Shown: piece after piece, positions 1 to 64,000 of the stretch
Position numbering within the stretch: position 1 is the first letter of the stretch
How the letters are laid out: every line of letters starts with the position of its first letter
Assembly: GCF_030814695.1 (NCBI RefSeq)
Contig: NZ_JAUSVL010000001.1
Coordinates: forward strand, 2,144,227 to 2,208,226
Length of the DNA: 64,000 nucleotides
Direction of reading: 5' to 3'
Source of the DNA: Oligosphaera ethanolica
Lineage (GTDB): Bacteria > Verrucomicrobiota > Lentisphaeria > Oligosphaerales > Oligosphaeraceae
The notes under the pieces: generated by a model
What the model was told of the DNA's origin: nothing
The model's input: only the letters and a program-made list of their open reading frames with translations
The model's database searches: none
Program-made: the position numbers and the translations under genes

Positions 1-2
1 GC

Positions 3-2177
3 TTCGTGCCCATCCGTGAGCTCATCGAGCCCGGTTCGGCCAAAGAGAAAAAGCCGTCGGTCTTTGGCTATAACGACGATCGTCACGCGCGCTGGACCAA
101 GGCCAACGATCCCTGGCTCTTCGGCTACTGGCTGTTCCTCTGGGCGGACGCCACCATCAAGATCGGCAAAATCGACACCGAAGCCAAGACCATCACCACC
201 GCCGAGCCCTACCACTACGGCGGCCGCGGCATGAACAACACCCAGGGCATTATCTACTACGCCTTCAATCTGCTGGAAGAAATCGACCAGCCCGGCGAAT
301 GGTACCTCGACCGCGAAGCCGGCATGCTCTATCTCTATCCCGAAGGCGACCCGAACCGCGCCATCGTCGAGATCGGCATGCACGCCGGCCCCATGGCATC
401 GCTCACCGAAGTCAGTCATGTGCGTTTGGAAGGTCTCGCCTTCGACCTCGGCCGCTACCGCGGCATCGTCGCCGAAAACTGCTCGGACTGCCTGGTCGCC
501 GGCTGCACGCTCACCCGCCTGGCCGACACCGGCATCATCGCCACCGGCGGCAAGCGCTTCGGCATCTTCGGCTGCGATCTCAGCGCCTTGGGGCGCCTGG
601 GCGTGATCCTCCAGGGCGGCGACCGCAAAACCCTCACCCCCGCCGGACACTTCCTCGAAAACTGCCGCATCCACTCCTTTGGGCGGGTTGACCGCACCTA
701 CACGCAGGCCGTGTCCCTCGGCGGTGTCGGCAATCGGGTGTCGCACTGTCTGATGTACGACTGCCCCACCAGCGTCATCAGCATGGGCGGCAACGACCAC
801 GTCTTCGAATACAACGACGTGCACAGCGCCGTCAAGGAATCCGACGACCAGGGCGGCGTGGACATGTGGGGCAACCCGACCTTCCGCGGGAACATCTTCC
901 GCTTCAATCGCTTCCGCAGCGTCGGCAAGCCCGCCGTCGGCCACGCCGTGCACGGCCAGGCCGCCATACGCTTCGATGACGCCATCAGCGGCCAGCTCGT
1001 CTACGGCAATATCCTCTACCAGGGCTCGAACGGCAATTTCGGCGCCATACAAATGAATAGCGGCCGGGACAATATCTTCGACAACAATCTCTTCATTGAC
1101 AACAAACACGCCATCAGCGGCGGCTGGAACCCCGGCAATGCCCACTGGAAAGACACCCAGACGGGCAAAAAAGCCGAAGCCTACACCAGCGACCTGTACC
1201 TGGAACGCTACCCCGCCATCGCCACGATGTTCGACGGCAACGGCCGGAATTTCTTCTGGCGAAATGTCTTCTGGCGCTGTGGCACCATCGGCCAGCGCGG
1301 CCGCAATCTCGAGCTCGGCGAAAATGCCATGCTGGCGGAAACGGACGAGCCGGGCTTCGTCGATCTGGCGGCAGGCGATTTCCGGCTGCAGGACGACTCG
1401 GTCGTCTTCAAGCGCCTGGCATTCCGGCAGCTACCGGTCGCGGAAATTGGCGTCTATGAGCACCCGCTGCGGGCGTCATGGCCAGTAGTGACCACGCCGA
1501 TGCGCATGCCGGAATGGCACAGCGAACAGGCGGCGGCGGTATCCGGCATCATGCCCCACGCGCGAGCGATTCACCCGGTACGCGCAGCGAAAGTCGCCAG
1601 CGCCCCGCAGCTTGATGGCGACATCAACGCCGCCGAATGGCCGGTGGCGCCCCTGCTGATCAAAGAAACGCCCGACCGCAAGGCGCTGCGCGGCAAGCCC
1701 GCCGAAGCATGGCTGATGCACGATGGCGACATGCTTTTCGTGGCCCTGCGCGTGCCTGTCACCAGCGAAGCCGCCCTCCTGGCGCATAGAACCGGCCACT
1801 GGGGCCAGATCGACGGCATGGAAATCTGCCTGCGCGAACGCCGCACGGCGGCGGCAGACGCCCCGGCCCCCATCCTGGTTCTCCAGGGTTTCCCCAATGG
1901 CGCCAAGGCGGGCTTGCCCCATCCCGAGGAATTGGTGAACCCACAGGTCATTGCGCTGAATAGGCTGGCGGCATACCGCGCAGTCTGCCGTGACGGCTTC
2001 TGGTCCTGCGAATGGTCCCTGCCCATCGCTGCGCTGGGACAGGCCTATGCGCCCGGCATGGCCATGCAATTCAACATTGGCATCCGCCGCCTGGACGCCG
2101 ATGGCTGGCTCGCCCTGGCCGGGGCCCTCGGACCCAATTACCAGCTCGACAGCGCCGCCGTCATCACCCTCGAATAA
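3..2177 (+). CDS. Parallel beta-helix protein with C-terminal CBM9-like domain, 5' truncated
   Basis: The frame is already open at the window edge and no ribosome-binding site precedes the first GTG (base 6), so the true start lies upstream. Residues about 60-440 carry short repeated segments rich in G, N and D (for example GNDHVFEYNDVHSA and SGRDNIFDNNLFIDN), which is the pattern of right-handed parallel beta-helix enzymes of the pectate lyase/polysaccharide depolymerase type. From about residue 525 the sequence (APQLDGDINAAEWP onward) matches the start of CBM9-like carbohydrate-binding domains found at the C-terminus of such enzymes. The likely role is extracytoplasmic binding and cleavage of a polysaccharide; the substrate cannot be told. 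The signal peptide, if any, is outside the window. Fold assignment is fairly sure, the activity is inferred. Confidence 0.8.
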   Translation, partial: FVPIRELIEPGSAKEKKPSVFGYNDDRHARWTKANDPWLFGYWLFLWADATIKIGKIDTEAKTITTAEPYHYGGRGMNNTQGIIYYAFNLLEEIDQPGEWYLDREAGMLYLYPEGDPNRAIVEIGMHAGPMASLTEVSHVRLEGLAFDLGRYRGIVAENCSDCLVAGCTLTRLADTGIIATGGKRFGIFGCDLSALGRLGVILQGGDRKTLTPAGHFLENCRIHSFGRVDRTYTQAVSLGGVGNRVSHCLMYDCPTSVISMGGNDHVFEYNDVHSAVKESDDQGGVDMWGNPTFRGNIFRFNRFRSVGKPAVGHAVHGQAAIRFDDAISGQLVYGNILYQGSNGNFGAIQMNSGRDNIFDNNLFIDNKHAISGGWNPGNAHWKDTQTGKKAEAYTSDLYLERYPAIATMFDGNGRNFFWRNVFWRCGTIGQRGRNLELGENAMLAETDEPGFVDLAAGDFRLQDDSVVFKRLAFRQLPVAEIGVYEHPLRASWPVVTTPMRMPEWHSEQAAAVSGIMPHARAIHPVRAAKVASAPQLDGDINAAEWPVAPLLIKETPDRKALRGKPAEAWLMHDGDMLFVALRVPVTSEAALLAHRTGHWGQIDGMEICLRERRTAAADAPAPILVLQGFPNGAKAGLPHPEELVNPQVIALNRLAAYRAVCRDGFWSCEWSLPIAALGQAYAPGMAMQFNIGIRRLDADGWLALAGALGPNYQLDSAAVITLE

Positions 2178-2261
2178 TCACTCGGGACGCAGGCGCCACA
2201 GCAAGCGGCACCTGCGCCCAAAACCCGTGCGGGTGCTTTTCAACGCCATACCCACAGTGCG

Positions 2262-2507
2262 TCAGTACTGCACGAAAACGGGCACCTTGCTGTGCTTGAG
2301 GGTCGCGCCGCAGCGCGGGCAGACCTTGGGCAGCGTTTCGACTTGCCGGGGTTCAGCTGCTTGAGCGTCTTTCGTTTGTATTTCCAGAACCACGATGTCA
2401 TCCACCAGCCGTACCATTTCTTTGTAGTCGCATTTGCGGCAGGAAAGATCGTACAGCTTGGGGGCAGGGGGCTTACGCCAACGCAACTTGAATAGATCGT
2501 TCATCAT
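2262..2507 (-). CDS. Small zinc-ribbon protein
   Basis: This 81-residue protein has two CxxC knuckles, C23-C26 (SCRKCDY) and C63-C66 (CPRCGA), spaced like a single zinc ribbon. A strong Shine-Dalgarno sequence (GGGAGGAG) lies about 10 bases upstream of the ATG-ATG start. No enzymatic motif is visible. It may bind nucleic acid or act as a small metal-binding adaptor, but this is not shown. The family is not one I can name. Confidence 0.7.
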   Translation of the reverse strand: MMNDLFKLRWRKPPAPKLYDLSCRKCDYKEMVRLVDDIVVLEIQTKDAQAAEPRQVETLPKVCPRCGATLKHSKVPVFVQY

Positions 2508-2628
2508 GTCGGTTTATCTCCTCCCTTGTTCTTTGCCCGGGCGGCGTAGGCATTGACCCACTGCCGCCACGCTGAATGCACAAATACGGTAACGCCACAC
2601 CGACCGATTGCTCCAGTGCCAACAGGAA

Positions 2629-3348
2629 TTATTTCTGGCAGCGGACAATCAGTGGCTGTGACGTGGCAATGGCGAAGGGCCCGCCGGCAAAATCACCGAA
2701 GCAGACCACGTCACGGAAACCCGCGTCCTGCAGGCATTGGCGCAATTCATCGGCGCGAACGGCGTAAAGCCGGTTGACCGTCCGCTCCTCAATGCCATCG
2801 ACTTTGAGCACGGCCGTAAAGAGCACGTTCTTGCCGCTGATTTCGTAATAGCGCTCGAAGCGCAGCTTGCGGGCGGAATTTTCAATGGTCGGCAGGCCCG
2901 TGAGTTGCTGTTGCAGCACACGGTCGTAATTGATCACCTGAATGACCAAGCGGCCGTCGTGGTCAAGGAGGCTGTAGAAGTCCCGGCAGATCGCCGCCAA
3001 CTCGTCATGGCCGCCGGCATGCACCAGCGAATTGCCAATGCAAAACAGCCCGTCAAAACTGCCCGGGGCGTAGTATTTCGGCAGTTCCGTCATGCTGCCG
3101 ACCGTCAAGGCCGGCGTCAAAGCCGCCGCGTGCGCCTTGGCGGCCGCACGCTCAATCATCTGCGCATCAAGGTCGAGCCCGCTAACGGCATAGCCCGCGC
3201 GCGCCAGGCCCAGCACGTACTCGCCGCTGCCGCAGCCGACATCCAAGACCCGTCCGCCGGCGCAAAAACTCGCCTGCAAAAAGGCCAGAGTGGCGGGCTT
3301 CAGCGGGAAAATGTCGTCGTAGTACTCAACGATGCGGTCGTATGGCAT
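2629..3348 (-). CDS. Class I SAM-dependent methyltransferase
   Basis: The 239-residue protein has the glycine-rich SAM-binding motif I at residues 31-44 (RVLDVGCGSGEY), followed by the acidic end of strand beta2 (GLDLDAQMIERA, about 57-69), as in the Methyltransf_11/25 families. The C-terminal half holds a beta-rich segment often seen in small-molecule methyltransferases. The start is supported by GGAG eight bases upstream of ATG. The methyl acceptor is unknown and neighbours give no hint. Family is near certain; function beyond methyl transfer is not assigned. Confidence 0.9.
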   Translation of the reverse strand: MPYDRIVEYYDDIFPLKPATLAFLQASFCAGGRVLDVGCGSGEYVLGLARAGYAVSGLDLDAQMIERAAAKAHAAALTPALTVGSMTELPKYYAPGSFDGLFCIGNSLVHAGGHDELAAICRDFYSLLDHDGRLVIQVINYDRVLQQQLTGLPTIENSARKLRFERYYEISGKNVLFTAVLKVDGIEERTVNRLYAVRADELRQCLQDAGFRDVVCFGDFAGGPFAIATSQPLIVRCQK

Positions 3349-3565
3349 GGCGTCACTCCGGAATCAAGGTGAACTGCTGCTGAAGGCAAAGGGGCAAAAA
3401 ATCGCGGCGCGGGCTGCTGACGTTAAATGTAGTCCTTGTTCTCCGCTCTGCCGGCGGCGGGGGCCTTGCGATTGTCCTGGCGCTTTGCCGGGAACATCTC
3501 CTGCGCGCGACGCATTGGCCAGCTGTTGTCGCCACGGGCAACGAGCGCGGGTCCAGCGCGACTGC

Positions 3566-4333
3566 TTATTTGCCGCTGCCGAGCAATGCCGGCACAATGG
3601 CGCTGATGCCGATGGCGGCGAGGAGTGCGTAGGCGAGCCAGCGCAGGCGCTCCCGCTGCAAGCGATTGCCGATAGGCATGCCGACAAGCGAGCCGAGGTA
3701 CACCAGCGGCAACAAGGCACAGCCGAGAGCAGCGTGCCACAGGATGGCGGGACCGAAGGAAAGACTCAGAAATAACAGCTGGGCGGGGCTGGCGGCGGCA
3801 AAGGCCCCGAAAAGGAATCCGCGCATCTTTTTTGACGGCCAGTCGTGAGCCATGGCCCACAGCACCAGCGGCGGGCCGCCCATGCCGCAAATGCCGGCAA
3901 GCAAGCCGCTGCCGACATTGGCAATGGCCCCCCAGTACCAGGCAAGACTGACCGCCGGCCGGGGACGGCACAGCAGCTGCAGTGCCACCAACAGGCAAAG
4001 AATCACGCCAATAACTAGGCGGACCTGTGCAATGTGCAAGCCGGCAAGGCGCTTGAGGACAAAGAGACCGATAGCCATGAAAAGCACGCGGATTATGGTC
4101 GTGGTGCGCACATGCTGCCATGGCACCGAAGCGCGTAGCTTGAAAGCACCGATCGATGCCTGCAGCATCGAACAGGTCGCGACCATGGTGACGACATTCT
4201 GCAGGGGCAGCCCCAACCACAGCAGCAACGGCGTCGCAAACAACGCATAGCCAAAACCGACGGCGCTCTGCGCTACGCCGGCAAAAAAGATGATTAGGCC
4301 AACCAAGGCGTAGCGGATGTATTCAATGGGCAT
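3566..4333 (-). CDS. TauE/SafE-family membrane permease
   Basis: The 255-residue protein is almost entirely hydrophobic with about eight predicted membrane helices. It shows the internal duplication typical of TauE/SafE (DUF81) sulfite or sulfonate exporters, with a G-x-G-x-A-x-P element early (GYALFATPLLLWLGLP, about 27-42) and its counterpart in the second half (GICGMGGPPLVLWAM, about 146-160). It sits in the cytoplasmic membrane. Substrates of the family include sulfite, sulfoacetate and taurine-derived anions; nothing nearby indicates which applies. The length matches the family norm. Confidence 0.88.
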   Translation of the reverse strand: MPIEYIRYALVGLIIFFAGVAQSAVGFGYALFATPLLLWLGLPLQNVVTMVATCSMLQASIGAFKLRASVPWQHVRTTTIIRVLFMAIGLFVLKRLAGLHIAQVRLVIGVILCLLVALQLLCRPRPAVSLAWYWGAIANVGSGLLAGICGMGGPPLVLWAMAHDWPSKKMRGFLFGAFAAASPAQLLFLSLSFGPAILWHAALGCALLPLVYLGSLVGMPIGNRLQRERLRWLAYALLAAIGISAIVPALLGSGK

Positions 4334-4365
4334 GGGCGGGCGCCTCGGGAGATACCAGGAGGATG

Positions 4366-4471
4366 ATAGGACGGATAGGACAAATAGGACAAATAGGACG
4401 GATAGGACGGATAGGACGGATAAGACCCATACGTCCCATACGTCCTATACGTCCCATTGGTCCCATTCGTC
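4366..4471. repeat. Mirrored 9-bp tandem repeat
   Basis: Twelve consecutive 9-bp units all begin with AT. Six ATAGGACNN units (GG or AA endings) are followed by one transitional ATAAGACCC and then five GTCC-bearing units (ATACGTCCC, ATACGTCCT, ATTGGTCCC, ATTCGTC). The left half carries GGAC and the right half GTCC in the same register, so a transcript could fold back on itself. It lies between the TauE-like gene and yjbQ. Open frames through it encode low-complexity peptides and are not genes. Confidence 0.85.
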
Positions 4472-4515
4472 TACAAAAGAAGGCAGAAAATCAGGCAAGG
4501 TCGGCCGTTCCGTCG

Positions 4516-4917
4516 TCAATAGTCCGCGTCCTGCCAGCAGACCTGCACGTGGCGAGTGCGCGGGCCGTCGAATTCGCAAAAATAGACCCCCTGCCAGGTG
4601 CCGAGGGCGAGGCGGCCTTCGCGCACGGGCAGGGTCAGCGACATTCCTACCAAGGTCGCCTTAAGATGCGCGTCGCTGTTGCCTTCGTTGTGTCGGTAGT
4701 AGCTTTCCTCGTGGGGGATCATGGCAGCCAGCTTGGCCATGATGTCGATTTTGACATTGGGATCGGCATTTTCATTGACGGTGAGGCCGGCAGTGGTATG
4801 GGGGCAAAATACATGGCAAACGCCGCTGCGGACCGTGGCCGGTATGTGCGCATTGACTTGCCGAGTGATGTCAACAACAGCGTTTCGATCATAGGTTTCG
4901 ATAGTGAATTCGGCCAT
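4516..4917 (-). CDS. yjbQ: YjbQ/UPF0047 family protein (secondary thiamine-phosphate synthase)
   Basis: The 133-residue sequence matches the whole YjbQ/UPF0047 family, including the conserved HTTAGLTVNENADPN segment (about 41-55), the S-D-A-H-L-K stretch near residue 81 and the C-terminal RTRHVQV strand. Family members have weak thiamine-phosphate synthase activity in vitro, but the physiological role is unsettled. Protein length is normal. A perfect AAAGGAGG lies six bases from the ATG, so the start is secure. It is probably monocistronic, preceded on the same strand by the NTF2-like gene. Confidence 0.92.
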   Translation of the reverse strand: MAEFTIETYDRNAVVDITRQVNAHIPATVRSGVCHVFCPHTTAGLTVNENADPNVKIDIMAKLAAMIPHEESYYRHNEGNSDAHLKATLVGMSLTLPVREGRLALGTWQGVYFCEFDGPRTRHVQVCWQDADY

Positions 4918-4974
4918 GCAGTCCTCCTTTGCTAATGGGGGGCTTTGACGTCCTGCAGAGGGAAAAAGTGGTTA

Positions 4975-5391
4975 TCAGGGAAAAGCGTAGGTCTGGGCAG
5001 GGCGGGGCACACAGGCAACGGCGGCGCAGATCTTCCACTGCTTCTCTTCACAGGCAAGCGTGAACGCGTAGCGGAATTGCACGGTGACATCCTTGTCCGC
5101 ATGGCGGTAGGTCAGTGGCAGGGCAATAATGACCGACGCCAAATCGGCGCTGGTCGCCACCCACTGCTGCTGATAGAGACCCCAGCGCAGACCAGACATA
5201 CACTTAAAATCGGCCTCGAAGAGTTTTTTCGCGGCTTCGTGAGTGCAGATCACCTCGTCTTCGTTGGTGCCCATCAGCATCAGCGGCCGTTGCGTGCTCA
5301 GCGCGGCCATGCAGGTGACGATATCCGCCTGAGTGTAGGCGACCAAAAAGGCCCCAACGGCAGTCATTACGGCCTGTTCGTTGCTGTTCAT
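4975..5391 (-). CDS. NTF2-like (SnoaL/DUF4440-type) small protein
   Basis: The 138-residue protein begins with a helix (MTAVGAFLVAYTQADIVTCMAAL) and continues with alternating beta strands ending in a long sheet (TVQFRYAFTLACEEKQWKI), the layout of the cone-shaped NTF2 fold of SnoaL and DUF4440 proteins. Such proteins bind small hydrophobic ligands or act as accessory domains. No catalytic residues can be named. AGGAG about ten bases upstream supports the start. Identification is by fold pattern only. Confidence 0.65.
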   Translation of the reverse strand: MNSNEQAVMTAVGAFLVAYTQADIVTCMAALSTQRPLMLMGTNEDEVICTHEAAKKLFEADFKCMSGLRWGLYQQQWVATSADLASVIIALPLTYRHADKDVTVQFRYAFTLACEEKQWKICAAVACVPRPAQTYAFP

Positions 5392-5563
5392 GTCGCGTAC
5401 TCCTGTCCCAAGTCATCACAGCAGTGTAGCGCTCGCATAGCCGACCGGGCGCGGATGACGAACAAGTGTCGGCATAAAAAGAAAATAAACCCCGCTCGAC
5501 CATTGTCCATAGCCAAAGCTGGCGATGACGGTCGGCGCTGGGCTTTTATCCTCGGCAAAAAGG

Positions 5564-6049
5564 TCATCGGTAAGCCATTGATAATTGAGCGGTAGAGCAA
5601 CAGGCGGCCCTATGCGCGCCCGTTTCCCAGCCGTGGTGCGGGCTTTCAGCCCGCGCCGTCGCCAGAGACCAGCAAGCGTCCACTCGCGCGCCCGGCATCC
5701 CAGGCCGCGAAGCGGCAGAAGCGCTTTCAGCGCTCCAATGCCGCCTTGGACGCCGGGAACTGATTGGACTCCTGGGAGCGCCGCCGTCCCGGCGGCACTT
5801 GGCGGTGGCTGCGCGCTGGGGCGAGGACTCGCTGACTCATGAGGCATGGTCCCATGGATTGGACCGCGGGGACTTTCTGGACCGTGGGGAATGACGCCGG
5901 GGACGCCGGGGACTGATTGTGGACGCCTTGGACGCCGGGGACTGATTGGCGGTGTCCATAGTGTCCATGGTGTCCATAAAAACGCCCAGTGTCCCGCCAG
6001 TCAAGAGGCGGCGCTGGGAGCTGGCCCTTCTCAATCACTGACCGCTTAC
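5564..6049. repeat. Inverted-repeat-bounded intergenic element, copy 1
   Basis: The block is flanked by imperfect inverted repeats. The left end at 5564-5587 includes GCCATTGATAATTG; the right end at about 6028-6049 reads, on the other strand, GTAAGCGGTCAGTGATTGAG. The same ends bound the copy at 7484-7917. Inside are a palindrome with GAA loop (CCGCGAAGCGG, about 5705), the CGCCGTCCCGGCG palindrome and a second mirrored 9-bp repeat region. No transposase or coherent gene is present. It looks like a non-autonomous, MITE-like or REP-type element. Confidence 0.6.
5745..5978. repeat. Second mirrored GGAC/GTCC nonamer region
   Basis: GGACGCCGG, GGACGCCTT and GGACTGATT units recur on the left, mainly 5876-5948. 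Three GTGTCCATA or GTGTCCATG units follow directly at 5952-5978. As at 4366-4471, GGAC-bearing units switch to GTCC-bearing units in one array. The unit sequence differs from the first locus, so the organisation rather than the sequence is shared. It lies inside an inverted-repeat-bounded element. Confidence 0.7.
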
Positions 6050-6078
6050 TAAAAAGCGCAAAATGGCGGTAGTGCTGC

Positions 6079-6106
6079 TTGACTATCGGCGGTCGGGAGG
6101 TACAGT
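6079..6106 (+). promoter_or_regulatory. Candidate sigma70-type promoter of tRNA-Ser
   Basis: TTGACT (6079-6084) and TACAGT (6101-6106) are separated by 16 bases and lie about 50 bases upstream of the tRNA. The match to the -35 and -10 consensus and the position fit a tRNA promoter. It is a sequence match only. Confidence 0.45.
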
Positions 6107-6156
6107 AAAGCGTTCTTTTTATCCCGGCTAGCCAGCCAGGGTTTGGGAATGACCAC

Positions 6157-6248
<92 letters not shown>

Positions 6249-6265
6249 GTATTGTCATTGAAAGG

Positions 6266-6304
6266 CCCAAAGCAGTACCACAAAGTACCGTTTTGGGTTT
6301 TTTT
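6266..6304 (+). terminator. Rho-independent terminator after tRNA-Ser
   Basis: CCCAAAGCAGTAC pairs, with mismatches, to GTACCGTTTTGGG across a short CACAAA loop, and the stem is followed by a run of T. It lies 18 bases after the tRNA CCA end. Confidence 0.75.
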
Positions 6305-6372
6305 GCGCATTGTTCGGGCGACGGCGAGGGTGGCCTGAACGCCTTCAGCACTGGGCAACAAGGAGGACGACG

Positions 6373-7440
6373 ATGGCGCAATGGAGCAAGGAACAAGCGT
6401 GGGCCTGGTACGATGCGCAGCCGTGGCTGCGGGGCTGCAACTACCTGCCGGCAGACTGCTGCAACCGCATCGCCCTCTGGCAGGAGCTGGACTTCGAACA
6501 ACACCTGGCCACGGCGGATCGCGAGCTGGCCCTGGCGGCGGCCATTGGCTTCAATTCCATCCGGGTTATCGTGGAATTCATGGTCTGGGACGAGGAGCAC
6601 GACGGCTTCATGGCCCGGTTGGAGCGCTTCATCGCCACGGCCGCCAAACACGGCATATCCCTGATGGTCTGCTTTGCCAATGACTGCACGGTGCCTCGGG
6701 ACGAGAACTATCGCCCGCAGCAGCTCGGCCCGCAAGCGTACGACTGGGGATATCACGGCGGCCGCAAGAATTCGCCTCACCGCCAATTGAACGCGATGGG
6801 CTACTATCCGGCGCTCGACGAGCCCGCCACAGCCAAGCGCTTTTACGCGATGGTGGCCGAAATTGTCAGCACCTACGCGAATGATCCGCGCGTCGTGATC
6901 TGGGATATTTACAACGAGCCCGGCGCGGCCAATCGCGGCGACGCGTCGGTGCCGCACGTGGAAGGCCTGTTTGGGGTTGCGCGCGACTGTTCGCCCAGCC
7001 AGCCATTGACCACCGCCGTCTGGCGCGGCCTGGGGCGTTTCTCGGCGGCGGAGCAGCGGGCGCTGGCCTTGTCCGACCTGGTGTCGTTTCACAACTACAG
7101 CAGCCTTGAGAGCAACGTGGTGCTGATCCGCGAGCTGCGCAAGCTGGGGCGGCCGCTTTTGAACTCGGAATGGCTGCACCGCCAGCAGCGTAACACCGTA
7201 CAGGAACTCTTCCCGCTGTTCTTTCTGGAGAAAATCGGCTGCTGGAACTGGGGGTTTGTGGCGGGACTGTCGCAGACCTACGAGCCATGGGAAGGCATGT
7301 GGGAACGCTATCAGGCAGGCGATCAGAACATCGACTTCACCAAGTGGCAGCACGATCTCTTCCGACCGAGTCTGCGCCCCTACGACCCACGCGAAATCGA
7401 CCTCATCAAACGACTCTGCAAACTCAGCGACCAGGGGTGA
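6373..7440 (+). CDS. GH5-like cellulase-fold glycoside hydrolase
   Basis: The 355-residue protein looks like a (beta/alpha)8 glycosidase of the GH5/clan A type without a signal peptide. The acid/base glutamate is likely E182 in IYNEPG (NEP motif after strand 4) and the nucleophile E266 in LLNSEWLHR (strand 7); SFHNY near residue 240 fits the conserved His-Tyr of strand 6. The start at 6373 is chosen because AGGAGGA lies six bases upstream; an earlier in-frame ATG at 6310 lacks a ribosome-binding site. The W-rich C-terminal third (WNWGFVAG) would line the sugar-binding cleft. The substrate is unknown; cytoplasmic action on oligosaccharides is likely given the absent signal. Confidence 0.85.
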   Translation: MAQWSKEQAWAWYDAQPWLRGCNYLPADCCNRIALWQELDFEQHLATADRELALAAAIGFNSIRVIVEFMVWDEEHDGFMARLERFIATAAKHGISLMVCFANDCTVPRDENYRPQQLGPQAYDWGYHGGRKNSPHRQLNAMGYYPALDEPATAKRFYAMVAEIVSTYANDPRVVIWDIYNEPGAANRGDASVPHVEGLFGVARDCSPSQPLTTAVWRGLGRFSAAEQRALALSDLVSFHNYSSLESNVVLIRELRKLGRPLLNSEWLHRQQRNTVQELFPLFFLEKIGCWNWGFVAGLSQTYEPWEGMWERYQAGDQNIDFTKWQHDLFRPSLRPYDPREIDLIKRLCKLSDQG

Positions 7441-7483
7441 TCCGTGCCAGGCAGCACACCGCGCACGGAGCAACACCGGGTGC

Positions 7484-7917
7484 GTAATCGGTCAGTGATT
7501 GATAATGTCGGCACGATTGTCTCACACGGGCGCGGTGGGATGCGCCGTACCGGGCGAATGTGGCGCCCTTCGGGCGCAATTCCAAGTTGCTGTTAGTCCC
7601 CGGGTTGCGGCGCCCTCCGGGCGCCTCACCCGGGGTTATGAATGGTACGGCCCTCCGGGCCGAACTTGGCCGACCTGATATTTTTTTGCCGCGTAGCGGC
7701 AGAAGCGCTGAAAGCGCGAAACATACCAGCCCAGGGCAAGCACGCTGAAAGCGTGCGCCGCCCTGGGTACGACGGCGACTCTGTTCGTGTTCCTCGGCGC
7801 CTTTGGTCCCAGTCGGCTTTGCCGACTGGGACCAAAGGCGCAATGGAACTCACTTACTTACTTGGGATTGACATCGTCGGCATGCCTGGCATCCATTATC
7901 AATGGCTGACCGATTAC
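7484..7917. repeat. Inverted-repeat-bounded intergenic element, copy 2
   Basis: This is the clearest copy: the 24-base ends at 7484-7507 and 7894-7917 are inverted repeats, with shared core ATCGGTCAG and ATTGATAATG. The interior has stacked palindromes with GAA or TTC loops at about 7688-7856: a CCGC/GCGG stem, GCGCT-GAA-AGCGC, a long CCCAGGGC/GCCCTGGG stem enclosing GCACGCT-GAA-AGCGTGC, and a 20-bp stem around GCTTTGCCGACTGGGACC. GC-rich CCCTCCGGG hairpins precede these. No protein-coding gene is supported between 7441 and 8080. Confidence 0.7.
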
Positions 7918-8080
7918 CCGGGTGCCGCAGGCCGGCGGCGGCGAGAATTGAAAAAGGTGCCGCCGCCAATATGTTTACCAGTTGCATGTCGTACATAGTG
8001 GCCAGGCGAGTTCTACCTTACTGGCGGCCGCTTGCCGCCACCCCGTCACCGCACGCTCACAGAATAACGGGAACCTGCTT

Positions 8081-9445
8081 ATGCGCAGCACACTTCGATG
8101 TCTCATCGCAATACTCTTCTTTGGCGCGGCCTGGCACTGCCCGGCTGAAGAAACGCGCCTGGGCAATCGCTTGACGCCGGCGGTCCTGGCTGTTCGCAAA
8201 GCCCTGCCGTGGGTGGTCAACATTGGCACTGAACAGGTCATACGTGTCGATGATGGCTATGATGTCTTTTATAACGATTTTTTCAAATGGTATTCCCCAC
8301 GCTCGAAAGAGGTCATTGAGTACTTCCCCTTGGGTAGTGGTGTGATAGTCGACCCGCGTGGGCTGGTAGTGACCAACTACCACGTCATCCAGCGGGCGCA
8401 ACGCATTGAGATCCGGCTGTGGGACGGCACCACTCATCAGGCCGAACTCGTGGGTTTCGACGCCTCCAACGACCTGTGCCTGCTGCGCCTCGTCGGCGAT
8501 TTCAAGGACAAGCCCTTGGCCACGGCGGCTTTTGCCCTGCCGGACGACGTGCTGCTGGGCGAAACCGTGCTCAGCGTGGGCAATCCCTTCGGCCTGGAAC
8601 ACAGCGTCTCGCAGGGGGTCATCAGCGCCATCAACCGCAAACTCGAAGATGGCGAAACCACCTATGACGACATTTTGCAGACGGACGCCGCCATCAACCC
8701 CGGCAACAGCGGTGGCCCACTGATTAATCTCAATGGCGAGCTGATCGGCTTGAATCTGGCCATTCGTCACGACGCCCAAGGCATCGGCTTCGTCATACCG
8801 ATGAAGCGCATTGAGCAATTCCTCAGCCACTGGCTGCTCCCGGAGCGTTTTTCGTCGGCTTGCCTCGGCATGGTCTTGGACCAGCCTTTTGTGATGGGCA
8901 ACAAGGGCATCATCCTGCCCGAGGTGATGTCCTGCAGCGACACGCACCGCGCCGGCTTGCAGAAGGGCGACGAAGTCGTCGCCGTCAATGACCAGCCCAT
9001 CCGCCGCCTGGCTGATTTCGGGCGTGCGGTGTGGGCGCTGCGGACCGGGGACAACGTGCGCATGACGCTCGCGGCTGGCCGTGAGGTCACGACCACCGTC
9101 GGCACCATGCGGGCTCCCAAGCTGATCCAAACCCGCCTGGGCCTGCAGGTGCAAAAACTGACTAGGACTCTGAACGAGGCGATGGGCTTCAAGCCGGATT
9201 TGGCCGGCCTGACCATCAGCGAAATATACCCCGAGGGCGCTTTTGCCCGCCAACAGCCGACCTGGCGACAAGTCTTGAAGCGTGGCGACGTGATCATACA
9301 GGTCGAAGACCGGCTGACGCCGGATGAAAACGCCCTGGCAGAAGTCCTCAGCAAGACTCGCAGCGGCCAAAACCTGCGACTGATTGTCCTTTCACTGCAA
9401 GGCCGTCACTACGTGACACTGGCCGTCGACATCACGCTGAATTGA
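8081..9445 (+). CDS. HtrA/DegP-like trypsin-fold protease with two PDZ domains
   Basis: The 454-residue precursor has an N-terminal signal peptide (MRSTLRCLIAILFFGAAWHC) and an S1C protease domain with the full triad: H101 in VTNYHV, D131 in ASNDLCLL and S210 in NPGNSGGPL. Two PDZ-like regions follow at about 265-360 and 365-454. The expected site is the periplasm, where such proteins degrade or refold misfolded envelope proteins, relevant in a cell that exports multi-thousand-residue surface proteins. The start at 8081 is chosen for the signal peptide; the open frame extends to 7982 into repeat sequence. Gene symbol is withheld because degP, degQ and degS types cannot be separated. Confidence 0.92.
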   Translation: MRSTLRCLIAILFFGAAWHCPAEETRLGNRLTPAVLAVRKALPWVVNIGTEQVIRVDDGYDVFYNDFFKWYSPRSKEVIEYFPLGSGVIVDPRGLVVTNYHVIQRAQRIEIRLWDGTTHQAELVGFDASNDLCLLRLVGDFKDKPLATAAFALPDDVLLGETVLSVGNPFGLEHSVSQGVISAINRKLEDGETTYDDILQTDAAINPGNSGGPLINLNGELIGLNLAIRHDAQGIGFVIPMKRIEQFLSHWLLPERFSSACLGMVLDQPFVMGNKGIILPEVMSCSDTHRAGLQKGDEVVAVNDQPIRRLADFGRAVWALRTGDNVRMTLAAGREVTTTVGTMRAPKLIQTRLGLQVQKLTRTLNEAMGFKPDLAGLTISEIYPEGAFARQQPTWRQVLKRGDVIIQVEDRLTPDENALAEVLSKTRSGQNLRLIVLSLQGRHYVTLAVDITLN

Positions 9446-9567
9446 CGCGGCCACGCGGTTGCAGTTGCCAGCATTGACAATATGGTAAGAGTCGTGCCCG
9501 GGCACGCTGCCAGCACAACCTCTTCACCACGCCATTCACGACTCCCACAGCGAGGATAGCACCATCA

Positions 9568-9840
9568 ATGACATTTCGTGATTTCATGCTGGTCGTCGTT
9601 CTGCTTGCACTCGCCGCTGTAGCCGTAGTCGTCCTGGCGCCGCCCCTAGCCGAAGTGCGGCGCCTGCGCCAGGAAATCGCCGACCTGCAGGAGAAGCAGA
9701 AGGATCAGGACGAACGCTTCGTCTTGATGCGGCAGGAGATGGACGACCTCCAGCGCGGCGATCCGCGCGCCATCGAACGCGTCGCCCGGGAAAAATTTGG
9801 CTACTGTCGTCCCGGTGAAGAAATCATTCACATGGACTAA
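9568..9840 (+). CDS. FtsB/DivIC-like septum formation initiator
   Basis: The 90-residue protein has a short cytoplasmic start, one transmembrane helix (about residues 7-25), a coiled coil (EVRRLRQEIADLQEKQKDQDERFVLM region) and the family-typical end with ERVAREKFGYCRPGEE, which matches the conserved ARE-x-x-GY/P-GE of septum formation initiators. It would join the FtsQLB-like divisome subcomplex. Weak -35/-10-like elements (TTGCAG 9459, TATGGT 9481) lie upstream. The fumarase-like gene starts four bases after its stop, so they are probably co-transcribed. Confidence 0.85.
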   Translation: MTFRDFMLVVVLLALAAVAVVVLAPPLAEVRRLRQEIADLQEKQKDQDERFVLMRQEMDDLQRGDPRAIERVAREKFGYCRPGEEIIHMD

Positions 9841-9844
9841 GCCG

Positions 9845-10435
9845 ATGGCACTTCCCCGCGAGATAATTCTGCCTTTTGCCGACACGACGGTCCGTGGCCT
9901 TGAACTCGGCGAGCCGCTGTTGCTGACTGGCGTGATCCACACCGCCCGTGACGCGGCGCACAAGCGCCTGGCCGGCGGCACCGAGCCGGCGGCGGGCCTG
10001 GACCTCGGTAATGCGGTGATCTACCACTGCGGGCCAGTGGTTATCCGCGATGCCTCCGGCCGCTGGCAGGTTACGGCAGCGGGGCCGACGACCTCAAGCC
10101 GTGAAGAGCCCTACATGGCCGCGCTCATTGCCCGCTTTCACCTGCGCGGAATCATCGGCAAGGGCGGCATGGGGCCGGCGACGGCCCAGGCCTGCCGTGA
10201 GTACGGCTGCGTCTATCTCCACGCCGTCGGCGGCGCCGCACAGGTGCTGGCTGACTGTGTCGAGGAAATTCCCGATGTGTATTACCTGGATGAGTTCGGC
10301 GCACCGGAGGCCGTATGGGTCATGCGCGTGCGGCGTTTCCCGGTAATCGTCACTATGGATGCCCACGGCAACAGCCTGCATCAGCAGGTGCTGGATGATT
10401 CGCGGCGACAACTCCAAGAGCTTGGGCTGGCCTGA
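9845..10435 (+). CDS. Class I (Fe-S) fumarate hydratase beta-subunit-like protein
   Basis: The 196-residue protein matches the C-terminal domain/beta subunit of iron-sulfur fumarase and L(+)-tartrate dehydratase: GEPLLLTGVIHTARDAAHKR, YHCGPV, GKGGMG and the late PEAVWVMRVRRFPVIVTMDAHG. The beta subunit contributes to substrate binding while the alpha subunit carries the 4Fe-4S cluster. No alpha subunit lies beside it, so the partner must be elsewhere or this is an orphan. It begins four bases after the ftsB-like stop. Confidence 0.88.
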   Translation: MALPREIILPFADTTVRGLELGEPLLLTGVIHTARDAAHKRLAGGTEPAAGLDLGNAVIYHCGPVVIRDASGRWQVTAAGPTTSSREEPYMAALIARFHLRGIIGKGGMGPATAQACREYGCVYLHAVGGAAQVLADCVEEIPDVYYLDEFGAPEAVWVMRVRRFPVIVTMDAHGNSLHQQVLDDSRRQLQELGLA

Positions 10436-10481
10436 AATCCGGGCAGCGGGGAATCGTCGCCAGCAAACCTATTGCCAGCCG

Positions 10482-11309
10482 TCACGGCGTTTGCCGGCTG
10501 CACTCTTGGAGGCCTTCCTGCCAATGCGGGATAGCCACGGCGAAGGCCTTTTTAAACTTCGCCTTGTCCAGCACGCTGAATGACGGCCGTTGCGCGCGAG
10601 TCGGGTAGTCGCAGCTGCGGATGGGCTCGATGCGGCAGCGCAGAGAGCACTGCGCCATGATAGCCACCGCAAAATCGTACCAAGAGCAGACACCTTCGTC
10701 GCTGTAGTGGTAGATTTCACGCCGACCATCGCGCAGCTGCGGCAGAACAGCGATGATCGCCGAGGCTAGATGCCCCGCGTAGGTCGGCGTGCCGACCTGG
10801 TCAAACACCACGCGCAAAGGCCCACCACCGGCCGCCAGGCGGCGCATGGTCTTATAGAAATTCTGCCCGTGGGGCGAGTAGAGCCATGACGAACGGATGA
10901 CCACGGCGCTAGCCGCTGCGGCCAAGCAGGCATTCTCGCCGGCTAGTTTGCTGCGGCCGTAGACCGACAGTGGGCGCGCTGCATCCGTCTCCACATAGGG
11001 CCGGGGCGATTCGCCATTGAAGACGTAGTCGGTGGAGATATGCACGATGCGGCGGCCGTGGCGGGCAAGGAAAAGCGGCCCGAGGTGGTTCACGGCATCA
11101 GCGCGGACGGGGTCGTCTTCGGCGCGGTCCACCGCCGTATAAGCCGCGCAGTTGATGACGGCCTCATAATCGCGGCGAGCAAACAGGGCAGCGACGGCGT
11201 CTTCGCAACTGATATCGACATCGTCCACATCGACGTACTCGGCGCGGTCCTGCAGCTGTGTCCGCAGCTCCGTGCCCAGCTGGCCATTGGCACCGACGAC
11301 TAGCAGCAT
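10482..11309 (-). CDS. rfbD: dTDP-4-dehydrorhamnose reductase
   Basis: The 275-residue enzyme has the Rossmann motif GANGQLG at residues 6-12, the catalytic YxxxK as YGRSKLAGE (about 134-142), the strand HISTDYVFNG and the family-typical VFDQVGTPTYAGHLA. It reduces dTDP-4-keto-L-rhamnose to dTDP-L-rhamnose, the precursor for rhamnose in LPS, exopolysaccharide or glycoprotein glycans. AAGGAG upstream supports the ATG. Its start overlaps the rfbC stop by ten bases, so the pair is translated in tandem. Confidence 0.95.
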   Translation of the reverse strand: MLLVVGANGQLGTELRTQLQDRAEYVDVDDVDISCEDAVAALFARRDYEAVINCAAYTAVDRAEDDPVRADAVNHLGPLFLARHGRRIVHISTDYVFNGESPRPYVETDAARPLSVYGRSKLAGENACLAAAASAVVIRSSWLYSPHGQNFYKTMRRLAAGGGPLRVVFDQVGTPTYAGHLASAIIAVLPQLRDGRREIYHYSDEGVCSWYDFAVAIMAQCSLRCRIEPIRSCDYPTRAQRPSFSVLDKAKFKKAFAVAIPHWQEGLQECSRQTP

Positions 11310-11848
11310 GGCTGGTACTCCTTGAAACTGGGCAGCGCGCGGTCTTTGTCCGACAACACTGCGGCCGCGCTGGGCACGCCCCAGTCGATGTCGAGATCGG
11401 GGTCGTCATAGCGGATGCCGCCCTCGGCGGCGCGACAGTAAAAGTGATCGCATTTGTAGCTGATGACCGCGCTCTCGCTGAGGACGGCGAAACCATGTGC
11501 GAAGCCGGGCGGGATATACAGTCCACGGAGGTTTTCCGCCGAGAGGTCCACGGTCAGATGCCGGCCATAGCTGGGCGAGCCCGGGCGCAAGTCCACCACG
11601 ACATCGCGAATACGGCCGCTCAGAACCCGGATGTACTTGGCCTGAGCATGCTCGCCGCGCTGAAAATGCAGACCGCGAATGGTGCCGTACACCGACTGCG
11701 ATTGGTTGTCCTGAACAAAATCGGTAGCAATGCCATGCGCGGCAAAATCGCGCTGGTTATAGCTTTCGAAAAAATACCCGCGTCCGTCGCAATGCAGCGT
11801 CGGTTCAACGATGACGACGCCGCTGATATAAGTGTCGATGAAGATCAT
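11300..11848 (-). CDS. rfbC: dTDP-4-dehydrorhamnose 3,5-epimerase
   Basis: The 182-residue protein is a cupin-fold RmlC epimerase. It has the N-terminal DGRGYFFESYN, the catalytic-His segment IRGLHFQRGEHAQAK, the RDVVVDLRPGSP strand and the IPPGFAHGF motif. It acts just before RfbD in dTDP-L-rhamnose synthesis. The start at 11848 is preferred over 11866 because GGGGAG lies five bases upstream, while the outer ATG has no ribosome-binding site. rfbA and rfbB are not in the window. Confidence 0.95.
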   Translation of the reverse strand: MIFIDTYISGVVIVEPTLHCDGRGYFFESYNQRDFAAHGIATDFVQDNQSQSVYGTIRGLHFQRGEHAQAKYIRVLSGRIRDVVVDLRPGSPSYGRHLTVDLSAENLRGLYIPPGFAHGFAVLSESAVISYKCDHFYCRAAEGGIRYDDPDLDIDWGVPSAAAVLSDKDRALPSFKEYQPCC

Positions 11849-12074
11849 GGTGCTCCCCGTAGACATACTGAAGGGACGCTATCAGGCGCCGTGCAAAAAT
11901 TCGTCGATAAACATCTGAACAGTCCAGTAGCTAATGAAGCTTCGCTGGAGAGCAATTTTCACCAGGCAGGCAAGCTGTCCTTGCGGGGCGCGGCGGCCGG
12001 CTTCCTTGCGGGACATAACATAGCGCGCCGAGGCGTTCCTGCTCCGCGTTCGTGGCTGAAAAACCGCCCCGGGG

Positions 12075-13181
12075 GCAAGCGGTCAGTCATTAATACCAGC
12101 CGTTATCGCCAGCGCCTCCCACCTACGCCCGAGTGGGGCATGACTACGGCGGATTGTCGCTCACAGCTGAGAAGAAACGAGCATCAAAGCGTCGAGATCG
12201 GTTCGTCGGAACTCACAACGAAAAACACCCAAATGACACGGACAAGGCAGCTGAAGTCATCCTGATCCACAAAATTCTTTTATTCGGTGATTTACATGCT
12301 TGTCACGGGGCAATATTATGGCTATTTTTCCTGCGGTTCTTGAAATCAGCCCACCCACCCAAATGGGGGTTCCCCCACCTATATGGTCGCGCGCGAAACT
12401 GACTTCGCACGAGCTGGGGACCACACAGTATCAATGACTCCTATGAAACCGCTGCTCTTCATTTAACGGTATCCATGGCACTTGTTGTTTCAACCAAGCA
12501 GCCTTTTCTCGTCGTGCATTTCCGCCGCGAAGCGGCAGAAGCGCTGAAAGCGCGGCCTAAGATAGCCCAGGGCAAGGGCCCGCAGGGCGCGTCGCCCTGG
12601 GTAAGGGCCCGACCAGAAATGAACCCTGCAGGGGCCACCTAAAAAAACACCGTGCAGGGTGCCTAGGTACAGGAAAGGGAAGACACATCGTTCCATTGCC
12701 TCTTTGGCCCCAGTCAGCTTCGCCGACTGGGGCCAAAGAGGCCGAGGAACACGAATATAGTCGCCGTTGTACCCAGGGCGGCGCACGCTTTCAGCGTGCT
12801 TGCCCTGGGCTGGTATGTTACGCGCTTTCAGCGCTGCTGCCGCTTCGCGGCCAAGGTATACCGGTGGCGCGCTAGGCTCCGCATGCTGGCCTCCTGCGAC
12901 GCTGCGGGCTGAAAACTCGCAGCACGGCCGCAATACGGGCGCGTGACGCTACGGGAGACGGGCGCGCTAGGCTCCGCACGCTGGCCTCCTGCGACGCTGC
13001 GGGCTGAAAACCCGCAGCACGGCCGCAATACGGGCGCGTGACGCTGCGGGAGACGGGCGCGTGACGCTACGGGAGACGGGCGCGTGACGCTGCGGGAGGC
13101 GGGCACGTGACGCTGCGGGAGACGGGCGCGCTTGGCTCAGCATACTGCGGGAAAGGCTAGTATCAATGGGTGACCGATTAC
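12075..13181. repeat. Large repeat island with inverted ends, copy 3
   Basis: The ends at about 12075-12096 and 13160-13181 are degenerate versions of the terminal repeats of copy 2 (cores CGGTCAGTCATTAATAC and, on the other strand, CGGTCACCCATTGATAC). Inside, the palindrome module occurs forward (about 12525-12605) and inverted (about 12697-12851), separated by a CCCTGCAGG/GTGCAGGG-containing stretch. A tandem array fills 12866-13130. Nothing coding is supported in the gap between rfbC and the 1008-aa gene; 11849-12074 shows no feature. Confidence 0.55.
12866..13130. repeat. Tandem 95-bp and 23-bp repeats
   Basis: A 95-bp unit beginning GCGCTAGGCTCCGCA is duplicated (12866-12960 and 12961-13055) with a few substitutions. 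Its last part, a 23-bp unit containing GCGTGACGCTGCGGGAG, is then amplified in about four further near-perfect copies to 13130. Confidence 0.8.
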
Positions 13182-13330
13182 CCGGGAGGGTCTCTTCACC
13201 GCGCCCTCCGGGACGTTATCCTTGCGAGGGGCCAAAACTATGAATGTCGCTGCCCGATATGAATAGGCCAGTGACTGATGAATGCTCGTGTTCAGTATGC
13301 CAAAATTGATGCTTGCGGGGACGCATCTTT

Positions 13331-16300
13331 TCAGCGAACGACGACGCTGAAAATAAAATCACCTTCAGCGCCGCCGGCCAGTGAACCGATAAAAACGGCG
13401 CGGACATTGGTGACGCTGGGGTCATTGCCGGCGCCAACATTATCGGCGGACCAAGATATGCCGCCATTGCGGGAGACTTCGAAGGATACACCGGTCAAGC
13501 CGGCCGGCAAGGGCATGGTTACGTTGGCGCTTTGCAGGACGTAGGCAGTATGGGAGGGTATTTGGTCCTGGATAGTCAGCTGCGCGAGCCCTGTAGCGCT
13601 CTTGTTGAAGAAGGTCGTCGTATAGATAATCTGCTGACCAGGCAGAACGGAAGCGCCTGGAGCCGGGTCAGAATTTTTCGTCAGTGCGAGGTCTCCAGCG
13701 ACAACGAAGGTGACGTCGGTTACGATATGCATGGGCGTTGCGGCTAACCGCATGGCTGGTGCGGCGGGGTCATTGGCGCTGACACCGATGGCAGTGACGT
13801 CGACCGTGCCTTGCGGGATACTGCCGGGAGCATAGATTCGCAGACGGAAATTGCCGGTACTGCCGGGAGCACCGGCTTTGGCCAGATCAAGATAGTATTT
13901 TTCCGTCCCGTCGCTGGGGTCGATAGCTCTTGGCAGGTTGGCACTGCCGTCTGAAGTCTGAATCTGGTGATTCCACGCAGGCGTTCCGGGGGTAAGGGTC
14001 AGATAGAAGCGATTGCCTCTTTCGCCAAAATTGGTCACGGCATGTTCATAGACCGTAACGCTGCCTGCCTCAATCGTCCCCTGGCGATTGGGCCGCAGTT
14101 CAAAGCGATCCTGCCACATCACCATCGCGCGGTTGTCCTGTTCCGCGAAAACGCTGGAAAGATTAGTCGAAGTCGCGCGGAAGATGAGCGTGTGCACATC
14201 CTGAACGGTGTCCGCATTGGCGTCGGCAATTGCGTCAGCGGGGATCATGACTCGGGCAATAAGATAATCACGGCCACCCGGTGGGACAGTGGCCGTCCTC
14301 AACACTGGCAGCAATTCATTGGCATCAAGCTGGCCATTTTGATTCAAGTCCCGGAAGTAGCTCACTTTCCAGCCCGCCGGCGCGGCGGTTGTTGACAGTG
14401 TATAAGTGTCGGCTTCACCGTTCAGCGGCGCGAGATTCTGCACGATCAACGGGTAGTCAAGGACATCTCCGGGGGCGCCGCTAAACTGGAACGGCGTGGG
14501 ATCGGGAGTCAGGCTGCCTGGCGGCAGGTGATTACTCAGGGCCATCGTCGGCGCAGACACGGCTACAACGATATTCTCAGTCGTATCGGACTGGGTCGGG
14601 TTGAGCACCGAGCTGGCTTGCAGAACAAGCAGGAGCTCAGGGTCATTACCTGATGCAATGGCGTTTTCAGGGATTTCAACCCGGATGACAATATCGGCGT
14701 AGTGCAGCGGGTTTGCCAAATCCGTTCCGGATGGCGGCAAAGGGCCGGTGTCGATGACGCCGTCGCTGCCGGTGTCGCGCAGGGGCGTAACGCCATCGCT
14801 TTTAAAGAATGAGAAGGTCCAACCGTTTGGATTACTGGTCAGCGGCGCTCCACCGGTCGTGCGCAGTGTGATATTGAAGCTATCCGTGCCAGAGCCCGTG
14901 TTGAGGACACGGTTGGTGAAATAGACAAACGTGCCGGCTTGGGCAAGAGCAACGGCCTGTGAGTCATTACTGAGGCTTCCCCCGTCATCAGCCGGCGTCA
15001 ATGGCGGCGGAGACAATTCGAAATCAGTATCGCGAATGATTACGCCGGTCTGACCGCGGACAAACACAACAACGTCGTTGATGGCCTTGACAGTCTGTAT
15101 TCCGAGTGCGTTGGTGTCATAACTTGCGTAAGCGACATTGATCAAAGCCTGGTCAGTCGTTCCGGCGGGTACGGTGCCATCAAAAGTGAAACTGATGGCG
15201 GCGCCGACCGGCAGATCGTGATTGCCGCCGCTGCCGTCGCTGCTGACGTAAGCGATGACCGTATCGCCATTGACGTAGGCGCTATGCCAATTCCAGGAGG
15301 GGTCGCTCACGTCCAGAGCGGTGTTGTTCTGACTGGAATAGATGATGGTGCCGTTGACTCCTGGAGGTTGCGAAGCAATGGCGGCATTGCTTATTGGCAA
15401 GGGCAAACCACTACCGCTGACGGTCGGGATGATATCGAAGAGAACCACGCCCTGATGTGAATTGAGGGTTCCGTCAACAGTCAAAACGCGACGCAGTGCG
15501 GGAGCGCTGCCGACACTGTTGCCGGTGACCGTGTAGGTTATGACGCCGCCGGGAATGGCCTCGGTAACGTTGGCGGCTTTAGTAACGGTCATGACAGCAT
15601 CGTCGACAATCAGCACCTGGGAGATATTTTGGCTCACCAAAGGGGATATCGGGTCGGTGGCAGTGGGGTCGCCCACGGAGGCACCCTCGATACCCATGTA
15701 ACTGCTGGCGCCGGGCGCGGCCCCCGCGGGGACCCTAAAAACCAGGAGGAGATTAACGATATCACCGGGTTGGTATTGGCAGCCCAGGTCACCGATTTGC
15801 AGTTCCCCGGCTTCAACCTGGCCGTTGCCATTGGCGTCGCGCCAACTGCCGACCTGGATATCGTCGTTGTCGACCACGCCGTCAGCATTGCCATCTTTGA
15901 TCACAAGCATACCCGTGTCGCCATCGGCCAGTTTGGGCAGATAGTTGCTTGAGCCATGGATGAAGACCGGGGCAATACGGGCGTTATCAGCGGCATTGCC
16001 GGTAAATTTCAGGCTGTAGTTGATAACGACGCGGGTGTTGGGCGTGGTCGACACGGCACGCAGAATTTGGCCGGGTGTACCGGGCGGGGCATCCCCGTCG
16101 GGCAGTATTTCGATGTTGTAGACGGGTAGGACTTCAATCAGAACCTCATTGGAGGGTGCGTCATAGAGGCGGCCACTATCATCCATGCGTTGGAACTGAA
16201 TGACGGCGTGGTTGCGGATAATGGTACCGGCAGGGGTCAGGGCGGCATTGAGAACGCCGCCCAGCAGGGCCAGCAGCAGCATGATGGCCAGCGCGACATG

Positions 16301-16357
16301 ACGCCGGCGCCTTGGCCGCAGCAGAATCTGGCTGTTAACATCTTCAACGCTAGGCAT
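13331..16357 (-). CDS. Secreted DUF11-repeat surface protein (1008 aa)
   Basis: After a basic start and hydrophobic signal segment (HVALAIMLLLALLGGVLNA, about 20-38) the mature N-terminus ALTPAGTIIRNHAVIQF matches two other proteins of the cluster. Several DUF11/TIGR01451-type Ig-like modules follow, including calcium-binding-like D-x-N-x-D-G stretches (DGNADGVVDNDD, DLNQNGQLDANE). The last 120 residues form the C-terminal module shared in the cluster (SRNGGISW, VTNVRA, final FIFSVVVR). It starts two bases after the stop of the 5003-aa gene, so translation is probably coupled. It is expected on the cell surface or outside the cell; a structural or adhesive role is inferred. Confidence 0.88.
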   Translation of the reverse strand: MPSVEDVNSQILLRPRRRRHVALAIMLLLALLGGVLNAALTPAGTIIRNHAVIQFQRMDDSGRLYDAPSNEVLIEVLPVYNIEILPDGDAPPGTPGQILRAVSTTPNTRVVINYSLKFTGNAADNARIAPVFIHGSSNYLPKLADGDTGMLVIKDGNADGVVDNDDIQVGSWRDANGNGQVEAGELQIGDLGCQYQPGDIVNLLLVFRVPAGAAPGASSYMGIEGASVGDPTATDPISPLVSQNISQVLIVDDAVMTVTKAANVTEAIPGGVITYTVTGNSVGSAPALRRVLTVDGTLNSHQGVVLFDIIPTVSGSGLPLPISNAAIASQPPGVNGTIIYSSQNNTALDVSDPSWNWHSAYVNGDTVIAYVSSDGSGGNHDLPVGAAISFTFDGTVPAGTTDQALINVAYASYDTNALGIQTVKAINDVVVFVRGQTGVIIRDTDFELSPPPLTPADDGGSLSNDSQAVALAQAGTFVYFTNRVLNTGSGTDSFNITLRTTGGAPLTSNPNGWTFSFFKSDGVTPLRDTGSDGVIDTGPLPPSGTDLANPLHYADIVIRVEIPENAIASGNDPELLLVLQASSVLNPTQSDTTENIVVAVSAPTMALSNHLPPGSLTPDPTPFQFSGAPGDVLDYPLIVQNLAPLNGEADTYTLSTTAAPAGWKVSYFRDLNQNGQLDANELLPVLRTATVPPGGRDYLIARVMIPADAIADANADTVQDVHTLIFRATSTNLSSVFAEQDNRAMVMWQDRFELRPNRQGTIEAGSVTVYEHAVTNFGERGNRFYLTLTPGTPAWNHQIQTSDGSANLPRAIDPSDGTEKYYLDLAKAGAPGSTGNFRLRIYAPGSIPQGTVDVTAIGVSANDPAAPAMRLAATPMHIVTDVTFVVAGDLALTKNSDPAPGASVLPGQQIIYTTTFFNKSATGLAQLTIQDQIPSHTAYVLQSANVTMPLPAGLTGVSFEVSRNGGISWSADNVGAGNDPSVTNVRAVFIGSLAGGAEGDFIFSVVVR

Positions 16358-16359
16358 GA

Positions 16360-19300
16360 CTACTTGATCCTTAGCTGGAAGGTGATGACATGTTCATTTC
16401 CGGGTGTGAGCGCGGCGCCGCCGTTGTAGTACCAACGCAGGTTGGTTACTGCCGGCACGGTGCCGTTGACGACGCTCTCGCCGTTGTCTGCGGGCTCGCC
16501 AGCGAGCCAGGTGACGCCGCCATCCTTGCTGTATTGCAGGCCGAATTCGGCCGTATTGACGGCAGAGTTGGCGATGTAGGCGGTATGTTCGGGAATGAAG
16601 TCAAAGATGTACACTTCCTTGATGTCATCGGGGCCGGTATTGACGAAGCGAATGCGTTGGTTGACGGCATTACCCTGGCTGGGCTGGACGTTGAGTCTTG
16701 TGGCGTAATCGCCGGTGGTACTGACTTCTTTGAAGACGGCTACGCGTTCGGCCTGGGTGACTGTGACGTCGGTGACGGCAATGACATTATCGACGGCGCC
16801 AGTTGCGGTTATAGTCAGCACGTCGGTAGTCAGGCTGGTGATCTCGCTGGGAACGAAAGCCCGCATGATGACTTCGACGAGCCCATTAGCGGGGACATTG
16901 ACGACGTGGCCAGTGGCGTAAGGCCCATCGACCATGTTGCCGTCGCCATCGCCAATGAAGAGCTGCCAGACCCAACTGCTCTGGGTTGAACTAAAAACAA
17001 GAGGCACGTTGATGTCATTTTCCTCAAAATTGCGCAGTATATGCCGGTAGCTGCGGATCGTACCAGGCTGGGCAGTGCCGGTATGACTGGGTTCAAAGAG
17101 GATGCCGCGGGCGTCATAGAAATGAGACACCGTACCAGAAATGGTTGCATATCGTGAGCGTTCGAGGAAACTGCTGTCGTCATCGTACCAGAGTAGTGAT
17201 GCGGCGTTGGTGAATTCGTGGAGACGTGCGATGGGGGCGCCATTATCGAAGCTGTCTTTGATCAAGGTTCGCATGCTTACGGTGACTTGATCGGCACCGC
17301 CCTCGGCATCGACCCGTTCAACGGTTACGACCAGTTCACGACCGCTGATGCTGATGGTGACTGCGCCGCTGCCACCGCTGACGACGACCTCACTGCCCGG
17401 CACCTGCCCGGGGGCGTCTCCGAGGTCGAGGCTGACGGGGCCAGGGCCGACGCCGGCGATGCTGCCGTCACCGCCAAAGGTCAGACCGTTGGGAATGCTA
17501 TCGCGAATCTCGATGTCGTAAAGATTGGCGCGAATTACCGGCGTCGGTGCCACGATGGCATATTCCACGACTGCGCCGGCCACGACGCTGTCGCCGGCAT
17601 TGGCGGAGCTTTTGGTGATGGCGGGCGTTTCGGTGAGCAGCGACGTCCGCTGCGGCCCGTCGGGGCCGTAGAGCTTGTTGTTGGGGTCGTTAATGCCTTC
17701 AGGGAAGCTGTAATAGTCATCCAGCAGGGCTTGGTTGACGCGCTGGCCGGCGCCGCTGCCCTGGGCGCCGATGTCGGGGTTGACGCTGACTTGATAGCCA
17801 ATGACCAGGGCATTGTTGGCGGCAATACGCGAGGCGTAGTCGTTATTGAGTACATCACGGATGGTCCTGACTGTGATAGTACCCTGCATGGTGACTGAGT
17901 CGAAAGAATAGTCGTAGGTATAATCGCTGCCAAGGACTAGTGGTCGTAGAACGGCGCCGGTGGCGCCGGTACCAGAATTGATGGAATGCACGGCGGCGGT
18001 CAGCAGCGGTTCGGCTGGTGGCGAGGGAGCAATATCCTTGGGTAAGATATCAGTCACCAGCACGTTATAGGCGGTGCCCCGACCGCGATAAGGGCCGGCG
18101 CCGGCGTTGTCCCAGTTGCGCAGCGTCAACGTATAACTGATCGTATCGCCAATGCCGGTGCTGACGCCGATGAAGCTGTCAGGTGCGGGATTGGAATTTT
18201 TGAAGAGCTGAAGGTTTGGCTGCACCACGGCGGTGGCCACGCCATCGCGCTGCAGGAAGGGATGATCGCCGGTGTTGAGGACGGCTTCTGCCAGGAGGGT
18301 GTTTTTCTCGGGAGCATCGATGGTATTCCAGAAGAGGTATGATCGGCCGGCGAGGCTGTAGCTCAAGGTCTGATCCGTGAAGTAAGCAGCACCTGTGTAT
18401 TCGCTGCTGCGGACTTCGGCTTGGAAGCGGAGCTGCGCGCGTTGTGCCGTGGCGGCGGTATTGGCGATGTCGGTAAAATACCAGGTGGGAATCTGCTGGG
18501 TCTCGAGGATAGGATAGGGCATCGGGGGCGATCCGACCTTGAGCAAGGCCGTCAGATCAATGTCGCCGCCGGCCAATTTTTCCGTGCCGGCAAGCAGATG
18601 GTAGCCGCGGTTGAGTCGGTGTCGGAATGCCAAGGCGTTGCCTGCTGCTCCCCCGTCGAACAAGGTGGTATAGCGTGGCAGGACAGCTTCCAGTTCGTAG
18701 ATGAGCACCTCGCCAATGCGAATATTGGTCGCATCCAGCAGGAGCGTGTCGGTCAGGACGCCTTCAATGTCATAGCGACGATAGACCCTGGTGATGAATT
18801 CGGGGTACTGCACGCCGATGTCGTCACCATCCGGGCCCTGAGTGGCATAGGCCGGTGTGGACGCGGTGTCGCGTTCGCGGCTGTTGTCATACACGGTGTT
18901 ACCTGACGGGAGGTTGCCGACCTGGACAGCGAAGGATCCGTCGGGAAGCGTGCCATAATCCAGCAGGTCGGCCACATTTTGGCCGATATAATGGCCGGCG
19001 CCGATCCCCTGGAGGACCCGCAAGCGGTAGAGAATGACCACGCTGTCGCCGGGATTTATCATGTCGATGGTGAAGTCCAGCTGGGTGCAATCGACGCCGG
19101 CGACATTGACGACGCTACTAGCGACATTGAGCAGACTGCCCGCGCTACCGGTGTCATACGGTCCGGCGCCAACAGCGAAGCTGCCGGTTCCCGAGACGTA
19201 GTCGACAGCGGCGACGGGTGGCAGAACATCGCGAATTTTCACATCAAACGCGCGGGCGTTGCCGGAGTTGGTCACGGTGATACGGAATTCGACGTAATCT

Positions 19301-22300
19301 TCCGGCAGTACGACCTGGACGTCGTCAACCCGTGTGGGATTGCCACCGCCGAGCGGGTAGCGGAAATAGGACGCCTTGCCGCCGGCCGCCGCAGGCACCA
19401 GTTCGGCACTGATGGTGCCGGTATGGCCGCGGGTCGTGGTGACATTCGTGTTACCGTCCGAATCAAGCACGCGAATGAGGTCTTTGCTGAAACTGCTGTT
19501 CAGAGTTGGTTCCACGATGGTCAGTAACACCACCGCCGCTTCGGCGTTCTGGGTGGAAGCGCTAGCTTCGTCGTTGAGTTGGTTCCATGTGAAGGCAGCG
19601 TTGTTGCCGATGATATCGCCGGCGTCGACGATACCATTGGCGCCGCCGACGCCGAATGGGCCATTGTCGCTTGCGCCGATGGCGGAGATAAAGCTCTGGT
19701 CCACGGTGGCCGTGATAGTGAAAACAACCTCGTTGTCAAGTGCCGCGACTGCGGCCACGTCTCCGAGAGGCGTGGCGGTGTCAATGATCTGTGTCGTGCC
19801 ATTGCCCTGAGCGGCAATGGTCAGGGCCACCGGCGCGGCGCCATTGATGCTATAGGTGGCTGAGACGGCTGTCAGGCCATCCGGCAGCAGATCGTTCAAT
19901 GACAGATCGAACAGTTGCAGGTCGTCTTTGATATCCAGCAGGATTTCGTAGGTCACGAGTTCGCCGATGGTCGCGCGGCTGCTGCCGTCCCTGAGTTTGC
20001 CGGCCGGCGCCGTCAGTTCGGTCTGAATGGTCTTCGACGTCACGGGATATTCGCTGCCGACCTTTTCGTACTTGGGGTTGGGGGCGGTGTAGGGCACCAG
20101 CGAGGCCGTGTCGCGTTCAAGGGCGGGGAACACGGCCGTGGCGTCAGGCGTAGTACCGAAGTCGACGATTGCGAGTTGATTCTGGAGATACGCGCCGGCG
20201 CCGATGCCGGGTTGGATCTGAGTCCGGAAGGTCATAGTACAGGTCTGGCCGGGGTCGAGCCAGTTGATCACGAATGAAATCGGTGTGCCGGAGCCACCGG
20301 GCTGACTGGGCGTGCCATTGATGAAGGCAATCCCGACGGTGCTGCCGCCCGAGAGGGTGGGCGCGTTGACCCCGGCGGCAAGAAGGGTGAAGCCGGCGGG
20401 GACGGAGTCAATCAGGGTGATATCGTAAGCGCGGGCGTCGCCAGAGTTGGTGAAGGTCGCGGTGAATTCAAGTATTTCCGTCGGGCGGACTTGATACACG
20501 TTGGGCACGGGGTCCTGCGCGCCCAAATGCGAAACAGGCCCTGTGGGATTGTAGTTGCGGTAGCTCGCGGTGCCGGGCGACACGGCCGCGCTGACGCCGT
20601 CGGCCAGATAATGGCCGCTGCGGGTCTTCGTGAGGATGCCGCTGGCCAAGGCCGGCTCAATGACCATGAAGTCCACGGAGTCGGGCTCGTCGGCCGGAGC
20701 AGGGGTGACAACGCTGTTGACGGTTCCGCGCGCACCTGGCGTGCCGGGATTTTCGTCAACCTGGTTCCAGGTCGTGGTCACGTTGTTGGCAAAGACCGTG
20801 CCGGCGACATTGGCCGCGACGTCGTCAATGGTGACGGCGATGACCACCCGGATTTCATTGACTACGCCATTTTGAGCACGGACATCGGATTCCAGATAAA
20901 GCCCGACCGTGTTGCCGACGATGCCCAGTTGCGGGGCCGCCGGGCCGTAGGTCGTCACCGTGCCGTTGTTGTTGATCACGGCGAAGGTAATATCTGCCGG
21001 AACGAGATTTTGGCTTCGTACCGTCAGGTTGGCCGGAATGACGTCCTCAACCAGCAGGTCGTAGAGAATATGATCGTCGGGAATATCCACCAGCAGTTCA
21101 TAGGTCATGACTTCGCCGATGGTACCGCGGGCGCTGCCGTCGGCCAGTTTGCCTGCGGGCAAAGAGATTTCACTAGCCACGGTTTTGCTTGCCGTGGGGA
21201 AGGCCGTGCCGAGGTAGGCCAAGGCCGGACCAAGAGTAGCATAACGCGGCGACGGCTCGGCGGTGTCGCGCGCGGCGTCCGGAAACGCCGCCGTCGCCGC
21301 CGGCAGCGAGCGGTAGTCGGTCAGATTAGCCTGATTGAGCAGAAAACGGCCGGCCGCCGCAGGGACATCGACCTGCAACTGGTATTCGATGGTGGCGGTG
21401 TTGCCCGCCTCAAGCTGGTTGAGCTCGAAGGTGATGGTTTGGCTGGGCGGCACAGGGGCAAGCGGAACGTTACGGAAAGCGATGACGCTGGGTTGCGGGC
21501 CCGCAGCAACGCTGGCGCTGCCGGGCACATAGCTCATGCCAGAGGGAATGGTATCGGTCACATCCACGTCGTAAGCGATGGTGTTGCCGGTGTTGCTGAG
21601 AGTGAGAGTGTAGCGCACGATATGACCAGGGACGGCCAGGTCGACATCATTGACCGGACCGCTGTTGTTGGGACTGGGACCGACGGCATTGTAATTGCGA
21701 TAGCCGTCGCCGGGACCGGCAAATGCGGCCGGCGAGACTGCGGCCTTGGCTTTGGTGAGGTTTACCAGTCTCGGTTCAAGAATAGTGAAGGTCACCGGTG
21801 TGGATTCGACGTCCTGACTCAAGGTCGTGGCCGTGTCATTAACCTGATTCCAGGTGAAGGAGGCGTTATTGGCTATAACGTCGCCGGCATCGACAACGCC
21901 GTTGGCGCCCCCGATGCCAAAGGGGCCATTATCGGTCGCGCCGGTAGCGGAGACAAAGCTCTGGTCGACCGTCGCGGTGATGACGATGACGATTTCGTCC
22001 GTCACGCCCGGCTGGCCGGCGACATCGCCGAATGGATTGCTTGTCGCGGAGACCGTGGTCGTTCCACTTGGAATTGCGGCGGCATCCAGCGCAACGGCGG
22101 GACCGCCGTTGATGCTGTAAGTCGCATTGCGCACGGTCAAACCGTCCGGCAGCACGTCGCCGAACGTAAAATCATAAAGTACGGTCGTATCCGGTATATC
22201 CACGCGCAGCTCGTAGGTCATGAGTTCGCCGATGGTCGCGCGGCTCGTGCCATCCTTGAGTTTGCCAGCCGGCGCCGTAATTTCGGCGGCGACGGTTTTT

Positions 22301-25300
22301 GAACTGGTCGGGTATTCGGTCCCGACCTTTTCGAACACCGGACCAAGGGCGGTATACTGGTCGGTTCCGCCGGAGGTGACACTGCGATCAGCTTCCGGCC
22401 AGGCCACGACGGGCATCACCGGCGGAACAAAGGGCGCCGCGGGCAGGCTGCTGTACTGTATGATTTCGGCCTGGTTCTGCAGGTAGCGGCCGGCAGCCAC
22501 CCCGGTATCGACGTCACAACGGTAGGTGACCGTCACATCGTGGCCCGGCAGGACGCGGTTGATGTTAAAGATGACCACCGGCGCCGGCGCCGGCTCGCTG
22601 ATACTGACGTCGGCGTCGGGCGGATTGGTCTGAATGCTAACGCTGCCGGGGCGCAAGGTCATGCCTAGGGGAATCGTATCGCGCAGCTGAATATCCCACG
22701 CGGTGGCGCTGCCGTCGTTGCGGAAAGTCACCGTGTACTCGACGATGTCGCCGGGCCGGACCTGGTAAATATTCGCGACGGGGTCGGTCGCGCTGGCGGG
22801 GTTGTCCGGCCCGATCAGGTTGTAGTTGCGATAGGTGCCAGTTCCCGGAGACACCGCCGGGGTGGCATTGTCAGCCTGGAGATGCGCGCTACGAGTCTTG
22901 GTCAAGGTGGTCAAATCTGGTTCGAGCACAGTGAAGGCCGGAATGGGATCGGTATTGTCGCTGCCGGTACTCCACGAGAAGGACGCTGGCAGCGAGAAGA
23001 GATTGTTAGCGATGACGGGAACGCCCCCCGTATAACTTCGGTCGACGGTGAAAAGAACCTTAACCAGCATTTCCTGGTCACTGCCACTGTTATTGCTGAG
23101 GGGCTGCGGGAAGTCGTCGACGCCGACGCCGGCCTGGCCACGGACCTGAGTGACGCCCGTGCCAAGTTCGACATGGCTGAGATTTTTCTCGGCGCCGCTG
23201 AAGTCTCCGTCAACTAACACGATTTCCCACTGGGCACTGCGGACGGTAAGGCCATCGGGGACATCAAGGACGAATGCCAGGTCGTGGAGGGTAATGAGCT
23301 GTGGCAGACTCAGCCGCAGCCAGTATTCAATCTGTTCGCCGATCGTCGCGCGGGTGCTGCCGTCGTCGCGCAAAGCGGGAGGATTGCCGTCGGCCATGGG
23401 GGTGATTTCGGCAATGATAGCACCGGAAGCGATCAGCTCATTCGTGAATTTGTGATAGGTGCGTTTGACGGGCAGGTTGCGATAGATACCACCGTAGCTG
23501 GTCCGCTCATCGTCATTTTCCGCGAGGCTGGTACCCCGTGCGGTAATCAAGGTTGCTCCAGCAGCGGGCAGACTGGAATAGCCGGTGACGTCGCCGCTGT
23601 TATCCACAAAAGTGCCGGGGGCGAAGGTTTCGACCTTGCCGTGGTAGGCGATGGTGATCGTTTCATTGACGCCGAGAGTGGCGTCGGCCGTCGGCAGCAG
23701 ATTGACCGTGAGCGTTCCTGGATTGGGGCTGACGCCTGCCACCCAGGAAAGGGCATAATCCGTGTCCTTGATCAAGTTGCGCGCCGGCGGGCCAGCCTCG
23801 GGAGTGATCGACACTATCACCCCATAGGGCGACGCCAGCGCGGTGGGGTCCTCGAACTGCCAGGGAAACAGATCGGTGAACTCCAGTTCATAGGCTGGAC
23901 TGCTGCCAGTATTTATCGCTGTGAAGGTGTAGGCGACCGGATTATCGCCGCCCGGTCGCGGTTCGATATCCAGGGGTGCACCGACATGATTCGCTGGCAG
24001 ACTCGGCGGATCGGATATCTTGGTCAAAGACGCGTCATTGCGAATGAAGGGTTCAAGAATGGTGACCTCATTGGCAGAAAACAGTGCCAAGTCGGGGGTC
24101 GTGTGATCAAAAACCTGGTTGCCGCGGATAACGGTGAGCTGTGCGGTATTCGTCAACACCACCCCATCGGTAACCACAGCCGTGTCATCATCAACCCTCG
24201 ACCAGATCTCGAGGAAAAAGGCGTCGGCGCCGATGCGACCGCCGACGATGTTGTCGAACTGCCCAATGCTGCTGTGTGAGAAAGTGATGATGTTGTTGCT
24301 GCTTGAAGTTGGCACGAGATTGGCTAGCCAATCGCCGGCGCTATCCACCAGATTGGCTTCAAGGAAGACCAGGCCGCTGGGCAGCACATCACGGACGATA
24401 ATGTCCGTTTCGCCGCCTTCGTAGATCTGAACGCGGATGACATTGCGGAGAATGGTGCCGACGCTTGCGTTGGCGGCAGTAGCTGCGGGGTCATTGGGTC
24501 CGGGAGTGGTGCTGACGGCCGGCATCTGCAGGCGCGTACCGTCGAGGGTTTTGACAATGGATGCACCCGAGACAAACTGTTCCGTCTCAGCGAAGGCGTA
24601 GGTGCAGCCCAGAGACGCGTCCCTTTCCCGGCAGTAGCCGCGAACGGCAGCTTGGGCCGCTAGGTCGCCGCGGGTCACGGTGTCGATGCTAGCCGTGAAT
24701 GTCCAGACCAGCGTTTCCGCCGGTGGCAGTGAAAGAATACTGCCGATGGGCCAGTTGAAGGCATTGCCGACCTGCGCCGGTGCCGGCGCGCCACCCGTGT
24801 GACTGACGCTGCTGTAGCCGAGGCCGAAGTCCAGCTCGAGGACGATGTCGGCGGCGGCCTTGTCGCCAGTATTCTGGATGCGCAGTTCCCACTGGACATC
24901 GGTGCTACCGCTGCCGATGAAGCGCGTACTTGGAACAAGCAGGATATTCAGACTGGGGTTTTCCGGATTGATTGCCACGCTGGCACCCTTGGGTGAATCG
25001 AGACTGCCGCCGCAGGAGTCTTCGTAATTGGCGAACGTGACTGACTGGGTGAAGCTGGGGACTGACGGGTTGTTCTCACCGTCGAGGTCACAATTGACAC
25101 CGCTGCCATCGGCGCGAAGATAGACGACAATGCGTAGTTGTTCCTGGGGGAAGAGCTTGGCGCGGTCGTCAGGGATATTGCCGCCGCGGGAAACGCTGGT
25201 CCAGCGCAGGACGTCACCGACAATGACGGGTTCTTCTTCGGCTGGAAGAAGTTGGTCCGCGGCCTGGCGGGCGCCGGTTCCGGCATAGATGAAGTCCGTG

Positions 25301-28300
25301 CCATCGCCAACCAGAGGCGCGTATGTCCAGCCATTTGGCAAGGTCATGGTGACATCAAGCTGCCGCAGGGATAACTCACGATTGGTTGTGGGACTGGTGA
25401 GAATGATCGTGTATGCCCCAAGACAACTGTCGAACTCGGCGATCAGGGCGCCGTCACCTTCGACAACGCTAATACTTGGCGGATCAGCCTTGCTCTTGAT
25501 GGGCAGCGACGCCTGGTCCTGGCCGCTAGCGGCTTCCAGTCCGGGCGTGCCCAAGCAGCAGCCCCAGCGCAACAGCGCCTCAAAGGTCGGTTTTTCATCA
25601 ATGCAAGTGTTGAGCTGGGTAGGCACGGCAATGGTGACTTTTTCCGTGGCGGAAAAGTAGTATTCGCGATTGGCGGCGATCATGGCCGGATCGGTGTTGC
25701 GAAAAACAAACGTATAGGTCATGCCCGCCGGATTGGCCTGGGGGACGCCGGCCGGATTACTGTCCACAAAAACAATGTTAGCCGGAGAACTGATTACGGG
25801 CGGCGCTGTTGCGAAGTCCACCGAAAGAATCGCGGGGACAAATAGCTCCAGAATGGGATCCGGCACGACGCCGGGACCGAGTGCGTCCAGCTGGACAGTC
25901 CATTCGACGGCGTCGTTCAGTTCAGCATTGACTTGACCGAAGTCCACGGGCGCGCCTTGAGTAATGTTTTGTCCACTGACACGGACCGAGACATTGGCCT
26001 CGCCGGGGTCCAGGAAGGTGCTTTCGCGGGTAGTGTCGTCCAGCGGCAGACGTCCCGGGCCGACGATGGGCTCACCGTTTATACCAACGCGATCATCATG
26101 ATGGCATGGCAGGTCAAAAAGCAGAGTCGCCTCGGCGCGACGGCTGCTATTTTGATAGGCGAGGGCATTGGCGCAGCCGTCGAGTTCCGCGTCGAACTCT
26201 ATCCGCAAGCGCGTCGTGGGCTTCATGACCACATGGCGGTTGAACAGCGGGTCTGTCGCAAAGGGGTCGTCAAAAGCCGGGCTCGGCAACAGGCTGTCGG
26301 CCTCGTCGCCATCGTTGTCGGGGTCGGTGAAATTCCAGAAGATGGTCTGATATGTCCCAATGCCAGTGACAGTCGAGTTCATCTCAGAATAGCGCAAGCC
26401 GGCAGCGCTGATTTCGGGGAAGGGCGTCAGGGCGCCACCATTGATGCTGTAGTGGACGCTGTCCGGAATGATTTGCAGGCCTTCCGGGAAGCGTTCGCGA
26501 ATGATTGGTTCATAGACGTCGACGCTACCGGCATTGAGCACATCGATGGCAATGCGCATTTTCGAGCCACAGAGATCGACGATGCTGGGAGACGACTGGT
26601 GCTCGATGACGAGCAACCGGGCAGTGCCGGAGCGAATCTCCATAGAGGAATTAAGTTCGGGGGCGTCGAGATTTTCCGGGCAGGCGTCTGCGGGGCCAGA
26701 GGGGCACCCCCAATGCGCCTGGACTATTTTCAGGCTGAGGTCGGCGCAAAGGACCATGCGCAAGCGCAGGCGGATGGTGACAATGCTGCTGGGCGCCATC
26801 CAGTCGACAGCGAAGGTTATCTGTCGGTAACCATGTGCGTATTCAGGTCCGAAGGCCACTGGGATGATGGGATTGACGGTATCGACGGTAGCCGAGGTGG
26901 AGCCACTGACGGCGGTGACATGTGCCTCCAGGAAGGTCAGTGAACCGGTGCCATTATGTAACGATCCCAGCTCCACGGGGATCCGCGCATTGTAGAGAGT
27001 ACCATTGCCCGAATTGACGATATGGAGCAGCGCGGTGGGATATGCGTCGTTGTAAAAGACGCGCTGACTGGCAAAACGCGTTTCCAGGCGGCCTGAGTAG
27101 AGCAACGGCTCGTAGGACGTGCTGTCACCGTCATCAAAGTCGACTATGGCAGCAATAGCCGCGTCCTGGCTATTGGCTGCGCCGGGACCATTGGCGTCAT
27201 CAATCTGATTGCACTGGTTGTTGCCAGATATCGTGGCGCCGACCCACGTCGAAGCCTGGTCGCAACTTTTCTGGACGGTAATGTCAACGTAACGGTTGCC
27301 GGCTCCCGACAGCCCCCTGATGTCGCCGAAATTCCACGTCAGGGTATTGCCAGCTTCGATCGGCTCGAAGCTGGTGATGGATAAACCGCCCTCGTCAAGG
27401 AGAGCGGCGCCAAAGGACGTCGTCCCGGGCAGGTAGCGATAGTTACCACCGAGGTCGACGACGAGCCGGGCGTCATAGACATCAAAGGGGCGGCTGTCCT
27501 CCGCTCCCAGGTTGAAACGCAGCGTGAGCGTCTCGCAGCGGTCGATATGGAGGGGGTTCGGACTGCTGACGTTGCTGATGCTGACCGTCGGAACGGAATT
27601 CGCGATGGACACAAATGCCAAGTGGTAGTATTCCGTTTCCGGCTGCCCTAGGCTGCAGGGGTCGCCACCGGGAAGGGGCACGGTAACCAAAGCGAAATCA
27701 GTAAAGGTGCCGACAGACTCTGACTGGGCCTGCAACGTATAGCGAATCCATAATATGCCGCCATCGGCCGGCACGGACGGGGCGCCGCCGGGAATGGCAT
27801 CGAGGCCGCCCAGGTCAATCTCCAGCAAGCCGTCGGCGGCTCCTGTGGGCGCCACATAGCTGACAGCGTTCCAGTCAACGAGACCGGTGCCGTTTGGGCC
27901 GTAGTCGGTTCCCGCCGGCACTGCCGGTTCCCAAGGCGCCGCAAAATAGTATATCTGCACGTTCAGGTCTTTCTTGACGCCGTTGGGGGCCCGCAGGCGC
28001 TCGTTGAGGGCATCGCGGAAACGGACCGACCGCATGCTGACATCAGGACCGGGGTCGACATCGACTGCCCAGGCGCCGGGACTAGCTGGGGTGAAGCGCA
28101 GGATCTGGTCAAAAACCATGGTGCTGCAGGTCTCGCCGGCCCCCTGATAGGCGGAATTGTCCAGGCCATGGATATTGATGTTGTTGTAAGTTACTCGGCG
28201 ATTATGCTGATCAATATCGTCTTCGACGCGGTTGTTAAGGGTGATTGATGATGCGGACGAGAGGGTTGTCGGCAGGGTGCAGTCGTTGCAGTCGACGGGA

Positions 28301-31300
28301 GCCGCCGGCGTGTTGATTACCACGTTGGCGCTGTTGGTATAGGTTCGCCCGCCGGCACAGACCGTATCCGGGGCGTCAAAGACGATGGTGAAGGTCTCGC
28401 TGAAGTTGCCGTCGCCGTCAAAGACCGTAGTGACACTGCGGGTGATCCTATCGCCATCGTCAGTATAATCAACGCCGGGGGTCAATGACCCGCCACCATC
28501 GGCAAAGGACACTATGGTGAACGAACCGAAGAGGTCATTGCTGGCATCGGGATAATTGTCGGTCAGGGTGTATTCGAAGGACGCACCCGGCTGGCCGGTA
28601 TAGCTGAACGATACGGTCCAGACCAGGCCGTTATCGCCCACCCGGGCAATGGTCGGCCCGGCCTTGGTGAAGGCGACCCCGACCCGATCCGTGCGGCTGT
28701 AACTAGATAGTTGGGTGCCGGCAGTATAGGGGATGCCGCAGGAATCCTCGTAGTACGGCTGGTAAACAAGGGTGCCGTCAGTGGCCGCGCTGCAGACGCC
28801 GTCCTTGATATTCACCGTGAAATCAATGTTGCAAGTATGGCCGCGGCCGATGTCGTCCTTGCCGCCATCGTTGTCGGCATCATCGCCATCGACGAGCGAA
28901 AAAGTCGCCACGTTGCCGGCAATGGAGACGGCAAAAGGCGATCCGGGGTCCATCGCGATATCATAGTGTGCCAAGTTGAGTCCCATCAAGGCTACGCTGA
29001 CATTTCTGGCGGCGCCAATACCGTCATCGTCCGCATTGCTGACCGGAACACTCACGGTCGCGCCGGTGCAGTAGTTGACCACAAATGGGGTCGGTGCAAT
29101 GCTCAGAGAGGGATTGCGCAAGACAATGCTAACCGAGCCTTTGCTTTCGCCATCCTGCTGGCAGTTGTCAAGCGGGTCCGCCCCAGCGCATGTCCAGTAG
29201 GTACCGATGTCGTAGCTGACATCGACGCAGTCTTGGACGAGGAAGTCCACCAGGTAGGTCCGATCGCTGCCGGCGCCCATGACGCCGGTTGGCCAACGCG
29301 CCGGCGCGCCGGCGGGCGTCACTTCCACGCCGGGTTCGCCCAGGGTGATATCTCTGACGCTCTGCATGCTCAAGCCAGAGCCGACGCTGAGCAGTTCCAG
29401 CCAGCCGCCTTCCTCACCCGGCGCCTTGCCGTCGGTGTCGAGGTCGCCAAGGCCGTTGTTAACCACGACCACTTTGAAGGTCACTATTTCACCCCGTTCA
29501 GCCAGAACGGTAGTTTTGCTGGGATTTGCCGGGTCCTGTACGGCGACCGCCAGGGCAGGTTGCCGCAACGTGATGCCATTGCCCTCTGCGCTCACCGAGG
29601 CTAGCAGCGGGCCACTCAGAGGGCATTCTATTTCGTAGACGAAGACACCCGTACTTTTCCGATCCGTGGTGGCCGTGCAGCTCGGACGCATGACCAGCTC
29701 TATGCTAATCATGCCATAAGCACCGATTGTGCCTGTCCCGCCACTGATTTCCGCCGCCGTGAAACTAAGGCTTTTTCCGGCCTGGTCGTATGTTCCCACG
29801 GCTGTAGCGCCGATACTGGTCGAAACCCAATAGTAGCCCGAGGGGAGATTGACGTCGAGACTGGTAATTTCAAGAGGCACGCCGTTGGGATTACTGACGA
29901 CAATGTTGCGCACGACATCCTGGCACCCCATGTAGACTGCCGGCGCACCGACGGGAACTTCAAAGGTCAGCGTCGGTGGGCAGAAAACCGATGCGCCACT
30001 ATCGACATCGACACTGCAGCTCTGCGTGCCAGGCGGGTTGTCCGCGCAGGTCCAGTTCAGCTCAATTTTGGCGCAATTAAAGACGGTGGCGCAGCCGACG
30101 CTTAGCGCCTTGACATAGAACATGCGAGTCTGGGCCGGGGCGATGGCACCGGTGCTGCCGGTGAAAATGCCGTTGACGACATCCAGGGCCAAATCTTCCA
30201 CGGGCGGACCAAGCGGGCCGTTTTGGCGGAAACCAATGAGCGAGAGATTTGCTGCCAAGGTCAGGGTCATGAAGGCGCCATCGCCAGGCAAGGTACCGGT
30301 GCCCGTATTGGTGACTTCAATTTGGAATTCCACCACGGAACCAACGTTGGCAATAATAACTTTGGCACCGGTATTGTACTGACTCATTGCCACGTTCAAC
30401 TCGGGCACGTTGACGTCGAAGCTGGCGATGACGTTGGCGGAATTCACCATCACTGGGGGGACTTGGCTGGGATAGCGGCAGAATGACAGTGCCAATGCCG
30501 CGCTGGTGAACTGTCCCGTCGTGACGGAGCAATTTGGGCGTACACGCACGCTCACTGCCGCATCGGCATCAAGGGTGTCCAAGGACCAGCTCACGCTGCG
30601 AGTAGCGTCATCAAAGACTCCGCCGGCGCTAGCGGACACAAAAAGAAAGCCCGCTGGTAGGGTGGAGGTCACGACGGCATTGAAAACCGGTGCCTCGTGG
30701 CTGTAGCTTACGGTTACCGGCACTTCAATTTCTTCACAGGAATTGACACTGGGAAAGGCGGCCGGAACGGTGATGCTGCCATAGCTGACAACGGGAGCGG
30801 GCTGACGATTATTCGTTGCCGCCGGCGTCACATTGGCACCGCGGCGATTGAGCCACTGGCTGGGATCGTCATTGGTCGTCCCGTCAGGCTGAATAAAAGC
30901 AATGCTGTCTCCAGATTGCCAATAGGCAAGGCTGATAGGCAAAGGAAAGACGAGTGGGGCTGGGGGGGTTGCCACTACGGTGCCATAAGCGATATAGTCA
31001 TGCGGCGTGGACGTGTCGTCGCGTAGCAGTATCTCGCCACCATTGTCGCCAAGAACTTCTGACGCCAGACCCAACAGATAAGACGACGGTGGGGGCGCCG
31101 CTGGGCTGCCCATGAACACTGCCAGGTACTGCCCGGCAGGGAGGATCAGACTGACATCGAAGGTCTTGAGTGGCAGCCCGTTGACGTCCAGGCTCCAGTT
31201 GAGAAGGTCCACGTCACCAGGACCTTCATTGTACAGTTCGATGAATTCGGCATCGGGGTCCTCGCCTGCGCCTGGATCGAACATGACTTCGTTAATGCGC

Positions 31301-31371
31301 AGCGCGCCGAACAGCGGCAAGGCCATTGTCAGCAACACAAAGGTCCAAATTGAGATGCGGTTATTCATCAT
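16360..31371 (-). CDS. Giant 5003-aa surface protein with lamin-tail domain and DUF11 repeats
   Basis: One uninterrupted frame of 15 kb. A signal peptide (FVLLTMALPLFGA) is followed by a lamin-tail domain (LRINEVMFDPGAG through EFIELYNEG to about residue 150), a module found at the N-terminus of large secreted bacterial proteins. Residues about 190-2600 are divergent Ig-like modules rich in cysteine. Residues about 2650-4300 hold five long repeats of 370-415 residues. Four contain IGE with a preceding SKT and PAGKL-x-DG-type segment, and they alternate a TIGE-type and a SHxxADG/PGxxxYRNYN-type DUF11 module. The last 125 residues are the shared C-terminal module (YSKDGGVTW, VTNLRW, final ITFQLRIK). 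Its ATG overlaps the upstream TGA in ATGA. The likely role is a very long extracellular fibre or adhesin. Confidence 0.92.
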   Translation of the reverse strand: MMNNRISIWTFVLLTMALPLFGALRINEVMFDPGAGEDPDAEFIELYNEGPGDVDLLNWSLDVNGLPLKTFDVSLILPAGQYLAVFMGSPAAPPPSSYLLGLASEVLGDNGGEILLRDDTSTPHDYIAYGTVVATPPAPLVFPLPISLAYWQSGDSIAFIQPDGTTNDDPSQWLNRRGANVTPAATNNRQPAPVVSYGSITVPAAFPSVNSCEEIEVPVTVSYSHEAPVFNAVVTSTLPAGFLFVSASAGGVFDDATRSVSWSLDTLDADAAVSVRVRPNCSVTTGQFTSAALALSFCRYPSQVPPVMVNSANVIASFDVNVPELNVAMSQYNTGAKVIIANVGSVVEFQIEVTNTGTGTLPGDGAFMTLTLAANLSLIGFRQNGPLGPPVEDLALDVVNGIFTGSTGAIAPAQTRMFYVKALSVGCATVFNCAKIELNWTCADNPPGTQSCSVDVDSGASVFCPPTLTFEVPVGAPAVYMGCQDVVRNIVVSNPNGVPLEITSLDVNLPSGYYWVSTSIGATAVGTYDQAGKSLSFTAAEISGGTGTIGAYGMISIELVMRPSCTATTDRKSTGVFVYEIECPLSGPLLASVSAEGNGITLRQPALAVAVQDPANPSKTTVLAERGEIVTFKVVVVNNGLGDLDTDGKAPGEEGGWLELLSVGSGLSMQSVRDITLGEPGVEVTPAGAPARWPTGVMGAGSDRTYLVDFLVQDCVDVSYDIGTYWTCAGADPLDNCQQDGESKGSVSIVLRNPSLSIAPTPFVVNYCTGATVSVPVSNADDDGIGAARNVSVALMGLNLAHYDIAMDPGSPFAVSIAGNVATFSLVDGDDADNDGGKDDIGRGHTCNIDFTVNIKDGVCSAATDGTLVYQPYYEDSCGIPYTAGTQLSSYSRTDRVGVAFTKAGPTIARVGDNGLVWTVSFSYTGQPGASFEYTLTDNYPDASNDLFGSFTIVSFADGGGSLTPGVDYTDDGDRITRSVTTVFDGDGNFSETFTIVFDAPDTVCAGGRTYTNSANVVINTPAAPVDCNDCTLPTTLSSASSITLNNRVEDDIDQHNRRVTYNNINIHGLDNSAYQGAGETCSTMVFDQILRFTPASPGAWAVDVDPGPDVSMRSVRFRDALNERLRAPNGVKKDLNVQIYYFAAPWEPAVPAGTDYGPNGTGLVDWNAVSYVAPTGAADGLLEIDLGGLDAIPGGAPSVPADGGILWIRYTLQAQSESVGTFTDFALVTVPLPGGDPCSLGQPETEYYHLAFVSIANSVPTVSISNVSSPNPLHIDRCETLTLRFNLGAEDSRPFDVYDARLVVDLGGNYRYLPGTTSFGAALLDEGGLSITSFEPIEAGNTLTWNFGDIRGLSGAGNRYVDITVQKSCDQASTWVGATISGNNQCNQIDDANGPGAANSQDAAIAAIVDFDDGDSTSYEPLLYSGRLETRFASQRVFYNDAYPTALLHIVNSGNGTLYNARIPVELGSLHNGTGSLTFLEAHVTAVSGSTSATVDTVNPIIPVAFGPEYAHGYRQITFAVDWMAPSSIVTIRLRLRMVLCADLSLKIVQAHWGCPSGPADACPENLDAPELNSSMEIRSGTARLLVIEHQSSPSIVDLCGSKMRIAIDVLNAGSVDVYEPIIRERFPEGLQIIPDSVHYSINGGALTPFPEISAAGLRYSEMNSTVTGIGTYQTIFWNFTDPDNDGDEADSLLPSPAFDDPFATDPLFNRHVVMKPTTRLRIEFDAELDGCANALAYQNSSRRAEATLLFDLPCHHDDRVGINGEPIVGPGRLPLDDTTRESTFLDPGEANVSVRVSGQNITQGAPVDFGQVNAELNDAVEWTVQLDALGPGVVPDPILELFVPAILSVDFATAPPVISSPANIVFVDSNPAGVPQANPAGMTYTFVFRNTDPAMIAANREYYFSATEKVTIAVPTQLNTCIDEKPTFEALLRWGCCLGTPGLEAASGQDQASLPIKSKADPPSISVVEGDGALIAEFDSCLGAYTIILTSPTTNRELSLRQLDVTMTLPNGWTYAPLVGDGTDFIYAGTGARQAADQLLPAEEEPVIVGDVLRWTSVSRGGNIPDDRAKLFPQEQLRIVVYLRADGSGVNCDLDGENNPSVPSFTQSVTFANYEDSCGGSLDSPKGASVAINPENPSLNILLVPSTRFIGSGSTDVQWELRIQNTGDKAAADIVLELDFGLGYSSVSHTGGAPAPAQVGNAFNWPIGSILSLPPAETLVWTFTASIDTVTRGDLAAQAAVRGYCRERDASLGCTYAFAETEQFVSGASIVKTLDGTRLQMPAVSTTPGPNDPAATAANASVGTILRNVIRVQIYEGGETDIIVRDVLPSGLVFLEANLVDSAGDWLANLVPTSSSNNIITFSHSSIGQFDNIVGGRIGADAFFLEIWSRVDDDTAVVTDGVVLTNTAQLTVIRGNQVFDHTTPDLALFSANEVTILEPFIRNDASLTKISDPPSLPANHVGAPLDIEPRPGGDNPVAYTFTAINTGSSPAYELEFTDLFPWQFEDPTALASPYGVIVSITPEAGPPARNLIKDTDYALSWVAGVSPNPGTLTVNLLPTADATLGVNETITIAYHGKVETFAPGTFVDNSGDVTGYSSLPAAGATLITARGTSLAENDDERTSYGGIYRNLPVKRTYHKFTNELIASGAIIAEITPMADGNPPALRDDGSTRATIGEQIEYWLRLSLPQLITLHDLAFVLDVPDGLTVRSAQWEIVLVDGDFSGAEKNLSHVELGTGVTQVRGQAGVGVDDFPQPLSNNSGSDQEMLVKVLFTVDRSYTGGVPVIANNLFSLPASFSWSTGSDNTDPIPAFTVLEPDLTTLTKTRSAHLQADNATPAVSPGTGTYRNYNLIGPDNPASATDPVANIYQVRPGDIVEYTVTFRNDGSATAWDIQLRDTIPLGMTLRPGSVSIQTNPPDADVSISEPAPAPVVIFNINRVLPGHDVTVTYRCDVDTGVAAGRYLQNQAEIIQYSSLPAAPFVPPVMPVVAWPEADRSVTSGGTDQYTALGPVFEKVGTEYPTSSKTVAAEITAPAGKLKDGTSRATIGELMTYELRVDIPDTTVLYDFTFGDVLPDGLTVRNATYSINGGPAVALDAAAIPSGTTTVSATSNPFGDVAGQPGVTDEIVIVITATVDQSFVSATGATDNGPFGIGGANGVVDAGDVIANNASFTWNQVNDTATTLSQDVESTPVTFTILEPRLVNLTKAKAAVSPAAFAGPGDGYRNYNAVGPSPNNSGPVNDVDLAVPGHIVRYTLTLSNTGNTIAYDVDVTDTIPSGMSYVPGSASVAAGPQPSVIAFRNVPLAPVPPSQTITFELNQLEAGNTATIEYQLQVDVPAAAGRFLLNQANLTDYRSLPAATAAFPDAARDTAEPSPRYATLGPALAYLGTAFPTASKTVASEISLPAGKLADGSARGTIGEVMTYELLVDIPDDHILYDLLVEDVIPANLTVRSQNLVPADITFAVINNNGTVTTYGPAAPQLGIVGNTVGLYLESDVRAQNGVVNEIRVVIAVTIDDVAANVAGTVFANNVTTTWNQVDENPGTPGARGTVNSVVTPAPADEPDSVDFMVIEPALASGILTKTRSGHYLADGVSAAVSPGTASYRNYNPTGPVSHLGAQDPVPNVYQVRPTEILEFTATFTNSGDARAYDITLIDSVPAGFTLLAAGVNAPTLSGGSTVGIAFINGTPSQPGGSGTPISFVINWLDPGQTCTMTFRTQIQPGIGAGAYLQNQLAIVDFGTTPDATAVFPALERDTASLVPYTAPNPKYEKVGSEYPVTSKTIQTELTAPAGKLRDGSSRATIGELVTYEILLDIKDDLQLFDLSLNDLLPDGLTAVSATYSINGAAPVALTIAAQGNGTTQIIDTATPLGDVAAVAALDNEVVFTITATVDQSFISAIGASDNGPFGVGGANGIVDAGDIIGNNAAFTWNQLNDEASASTQNAEAAVVLLTIVEPTLNSSFSKDLIRVLDSDGNTNVTTTRGHTGTISAELVPAAAGGKASYFRYPLGGGNPTRVDDVQVVLPEDYVEFRITVTNSGNARAFDVKIRDVLPPVAAVDYVSGTGSFAVGAGPYDTGSAGSLLNVASSVVNVAGVDCTQLDFTIDMINPGDSVVILYRLRVLQGIGAGHYIGQNVADLLDYGTLPDGSFAVQVGNLPSGNTVYDNSRERDTASTPAYATQGPDGDDIGVQYPEFITRVYRRYDIEGVLTDTLLLDATNIRIGEVLIYELEAVLPRYTTLFDGGAAGNALAFRHRLNRGYHLLAGTEKLAGGDIDLTALLKVGSPPMPYPILETQQIPTWYFTDIANTAATAQRAQLRFQAEVRSSEYTGAAYFTDQTLSYSLAGRSYLFWNTIDAPEKNTLLAEAVLNTGDHPFLQRDGVATAVVQPNLQLFKNSNPAPDSFIGVSTGIGDTISYTLTLRNWDNAGAGPYRGRGTAYNVLVTDILPKDIAPSPPAEPLLTAAVHSINSGTGATGAVLRPLVLGSDYTYDYSFDSVTMQGTITVRTIRDVLNNDYASRIAANNALVIGYQVSVNPDIGAQGSGAGQRVNQALLDDYYSFPEGINDPNNKLYGPDGPQRTSLLTETPAITKSSANAGDSVVAGAVVEYAIVAPTPVIRANLYDIEIRDSIPNGLTFGGDGSIAGVGPGPVSLDLGDAPGQVPGSEVVVSGGSGAVTISISGRELVVTVERVDAEGGADQVTVSMRTLIKDSFDNGAPIARLHEFTNAASLLWYDDDSSFLERSRYATISGTVSHFYDARGILFEPSHTGTAQPGTIRSYRHILRNFEENDINVPLVFSSTQSSWVWQLFIGDGDGNMVDGPYATGHVVNVPANGLVEVIMRAFVPSEITSLTTDVLTITATGAVDNVIAVTDVTVTQAERVAVFKEVSTTGDYATRLNVQPSQGNAVNQRIRFVNTGPDDIKEVYIFDFIPEHTAYIANSAVNTAEFGLQYSKDGGVTWLAGEPADNGESVVNGTVPAVTNLRWYYNGGAALTPGNEHVITFQLRIK

Positions 31372-32561
31372 GGTTCTGTCACCAACTTGGTCTCAAGCGT
31401 GTTGACTCCGGCCGCAGCCGTCCAAGCTGCGATGCCACCGCGGAGGACCAGCACATGCCGACATTTGCTCGCCGCCAGTTGCTCGGCAGCCTTGGCGGCC
31501 ATGTCGTCATGGTCGGCGATAACGACCAGAAGCGCCGACGCCGGCCATGGCGGCTGCGCCAGTTGCCATCGGGTCGAGGGATAGCACAGGCTGCGTGGGA
31601 TGTGGCCGCGCATAAAATCATCAGGTTGACGGATATCAAGCAGGAAAAGATCATTGACGACCTGCATGGAGCTGATCAAGTCCTTCAGTGTCGAAGCCTC
31701 GATCGGCACCACCGTGGCGCGGGTGGCGGTACCAGCCGTTTTCGCCGGCAAGTCCGGTGGCGATGTTTGCTCATTGGCAACGAGTAGCCAGCCGGTGTCA
31801 CGGACCTTTTCCGCGTGATCACTGAGAACCGCAAAGGGCAACCGGCCACCGGGAGCACTCAAGTCCTGCCGGCAACGGATGTCAAGCCGGCCCAGACCGC
31901 CGGCAACAATGATCATGGGCAGGGACGTGAGCAGTTCGCAGCCGTTGGGCAGCTCAAGCGCCGTAATGCGTAGATCACGGTCTTTGTCAAAAAGTCGTAT
32001 CTGCAGCCGGGCGGGGGTGCCGTCGCGAACGGGCAGTTGCGGGGGCATCAGTTCCCAGGCCGTGCGGGTATCCGGCACGGTCGCTTCGATGACGAGACGG
32101 CTGGGAGTCTTGGATGCATTATTGGGGACGAAAATGGAAAAGCGCTGCGGACCATATCGACCAGTGACATCAACCATCGCTTTCAGTTCGGTGCTCTCCC
32201 CCGGCGCGAGGTCATGCTTTGCCAACTGCAGCTTCGTGCAGCCGCAGCCGGCACGAGGCGTGCTGATATGCAAAGGGGCGTCGCCGCCGTTAATCAAGGC
32301 GAAACGGGCAGGAAAGATGAGCTGGCCAGCCGATGTATCCAGTTCGCCCAGAGATATGATCGCCGGCTCGACCAGCATACGCGGCCCGGGTGACGGCACC
32401 GTATCGTTCGCGGCGATCCTCAATACGCCAACGAGAAGAGAGACGACGACGCAACTTGCGGCCAGGCACTTGCGGCCGCGTCGTGCCGAGTCGTAGCAAT
32501 GGACTGCGGCGTTGCCATCACGAGGCATAACCAGGGCGCTTTCTCTTCCCGAGCGTGTCAC
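31368..32561 (-). CDS. DUF1573 protein with C-terminal rhodanese-like domain lacking the catalytic Cys
   Basis: The start is taken as GTG at 32561: it overlaps the upstream TGA in GTGA and has GGGGAGGA six bases before it. A downstream ATG at 32528 lacks such a site. The 397-residue product has a hydrophobic N-terminal segment (CLAASCVVVSLLVGVLRIAA), then a DUF1573 Ig-like domain with GCGCTKLQLAKHDLAPGES, and a C-terminal rhodanese fold (LLDIRQPDDFMRGHIPRSL through VLRGGIAAW). The active-site loop reads VVIADHDDM, without the cysteine that carries sulfur, so it is probably not a sulfurtransferase. It is likely periplasmic, perhaps an assembly factor for the surface proteins; that is inference from context. 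Confidence 0.87.
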   Translation of the reverse strand: MTRSGRESALVMPRDGNAAVHCYDSARRGRKCLAASCVVVSLLVGVLRIAANDTVPSPGPRMLVEPAIISLGELDTSAGQLIFPARFALINGGDAPLHISTPRAGCGCTKLQLAKHDLAPGESTELKAMVDVTGRYGPQRFSIFVPNNASKTPSRLVIEATVPDTRTAWELMPPQLPVRDGTPARLQIRLFDKDRDLRITALELPNGCELLTSLPMIIVAGGLGRLDIRCRQDLSAPGGRLPFAVLSDHAEKVRDTGWLLVANEQTSPPDLPAKTAGTATRATVVPIEASTLKDLISSMQVVNDLFLLDIRQPDDFMRGHIPRSLCYPSTRWQLAQPPWPASALLVVIADHDDMAAKAAEQLAASKCRHVLVLRGGIAAWTAAAGVNTLETKLVTEP

Positions 32562-35500
32562 GGTTTGTCCTCCCCTTCCAGACGCCGCAGCACACCGAAA
32601 ATCGACTCGTCGAACTTCCAATGCAGGGCCACGAAGAATCCCTTGTCCCAACGTTCGCCGCGCGAAAAATCTCGGTCCTCAAAGCCCTCGAAGTTGTATC
32701 CAAACGCCAGCCGGAGGTCCTTGACGACATTGAAACCGATGGTGGCGCCGTAACTCAGGGAATGTGCCGAGACGTCGTACTGTGAAAGCACCCGCCCACC
32801 AATGGCAACGAAGACCCGGTCGGTGATGTCCACCCTTGCGGCCATGGCCTTCACATCGCTGAAGAGCGCCGAGTCCAAATACTCGGCGGACGTGCTTTTG
32901 CACGCATACTTGGCTTCCAAGATCAGCCAGTCGCATGGCTGCCAGTTGCCCTCGACGGAGAGGATGAGGCGGCTAAGGCGTCCCCAGTCGGCGACGTCGG
33001 TGTCTTTCTCGTGCTTGAATTCGATGTCGCCGATAACATTGAGGGCGTCCCAAGTGACGGGCCGGTACGCGCACCCGACAAGAAGGTCCAAACTGAGGCT
33101 GTCACTGCTATCGTCCTTGGCGGCGATGTAATTGATGATATTGCGTCCGAAGAGCGTATAGTCCACGCCGACTTTGAGTGTACCACCGATTTCTGTCAGA
33201 TAGGACGTCTCAGTGTCTTCATCACGCATTTCATAGCGGCTGACTGCGGTACCCTCACCAGAAAGGGGGCGGTATTCGGAACTGAGGGTAAGCGCCCAGA
33301 AATCATCATCGCTGGCCTGTTTGCTTTTCCGGACCGCGTGGCTGAGTTCGGCGGTGCCGCCCAGCCGCCATTCGCTACTTACCTGGTGACTAATGTCCAA
33401 CCCGGAACCCGATCGCACCCGCCGGCCGCTAGCGCTGTTTTCAAGTTTGAGGCGGTTGAAGGCGCTGGTGGATTCATTGAGCTTGGCTTCGACCCCGAAG
33501 GTGGCATTGTATTCGGCGCCAGCAGTGGGGACTTCCCGACGTTCAGCGCCGAGAACAAGATCGGCATAGCGATTGAGAGTATAACGCACATCGGCATTGC
33601 TGCGCGTCGCCTGGTCAGTGCCGGAATCACCGAAAGCCTGCTGATGGAAAAGTTCCATGCGCAGGGATTGGCTCAGATTGAAGCCGGCACCAGCCCGGGC
33701 AAAGGGACTGCGGAGACACTCGCCGTTGCTTGCGCTACGCGATATGTCTTCCTCTTCCGTGTAACCCAACCCGAGCGTCAGTTCTCGCGTGTCCCTTTTG
33801 TAGATGAAATCGTGAATGGCCACATGACGCCGACGGTCGGAGCTGCGGTCGGTCTCAGTGTAAAATTCTTCCTTTGTGGACCAGCGGTCATTAAGATCGA
33901 ATTCGCCATCAAAGCCCAGGGTCATTCTGCCGGCGCGGTCGCCGGACATGCTCTGATTATCGAAGTCGTTGCCGATATTTCGGTAGTAGAGACGGTAGCG
34001 AGCCGCGTCGTATTTGCCTTCTAGTTCCAGTCGCATGGCGCTACCGTCGCTGCCATCGACCGAGCTGCTCTGGGCGAGTTCGCCGCTGAGGACCAGGCCG
34101 GGCTTGAGTTGTATGGACGCGTCGACGCCCTCAAGGACGTGATCGTTGGGCGCGGACTCATCCCGAATCTGGGTGACGCCGACAGCCATGGTGCGAGCGG
34201 CGTTGTGCAGCTCGGCGCGGCCACCATAACTGTTGTAGTCTTTCGACTTGCGACTATCTACTTCATAGTCGGCGACGATGAAGATCGGGTTGTTGTCGTT
34301 GTCCTGGGAAAGAACCGGCCGTTTGAAGAGAATGCGGCCCGTGTCGTAGTCAATGCTGTAGTCGGTAAAGCGCGTCATGCTGTCACTCTTGAGAACGACG
34401 TCGGGATGCCAGCGGTCCCGAGTTTCAATGACAATGCGTTCGCTATTGTAGATAATGTTTTTATCCGGCAGAGTATAGTAGCCGCTGACGCCTCGTCCGC
34501 GGATTTCGAGGCCCTTGATTTGGACCTGGTCGTTTCGCGAGAAGAATGCGTCAACGTCAAGATAGGTGCTTTCGGCATGCAACTTGGCGCCGGTCATGGA
34601 CCGCTGATAGGCGGCGAGCTGGGCTTTGTCCAAGCCGGTTTCAAAATCGCCGTACATGACGTAAGACTGATCTTTTTCGACCTTGACATAGAGCTTGTCG
34701 CGTGACTGGGCTTCATACTGCTGTTCGGATTCGTCGCCGTAAACCGGGTAATATTTCAGCGGATCCTGTTCGCTGAAGATTTTGCCGTCGTCGCGAGGTT
34801 TTTTGGAGTCATAGGACGTGGTCATGACCATGTTGTATGGCAGCGAGCCTTTGGCAAACCAGGCGACGCGGTTATCCATGTCGAGCTTGTGATCCGAATC
34901 ACCGCCTTCTCGCCCGCTGTCGCGGCGGTGAGAATCACTGACGGTGGTGGACGCGATACCCGATAGAATCCACGACCGTTGATGCGGCGCAAAAGTCACT
35001 TTGACCGTCTGATCCAAGTCACCGGCGATGACTCTGATCGAACGCGTTTCCGGTGTTGCCGCGGAGTTGAGGCGGATCATGGCCATGCCGTCGCGCACCT
35101 GTGCCTGATGCCCGGGCTCGGTCAGGCGCAGGTCCGGCGAAAGAATGTCTCCCTTATCCACCGTGACGGTCACCACCGAGCCGTGTCCGGTCGGCAGGCC
35201 CTTGTCGTCCAGCAACGTGATACGCAATTGCGGCTCGGTAAGACCGTCGGCCATCAGTGGGTTCGGCGTCACGTCGAGGGCAATCTTGACCGGCGTTGCC
35301 GCACGCAACACGCTGACTTCACTGACCCGCGGCGTGTTGTCGCCGGGATTGAGGACCTCGAGTCGCAGCGTGTTCTTGCCAGGATGAAGATTGACGCCGT
35401 AGTACAGGCAAGTCATGCGCCTGGCAACGACATCGACGCCGCGTTGGCCGATGCGCTCTTCCGGGACGACGTCGCCATTGACATACAAGGTGGCTTTACC

Positions 35501-38500
35501 GGCAAGGAAAAAAGCCGTCTTGATGGTGATCTGGTTGCTGGAAATAAAGGTTTCGTCGGGCTCGGGACTGAGTATGAGCGCCTCGAATTCATGAGGGCTT
35601 GGTGCCGGCGCGGCCTGCCGAGTCGCCGGCGAGGGATCAAAGTCTGGCGCGCGATCTTGGTCGCCGATGTTGACAATCACCCCTCTGGCCGTCTGCTCAT
35701 GACGCACGGCCGGATAGCCACTGGTGCGCTTGCGAAGGCGCAACTGCAGCTTGGCGCGGCCATCCTCGTCATCCATGTAACAGCGCAGCGAAGCCACATT
35801 GGGGTCGTCAAGCGCCAGGCGGTCTGGCTGCTTGCTGGAGTCTACTCCGGGAAGCATGACATGAACAATTCCCGACGCGGCATCAACTGCGACGTCGGCT
35901 AATAAGGCACTTTCACATTCGATTTCAACCCGGGTCGCCGCGCCTTCCGTGCTGACGCGGACGGGCCGAAGAACATTGCCCGGAGCGTCAACAGCACTGA
36001 CAGCGCCGGTGGCGCTGGTGCTGCTTGGAGCTTCCGCCGTGCTTTCTTTTCTGACTGGTAGCACGCGAAAGTTCGCCTTGTGTGGCGTTCCGTAACGCAG
36101 TTCGACCATTCGCGAGAGAGGATTCAAGGCGTTTTGTGAGTCGACAATGGCGGCTGTCATTCCGGGGGGCAGAGTGGTCTGGTCCAAACGCAGAACATGC
36201 ATTCCCGGTTTTATGCCCGTGAAATGATATTTTCCTTCGCGATCAGTAAGGACGTAGGTGCCGTCCTCCAGGATGAGCCTCACGCCCTGGATGCCCGGCT
36301 CGGCATGATTTTGCAGACGGTCGTCATTATGATCCACAAAGACTCGGCCAAAAATGATCGAATCGTTGTGGAACATGCCGGCCTCGACCTCGACATCGAC
36401 GCCACTGCTGGCCTGTAGGCGCGACCCCATGGGCAAGATCGCTGAAATGGTGACATTGTTGGTATTGCGACCGAGACGGGCATCCGTGGTAACTACGCAG
36501 GCATAGGCAATGGTCAGGCTTGAGTTAGGCGCAAGGGTGCCGAGAGTCCATCGGAGGGTTGAGCCATCTGCCGAGATCACGGGTTCGGCCTTCTTGCCAT
36601 CAAGAGTGGCCGAACCGGAGAGATAACGGAAGCCTCGCGGCAGCAGGTCGGTCAGTTGGGCATTGGTTAGGGTTTCAGACCCCTTGTTGTGCACCTCGAC
36701 TTCATAGCGCAAGGGATCGCCCAGGTCAACTTTGTCACTGCTGACTTTTTTGTTGATGGTGAGGATATTTTCTCCACCGACGACTGCCAGCACTTGATTG
36801 GATAGCCGTACCGTCTGAGTTTGGTCGCTGGTAATGCTGAAGATATTGGGTATTTCGGTGCCATCCTTCGTACCGGCCGCAACGTCGACACTGAAGCCGA
36901 TGCGGCCCGTAAAGCCGGACGGTATTTCAAAAATGTGCCAGACCACGTCGTGGGTCTGAGCCTCGTAACGGCCCGTAACGGTAATGGACTGGCCACTGCC
37001 CGTGCTGTCATAGATGACGCCGTTGGAAATGTTCTGCACATTGGTGAGGTAATCGCTGAGTTCGTCGCGAATAATCGTGTTGAAAACTGGGCCGGGACCA
37101 TTGTTACCGAAAATGTTCACGTAGGGAATCGTCGTGCCGATGCCGATGGTGTCCGGCGCATCATGGTCTTTGATGAAGGGATCCCAGAAATTTCCCGGCG
37201 CCATGACCCGCAGAATGCTGTTGGAGGTGAGATTGCTTTGGCTGGGGTCAAGTGCCGATTGGGCACGCAGGGTGATGCGATAACCTTGGCCGTCGTTATC
37301 ACCGTTGGGCTGACCGCTCGCGGCGAGAGCGTCGGTGGGTATGATCATCCTAACGGCTATGGTTCGGCTTTCACCCGGAGCCAACGGCCCAGTGTCCGGA
37401 ATGCCGTCACCATTGCTGTCAAACAGGGTGGAAACATTGCTTGGTGCAAACAGCGGCTTGCCGGTATTCGGATGCAGGAAAGGCGTGACGCCATCGGCCT
37501 CCATGCGCGGCACGATCCCACTGACGGCCATGATGCGCACGTTGGATAGCCAAGATGGTGGCAGGTTGGTCAAGGCGTCAATGCTGACGTTGATAGTGTC
37601 CGGCGCATTAGCATTATTGCGAACCGTGTTCAGGAAATAAACGGTGTTACCCGTGACCTGAGTGCCATATGGATTGGGATTGATAACCGGCACTCCGGGG
37701 TCGACAGTCACATCGCCGTTGTTGTTCAGCTCGCCAAAGATGTCCCCCAAAGCCGCCGGCTCGTCATAGGGGCCGATCAGCACCTGGCTGACCCGGGACT
37801 GCACCGTGACGCGAACGGTATTCGTCGCCAAGTCCTCCCGGGCCTCGCCTTGCCGACTGCGGTACTGCACGCGGCTGGTGTTCGGCAACAGACCAGCAGG
37901 ATGGTCCTCAGCTATCGCCAGCCGAAACGTGACCCGCGCCTGCTGGCTTGGGACAAAAATATCAGCAGCGTTGTCAAAGAGGACGCCGAGTTCGACAATC
38001 CGCGCGGCCAGCGCGGCTTCGGTGGCGCCGGCCAGCTCGCGCCAAGTGTCATCGCCAGCAAAACGAGCCAGCCGACGCTGCCCCGCGGGGCTGGCCGCTA
38101 ACGTCCCTGGAACGTAACGAATCAAGCCGTCAACGGCACTGGTTAGGTAATCCCGGACCAAGACCCCCCGGCGGCTCACGCCATCAACCAGCACCGTCTC
38201 AGGTTGGGCAACGAGGCTGCCGACGTTGATCACATCCAAGATGAAATCGACCTGGCTGCCCGGAGCCGCAGATGTCACCGCTGACGCTTTGCTGATCTTG
38301 AGCACGGCGTCAAAAACCAACTGAACGCGATTGACATTGTCCCGATCTATGAGGGAGAGATCACCCAGTGACCGCGCTTGAATATCGTGATAAAGTTCAG
38401 GGGCCAAATGGGTACCGGCCGGCGCATCTGGCGGGATGTCAATGCGCAGCAGCAGATTGACAAAAGCTCCCGGCGCCAGCAGCTCCACCCGGCTAATCTC

Positions 38501-38935
38501 GTTTTCACCGCTGTCGAAACGGCCGTTGCCGTTGGTGTCAAGGTAGATGGCGCGGAAGGAAGGCAGAAAGCCGCCCTGGAGGAAAACCACATTGAGGTCG
38601 TAGCTGTCAATAGTGTTGCCGGTGTTCGTCAGCACGTAGGGGAAATACACGGTCCTGCCGGGGTCACCGTAGGCCGTCTGCCCCGGATCGGCCACGGTGC
38701 CGTCAGGGTCGAGGCGCACGCCATAAACTGGCGCCACAGGATTTCTGACGGCGTTGGATGCCACGCCATAATCCCGACCCGACCAAGTGTAGGTTGCCGT
38801 GGCCTGGTTATGGATCATCGTGTTAGCCGGAGTCAAGGCCATAACGCTATCCACGAGAAGCAAAATAAAAAGCAACACCAGGCAAGGAAGCGCGTGTCCC
38901 GCCGTAGCCGTTATTGCCGGCTGCTGCGAGCGCAT
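32558..38935 (-). CDS. Outer-membrane beta-barrel protein with DUF11, SdrD-like and Ig-like modules (2125 aa)
   Basis: The start at 38935 gives a good signal peptide (ALPCLVLLFILLLVDSVMA) and has AAGGGGG four bases upstream; the frame extends to a GTG at 38983. The mature end ALTPANTMIHNQATATY matches its cluster partners. DUF11-type modules fill residues to about 850, then an SdrD/carboxypeptidase-regulatory-like module (GRVFVDHNDDRLQNHAEPG, about 860-935), an AMIN-like segment (about 1000-1090) and two Ig-like segments. From about 1320 to the end, alternating hydrophobic/polar strands with D- and S-rich turns (for example YSIDYDTGRILFKRPV) indicate an outer-membrane barrel. It could anchor or export the partner proteins. 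The final residue is not aromatic, so insertion by the usual signal is uncertain. Confidence 0.87.
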   Translation of the reverse strand: MRSQQPAITATAGHALPCLVLLFILLLVDSVMALTPANTMIHNQATATYTWSGRDYGVASNAVRNPVAPVYGVRLDPDGTVADPGQTAYGDPGRTVYFPYVLTNTGNTIDSYDLNVVFLQGGFLPSFRAIYLDTNGNGRFDSGENEISRVELLAPGAFVNLLLRIDIPPDAPAGTHLAPELYHDIQARSLGDLSLIDRDNVNRVQLVFDAVLKISKASAVTSAAPGSQVDFILDVINVGSLVAQPETVLVDGVSRRGVLVRDYLTSAVDGLIRYVPGTLAASPAGQRRLARFAGDDTWRELAGATEAALAARIVELGVLFDNAADIFVPSQQARVTFRLAIAEDHPAGLLPNTSRVQYRSRQGEAREDLATNTVRVTVQSRVSQVLIGPYDEPAALGDIFGELNNNGDVTVDPGVPVINPNPYGTQVTGNTVYFLNTVRNNANAPDTINVSIDALTNLPPSWLSNVRIMAVSGIVPRMEADGVTPFLHPNTGKPLFAPSNVSTLFDSNGDGIPDTGPLAPGESRTIAVRMIIPTDALAASGQPNGDNDGQGYRITLRAQSALDPSQSNLTSNSILRVMAPGNFWDPFIKDHDAPDTIGIGTTIPYVNIFGNNGPGPVFNTIIRDELSDYLTNVQNISNGVIYDSTGSGQSITVTGRYEAQTHDVVWHIFEIPSGFTGRIGFSVDVAAGTKDGTEIPNIFSITSDQTQTVRLSNQVLAVVGGENILTINKKVSSDKVDLGDPLRYEVEVHNKGSETLTNAQLTDLLPRGFRYLSGSATLDGKKAEPVISADGSTLRWTLGTLAPNSSLTIAYACVVTTDARLGRNTNNVTISAILPMGSRLQASSGVDVEVEAGMFHNDSIIFGRVFVDHNDDRLQNHAEPGIQGVRLILEDGTYVLTDREGKYHFTGIKPGMHVLRLDQTTLPPGMTAAIVDSQNALNPLSRMVELRYGTPHKANFRVLPVRKESTAEAPSSTSATGAVSAVDAPGNVLRPVRVSTEGAATRVEIECESALLADVAVDAASGIVHVMLPGVDSSKQPDRLALDDPNVASLRCYMDDEDGRAKLQLRLRKRTSGYPAVRHEQTARGVIVNIGDQDRAPDFDPSPATRQAAPAPSPHEFEALILSPEPDETFISSNQITIKTAFFLAGKATLYVNGDVVPEERIGQRGVDVVARRMTCLYYGVNLHPGKNTLRLEVLNPGDNTPRVSEVSVLRAATPVKIALDVTPNPLMADGLTEPQLRITLLDDKGLPTGHGSVVTVTVDKGDILSPDLRLTEPGHQAQVRDGMAMIRLNSAATPETRSIRVIAGDLDQTVKVTFAPHQRSWILSGIASTTVSDSHRRDSGREGGDSDHKLDMDNRVAWFAKGSLPYNMVMTTSYDSKKPRDDGKIFSEQDPLKYYPVYGDESEQQYEAQSRDKLYVKVEKDQSYVMYGDFETGLDKAQLAAYQRSMTGAKLHAESTYLDVDAFFSRNDQVQIKGLEIRGRGVSGYYTLPDKNIIYNSERIVIETRDRWHPDVVLKSDSMTRFTDYSIDYDTGRILFKRPVLSQDNDNNPIFIVADYEVDSRKSKDYNSYGGRAELHNAARTMAVGVTQIRDESAPNDHVLEGVDASIQLKPGLVLSGELAQSSSVDGSDGSAMRLELEGKYDAARYRLYYRNIGNDFDNQSMSGDRAGRMTLGFDGEFDLNDRWSTKEEFYTETDRSSDRRRHVAIHDFIYKRDTRELTLGLGYTEEEDISRSASNGECLRSPFARAGAGFNLSQSLRMELFHQQAFGDSGTDQATRSNADVRYTLNRYADLVLGAERREVPTAGAEYNATFGVEAKLNESTSAFNRLKLENSASGRRVRSGSGLDISHQVSSEWRLGGTAELSHAVRKSKQASDDDFWALTLSSEYRPLSGEGTAVSRYEMRDEDTETSYLTEIGGTLKVGVDYTLFGRNIINYIAAKDDSSDSLSLDLLVGCAYRPVTWDALNVIGDIEFKHEKDTDVADWGRLSRLILSVEGNWQPCDWLILEAKYACKSTSAEYLDSALFSDVKAMAARVDITDRVFVAIGGRVLSQYDVSAHSLSYGATIGFNVVKDLRLAFGYNFEGFEDRDFSRGERWDKGFFVALHWKFDESIFGVLRRLEGEDKP
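32568..32575 (-). promoter_or_regulatory. Shine-Dalgarno sequence that fixes a GTG start
   Basis: GGGGAGGA lies six bases upstream of the GTG at 32561, which itself overlaps the stop of the preceding gene. Together they favour the GTG start over the ATG at 32528 or the far upstream one at 32651. Confidence 0.7.
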
Positions 38936-39158
38936 GTACCCCCTTACGTGGTGTTGGGTTTTATTTGTGTGCGGCATAATCACCGTGAATCATGACTTTC
39001 AGCACGGCTAACATGCATCGACAGCGTCTTTCCACGTTGGGAAGGCTTGTCGCTATGCGGTGCTGTCAGTATCATGAATGCATCCATTCTCCTCAAGGCC
39101 GGCACTGTACCCGCAGGTGGTCCTACGGGTACAGCGACCGGTCAGCTCTGCGTGGTGA

Positions 39159-42100
39159 TTACTTCACAATGACCTGGAATTCGAACCAGCCGTCTTCACC
39201 GGCCGGGACGTCACCGCCAGGCGTGGCGGTATCACTGGTATTGCCAATGTCAAAGCGGACATTGGTGATGCCGGAGGCGGTTTCATCCGCCGCGACATAG
39301 CCCGGCAGGGTGGTCTGATCAACGGGCCATAACACCCAGCTGATGCCGTTGTTGGTGCTGTACTGGAAGTAGGTGTTATTGGCACCGGTGACGGTAGCGC
39401 CGCTGGGGAGCAACGCCCGGATGCTGGCATCGGTCACCACCAGCTTGGTGTTGGCCGGGATGGCATCCGCAATCACCGCCAGCGACAATGTGCCGGGACT
39501 GAGGTTTTTGTAGGTGGTGCGATAGGTAATCTTGCCAGCGGGAGGAACTTCCGTGGTCGGGGCGTTGGTCTTCTGCAGCTGCAGGGCACCATCAATGACC
39601 GTGATAATGTCCAGCGCGGTGTCGGCAGGGGCGTAGCTGTCCATCTGGCCCGTGACCGTGATCGGCAGGACCGTCCCTGCGGGGGCATTCGCCGGAACGA
39701 ATACCTTCAGGCAAACCGTGGCGCTATTGTCAACGCCGGGTGCCGGTGCCGGAATTGCTGCTGTGGTGTGCGTATTCGGGTTGTCACCATTGCCATTTAC
39801 GGCGCCGGTGGCGCAGTTCACCCACACGGCACTGTAGCCGTTGGGCAGGGCGCTGTGACTGAGCGTGACGGTGTCGGCGACATTGCCGGTATTGACCACC
39901 ACATGCGAGAAGATGTAGGAACCGCCGGCCACGACCGTCGCCGTATTGTCGGGCAGGACCTGGATGCCGGGAGCGAGGTTCACCTTGATCAGCAGGCGCA
40001 TGGTGTCGGATTTGGCCGGGTTGTTCGTTGAGGTCGCCTTCACATCGACAAAATAGTCACCGGCTGGGGTGCCCAGTGGAACCTGCACACGCACATTAAG
40101 GTTGTAGATTTCATTGGGAGCGATGGTATCGACGTCGGCGATGGCTGGCAGCCAGTCCGTGTCGCTGATGGGAACCAACTCGGAATCATCAATGACGCCG
40201 TCGCCATCGACGTCCTTCAACAGCTGAACGACAAAGGACGATGCGCCACCAATCTTGGCTGTGGTCAGCTTGTAGGTGTCAGCAACGCTGGTGGTGGTGT
40301 CAGAGCCAGGCGCCGCCTCAGGCCGCATATTGCCGATGTCGATCGGGAACACCACAACGGCACCGGGATTGACACCGGCGGCAGTCGTGGCGTCGTCGTC
40401 GTTTTCTGATGCATCCGCAGCAGTAGCGTTGTCGTCATTGCCCAATTGGCCGCTGGTGGCAATATCCACGCTAGCAGGACGAACCTCAGTGATGGTCAAG
40501 TCAGTCGTATCGACCTTGGTCGGATCGTTGGTTGAAGTGGCCGTGGCTGTGAAAGTGCTGGGGCCGGCGACTTCCGCGTCGGCTTTGATAAAGACCTTGA
40601 CCACGATGTTGGCCATGTCGGCGGGAGCGATCGCGCCGGTGTCGGGCCGGCCATCGCCATTGGTGTCGGCCAAGGGGGTCACACCGTCGGATTTGTACAG
40701 GACCACGTTGAAGCTGCTCGAGTCGGGGTTGCTAACCACGATGTTGTAAGTGTCGGGAGAAGTCGCCGGACCGCCAATGCCGTCTTTGGGGAGGGCGGGC
40801 AGTACTTCATTGGGATTCAACACAGTCAACGGGAAGGCGATGATTTCACCAGCATCGCGAATGCCGGCGGCGGTAGTGTCGGATGTCGCGGCAACCGTGA
40901 GGCCCTTGGCGTCAATGGCAGGATGATCGGCACTGGTCAGATTGAGTGGGGCGCCGTTGTCTGCCATCGGGTAGCCAAACGGACCAATGGCAACACCAGC
41001 CGTGGCAGTCAGAGGATCGGCGCCGACCGTGACCAAAGCTTTGTTTGACTCGGCAGCAATAAGATCGCCAGCGGCGTTCTTGGCATAGCTGACAACAACT
41101 TGGTTCTCAATCAGCTTGGCTTGAGCTGTGCTATAGGGGCTTTGCACGTTGGCCTGGAAAGTGAACTTGTAGCCTTGGCCGGGCGTCAGCACGGAACCTC
41201 TCAGGCCATTACCGGCGGGGTTGGCTTCCACACTATCGGCGTCAGGAATAAAGAGGGCGATCTTCGGGGTGGTGGTCCACGCCGCGTCTGCCGCGTCAAT
41301 GTGCCACCGGTTGTTGGCTTCATGCCAGTAGAGGATGCGGGCCTTGGTCGGGCCAAAAACCGTCGGCGCGGCAATGCCGGCATAACCAAAGGGGCCGGCG
41401 CCGGGGTAGGCCGCATCAATCACCAGTTTCGCAGGATCAAGCTCGTCGATGATCAGAATACCTTCGCGGGCTTCCGCGTTGCCATCGCCACCCAGATCAA
41501 TGCTGACGGCGGGCGGGCCGCCAATCGCGTACACCACGGCGAAGACATCGGCACTGCCGGTATTTGAGCCTTCAACCGTATAGGTCAAGGTCTGACCGGG
41601 AACGGCCGAACTGACATTGGCCGACTTGCTGGCCGTCAAAATACCCGTGCTGGCCGAAAACAGCGTCTGGCTCCAGTTGGAAATTGCATCCGTTGCAAGA
41701 GCACTGCCGTTGGACTCGGCATCGATATCGGTGTTGATCTGTTGCGTGTCAAGGGCACTGGTTGGTGTCTTCACAGCCACGATCAAGGGGATGGTCGCGT
41801 CCTGGGCGACGATCGGCGTCGCCGCCTGATTGGCAACGTTGGTTGCCAGCAGGATGTCACCAGCGTCAACCTGGCCGTTGCCATTGGCGTCATAATACAC
41901 CTCTACGCCATTGGGAGCAATGATCACACCAGCCGCCGCCTGAAAAGCAGTAGTCAGATCATAAGTGTCAGGGGTGTTACCGGTGTTCTTCAGGTAGTAG
42001 TGGTAGTACGCCACGTTGCCGGGAGCAGTCGTCTGCGTCAAAGCTGGCGTATCGGTATAGTTGAAGGGCGCGTCGACACCGCCGCTCTTGTCCGGCGTGA

Positions 42101-42317
42101 TTTCTACACCGTACACTTGCTTCACGATGTTGATGACTTCATTTGAAGTCGATATCTGCGACTGCAGATTGGCGTCTTTATAGGTCGCCACGGATTGGTT
42201 GCGAATTTCAGTTCCCGCCGGCGTCAGGGCATACGCCTGCACCGCCAGAAACAATGAGACCGTACCGGCAACGGCACAGCCCAGCAAACGCCTGGTCCAT
42301 CTTTTGCTCGTAATCAT
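39159..42317 (-). CDS. Secreted DUF11-repeat surface protein (1052 aa)
   Basis: The ATG at 42317 has AAGGAG eight bases upstream and yields a signal peptide (RRLLGCAVAGTVSLFLAVQAYA) with mature N-terminus ALTPAGTEIRNQSVATY. Six or more DUF11/NEW3-like Ig modules follow, several with EF-hand-like loops (DANGNGQVDAGD, DVDGDGVIDDSE) that may bind calcium. The C-terminal module ends YSTNNGISW, ITNVRF and FEFQVIVK, as in three other proteins of the cluster. Codon use and GC resemble the rest of the block. It is likely a major surface or S-layer-like component, which is inference; Deinococcus and cyanobacterial envelope proteins have similar repeats. Confidence 0.9.
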   Translation of the reverse strand: MITSKRWTRRLLGCAVAGTVSLFLAVQAYALTPAGTEIRNQSVATYKDANLQSQISTSNEVINIVKQVYGVEITPDKSGGVDAPFNYTDTPALTQTTAPGNVAYYHYYLKNTGNTPDTYDLTTAFQAAAGVIIAPNGVEVYYDANGNGQVDAGDILLATNVANQAATPIVAQDATIPLIVAVKTPTSALDTQQINTDIDAESNGSALATDAISNWSQTLFSASTGILTASKSANVSSAVPGQTLTYTVEGSNTGSADVFAVVYAIGGPPAVSIDLGGDGNAEAREGILIIDELDPAKLVIDAAYPGAGPFGYAGIAAPTVFGPTKARILYWHEANNRWHIDAADAAWTTTPKIALFIPDADSVEANPAGNGLRGSVLTPGQGYKFTFQANVQSPYSTAQAKLIENQVVVSYAKNAAGDLIAAESNKALVTVGADPLTATAGVAIGPFGYPMADNGAPLNLTSADHPAIDAKGLTVAATSDTTAAGIRDAGEIIAFPLTVLNPNEVLPALPKDGIGGPATSPDTYNIVVSNPDSSSFNVVLYKSDGVTPLADTNGDGRPDTGAIAPADMANIVVKVFIKADAEVAGPSTFTATATSTNDPTKVDTTDLTITEVRPASVDIATSGQLGNDDNATAADASENDDDATTAAGVNPGAVVVFPIDIGNMRPEAAPGSDTTTSVADTYKLTTAKIGGASSFVVQLLKDVDGDGVIDDSELVPISDTDWLPAIADVDTIAPNEIYNLNVRVQVPLGTPAGDYFVDVKATSTNNPAKSDTMRLLIKVNLAPGIQVLPDNTATVVAGGSYIFSHVVVNTGNVADTVTLSHSALPNGYSAVWVNCATGAVNGNGDNPNTHTTAAIPAPAPGVDNSATVCLKVFVPANAPAGTVLPITVTGQMDSYAPADTALDIITVIDGALQLQKTNAPTTEVPPAGKITYRTTYKNLSPGTLSLAVIADAIPANTKLVVTDASIRALLPSGATVTGANNTYFQYSTNNGISWVLWPVDQTTLPGYVAADETASGITNVRFDIGNTSDTATPGGDVPAGEDGWFEFQVIVK

Positions 42318-42646
42318 TGACTTTCTCCTTTTGCTTACAAATTGCATCATTTGAAAACTCTATAGAAACCCTCTGTGAACTCAATGCTTCTTTTTGTGCT
42401 GCGGCCGTTTTTCTCCTTTGGGCTAGGGTTGTTCACTAATCAGTCTCTGAACTCAGATGGGATCGGACACCAAGAAAAACTTCATACAAACCATATCTAT
42501 CTGTTCATCACCTGTTTATGACCAGTATCTCGTCGTCTGAAATCTCAAAAAGAACATCAAGGCATATGACAGACACAAAAGTTCTCATCGTTTTTCGGGG
42601 AAATCTGCTGGTGAATATTTCATCAGGGGAACGTTGCGACTAGTCG
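42318..42646. other. Intergenic gap, no gene seen
   Basis: These 329 bases between the 175-aa and 1052-aa genes are poorer in GC than the flanks and carry only short open frames. A promoter for the 1052-aa gene could lie here, but I see no convincing -35/-10 pair or terminator hairpin. Confidence 0.5.
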
Positions 42647-43174
42647 TCAGCGCACTTGCACACGATACTTCAGGGTCAACTGCTGTTGTGCGCTCAGCTT
42701 CTCCAACGTCCAGCGCACCTGCGTGTACATATCCGGCGTGGCAACTTTCTCAATCTCGCTGCCATCGGCCAGCTTCACTTTGTAAGTCAATGGTTCCGGT
42801 TTGTAGGTCACACCGTCGTCAATGCTGAACTGCGGCACACTCGCGCCCATGTTCATCGCGGAGCCCGCCAGGTAGCTCGTGCCCTGAGGCACCGGGCCGA
42901 CAATGCTCACTTCGGCAAGGTCCGCATCGGAAACATTGCTGTACTGCAACGCATACTCAATGGTCTGCCCGGGCTTCACCTGACTGACTTTAGTCAGCAC
43001 GTCCGTGCCATCTGCGGCCTTCTCAACCAGGTACGCCGTCATGGTGCTTTGCAGCGGCGAAGCAACTGCAACCGGGGCGTCTTGAGCCCTAGCCACATAG
43101 AAAAACATAACTGAACACACAATCGTCAATAACACACTTCTGCCATGGATACATGCCGTTTTCATCGCTTGCAT
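42647..43174 (-). CDS. Small secreted protein equal to one C-terminal DUF11-like module (175 aa)
   Basis: AAAGGA about eight bases upstream supports the first ATG. A signal peptide (VLLTIVCSVMFFYVARA) is followed by a single Ig-like domain of about 140 residues. This has the same layout as the last domains of the 1008-, 1052- and 5003-aa proteins: PVPQGTSYLAGSA, FSIDDGVTY, YTQVRW and terminal LKYRVQVR. The protein is therefore a free-standing version of the shared module. It is first in the cluster. A role as subunit, cap or nucleator of the assembly is possible but unproven. Confidence 0.85.
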   Translation of the reverse strand: MQAMKTACIHGRSVLLTIVCSVMFFYVARAQDAPVAVASPLQSTMTAYLVEKAADGTDVLTKVSQVKPGQTIEYALQYSNVSDADLAEVSIVGPVPQGTSYLAGSAMNMGASVPQFSIDDGVTYKPEPLTYKVKLADGSEIEKVATPDMYTQVRWTLEKLSAQQQLTLKYRVQVR

Positions 43175-44307
43175 AGCTCAGTCCTTTCTTTCGCTAATAC
43201 CAGATTACATGATTGAAAAAAATTCATTCCTATTCACAAATGCACAAACCTTAACCGACCTCAAATACTGATGTCGCCGTCAAAACCTGATCATATCAAT
43301 AGTGAAATGCACTTATATTCACCAAGTTGCTTTTAATGAAACCAACAAAGGGGGCAAATATCAAAAAGGCAATTCAGAAACAAAAAACCTCAATACCGCG
43401 ACTCCATGAGGCGGTTTTAAGGTAAATCAGTATGCAAAGAAATAAACTCCCGCATGCTGTTGACAGTTGTGGTATAACAAAACAAGTATTCCCCACATGC
43501 ACAATCGAGTTGTAACGACACCGCATGACTCTGATGTGTGACATGCTCCCTATATATGGCTCTCATTCCATTGTCATCTTCAACAACACTGAGCGCAACT
43601 CTCGCATAATATCGCATTCTGAAAGGAGCAACACAAGGGGCTCGCCTTTATTATTTTCATTTTTAGTCACCAAAACAGCAATAAACATGCATATAAATAT
43701 GGCATATTTTGCATATAAGCAGCGAAATTCATGCGAATAACCAGCCCAGTCGTTTGTTTTTTTGCACATTTCTGTTTTTTTGACCAGGAATGTTGTTAAC
43801 TCCAACTTTGAATGAATCGTTGGCGGTGTAGTCAAGAGCATATGATATCGATCAGTGATAATAGTCTGGGGTGGGGCGCAAGGACGGCTCACTGGGGCCT
43901 CCACTTAGCCTGACTTACCCTGGGATGGGAAAACGCATCTTCCCGGTTTTATGAAAAACAGTGACCATTATGTGCAGGAACTGAGCCGCTGTTTGCTTAG
44001 CACCTTTGAAGGCAATTCAGAAATAGTCGGTTTCATGTACTCATAGTCATGAAAGCCGTAGGCCTGTGCTATCAGATGGCGTATTTTATTGTTGAACCAC
44101 TTTCATGGTGGCATTGCTGACACGGCTGCGGGACCAATAGGCGCAGATGTCCGCAAGGGCATGACTGCATAATCACGACCACTTTTGGGTGTGGGATTCC
44201 AACGCAAGCGAGGGCAAGCGAAAGCCGGTGGGTCTCGGCGAAAGACAGTGAATTAGCCGGCCGGCATGCCTTCGCGAGTGCCGGTGCCTGCGAGTGTGGG
44301 CACGTGA
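43175..44307. other. AT-richer intergenic region upstream of the surface-protein cluster
   Basis: About 1.1 kb with visibly lower GC than its neighbours, especially 43200-43850. It must hold the promoter of the minus-strand cluster; a TTGACG at about 43270-43275 (minus strand) has no good -10 partner at normal spacing. The longest open frame (43563-43904, minus) has no ribosome-binding site and no recognisable family, so I do not call it. No RNA gene is recognised. Confidence 0.5.
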
Positions 44308-46554
44308 TCAGCGGGCGATGGGTTCGCGGTCAGCGAGCAGCGGCTGATCGAGGATGCTTTGGCCGGCGGCGTCCCAGGCGCGGATGTGACCACCAATGAG
44401 GCCATCGCGATTGAAGAACAGCTGGTAGCGGCGCTGGCTTTCTGGGCAGGTCACCTCAATGCCGTCCTGAGTTTCGGTTTGGATAAGCCGCGCCTGCGCC
44501 AGTTTTTGGATTGGCGCCAGGCCGACTTGCAGCAGGTGCAGGAAACGCGTCTTCTCGCCGTCTGCGGCGGGCGACACTTCCAGGCGGTAACGGCCGTACT
44601 GGTTTTCGGGCTTGGCGAAGCGTTTCTCCTGGTCGAAGATTTCCCAGTTGCGGCCGTTGGTCCAATATTCCTTGCCGGGACCGCCAATGACCTCGTGCTT
44701 GGCGGCAATGGGCAGGAGCGTCCTAACGGCCATGGCGCCCTGACCGCTGCTCGCCTGGAAGAGCTCCGGCGCCAGCGCGGTAGGTTCGTTCTGGCTATGC
44801 CACAGCCACACTTTCTGTTGATCCGGCGCAACGGAGCTGACCCGATCGTAGACCACGAAGCAGTCCGGCGCCAGATAGACGAACTGGCGGACGGCCTCCC
44901 GGCATTTCTTGTCCGAGTAGCACAGCGTGGCGTCGCCGCCGCTGACCACGTGGTAGGGCGACTGGTCGAAGCCGAGGTTGACGGCCTTGCGGCGGGCGTC
45001 CTGGCCGCCGTCACTGGTGAGCGGTGCAGTGATTTTCGGCGCATTGGCGGGGTACCAATGCCGGGCGAGGGGTTCGTCGGCCATGCGGATCAGCACGCTG
45101 TTATGGGCGACGGTCTGCGGGTAGTACGCCAGGTGGTGTTCGACGTCGTCACGGGTGCCGGTGTCCAATGCCTGAAAGCCATGCTTGTAGATGATAAAGC
45201 TGTTTTCGTCATAATGCTGATGGCCGTCGTATTTGGCGCCGGCCTTGAAAGACGCGTAGGTCGCGTCGGCACGGAAACCCGAGCGCACATTGGTCAGGCC
45301 GTAGGAGGGGAAGAATTCGCCGAGGCGGCCGTCGTTGATGACGGCGTCGGGGTTGTCAATGACGGCATTGGCGTCAAAACCGGTGAGCAGGAATGGCGTA
45401 AAGGGGAAACTCCCCGTATTGATGCGCTGGTCGCCGGGCAGCACGGCCATGATCGCCTGCGTGATCTTCGCCTGCTCGGGAAAGTCCTGGCCATAGAAAT
45501 GAATGGCCTGCGCCAGGTGGGTGTACATCAGCCCGGTGCCGATGATGTTGCTGCTGTGATTGGCGTCGCCCCAGCCAAATTCGTAAAAACGGCCGTCGGC
45601 GCCGAGGATGCTCATCCAGTTGAAGTAGTTGGCGTAGTCGCGCATGTGAATCCAATGCTGCCGACCGTCGATGGCACAGGCTGACTGAAGCGAGTGCAAG
45701 AAGTTATAACTGGCCCACGGATAGGCGCCGAGGCTGTAACCGACGGTGATCGAAATGAGCAGGCCCTTGCCGCCAGACACTTCGTCGCGGCGCTTCATGA
45801 CGGTGACATAGTGCTCGTAGCCGGGGCGGAGCAGCTCTTCGGCGAGGACGTCGTCAACGCCGGCCTTATAGCCGACCAGGCCGCCGTACCAGCGCAACGT
45901 CGGCTCGCCATAATAGCCTGCGTCGGCGCCGCCGGAATTGCGCAGATAGCCGGGCTTCTGCATGTGCTTGATGTGCTGCAGCAGCGGCAGCAGAATCTCC
46001 CGCCGCTCGTCCGGCGTCAGCGTGTCGTAGAGCCAGTCGTAGGCCGCCAGACCACAGATCCGCGAGTAGTTGTACCAGTTGGGCATAATCCGCGAATGAT
46101 CGGACAACTGCACAAATTTCACCAGCAGGCGAAGGTACGCGATGGCCTTCACGCGGTACTCTTCCTTGCCAGTGATCAGCCAGGCCAAGGCACATTCATT
46201 GGCGGGAAAACCGCCGTCGGTCTTGACGCCGTATTCGCAGGCGTTCTGATTGCCGCGATTGCGGATAAAGACCATCCGACCCTCGTCGTCAATGCGCACA
46301 TATTCCGGCCGGAATTCCAGTTCGGTGGACGGCTGATAGCCGTCGACTTTGCGCAGCAGCGCCGACAAGTAGCTCTTGGCGGTGCCATTGGCGTAATCGC
46401 GCAAGCCCGGCAGCATATCCTGGTTGATGAACAGGCGCGGGCGATCCGGACGAATCTTCGCCACGACCTCGTCAACGCTCGGCGGCGGCAGACCCTCGGC
46501 CATAGCCAGGCTCACGGGTAGGGCAAGTAACAACATTGTCTTCAACAGGTGCAT
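44308..46554 (-). CDS. Heparinase II/III-family polysaccharide lyase, secreted
   Basis: The 748-residue protein starts at 46554, where AAAGGA lies eight bases upstream; the frame runs on to 46626 without a ribosome-binding site. A signal peptide (LLKTMLLLALPVSLAMA) precedes an alpha/alpha toroid of about 370 residues and a C-terminal beta-sandwich domain. The Heparinase_II_III signature DGHQHYDENSFIIYKHG lies at about 440-456. Such enzymes cleave uronic-acid-containing polysaccharides (heparin, alginate and others) by beta-elimination in the periplasm. It fits the other carbohydrate-active genes in the window, but no transporter or sulfatase lies beside it and the substrate is unknown. Confidence 0.9.
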   Translation of the reverse strand: MHLLKTMLLLALPVSLAMAEGLPPPSVDEVVAKIRPDRPRLFINQDMLPGLRDYANGTAKSYLSALLRKVDGYQPSTELEFRPEYVRIDDEGRMVFIRNRGNQNACEYGVKTDGGFPANECALAWLITGKEEYRVKAIAYLRLLVKFVQLSDHSRIMPNWYNYSRICGLAAYDWLYDTLTPDERREILLPLLQHIKHMQKPGYLRNSGGADAGYYGEPTLRWYGGLVGYKAGVDDVLAEELLRPGYEHYVTVMKRRDEVSGGKGLLISITVGYSLGAYPWASYNFLHSLQSACAIDGRQHWIHMRDYANYFNWMSILGADGRFYEFGWGDANHSSNIIGTGLMYTHLAQAIHFYGQDFPEQAKITQAIMAVLPGDQRINTGSFPFTPFLLTGFDANAVIDNPDAVINDGRLGEFFPSYGLTNVRSGFRADATYASFKAGAKYDGHQHYDENSFIIYKHGFQALDTGTRDDVEHHLAYYPQTVAHNSVLIRMADEPLARHWYPANAPKITAPLTSDGGQDARRKAVNLGFDQSPYHVVSGGDATLCYSDKKCREAVRQFVYLAPDCFVVYDRVSSVAPDQQKVWLWHSQNEPTALAPELFQASSGQGAMAVRTLLPIAAKHEVIGGPGKEYWTNGRNWEIFDQEKRFAKPENQYGRYRLEVSPAADGEKTRFLHLLQVGLAPIQKLAQARLIQTETQDGIEVTCPESQRRYQLFFNRDGLIGGHIRAWDAAGQSILDQPLLADREPIAR

Positions 46555-46779
46555 ATGCGGTCCTTTCGCGGCAACGGCGACTCGTATGATGTGATAATCC
46601 TTGCGGCAACACTCAACAACGGGCATACAATATCAGCTTTTCCGACATTGGACAGATCAAAGCGCGGATTCTCGGCAGCCAGCACGTAATGCCTTTTGCG
46701 TGTATGTCCTTTCATAGCCGCTAGCATCTTGCTATTGTAATAGCGCCGCCATACCACACACCATCCAGGGGGCACCACG

Positions 46780-48567
46780 ATGTTTCGCATCCGCAGAGTC
46801 TTTGATGACATTTCGCCGGTCAACCAGCTCATATTGACGCAGGCCCAGGACTTGCTGCGGGAGCTGTTTGCCGGCCTGGAGCACAAGAAGATCGACCGTA
46901 TTCCGGAAGTCCTGCGGCACCCGCTCAAATACGGCTTTCGGACGATACTCTACGTCGCCGAGGATCAGCGACAGCAGCTGTTGGGTCTGGCCCTGCTCGA
47001 CCACGACGCCGGGCTGTCCTTCGCGTATCTGGACTACCTGGCCAGCGCAAGTCGCCTGGCTGGCCGTGGCGTGGGCGGCGCTCTGTACGACCGCGTTCGC
47101 AGCGAGGCGCTGTCGCTGGGCGTGAAGGGACTGTTTTACGAATGCCTGCCAGACGACCCGGCGCTATGCCGCGACCCGGCCATTCTCAAACAGAATCGCG
47201 CGCGACTGCGCTTCTACGAGCGCTACGGCGCGCGACCCATCGCCGGCACGGCCTACGAAACGCCGGTCAAAGTCGGCGGCGACAATCCGCCATACCTGGT
47301 CTTTGACGACCTCGGCCAAAGCACGACGCTACGACCGGATTACGTTCGCGACGTCGTCAAGGCGATCTTGCAACGCAAGTACCCGGAGCTCTGTGGCCCG
47401 GAGTACATCCGCATGGTGCTGGCGTCCATCAAAGACGACCCGGTGCGACTACGGGGGCCGCGCTACAACGGCGCGCGTGACAACGCCGAGAAAAGCGCGG
47501 CGCCCAGCCCGTCGACGTTGCGCCGCATCGCCGTGGTGGTCAGCGACCAGCATGAGATCCACCATGTCCACGAGCGCGGCTATGTCGAGTCGCCGGCGCG
47601 GGTAAAGACCATCCGGCAGGCGTTAGCAAGCAGCGACGCCTTCACCGAGCTGCCGCCGGCGCATTTTCCCGACGAGGCGATTATTGCGGTGCACGACCCG
47701 GGCTACGTCCAGTATTTCAAGCGGGTTTCAGCCCAGATTGATGACCGCACGCCCTTGTATCCCTACGTCTTTCCGCTGCGCAATCGCTCGCGGCCACCGC
47801 AGGACCTGCCGATCCGCGCCGGCTACTATTGTTTGGACACCTTCACGCCCATCAGTCGCCATGCCTACATCGCCGCGCGCCGCGCCGTGGACTGCGCGCT
47901 CACCGCCGCGCAGGAAGTCCTCGCCGGCCGCAAGATCGCCTATGCGCTGGTGCGGCCGCCCGGCCATCATGCCGAGCGTGGTGTCTTCGGCGGCTTCTGC
48001 TACTTCAACAACGCCGCCATCGCCGCGCAATACCTCAGCCCCTTTGGTCGCATCGCCATGCTGGACATCGACTACCACCACGGTAATGGCCAGCAGGACA
48101 TCTTCTTTAAACGGGCAGACGTCTTCACGCAGTCCATTCACGGCCATCCACGCTTTGCTTATCCTTATTTCACCGGTTTTGCCGACGAAACCGGCGAGGA
48201 CGCCGGCCGCGGCTTTAACCATAATTATCCCCTGCCAGAGAAAATCAGTCCGGAGCTCTACCTGCAGACTCTCGGCAAGGCCCTCCGGCGCGTGCGCGAA
48301 TTCAAGCCGGCCTACCTGCTGGTCTGCCTCGGGCTGGACACCGCCGGCGGCGACCCCACGGGCACCTGGGACCTCAAAGCCGCGGATTTCAGCGCCGTCG
48401 GCAAGGCCATCGGCCAACTGGGCCTGCCGACACTGGTCGTCCAGGAAGGCGGCTATCGCCGCGGCGCCCTCGGCAGCTGCGCCAAAGCATTCCTCCTCGG
48501 CCTCCGGGACGGACAGGGCCCCCAGACCGCACAAAATCCCCCCCCGACAAAAAACGCCCGTGAGTAA
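46780..48567 (+). CDS. GNAT acetyltransferase-histone-deacetylase-family fusion
   Basis: Residues 1-185 form a GNAT fold with the acetyl-CoA loop RGVGGALYDRV (96-106) and the C-terminal RFYERYGARPI strand. Residues about 248-575 form a class II-type deacetylase/acetylpolyamine amidohydrolase domain with VRPPGHHAERGVFGGFCYFN (H396, H397), zinc ligands D431 and H433 in DIDYHHGNG and D520 in LGLDTAGGD, and the catalytic-tyrosine EGGYRRG near the end. Both active sites look complete. The protein could add and remove acetyl groups on related substrates such as polyamines or lysine side chains; this is inference. GGGGG lies upstream of ATG. Cytoplasmic. Confidence 0.9.
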   Translation: MFRIRRVFDDISPVNQLILTQAQDLLRELFAGLEHKKIDRIPEVLRHPLKYGFRTILYVAEDQRQQLLGLALLDHDAGLSFAYLDYLASASRLAGRGVGGALYDRVRSEALSLGVKGLFYECLPDDPALCRDPAILKQNRARLRFYERYGARPIAGTAYETPVKVGGDNPPYLVFDDLGQSTTLRPDYVRDVVKAILQRKYPELCGPEYIRMVLASIKDDPVRLRGPRYNGARDNAEKSAAPSPSTLRRIAVVVSDQHEIHHVHERGYVESPARVKTIRQALASSDAFTELPPAHFPDEAIIAVHDPGYVQYFKRVSAQIDDRTPLYPYVFPLRNRSRPPQDLPIRAGYYCLDTFTPISRHAYIAARRAVDCALTAAQEVLAGRKIAYALVRPPGHHAERGVFGGFCYFNNAAIAAQYLSPFGRIAMLDIDYHHGNGQQDIFFKRADVFTQSIHGHPRFAYPYFTGFADETGEDAGRGFNHNYPLPEKISPELYLQTLGKALRRVREFKPAYLLVCLGLDTAGGDPTGTWDLKAADFSAVGKAIGQLGLPTLVVQEGGYRRGALGSCAKAFLLGLRDGQGPQTAQNPPPTKNARE

Positions 48568-48581
48568 CCCACCCGAAGCCG

Positions 48582-49070
48582 GCAATCGGTCAGTAACCAC
48601 CCCGGTGGGGAAAACACCGGGGACAATTTGCAGGAAACCCACGGCCAGTCGCCGCCCAGCCAGTCGACCTTGATTTCCGCTGACCTTTGCGGCAGCGTGT
48701 TTCATAGGAGTAACCACCCCGGTGGGGAAAACACCGGGGACAATTTGCAGGAAACCCACGGCCCGCCGCCGCCCAGCCATTCGACCTTGATTTCCGCCGA
48801 CCTTTGCGGCAGCGGGTTTCATCGGAGTGATTGATAATTAAGTCATCGAGCCTGGTGCGGAGTGAAGCGTGCCGGTTTCCCTGGCCGCGAAGCGGCAGAA
48901 GCGCTGAAAGCGCGAAGCATACCAGCCCAGGGCAAGCACGCTGAAAGCGTGCGCCGCCCTGGGTAGAACGGCGACTATGTTCGTGTTCCTCGGCCTCTTT
49001 GGCCCCAGTCGGCGAAGCTGACTGGGGCCAAAGAGGCAATGGAACTCCCTTGCTCACCTGGGGGTAATGT
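48582..49070. repeat. Repeat island with left inverted end, copy 4
   Basis: The left end CAATCGGTCAG at about 48583 matches the other elements, and the remainder of that end (TGATTGATAATT, 48828 on) is displaced by two 117-bp units. The palindrome module with GAA loops follows at about 48884-49045. The right end is lost: the sequence after AATGGAACTCCC diverges from the other copies near 49065. The region between the deacetylase and peptidase genes has no supported gene. Confidence 0.6.
48594..48827. repeat. 117-bp direct repeat, two copies
   Basis: 48594-48710 and 48711-48827 are near-identical. Each begins TAACCACCCCGGTGGGG and ends TTTCATAGGAG or TTTCATCGGAG, and each contains the GACCTTTGCGGCAGCG segment. 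A third, slightly shorter copy lies at about 54506-54615 and a 40-bp fragment at 54985-55024. Confidence 0.9.
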
Positions 49071-49154
49071 CAGAGGCTTACCGGTCGGCACAACGCCACG
49101 GCGTTTGCAGGACCGCCGCAGTGCATTACAGTGTGCTGTTCCGGGGAGAAAGCC

Positions 49155-49269
49155 CAGCACGAAGGACCTACGCAATGACCATACGACTCTTGCGTTCTGT
49201 GGGGCACGGCTTGCCGTGCCCTGCGCCAAGCAGCACGAAGGACCTACGCAATGACCATACGACTCTTGC
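49155..49269 (+). repeat. Duplicated translation start region of the M14 peptidase gene
   Basis: A 39-bp sequence occurs at 49155-49193 and again at 49231-49269. It contains GAAGGACCTACGCAATGACC, that is the ribosome-binding site and the first codons of the peptidase. The 37 bases between the copies hold the palindrome GGCACGGCTTGCCGTGCC. Confidence 0.9.
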
Positions 49270-50420
49270 CCGTAATCCTGGCAGTGGCCTGCGCCGGCTG
49301 CCTGAGCCCGCAACAGCAATGCACATCTGAGGAAGCGACCATGGCATCACTGCGCGACGCATATCAAAACCTCCGTTTCCCGCAATCTGAATATGGCGGC
49401 CAGGCGCCGCGGCCGTCGTGGTGGCGCTGCCGGCCGGAAGAAATCGCCGACCTCTGCCTGGGCGTCAAGAAGGGCCGCTGCGAAGTCATTGGCCAGACCG
49501 CGGCGGGCTTTCCGCTTTTCGCCGTCTTGTATGGCGAGTTCAACGACGGCGGACCACGGCAAAGCACGTGGGCGGCGTCGTCGTCATCGGATGCGTATGA
49601 GTGCTATTATGGCCAACCGGAGAAGCAGACGATTGTCTGGGCAACAGGCTTTCACGGCGCCGAGCCCGAAGGCGTGGTCGCAACGCTGAACATGATTCAA
49701 CTGCTGGAAACCGGCAAGGATCTACGCGGCCGCAGCTACCCGAAGCTGCTGGAGCTCGTATCGCAGTTCCGCATCATCTTCCTGCCCTGTGTGAACATGG
49801 ACGGCCGGGCCATCTCGCCGGACCACCTGCAGGGCACCGACAAAGTGACCTTCCGCAAGGCCTGCCAGGGCGAATGGCTCGACGGCCAGCCCATCGAGTG
49901 GCGAGAAAGCAAGCGCTACTTCCCCCTGCCGCTGGATCGCGTCAAACACCCCGGCGGCTACCCCAATGCCGATGGCTTCAACATCATGCACGACGCCACC
50001 CCGGGCAATATCCGCACACCCGAAGCGCGAGCCATGCTGGAGCTCATTGAGCGCTATGGGGTGGATTTCTTCTTCAACGGCCATTCCTGCGAGGGCAAAC
50101 CGTTCATGATCATGCCGTCAGAGATCAACTACCAGGCACACGTCGAACGGGGCCTTGAACTGGCCGACGCCATCAACGCCCGTCTGGTCGAGGCCGGCCT
50201 GCGCAGCGGCATGCCCAAAAAGGCGGCGACGCGGACCCTCAACTTCAACAATCTCGTGTCGCTCACCAGCGGCGGCCTGGCGCTGTCCAACGAGCTTAAT
50301 TCATGGGCGGAGAGCTTCGACGACATGATTGAGCCCAATTTCATCATCATGGAAGTCATCCTCGCAAGTGCGCTCAAAGAGCCCCTCGCCGACCGCGCGG
50401 CACTCCTCCGCGGGAAATAA
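49251..50420 (+). CDS. M14-family zinc carboxypeptidase, putative lipoprotein
   Basis: The 389-residue protein starts with a short hydrophobic leader ending in CAGC; C17 is a plausible lipidation site, so it may be anchored in the envelope. Zinc ligands H135 and E138 lie in GFHGAEPEG (HxxE) and the third ligand H278 in FNGHSCEGKPF, the normal M14 spacing. FLPCVNMDGR matches the substrate-binding Asn-Pro/Met-Asp-Gly-Arg segment of the family. It would trim C-terminal residues of peptides, possibly cell-wall peptides. Translation start is supported by GAAGGA. A duplicate of the start region lies 76 bases upstream. Confidence 0.85.
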   Translation: MTIRLLPVILAVACAGCLSPQQQCTSEEATMASLRDAYQNLRFPQSEYGGQAPRPSWWRCRPEEIADLCLGVKKGRCEVIGQTAAGFPLFAVLYGEFNDGGPRQSTWAASSSSDAYECYYGQPEKQTIVWATGFHGAEPEGVVATLNMIQLLETGKDLRGRSYPKLLELVSQFRIIFLPCVNMDGRAISPDHLQGTDKVTFRKACQGEWLDGQPIEWRESKRYFPLPLDRVKHPGGYPNADGFNIMHDATPGNIRTPEARAMLELIERYGVDFFFNGHSCEGKPFMIMPSEINYQAHVERGLELADAINARLVEAGLRSGMPKKAATRTLNFNNLVSLTSGGLALSNELNSWAESFDDMIEPNFIIMEVILASALKEPLADRAALLRGK

Positions 50421-50452
50421 GGCGGCGCGCCAAACACGAGCGGCGGCAGCCC

Positions 50453-50520
50453 CCCCCCAAAAAAAAACGCCGTCGCGCCCCTGCCGTGCATCAGCTGCAC
50501 GGCAGGGGCGCGACGGCGTT
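50453..50520. terminator. Strong hairpin between convergent genes
   Basis: A near-perfect stem of about 24 bp (AACGCCGTCGCGCCCCTGCC on the left arm) closes on a four-base loop at about 50491-50494. It is preceded by a run of A, which is a T-run for the minus-strand gene at 50539-51366. It probably terminates that gene and can also stop transcription from the peptidase gene. Confidence 0.85.
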
Positions 50521-50538
50521 ATGGGGATATGTGCTCGT

Positions 50539-51366
50539 TCAGCGGGCTTTTTTCTGGTCGAGGCGATTCATAAAGGTGACGAAGGCCGGGAAGGCCATTT
50601 CGGGCTCGGCCAGCTCGGGGTGCCACTTCTTCTCCCATTCGAAGGAGAAATAGCCCTTGTATTTATCATCCTGGAGCTGCTTGATGATCTTCTCCAGCGG
50701 GATGTCGCCTTCGCCGAGCATGCAGAGCTTGAACTGCCCGTTCTCGCCGCGCTGGTAGTCCTTGATATGGACGTGTTTGAGCTTGGGCTTGATCAGCTGG
50801 TAGAAGGGCATGAAGTCGTCGCCACAGGTCTTGTCGCTGTGCTGGACATCCCAGAGGATACCGAAGGCCTTGTTGCTCTTGAGGGCCTTGACGATGGGCT
50901 CAATTACCTCGACGCTGTTGAAATTGCCGTGGATCTCCAGATTGACATCGACGCCCTTGGCCGCGCCGTAGTCGCTGAGGTCCTTCAGGGCGGCAATGAC
51001 GCGCTCAATAATCGCGTCGCGCTGGGCCGGGTCCTTGATCTGGTCGCCAAAGACGCGGATGGCCGGAATGCCCATGCGCTGGCAAATGTCAATGGCGCGC
51101 TTGGCGGCGGCCACGTTGGCCGCGCAGGTCTTCTCGTCATGAAAATTGGCGGAGGTGCCAAAGCCAGCCCATTTGAGGCCGAAGCGATCCATGAGCTTCT
51201 GGGTCTCGGCCATGTTCTCAGGTGCGAACCAGCTGATTTTCTCGGCGTCCATTTCGCCGTCGAGGCCACGGACTTCCAGGCCTTTAACCCCGCAGATGCT
51301 GAGTTCCGTCAGGACCTTCATGAAATTCCACTCTGGGCATCCCAGTGTCGATATTGCCAGTTTCAT
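50539..51366 (-). CDS. Sugar phosphate isomerase/epimerase-like TIM-barrel protein
   Basis: The 275-residue protein begins MKLAISTLGCPEW, the usual first strand of AP-endonuclease-2/xylose-isomerase-like barrels. Metal-binding acidic residues fall at the ends of strands in NLEIHGNF (about 138-145), GILWDVQHSD, HVHIKDY and FSFEWEKKWHPELAEP. Family members isomerise or epimerise sugars or inositol derivatives in the cytoplasm. ATG at 51366 is chosen; a GTG two codons earlier is an alternative. It runs toward the strong hairpin at 50453-50520. Confidence 0.85.
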   Translation of the reverse strand: MKLAISTLGCPEWNFMKVLTELSICGVKGLEVRGLDGEMDAEKISWFAPENMAETQKLMDRFGLKWAGFGTSANFHDEKTCAANVAAAKRAIDICQRMGIPAIRVFGDQIKDPAQRDAIIERVIAALKDLSDYGAAKGVDVNLEIHGNFNSVEVIEPIVKALKSNKAFGILWDVQHSDKTCGDDFMPFYQLIKPKLKHVHIKDYQRGENGQFKLCMLGEGDIPLEKIIKQLQDDKYKGYFSFEWEKKWHPELAEPEMAFPAFVTFMNRLDQKKAR

Positions 51367-51566
51367 AACCACCCCGTCGTTGTTGCGCGCTCAACTGCTT
51401 TTATGCCGGCTGCGGTGTCGTGCCGCCGGCGTGTGTGATTTATACGTGAAAGATGTACATTACCGCGACAAGGCCGCCGATACAATCAGCCCAGGGGGCC
51501 AAAAACGGGTTTCGTGGAGCTGCAGAACAAGCCGTTTGGCGACGCAATGAAGGAGCATGACGAGGC

Positions 51567-52355
51567 ATGGCAACGAGTCGTTATCATTCCCTGACGGCCC
51601 TCTCTGAGGACTGGGACCAGGTCATCATCACGGCGCATCGCGGCGCCAGTGGCTGCTATCCGGAAAACTGCGCGCTAGCCATGCGCAAGGCGGTAGAGTG
51701 GGGCTGCGACATGATCGAGTTCGACCTGCGCATGACCAAGGACTGCGTGCCCGTCCTGCTGCATGACGCCACCCTCGACCGCACGTCCAATCTGCAAGGG
51801 CCGCCCGCGAACTACACCCTCGCGGAACTCAAACAGGGCAATTTCTCCCACCAAAACGCTCCAGATCAGCCGCCGCGCGCCGCCACCTACGCGGAGATGC
51901 CCATCGCCAGTTTTGAGGACATCCTGCGGGAGTTCCGCGGCCGCGTCGGCATGAACATCCAGGTCTATGCCGGCGCGGCCGGCATCGCCGAAATCTGCCG
52001 CCTGTACTTGCAGTACGACATGGTCGACCACGGCTATCTCACCCTGGCGTCGCTGGACGAGATCAAGGCCGTCCGCGCCATCAATCCGGCCATTGAAATC
52101 TGCTACACGCCGCCGTGGCAAGAGCGTGGCAATCCCGACCAGCTGCGCCTCTGCAAAGAGCTCGGCTGCCGCTTTGTGCAACCAGTCGCCGCGCATAGCG
52201 GGCCGGAATGCTACGCGCTCTGCAGGGAGCTCGGCCTGCGCGCCAATGCGTTCTACTCCGACACCGACGTCGGCAACCGCCGGCTTCTCGCCCAAGGCGC
52301 CACCGGCTGGCTCAGCAACCGCGCCGATATCGGCCTGTACACCATCGGGCGCTAA
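51567..52355 (+). CDS. Glycerophosphodiester phosphodiesterase family protein
   Basis: The 262-residue protein has the GDPD signature: AHRGASGCYPENCALAM (catalytic H and metal-binding E, about 24-40), EFDLRMTKDCVPVLLHDATLDRTSN (about 51-75; E and D metal ligands, catalytic H) and a late GTG/NRADI-like end (WLSNRADIG). It hydrolyses glycerophosphodiesters to glycerol-3-phosphate and an alcohol. There is no signal peptide, so it is cytoplasmic (UgpQ-like). It is convergent with the GH32-like gene, with only nine bases between the stops. Confidence 0.88.
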   Translation: MATSRYHSLTALSEDWDQVIITAHRGASGCYPENCALAMRKAVEWGCDMIEFDLRMTKDCVPVLLHDATLDRTSNLQGPPANYTLAELKQGNFSHQNAPDQPPRAATYAEMPIASFEDILREFRGRVGMNIQVYAGAAGIAEICRLYLQYDMVDHGYLTLASLDEIKAVRAINPAIEICYTPPWQERGNPDQLRLCKELGCRFVQPVAAHSGPECYALCRELGLRANAFYSDTDVGNRRLLAQGATGWLSNRADIGLYTIGR

Positions 52356-52364
52356 CGACGACGG

Positions 52365-54329
52365 TCAATCCGCGCGCAGCGGTGCAATCCTGAACTCGGC
52401 GACCGCCGTGGCACTTTCCGCCAGCAACTCGACACGACGCGGCCGCAGCCCCGGCCGGCACGTGATCATTGTCTGCTGGCCGGCGAATTCCGCGTCGAGG
52501 ATGCAGCCCCCCAGTTTGTTGTCGACCATCACCAACAGACGCAACGCGGTGGGCGTGTTGGCAGCGAGGACATTCTCCCGGCAGAAATTGCGGCCGCGCA
52601 TATGGGTATTTGGCAGCTTGTGGAAGCTCTTGACGTCGGGATTTTGCGCACAGAGCTCGCGAGCGCTGGGCAGGGCTTCGGCAAGCGCACCATCGGGGCA
52701 TTGATCATGCCACTGGGCGCGGCCGCGTGCGAAATCCAGCTGCAATTCACAGCATTGGCCGCCGTCGCCATAAACACGCAGGGCAAAGCGCCCGGGTGCC
52801 GTCGGCGGTGGCGTAATGCGCATGCTCAGCAGCAGCGACTGCGCGGGCAGATCGCGATTGAAACGGGGCGTTGCCGGCCCGATAACGGTGCTTTCGGCGA
52901 TGATGTCCGTTGGTGCGGTGTCAGGCGTGGCTTCGGGCAGCCATTTCATGCCGAGGTTGCCGTCAGGGAGCTGGATCAGTTCGCGCAGCACCAGGTGTCC
53001 GCCCCAGCCATTGCCGGCGAGCCACCCGGCCAGGACACGGCGGTCGCCAGTGAATGCCGCGACCATGGGCACGCCAAGGCCGTCATAGAGATCATGCCCC
53101 TCGGCGGCGAGATCGCGGTAAGGGCCAAGCGGGCCGTCGTCGCTGACAAAGAAGCCCGAGAAGCCCCCGAGGACGTAGTCACGACCATGCCAGGTGAAAT
53201 AGCACTGGCATTCCGAACTGTTGCGCATGGCGGCGCCGCCGCCGCTGGGCGGGAAGGACGGATTCACGCAGCGCCAGGCGCCAATGCGGTCCGAGAGCCA
53301 AGTGCCTTCCAGGCCATAGCCGGCAAAAAGCAGCAGCCGGCCGGCGGGCAGGGCGTAGATGCTGGGATTTTCGCAGGGATGAATGACCTCGCCGCTCTTG
53401 CGAAAGCTGATGCCGTCGTCGCTGTAGGCGCAGAGGGTGCCTGCGGGCACGCCGGGCAGCTCATCGCGAGTGAAAACGCCGCTATGGCCATGGGCGGCAA
53501 GGTAGTCACGCTGAACCCGGACGGACTCGCGCGCGGATGCGTCCATGCGCGCCGAGTGCATACCGTAGGAAAAACAGACGCGGCCGTCCCACAAAAATGG
53601 CGTGCCAGTGCCGATAGTCTCCCACTGTTCGTCAATCCCGATCGCCGTGGGATGCTCCGTCCAATTCCGCAGGTCGCTGGAAGAGAGATGGGCGAAGTAA
53701 TGCCCGCCACAGCCAAATTTGCTCGCGTGGTGGCGACGGTCAAGGAGGTAGTAAATGTGAAAAACGCCGGCGTGAAAGAAGGTCACGACGTCGCCAACCC
53801 AGCTGTTGTGACCCGCCGGAGTGTAATACTGCGCCCGCAGGCCCGTCCGCGGCGCCACGGCCGACGGACGCCGCCCCGGGCACGACAAGGCCGGCGCCAT
53901 AACACCCGCCGTCACCCGCATCTCCCCAGCGGCAGGCCGAGCCGGATAGCCGTAGGGGAAATTTTCGTCCATGAGCCAGCCATCGGCGTAGAGCCGCAGG
54001 GCCGCGCCGCTGAAGTCGAGCGAAATTGCGATGTCGCCCTGGTCCGATCGCTGCAGGCAGCGCAGGGGAAAGCCCACGCGAATTTCACGCCACTCGGGGC
54101 GATTGTCGCTATGCACGGTCAGGACTGCCTCCAAAACCGGACAAGAGCCATCAGGGAGAGCGTAGCATTGATAATTCTGCTGGCGATCCCATGCTTGCAG
54201 TGCGGCGTCATCACCCGTCTGACGCAGTAGGAGCACGCAGACGCCGGGAAGGGCGATCAACTCCCCGGCTGGCACATCGCGGCGCAACCGACAGGACAAG
54301 CTAAAATCTTCGCAACGTTTTGGTTCCAT
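52365..54329 (-). CDS. GH32-like five-bladed beta-propeller glycosidase
   Basis: The 654-residue reading (ATG 54329 with GGGGA five bases upstream) has a beta-sandwich-like N-terminal part, then a GH32-type propeller from about residue 170. The usual WMNDPNG start is replaced by WVGDVVTFFHAGVFHIYYLL, keeping the nucleophile Asp, and the EC motif is seen as SSECQCYFTW; the RDP motif is not clear. A C-terminal sandwich ends with a GH32_C-like strand (RPRRVELLAESATAVAEFRI). GH32 enzymes cleave fructans or sucrose; the divergence makes substrate doubtful. The frame extends to 54470 with a segment that could act as a signal peptide but no ribosome-binding site. Confidence 0.78.
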   Translation of the reverse strand: MEPKRCEDFSLSCRLRRDVPAGELIALPGVCVLLLRQTGDDAALQAWDRQQNYQCYALPDGSCPVLEAVLTVHSDNRPEWREIRVGFPLRCLQRSDQGDIAISLDFSGAALRLYADGWLMDENFPYGYPARPAAGEMRVTAGVMAPALSCPGRRPSAVAPRTGLRAQYYTPAGHNSWVGDVVTFFHAGVFHIYYLLDRRHHASKFGCGGHYFAHLSSSDLRNWTEHPTAIGIDEQWETIGTGTPFLWDGRVCFSYGMHSARMDASARESVRVQRDYLAAHGHSGVFTRDELPGVPAGTLCAYSDDGISFRKSGEVIHPCENPSIYALPAGRLLLFAGYGLEGTWLSDRIGAWRCVNPSFPPSGGGAAMRNSSECQCYFTWHGRDYVLGGFSGFFVSDDGPLGPYRDLAAEGHDLYDGLGVPMVAAFTGDRRVLAGWLAGNGWGGHLVLRELIQLPDGNLGMKWLPEATPDTAPTDIIAESTVIGPATPRFNRDLPAQSLLLSMRITPPPTAPGRFALRVYGDGGQCCELQLDFARGRAQWHDQCPDGALAEALPSARELCAQNPDVKSFHKLPNTHMRGRNFCRENVLAANTPTALRLLVMVDNKLGGCILDAEFAGQQTMITCRPGLRPRRVELLAESATAVAEFRIAPLRAD

Positions 54330-54491
54330 ACCATTCCCCGTTTTGATTGCTTGTAGACTTTCGTTGGCTCCCGCGCAGTCGAGCAACGACAGCATCCCCG
54401 CCCACAAAAAGGCTCTGAGAAAGACACTCTGCTCAGCATAACACCGGTTCAAGTCACTGTATAATCCCACGGCATGAATTCATTTTTTTGC

Positions 54492-54989
54492 GTAGTCAGT
54501 CAGTGTACACCCCGGCGCTTCGCTGGGACAATTTGCAGGAAACCCACGGCCCGCCGCCGCCCAACCATCCGACCTTGATTTCCGCCGACCTTTGCGGCAG
54601 CGGGTTTCATAGGAGTGATTGATGTTGGATGCACGATATGCCTCTCTCCGGTGCGGTGAGTCTGGACGTGCCTAGCCAATGTGGCACCCTCCGGGCGCCT
54701 CATCCGGGGATATGCATGGTACGGCCCTCCGGGCCGAACTTGGCCGATCTGGCATTTTATTGCCGCGAAGCGGCAGAAGCGCTGAAAGCGCGAAACATAC
54801 CAGCCCAGGGCAAGCGCGCTGAAAGCGTGCGCCGCCCTGGGTGCAACGGCGACTATATTCGTGTTCCTCGGCCTCTTTGGCCCCAGTCGGCGAAGCTGAC
54901 TGGGGCCAAAGAGGCAATGGAACTCACTTGCATACCCGGGGGTGACGTCGGTGGCATGCCTAGCATCCGTTATCAATCGCTGACCGATT
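54492..54989. repeat. Inverted-repeat-bounded intergenic element, copy 5
   Basis: The left end GTAGTCAGTCAG (54492) is interrupted by a 117-bp-type unit (about 54506-54615) before the rest of the end, TGATTGATG. The right end TTATCAATCGCTGACCGATT lies at 54970-54989. The GAA-loop palindrome module is at about 54762-54926 and aligns closely with those at 7688 and 48884. No gene is supported from 54330 to 55621. Confidence 0.65.
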
Positions 54990-55125
54990 TCCGCCGACCT
55001 TTGCGGCAGCGGGTTTCATAGGAGTCATTGCTACTGGCGGTTCCCGCAACCGGTGGACCTAGGCGCGCTACCGGCAACCCCGGCCGGGAAACACACGCGC
55101 GGCGGTACCGGGATATGTCCTGTGC

Positions 55126-55347
55126 CTCGCGGCTTGCCGCGAGGGTAGCGGGTATGATCGCGGGCCGTCCTGGGCCTCGCGGCTTGCCGCGAGGGTAGCG
55201 GGTATGATCGCGCGCCGGCCTGTGCCTCGCGGCTTGCCGCGAGGGTAGCGGGTATGATCGCGGACCGTCCTGGGCCTCGCGGCTTGCCGCGAGGGTAGCG
55301 GGTATGATCGCGCGCCGGCCTGTGCCTCGCGGCTTGCCGCGAGGGTT
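55126..55347. repeat. 50-bp tandem repeat with palindromic core
   Basis: Copies start at 55126, 55176, 55226, 55276 and 55326 (the last partial). Each holds CTCGCGGCTTGCCGCGAG, a perfect palindrome with a TT centre, followed by GGTAGCGGGTATGATCGCG. The bases before the palindrome alternate TGTGC and TGGGC, so the array grew as 100-bp dimers. Confidence 0.93.
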
Positions 55348-55621
55348 AAGCCGAGGAACACTTGAATAGGATCGTTCGGGTGTCGCGCGAGAAGCTGGCC
55401 TCTCGTAACGGTGCGGGCGAGACGCCCGCACCACGGCCGGAACACGGGCAAGCGACAAGAAGAGCCGCCGGGACGGCGGCGCTCCCAGGAATCCCCAGAC
55501 GGCCCATGGGACCAGCTGGTATCAAGAGAAGGAATGATTGCGCCCCGTAGTAATCGGTCAATCATTGATACTGGCAATTCCCGCAACAGGCGAAGCGAGT
55601 AGCGACCGCGCGCCGTGACGC
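55348..55621. repeat. Composite repeat remnants before the CRISPR array
   Basis: It contains the GCCGCCGGGACGGCGGC palindrome with CTCCCAGGAAT, which also occurs inverted inside the element at 5564-6049, and a solitary left-type element end (TAATCGGTCAATCATTGATAC, about 55552-55572). No coding sequence is supported. The sequence abuts the distal end of the CRISPR array. Confidence 0.5.
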
Positions 55622-58600
55622 GTCACAATCGCCTTACGGCTTCAGTCCTGATTTGGACTGGAAGGAACCACAAAGGTCTCCCTGGAAGTGCTGTAGTCAC
55701 AATCGCCTTACGGCTTCAGTCCTGATTTGGACGATGGCTGCATTAATGGCTGAGATGAAAGCCATGCGGGAGGGTCACAATCGCCTTACGGCTTCAGTCC
55801 TGATTTGGACGGGAAGGGACCTACGGTGATTATGTATATGTCTGGGCTGAGTCACAATCGCCTTACGGCTTCAGTCCTGATTTGGACCGACTTGCGCTGG
55901 CGTATAGCGTTGCTGGCGGGTATGGGTCACAATCGCCTTACGGCTTCAGTCCTGATTTGGACCGACGTGACGGGCGATTTTTTCGACGTCGGTGAACATT
56001 TGGGTCACAATCGCCTTACGGCTTCAGTCCTGATTTGGACATACCCGCTGTGCCGAGCTTACCATACTCGGCATGATTGCGCGGTCACAATCGCCTTACG
56101 GCTTCAGTCCTGATTTGGACGCCGGCGTTGATGGCCGGTGATCAAGGCAGGAGCTTATGTCACAATCGCCTTACGGCTTCAGTCCTGATTTGGACTGGTG
56201 ACGACGAGCCAGAGCCGTCAAGGCATGCGCATGGTCACAATCGCCTTACGGCTTCAGTCCTGATTTGGACCTGGGTACCCGCCAAAGAAGAGACAACCTT
56301 CTCGCGTGATAAGTCACAATCGCCTTACGGCTTCAGTCCTGATTTGGACAAATAAGGTCTATAGCACAGACGAGCTTTTTGCCTGGATGAGTCACAATCG
56401 CCTTACGGCTTCAGTCCTGATTTGGACCAGGGGTGAGGGCACGTATGGCGACTATATCTATATGTCACAATCGCCTTACGGCTTCAGTCCTGATTTGGAC
56501 GACTATCGCGGGCTGCATGGAGTCGGAAAAAGCCGAACAAGCGTCACAATCGCCTTACGGCTTCAGTCCTGATTTGGACACAACAAGGAGGATTGAACAA
56601 TGGAAAAGCAAGTGAAGGTCACAATCGCCTTACGGCTTCAGTCCTGATTTGGACCAAATCTCAGAAGGTCATCAGTATGTTCCAGCGTCTTATTGGTCAC
56701 AATCGCCTTACGGCTTCAGTCCTGATTTGGACGGCTGCATGGAAAGCGAAAGAGCGGAACAAGCGTGCAGTCACAATCGCCTTACGGCTTCAGTCCTGAT
56801 TTGGACGGCTCCACGCCCATAACCGTCACCATAGGACAATTGCCGCCGTCACAATCGCCTTACGGCTTCAGTCCTGATTTGGACCGCGAAGAGGAGGAGT
56901 ATAACAGCTTCATCGAAAACGTATGTCACAATCGCCTTACGGCTTCAGTCCTGATTTGGACATGAGATTGTTATTGGGCTGAATGACAAAGACACCAAGC
57001 AGGTCACAATCGCCTTACGGCTTCAGTCCTGATTTGGACGGCCCTGGTGAACTTGGTAGAGCGGTTTAACTCCGCCGCCTGGTCACAATCGCCTTACGGC
57101 TTCAGTCCTGATTTGGACCCATGTATATCCACCAAGATAATCTATACTTCGAGCACAAGGGGTCACAATCGCCTTACGGCTTCAGTCCTGATTTGGACAG
57201 TGTTGCGTCAAGGTGGATACGGGTATGCGACCAAGAAAAGTCACAATCGCCTTACGGCTTCAGTCCTGATTTGGACTTGCACGCCCACGCCATTGCTTGC
57301 ATGACGATCGCGGCGTCACAATCGCCTTACGGCTTCAGTCCTGATTTGGACCAGTATGCGCTTGATTGCTGGAGACCGTCGAAGGAAGAGACGGTCACAA
57401 TCGCCTTACGGCTTCAGTCCTGATTTGGACAAACGCATACCCACCCCACCACTTCCCACCAAACGAACAAAGTCACAATCGCCTTACGGCTTCAGTCCTG
57501 ATTTGGACTTGAGCCTTACGGAATTCAAAACACAATTCGAGTTATTTGGTCACAATCGCCTTACGGCTTCAGTCCTGATTTGGACGGGTGCTTTTTGGCT
57601 GCTGAATAGGGGCGTTGACTTAGGTTGGTCACAATCGCCTTACGGCTTCAGTCCTGATTTGGACCCTTAACGCCGCGATCAAGATGGTTGTACGAGGATG
57701 GTACGGTCACAATCGCCTTACGGCTTCAGTCCTGATTTGGACTACGTTACTACGAACCCGCAACGCTACCGTTTGGTCAGGTCACAATCGCCTTACGGCT
57801 TCAGTCCTGATTTGGACTTGGCTCATCTGGAATGAAGAGGAGCAGGAGGCCCAAAGTCACAATCGCCTTACGGCTTCAGTCCTGATTTGGACGCGAGCAA
57901 GGCCGCAGGAATCCGCGAGCAGCTGGATCGGGTCACAATCGCCTTACGGCTTCAGTCCTGATTTGGACATAACCCAATCACGCCGGGGCCGCAACGCCCC
58001 GGCGGATGTCACAATCGCCTTACGGCTTCAGTCCTGATTTGGACTTGGCGATATTATTGATTTCTGGTTGGATGTTGAAGTCACAATCGCCTTACGGCTT
58101 CAGTCCTGATTTGGACTTTGTGTTGATGGCTGCTACTGAATATGATTTTGCTCGGTCACAATCGCCTTACGGCTTCAGTCCTGATTTGGACATACCGGCG
58201 GGGCTCTGCGCATCTACGACTACAAGAACGGCGGTCACAATCGCCTTACGGCTTCAGTCCTGATTTGGACGGCAGCTGGGTGATGGTCCTTTGGCGACGT
58301 TTGGTGGGTCACAATCGCCTTACGGCTTCAGTCCTGATTTGGACGCCGGAAAGAAGCTGGAGGAGCTTATTAAACGGCATGACTAGTCACAATCGCCTTA
58401 CGGCTTCAGTCCTGATTTGGACGGCTATGGGATATAGCATGGAATACTGCATATGATGCAATAGTCACAATCGCCTTACGGCTTCAGTCCTGATTTGGAC
58501 AAACAACTACCAAATCGCAACGTATCATCGGAATGTTTGGTCACAATCGCCTTACGGCTTCAGTCCTGATTTGGACGCGGCAATGGCCTTCGCAATGCGG

Positions 58601-59502
58601 TAAAGGTCATTGCTTCGTCACAATCGCCTTACGGCTTCAGTCCTGATTTGGACGCCTAGGCAAGGCTGCGAAAATTATTGTGCTATTTTTCTCGTCACAA
58701 TCGCCTTACGGCTTCAGTCCTGATTTGGACCTTCAAGCAGATTCAAGACCAAGGCGCCAGGATCAAAAAGGGGTCACAATCGCCTTACGGCTTCAGTCCT
58801 GATTTGGACCGCCGCTGGCGTTGTCGATAGTGGCAACATACGCGGCATGTCACAATCGCCTTACGGCTTCAGTCCTGATTTGGACAGGCACTCGGCATCA
58901 GCGAGGACAGCATGAAACGCCTGCTGGTCACAATCGCCTTACGGCTTCAGTCCTGATTTGGACATGGAAAGAGCAAGGATAAAAACGGCAATGGCAAAGG
59001 TCAGGTCACAATCGCCTTACGGCTTCAGTCCTGATTTGGACGCAGCCACCATCACGCCGGAACAACTCGCAACGCTAGGGTTGTCACAATCGCCTTACGG
59101 CTTCAGTCCTGATTTGGACCTCTGGAGAGAGATTGTTAACGCCGAGAAACTTATAGAGGTCACAATCGCCTTACGGCTTCAGTCCTGATTTGGACCACCA
59201 GTAGACCGCTGGAGTAATGCACAGCTACTCGTTTACGTCACAATCGCCTTACGGCTTCAGTCCTGATTTGGACAGGTCCACAATATCCTATATTTGATTA
59301 GGATGGTGTCGTCACAATCGCCTTACGGCTTCAGTCCTGATTTGGACCTACACTAACGGGAACGCTAAACGGTAACGCACTATTAGCGTGTCACAATCGC
59401 CTTACGGCTTCAGTCCTGATTTGGACAAATTGGTTACATGACCGTTAAGCTGCATGAGCACGGCCGTCACAATCGCCTTACGGCTTCAGTCCTGATTTGG
59501 AC
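55622..59502 (-). CRISPR. CRISPR array, 51 repeats of 37 bp and 50 spacers
   Basis: The 37-bp repeat reads GTCACAATCGCC... to ...GATTTGGAC on the plus strand. All copies I compared are identical and periods run from 72 to 80 bp, giving spacers of 35-43 bp. Transcription is inferred to be from the minus strand: cas genes and a leader-like gap lie to the right. In that direction a GCC-GTAA-GGC hairpin sits near the 3' end, and the repeat ends in ATTGTGAC, similar to the ATTGAAAC 5' handle of type I/III crRNAs. Neither end shows repeat decay. Three spacer pairs encode near-identical peptides (see findings). The long forward open frames running through it are artefacts of the repeat. Confidence 0.98.
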
Positions 59503-59734
59503 TGTTGTGGATGTACTATAGTGCAGGATAGGGAAATAGGGATGCTGATCGGCGGGGGGGGTAAAAATGGGGTCCATTTGGTGTTCACGTGGTAGTAGAA
59601 AATGGCGATTAATAGTCATAAGTGTTTGCCTGTACGTTGTCGGCGGCGCTTCTGCGTGGCGTGGTGATTTTTTTCTGCCGCCGACGAGGTGTTATTGGGG
59701 TTTCTGGTCATGCTGGGATTGTGGTTGTGATTCA
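59503..59734 (-). promoter_or_regulatory. Putative CRISPR leader
   Basis: These 232 bases separate the last repeat from the cas2 stop codon and would be the leader if the array is read from the minus strand. They hold an eight-G run (about 59549-59556, plus strand) and an inverted repeat TGTCGGCGGC...GCCGCCGAC (about 59638-59688). I see no clear promoter. Confidence 0.55.
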
Positions 59735-60112
59735 TCAGATGATGTAGCAGATTGCCTTACGTGGCCGGGAGATTTTTCCGAGGACCTCGACTTGTTTGAC
59801 GCATGCTTTGCAGATTTGGTAGGCGACGACGCAGTCATCGTCTTCTTCGATGACGCCCATGAGTTCGAGCCAGAAGTCTTGGAAGCGTTCATCGGGCAGA
59901 TCGCATTCGAAGACGCTTTTTTCGACTCTGACGCCATAGAGTTCGCAGATTTTAGCGACCTTGCGGAGGCGTTTATCGTCGGTGATGTCATAAGCGACGA
60001 TACGGAGCATATTTCGGTACTCCCAGTCGGCGGGTGTAGACTCGATGTGGTCGGCGGGATAGAACCGTTCGTACCACTGCACGGGTTGTTGCCAGAGATC
60101 GTCGTCCATCAT
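59735..60112 (-). CDS. cas2: Cas2 with N-terminal extension
   Basis: From residue 35 the protein reads MLRIVAYDITDDKRLRKVAK, the ferredoxin-fold start of Cas2 with the conserved Asp after strand 1, followed by YGVRVEKSVFECDL. The core is of normal length (91 residues). The preceding 34 residues are W- and acid-rich (for example WYERFYPADHIE); third positions are GC-rich as in real genes here, and the first ATG overlaps the cas1 stop in ATGA, so the extension is probably translated. A GGGAG nine bases before M35 (60010) makes the short form possible. Cas2 bridges two Cas1 dimers in the spacer integrase. Confidence 0.93.
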   Translation of the reverse strand: MMDDDLWQQPVQWYERFYPADHIESTPADWEYRNMLRIVAYDITDDKRLRKVAKICELYGVRVEKSVFECDLPDERFQDFWLELMGVIEEDDDCVVAYQICKACVKQVEVLGKISRPRKAICYII

Positions 60113-61131
60113 GGCATCATGAAGAATTGTGGTTCCTGGTTGCTTTCGACGGTCTGCGAGATGGCATTGACCATATTGCGGATGACTCTGCGGAAGGTCA
60201 CTCTGCTGCCCCCCTTGGACTCGGCGAAGAACCGCTCCATATACTGCTCGTATTCGCAGAAGAAGATTTTTCTGCTGTCGGATTTGAGGTAAACACCGCC
60301 GTCATCGGCGTGATTTTCAAAGTGTTCTTTTTTCAATAATTTATGATTGAGCAGATTCAGCGCGAGCAGATCACACAGCGGCGCGCGTAGGGGCTCGACG
60401 AGATCGAGAGCGAGTGACGGCCGGCCGTAGCTGATATCATGCAGGAAGCCGAGGCAGGGATCGAGGCCGGCGCAGCGGATTTCGGCGTCGATTTCGGCAC
60501 CGACGATCGTGTAGGTCCATGACAGGATGGCGTTGGCGGCGTCGCGGGGTGGTCGGCGACTGCGGCTGGTGAAAGGCAGGTCTTCCGGGAAGAAGGCGCC
60601 GAGGCGCCGGAAGTAGCATGCCGAGGCGATGCCTTCGTAGCCGCGAATGGCGGCGACGGTGTCAGCGTCCATGACTTTTTGTGCGTAGCCCAACAGGGAG
60701 TTACAGGCGTCCATCTGCTCGACGTCTTGGGATTGTTCGCGATTGGCGGCCAAGCGTTGCAGGACTCGGCGCATATTGCGAATTTTGGCGTAGACCAGTT
60801 GGCGGGCGATCATGACGGCGAGAGTGGCTGACCGCGCCGCGTCGTACTGGCGGAGGCGGCGCAGGGCGCTGCCATTGCTGTTGGGCACCATCGAGCTGAC
60901 CCAACGGCCGTGAGCCGAGAGAAAGTACACCGGGATATTGGCGTACATGAATTTGTGCAGGAGCTGCATGCTGACCCTGGGCGTGCCGATGACCACCACG
61001 CGGTCAATATCGAAGATCGGCACCGTAAAGGCATCGACATCGTCATTGGTGTAGTCGAAGCGACTCAAGGCGACGCGGCGGTCGTTCAGGCGGGCATCGA
61101 CGCCCTGGCTATTCAGATAGAGGGTTGGCAC
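60109..61131 (-). CDS. cas1: Cas1 integrase
   Basis: The 340-residue protein has the Cas1 N-terminal beta-domain (LYLNSQGVDARL) and the alpha-helical catalytic domain with metal ligands E166 (GYEGIASACYF), H231 (GFLHDISYGRPSLALDL) and D243, twelve residues apart as usual. It integrates new spacers with Cas2. There is no fused reverse transcriptase or Cas4. It ends by overlapping cas2 and starts 22 bases after the CARF-HEPN gene. Confidence 0.97.
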   Translation of the reverse strand: MPTLYLNSQGVDARLNDRRVALSRFDYTNDDVDAFTVPIFDIDRVVVIGTPRVSMQLLHKFMYANIPVYFLSAHGRWVSSMVPNSNGSALRRLRQYDAARSATLAVMIARQLVYAKIRNMRRVLQRLAANREQSQDVEQMDACNSLLGYAQKVMDADTVAAIRGYEGIASACYFRRLGAFFPEDLPFTSRSRRPPRDAANAILSWTYTIVGAEIDAEIRCAGLDPCLGFLHDISYGRPSLALDLVEPLRAPLCDLLALNLLNHKLLKKEHFENHADDGGVYLKSDSRKIFFCEYEQYMERFFAESKGGSRVTFRRVIRNMVNAISQTVESNQEPQFFMMP

Positions 61132-61153
61132 AGCGGTAGTTCCTCGGATTTAG

Positions 61154-62383
61154 TTAGGGTCTTGGCTGCATATCTTCGTAGCGCGTAAAGAGATCATCGG
61201 CGATTCTGCCGAGCACCTCGCGGAAGCGATTTTCGTCTTGAAGCAGCCCCTGCACTTCGCGGCTGATTGCCGAACGCGTTTCCGGCGAAGATGCGTGGGC
61301 GAGGCAGTTGCGGAGTTCGTTGAGGAGTTCGTCGGTGTGGTCGGTGTCGCGATTGAGCTCGCTGAGTTTTTTGTCTCGGGCGGCCTGATTGTGCTGTTGG
61401 TTTGGCGGCAGTGCCAGGGACACGCGCGCTTCGCGCAGGAGGATGACGCAGCGCAGGAAATCGCCGGCACGGAGCGCGGCCTTGGCGGAGAGGATTTGCC
61501 AGGACGCCAGGTCGTCGCCCTTGCGCCAGTTGAATTTGCGTTGCAGGGTCGTGCGATAGAGCTCTGCGACTGGATCGGCAAAGGACTGTTCGAGCAGGAC
61601 GTCAATGTCTTTGGCGCTTTCACGGGCGGCGACGGTTTGATTGGTGCGCAAATGCAGACTGTGCGCCGAGAGGGCTTGCGCCAGCTCGGGGCGTTCGGTC
61701 ATGAGTTCGGCCAGGGCGTCATAGCGGCCCGTGCCTTCGGCTATGGGCAGAGTGCTGAGCCATTTGAACAACTCCAGCACGTAGTCCAGGCGAATCACGG
61801 GCGCGGTAAGCACGCCAGCATTGCTCTCGGCGAGATCGGCGGCGCCATAGAAGAGGCCGGTGACGCGCGCTTGGCGCACTTGCTGGAGGTAGATCATCGC
61901 CAGCAATTCCAACAGCGGCAGAATGCGCAGACCGTGGGTGACATCAAGACAGACGGAGGCCTTTTCGGGCGTTTCCGCAGCCATGATGCGGAGAATCTCG
62001 GCCTGCTCGACGGCATTTCGGCCCAGGGGAATGAGTTGGCAAGAGATGTCGTAATGCAATACGGCGCTGAGTTCGCGGCTGAGTTCGCGGAGGGTCTGCG
62101 GCTGGACGGCGCCGGCGTCGGTTTCCGTCAGGACTTTGTCGGCCAGCTCGGTATTGTCCATCGGCGTCATTTCGAGCAAGGCGTCCCACATGGAGGAGGC
62201 CGTGCCCATGACCAGAATGCGTTCCGGCGCTTGTTGCAGCTTTTCGCAGTGCTTCAGCAGAGCCAGGAGGAAAAAGCTGCTGGTGAAAGTGAAGCCATCC
62301 GCAAACTGGTAGCTGATTTCGCGGTAACGGCCGTTGTCACTTTTGCGTGCTTTGCCGAGAGTGGTGATCAGAATGGACGACAT
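61154..62383 (-). CDS. CARF-HEPN type III accessory ribonuclease (Csx1/TM1812-like)
   Basis: The 409-residue protein starts MSSILITTLGKARK, as in Csx-type CARF domains. It has the diagnostic DxTHG motif at 147-151 (LDVTHGLRILPLL) and a predicted helical C-terminal region. The HEPN RNase motif R-x4-H is seen at R358-H363 (RNCLAH). Such proteins are activated by cyclic oligoadenylates made by Cas10 and then cut RNA non-specifically. Its presence is the main evidence that the locus is type III. It lies 169 bases after the Lon-CARF gene and directly before cas1 on the same strand. Confidence 0.9.
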   Translation of the reverse strand: MSSILITTLGKARKSDNGRYREISYQFADGFTFTSSFFLLALLKHCEKLQQAPERILVMGTASSMWDALLEMTPMDNTELADKVLTETDAGAVQPQTLRELSRELSAVLHYDISCQLIPLGRNAVEQAEILRIMAAETPEKASVCLDVTHGLRILPLLELLAMIYLQQVRQARVTGLFYGAADLAESNAGVLTAPVIRLDYVLELFKWLSTLPIAEGTGRYDALAELMTERPELAQALSAHSLHLRTNQTVAARESAKDIDVLLEQSFADPVAELYRTTLQRKFNWRKGDDLASWQILSAKAALRAGDFLRCVILLREARVSLALPPNQQHNQAARDKKLSELNRDTDHTDELLNELRNCLAHASSPETRSAISREVQGLLQDENRFREVLGRIADDLFTRYEDMQPRP

Positions 62384-62552
62384 GGGCTGCCTTTCGGTTT
62401 TGGTCGTTCGTAATGCCTGTTGGTTGACAATCTATATAGGGAACCCCACACGCGTTTTTCCACGCTGCGGGCGCAAAAAAACAAAAAAAGAAGCGATGGT
62501 CATTCGGCGGCGGCCCGCGAACAGGCGCAGTGGCCACGCGCGGCTGGCGCCA

Positions 62553-63911
62553 TCACCGCCACACGGCGCTGCGGAGTTCGGCCAGAGAGGGCAGGGGGCC
62601 GGTGAATTGCCGTGGAGCGCTACCATAGAGATACCCCCAGTTCACGCGTTGGGGTTGGGGGCAGTTGTTGCCGTGGACTTTGCCATTGCGGGGTAGATCG
62701 ACGGGGCCCTGCGCGAAATCAATCACTTCCAGCTCATCGGGTTCAGCGTTGATATCGCGGTAGATCATTTTCATGCCCTGGGCTTTTGCTGCGAGCATGG
62801 CCGCCTGCCCCATCAAGCGATTGCCGCCCGTGATATTGACCAGCGCAGTCGCTGGGTCGCGCTGGCCAAACTGGTTGCGCAGCAGGACTTCACTCAAGGC
62901 CAAGTGATTGGAGGGTATTTCCTGGGTCGTGACGATAAGCGCGACGTGCTTTTGGTCAGCAAAGAACGCCTGCAGGAGATCGGCCTGCGGCTTGGTCTGT
63001 GGCGAATAGTACAAACACAGCTCGCGTGGTTGGATCAGCAGCGGCACACTCAGCGCGGGGGGGAGCGCGCCGCCCACGAGCTGGTGGAGCACGCTTACAG
63101 ATGTGGGAAACTCAAAGTGCTGCTCGAAGACACCGTGGTCGCGAACGTAAATCACGGCGTCGCGCAGACTGCTGGCGGCATAGACGGCGACGGCGGGGTT
63201 CCGGGCGGCGGCGGCAACGGCGAATTCCTGCCAGACGTCGTTGGGGACCAGCCAGTAGCGAGTGGTTCTAGCCGCAAGCTCGGCCTTGTTACCAATAGCA
63301 ACTGAAAGGACATCCCCTTTGCCATCACAGGCGCCGCTGACCGCCCAATAGCTGCCTAGGCGCACGCGCATCGCGCGGTCAGCAATGGCGATTTTGGCCA
63401 TCTCGGCGGCGAGCTGCCAGGAACGGCCCTCCAACGGCGCCGCCGACCAGGACGGCGGCTGGACGAGCAGGCTGCAGTCGGTGGCGACATTCTCGCTGAA
63501 GGCCAGCAGGCGACGGGAGTCCTGGCGCAGCCGGTGGGCAAGAACATAGATTCTCGCCAGTTCGGATGGCTGGCCATTGCAGCCGGCCAGAGGAAAGACG
63601 GCCATGGCGGCGTGGTGCGCGTGTTCGAGGAGCTCGCGCAGACTGTAGTCAAGATGGGGAAACGGCCTGACCGCCAGCAGCCAGGAGGGCAAACGGTCAT
63701 CCGTAACGGCGTCAAGCGCGATGGCCTGCCATAAAGCCAATTCAGCCAGGAGCGCCTGGGCGCGAATATCGAGCTCGCTGACGCGCGGCGATGAATAACA
63801 CGCACGGAAATCCCAGCTAGGAGACGGCTCGTGCTCGAAGCATTCCCAGAGCATGAGCTGGGCGTCGCCCATCAAGAGCTTCTGCAGCGATGGCAGGACT
63901 TGTGCGTTCAT
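62553..63911 (-). CDS. Lon-protease-like domain fused to C-terminal CARF domain
   Basis: The 452-residue protein has three parts. Residues 1-150 are helical with no recognised motif. Residues about 160-260 resemble the Lon (S16) proteolytic domain: GRSWQLAAEMAKIAI would hold the catalytic Ser (S164, as in Lon GPSAG), and AVSGACDGKGDVLSVAIGNKAELAA the catalytic Lys (K209). The Ser-Lys spacing of 45 is close to 43 in E. coli Lon, and LVPNDVWQEF matches the Lon VLIPKEN strand. Residues about 285-400 look like a Card1/DUF1887-type CARF (LCLYYSPQTKPQADLL, then ALVNITGGNRLMGQAAMLA). It would be a protease switched on by cyclic oligoadenylate, like CalpL. The start overlaps the preceding stop in ATGA. 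No AAA+ ATPase part is present. Confidence 0.75.
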   Translation of the reverse strand: MNAQVLPSLQKLLMGDAQLMLWECFEHEPSPSWDFRACYSSPRVSELDIRAQALLAELALWQAIALDAVTDDRLPSWLLAVRPFPHLDYSLRELLEHAHHAAMAVFPLAGCNGQPSELARIYVLAHRLRQDSRRLLAFSENVATDCSLLVQPPSWSAAPLEGRSWQLAAEMAKIAIADRAMRVRLGSYWAVSGACDGKGDVLSVAIGNKAELAARTTRYWLVPNDVWQEFAVAAAARNPAVAVYAASSLRDAVIYVRDHGVFEQHFEFPTSVSVLHQLVGGALPPALSVPLLIQPRELCLYYSPQTKPQADLLQAFFADQKHVALIVTTQEIPSNHLALSEVLLRNQFGQRDPATALVNITGGNRLMGQAAMLAAKAQGMKMIYRDINAEPDELEVIDFAQGPVDLPRNGKVHGNNCPQPQRVNWGYLYGSAPRQFTGPLPSLAELRSAVWR

Positions 63912-64000
63912 AGAACCGCAGTCTCACAGAGCAAAATGGTCAGATCGGCTGCACTAGCAAGCGGCGGGTGTTCGCAGGGTAGCCAGTCGCTGAGCACTAC
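63908..64000 (-). CDS. 3' end of an upstream CRISPR-locus gene, cut by window edge
   Basis: An open frame enters from the right edge and ends at TGA 63910-63908, overlapping the ATG of the Lon-CARF gene by four bases. The visible 30 residues (ending ADLTILLCETAVL) do not identify the family. The tight overlap implies one operon, so this may be a type III effector subunit, but that is inference. Confidence 0.6.
   Translation of the reverse strand, partial: VVLSDWLPCEHPPLASAADLTILLCETAVL

Follow-up and report, generated by a model that had tools for sequence, protein, structure and literature searches.

The type III-B locus and its array

The window, a stretch of 64,000 nucleotides from Oligosphaera ethanolica, contains a CRISPR array (55622-59502, minus strand) in which 51 perfect repeats of 37 nt alternate with 50 spacers of 35-43 nt. 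The repeat reads GTCCAAATCAGGACTGAAGCCGTAAGGCGATTGTGAC on the minus strand. Spacers are numbered from the left end of the array, as in an earlier note on this DNA, and all spacer coding frames given below are on the plus strand. Just left of the array, at 55119-55350, is a series of GC-rich tandem repeats of 50 bp, whose core (CCTCGCGGCTTGCCGCGAGG) resembles a hairpin.

On its other side the array is flanked by a probable leader (59503-59734, minus strand), so designated from its position between the array and cas2; no promoter consensus was found in it. The next genes are cas2 (59735-60112; PF09827, 1e-19), cas1 (60109-61131; PF01867, 6.6e-77), encoding a protein of 340 aa without a reverse transcriptase domain, a gene for a Csx1-type CARF-HEPN ancillary protein (61154-62383; TIGR02221; CARF_HEPN, 1.2e-85), and a gene for a second CARF-domain protein of 452 aa (62553-63911). 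Family matches of the latter are weak and confined to its C-terminal part, with no named domain in the N-terminal part. RNA cleavage and cyclic oligoadenylate signalling may occur in this system, the one sign of them being the presence of the CARF-HEPN Csx1.

The locus of the array is of type III-B (Cmr). Upstream of the cas1 and CARF genes, beyond the window, lie cmr1, cmr6, cmr5, cmr4, cmr3 and cas10, with profile matches for Cmr3 (6.7e-39), Cmr4 (2.1e-58), Cmr5 (8.4e-17), Cmr6 (5e-26) and Cmr1 (1.7e-17). The Cas10/Cmr2 large subunit (L009:12594-15335) matches Cas10 with 4.9e-89 and Cas10b with 1.2e-67. Elsewhere in the genome there is a second, diverged cas1-like gene (G000:C1:509170-509814), and a second CRISPR system may be present.

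All cas, cmr and CARF genes of the locus are on the minus strand. On the same strand, the repeat folds into one or more hairpins and leaves a 9-nt 3' tail, GAUUGUGAC, compatible with a crRNA 5' tag of 8 nt (AUUGUGAC). Because of this gene direction and the repeat fold with its tail, the array is likely transcribed on the minus strand, with the leader on the cas2 side, as far as gene order and predicted folding can tell. With transcription in this direction, the crRNAs would be complementary to the plus strand, on which the spacers read in the coding sense, and hence probably to phage mRNA.

Spacer pairs that share a peptide

The earlier note had drawn attention to spacers 3 and 11, which encode the same peptide with synonymous codons. 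Spacer 3 (55811-55850) codes for EGTYGDYVYVWA and reads GAA GGG ACC TAC GGT GAT TAT GTA TAT (EGTYGDYVY) from position 55813. In the same plus frame, spacer 11 (56428-56463; RGEGTYGDYIY) reads GAG GGC ACG TAT GGC GAC TAT ATC TAT (EGTYGDYIY). Positions, peptides and the count of seven differing codons out of nine proved exact on recheck. Six of the changes affect the third base only, as had been stated, and the seventh, the exchange of V for I, changes two bases (GTA/ATC, codon positions 1 and 3). Altogether 19 of 27 bases are identical. The two spacers are offset by six bases, and the peptide match extends over all of their overlap.

A chance match had to be considered, since spacers are short and the comparison involves many frames. 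We compared all spacer pairs in all frames and set the results against shuffled spacer arrays. The 3/11 pair has a BLOSUM score of 52, a value reached in none of 158 shuffled sets, in which the best pair scored 29.8 on average and 41 at most. For full-overlap pairs, the best score in 503 shuffled sets had a mean of 26.9 and a maximum of 38. Together with the location of both spacers on one phage ORF, in a contig matched by ten further spacers (see below), these values refute a chance origin of the match, to which we give practically no credence.

The scan also found pairs that the earlier note had left out. Spacers 12 (56501-56542; TIAGCMESEKAEQ) and 15 (56733-56769; GCMESERAEQAC) share the peptide GCMESEKAEQ/GCMESERAEQ, including a TCG/AGC serine codon swap, and with a score of 50 this pair is of equal strength. 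Two weaker pairs also match across their whole overlap, namely spacers 9 (56271-56312; WVPAKEETTFSRD) and 23 (57352-57393; QYALDCWRPSKEET), with a score of 36, and spacers 14 (56655-56695; KSQKVISMFQRLI) and 38 (58501-58539; TTTKSQRIIGMF), with a score of 34. In total, four full-overlap pairs score 34 or higher, while 0.028 are expected per array. Pairs 3/11 and 12/15 are certainly real; pairs 9/23 and 14/38 are likely real as a group, each being weaker when taken singly. A minus-strand pair, 18/46 (score 34), was dropped because both of its spacers have clear plus-frame matches elsewhere on the phage contig described below.

A phage lineage targeted by at least twelve spacers

Searches at the nucleotide level did not lead to a target. 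No exact protospacer for any spacer was found among GenBank phages, plasmids and IMG/VR, and BLASTN of the array against phages and plasmids returned nothing usable. At the protein level, strict peptide patterns for pairs 3/11 and 12/15 had no match in viral contigs, and a PHROGs scan of single padded peptides had none either. The shorter pattern GTYGDY[VI]Y retrieved three unrelated proteins only. Patterns for pairs 14/38 and 9/23 gave chance matches in short ORFs, apart from a 123-aa phage protein (L021) containing WCPSKEETT. This protein resembles spacers 9 and 23, a likeness that is unproven, the match being too short to decide. Pattern, Cas1 and repeat searches of genome contigs and relatives did not turn up any related array or prophage.

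The pattern YGDY[VI]Y[x]W, in contrast, identified a siphovirus-like, uncultivated viral contig of 74,240 bases, IMGVR_UViG_3300029822_000004 (L029), positions on which are given below with the prefix G199. The contig encodes a terminase, portal, major head protein, phage DNA polymerase, clamp loader, DnaB-like helicase, sigma factor and an anti-restriction gene. Between this terminase and its counterpart in the nearest GenBank phage, identity is only 36%. A 235-aa ORF (G199:3050-3757) reads RGDSTYGDYIYLWDG, with the site context VYRRRGDSTYGDYIYLWDGCEC. Spacers 3 and 11 align in frame and in sense orientation at the same codons of this ORF (G199:3348-3387 and G199:3357-3392, respectively, both minus strand), spacer 11 with 29 of 36 bases identical. 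Homologous genes at one codon site were what the earlier note had expected of a database search, and both spacers indeed meet at this single ORF.

The 27-base core distinguishes three alleles. While spacers 3 and 11 share 19 bases, the contig shares 17 with spacer 3 and 23 with spacer 11, differing from them at 10 and 4 positions, respectively. All three differ from each other, and there are therefore at least three diverged versions of this site. The contig represents a relative, and neither spacer was actually taken from it. Spacers 3 and 11 are two diverged alleles of one coding site in one phage lineage. The reading of one coding site in two diverged phages, put forward in the earlier note, is borne out for this pair by a related phage gene, not by the exact source phages. 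Because the alleles differ and the spacers are offset by six bases, the two would have been captured in separate events. Independent capture, also claimed before, accordingly holds as a deduction from alleles and offset.

Both alleles might instead have come from a single phage genome in which the gene is present as two paralogues, with capture during one or two infections. Such an arrangement could exist in phages that have not been sequenced. However, the related contig has one such site, and the same ORF is the best match of both spacers. Moreover, the unrelated pair 12/15 shows the same pattern and would need a second duplicated gene. We regard paralogous copies as very improbable.

The contig had been picked by the YGDY[VI]Y.W peptide alone, and all spacers were then compared with it. 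Ten further spacers match other genes of the contig. Spacer 18 (56962-57002; EIVIGLNDKDTKQ) encodes a peptide that recurs unchanged in ORF G199:5823-6161, with 37 of 41 bases identical, and spacer 36 (58345-58385; AGKKLEELIKRHD) matches ORF G199:1018-1227 at 36 of 41 bases. Spacer 14, one member of the 14/38 pair, corresponds to ORF G199:2281-2460 (EKEKVISMFNRLV), spacer 35 (58271-58307; QLGDGPLATFG) to ORF G199:6945-7358, and spacer 41 (58731-58772; FKQIQDQGARIKK) to the anti-restriction ORF G199:9262-10245. The first codons of the helicase ORF G199:16375-17883 are matched by spacer 20 (57119-57161; MYIHQDNLYFEHK). Spacer 13 (56580-56617) contains a Shine-Dalgarno-like AGGAGG and an ATG and agrees with the start site of ORF G199:10880-11389 at 31 of 38 bases, where shuffled spacers reach at most 25.

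The remaining three, spacers 45, 46 and 47 (59042-59236), are neighbours in the array and all match a single 261-aa ORF (G199:158-943), which suggests that they were acquired one after another from this gene, perhaps during a single infection. Three given spacers would be neighbours by chance with a probability of 0.0024.

Against the contig, spacers 3 (score 53), 11, 18, 46, 47, 20 and 36 outscored all 25,800 shuffled spacers, and spacers 41, 35, 45 and 14 had p values of 0.001 to 0.004 each. Differences between spacers and contig number 34, 17 and 68 at codon positions 1, 2 and 3, respectively. Twelve other viral contigs fetched by similar patterns showed no comparable extra spacer matches. 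At least 12 of the 50 spacers of the array target this phage lineage. For spacers 12, 15, 9 and 23 no target was located.

Strand and regional bias, and the origin of the overlapping alleles

The mapped spacers share two further properties that the earlier note had not covered, a strand bias and a restriction to one phage region. All 12 are in the coding sense (p 0.0005), with target genes on both strands of the contig. All 12 also lie between positions 434 and 16,415, confined to the first 16.4 kb of the 74-kb contig (p 1.4e-8). Small ORFs occupy this region together with the sigma factor and anti-restriction genes, and the first codons of the helicase mark its end. None of the 12 falls in the replication genes beyond it or in structural genes. 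Judging from its gene content, situated beside the replication genes, the region is probably expressed early. Conservation of only some genes between the contig and the real targets could account for part of the regional bias.

A uniform coding sense would arise directly if spacers were taken from phage mRNA by a reverse transcriptase, and the genome contains nine reverse transcriptase genes. One match lies just left of the window (G000:C1:2140689-2141315), and there are eight other places; eight of the nine are alike, with open frames of 412-432 aa, and these are probably mobile group II introns. The 340-aa Cas1, however, has the Cas_Cas1 domain only. There is no reverse transcriptase match at the cas locus, the nearest being about 59 kb from the array, and most of the genes are near-identical copies resembling group II introns. 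In addition, the same strand bias arises by selection alone in Thermus (PMC7515739). As Cas1 lacks the domain and the reverse transcriptases of the genome lie elsewhere, acquisition from mRNA appears most unlikely.

We consider it likely that the array arose through repeated infection by one diverging phage lineage, combined with selection that favoured spacers directed at a short transcribed region, probably an early one. The host would have met members of the lineage many times, and Cas1-Cas2 would have taken up fragments with little sequence preference. Survival would have been restricted to cells in which the newly added spacer yielded a crRNA that was complementary to a phage transcript of this short, probably early-expressed region. 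Because the protective window would be small and the phages would have kept diverging by silent changes, the array would come to hold different alleles of the same codons. With each additional allele, pairing would be regained for a variant poorly matched by an older spacer.

Certain short phage sites might, beyond such regional selection, be taken up, or confer protection, far more often than their neighbours. The two certain and two likely overlapping pairs point in this direction, as does the match of array neighbours 45-47 to one gene. If 17 spacers stem from the lineage and fall within 16 kb, 0.28 overlaps of at least eight codons are expected, and the probabilities of at least two and at least four are 0.03 and 0.0002, respectively. 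On the other hand, 2.5 overlaps are expected if all 50 spacers are from the lineage, and the paired spacers are offset and have no common ends. We think preferred sites unlikely, and similarly doubt the broader proposition that type III immunity repeatedly converges on the same short sites beyond regional chance, with the array as an allele library following silent escape at fixed codons. Four overlapping pairs within 16 kb agree with regional selection, the explanation that we favour, only if the lineage supplied most of the 50 spacers.

This single array preserves, as a natural record, what were probably many encounters between a type III system and a diverging phage lineage. It also shows that spacers without a nucleotide match in the databases can be placed in a phage family if they are translated and several matches on one contig are required. 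Such an approach could help with orphan spacers, which account for a large fraction of spacers. Where alleles overlap within an array, one can also measure how far apart two protospacers must be for a second spacer to be worth keeping.

The mechanism is ordinary and the kind of event is known; the array is an unusually clear natural case. In Thermus, type III arrays served by a plain Cas1 come to contain spacers of the early phage region and of one strand, complementary to transcripts, through selection, as no others protect the cell (PMC7515739). The array described here agrees with this laboratory result in strand and regional bias: Cas1 is likewise plain, and the spacers are concentrated in a region that is probably early and on what is probably the transcript-targeting strand. 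The Thermus experiments used laboratory infection with defined phages, whereas the present array is a natural record of 50 spacers that includes several diverged alleles from an uncultured lineage. Type III spacers in general prefer the coding strand, with 65% on average and 88% in Moraxella III-B (Vink 2021, PMC8482600). The preference is the same here, but extends to 12 of 12 mapped spacers, which were found at the protein level via a diverged relative. Finally, in a Synechococcus hot-spring mat, viral sequences at the site of a spacer differ silently or conservatively, down to 70% nucleotide identity (Heidelberg 2009, PMC2612747). Divergence at the spacer site is of the same silent or conservative kind in both cases, but the mat variants were present in viral reads, whereas in the present case a single array has stored the two variants as spacers.
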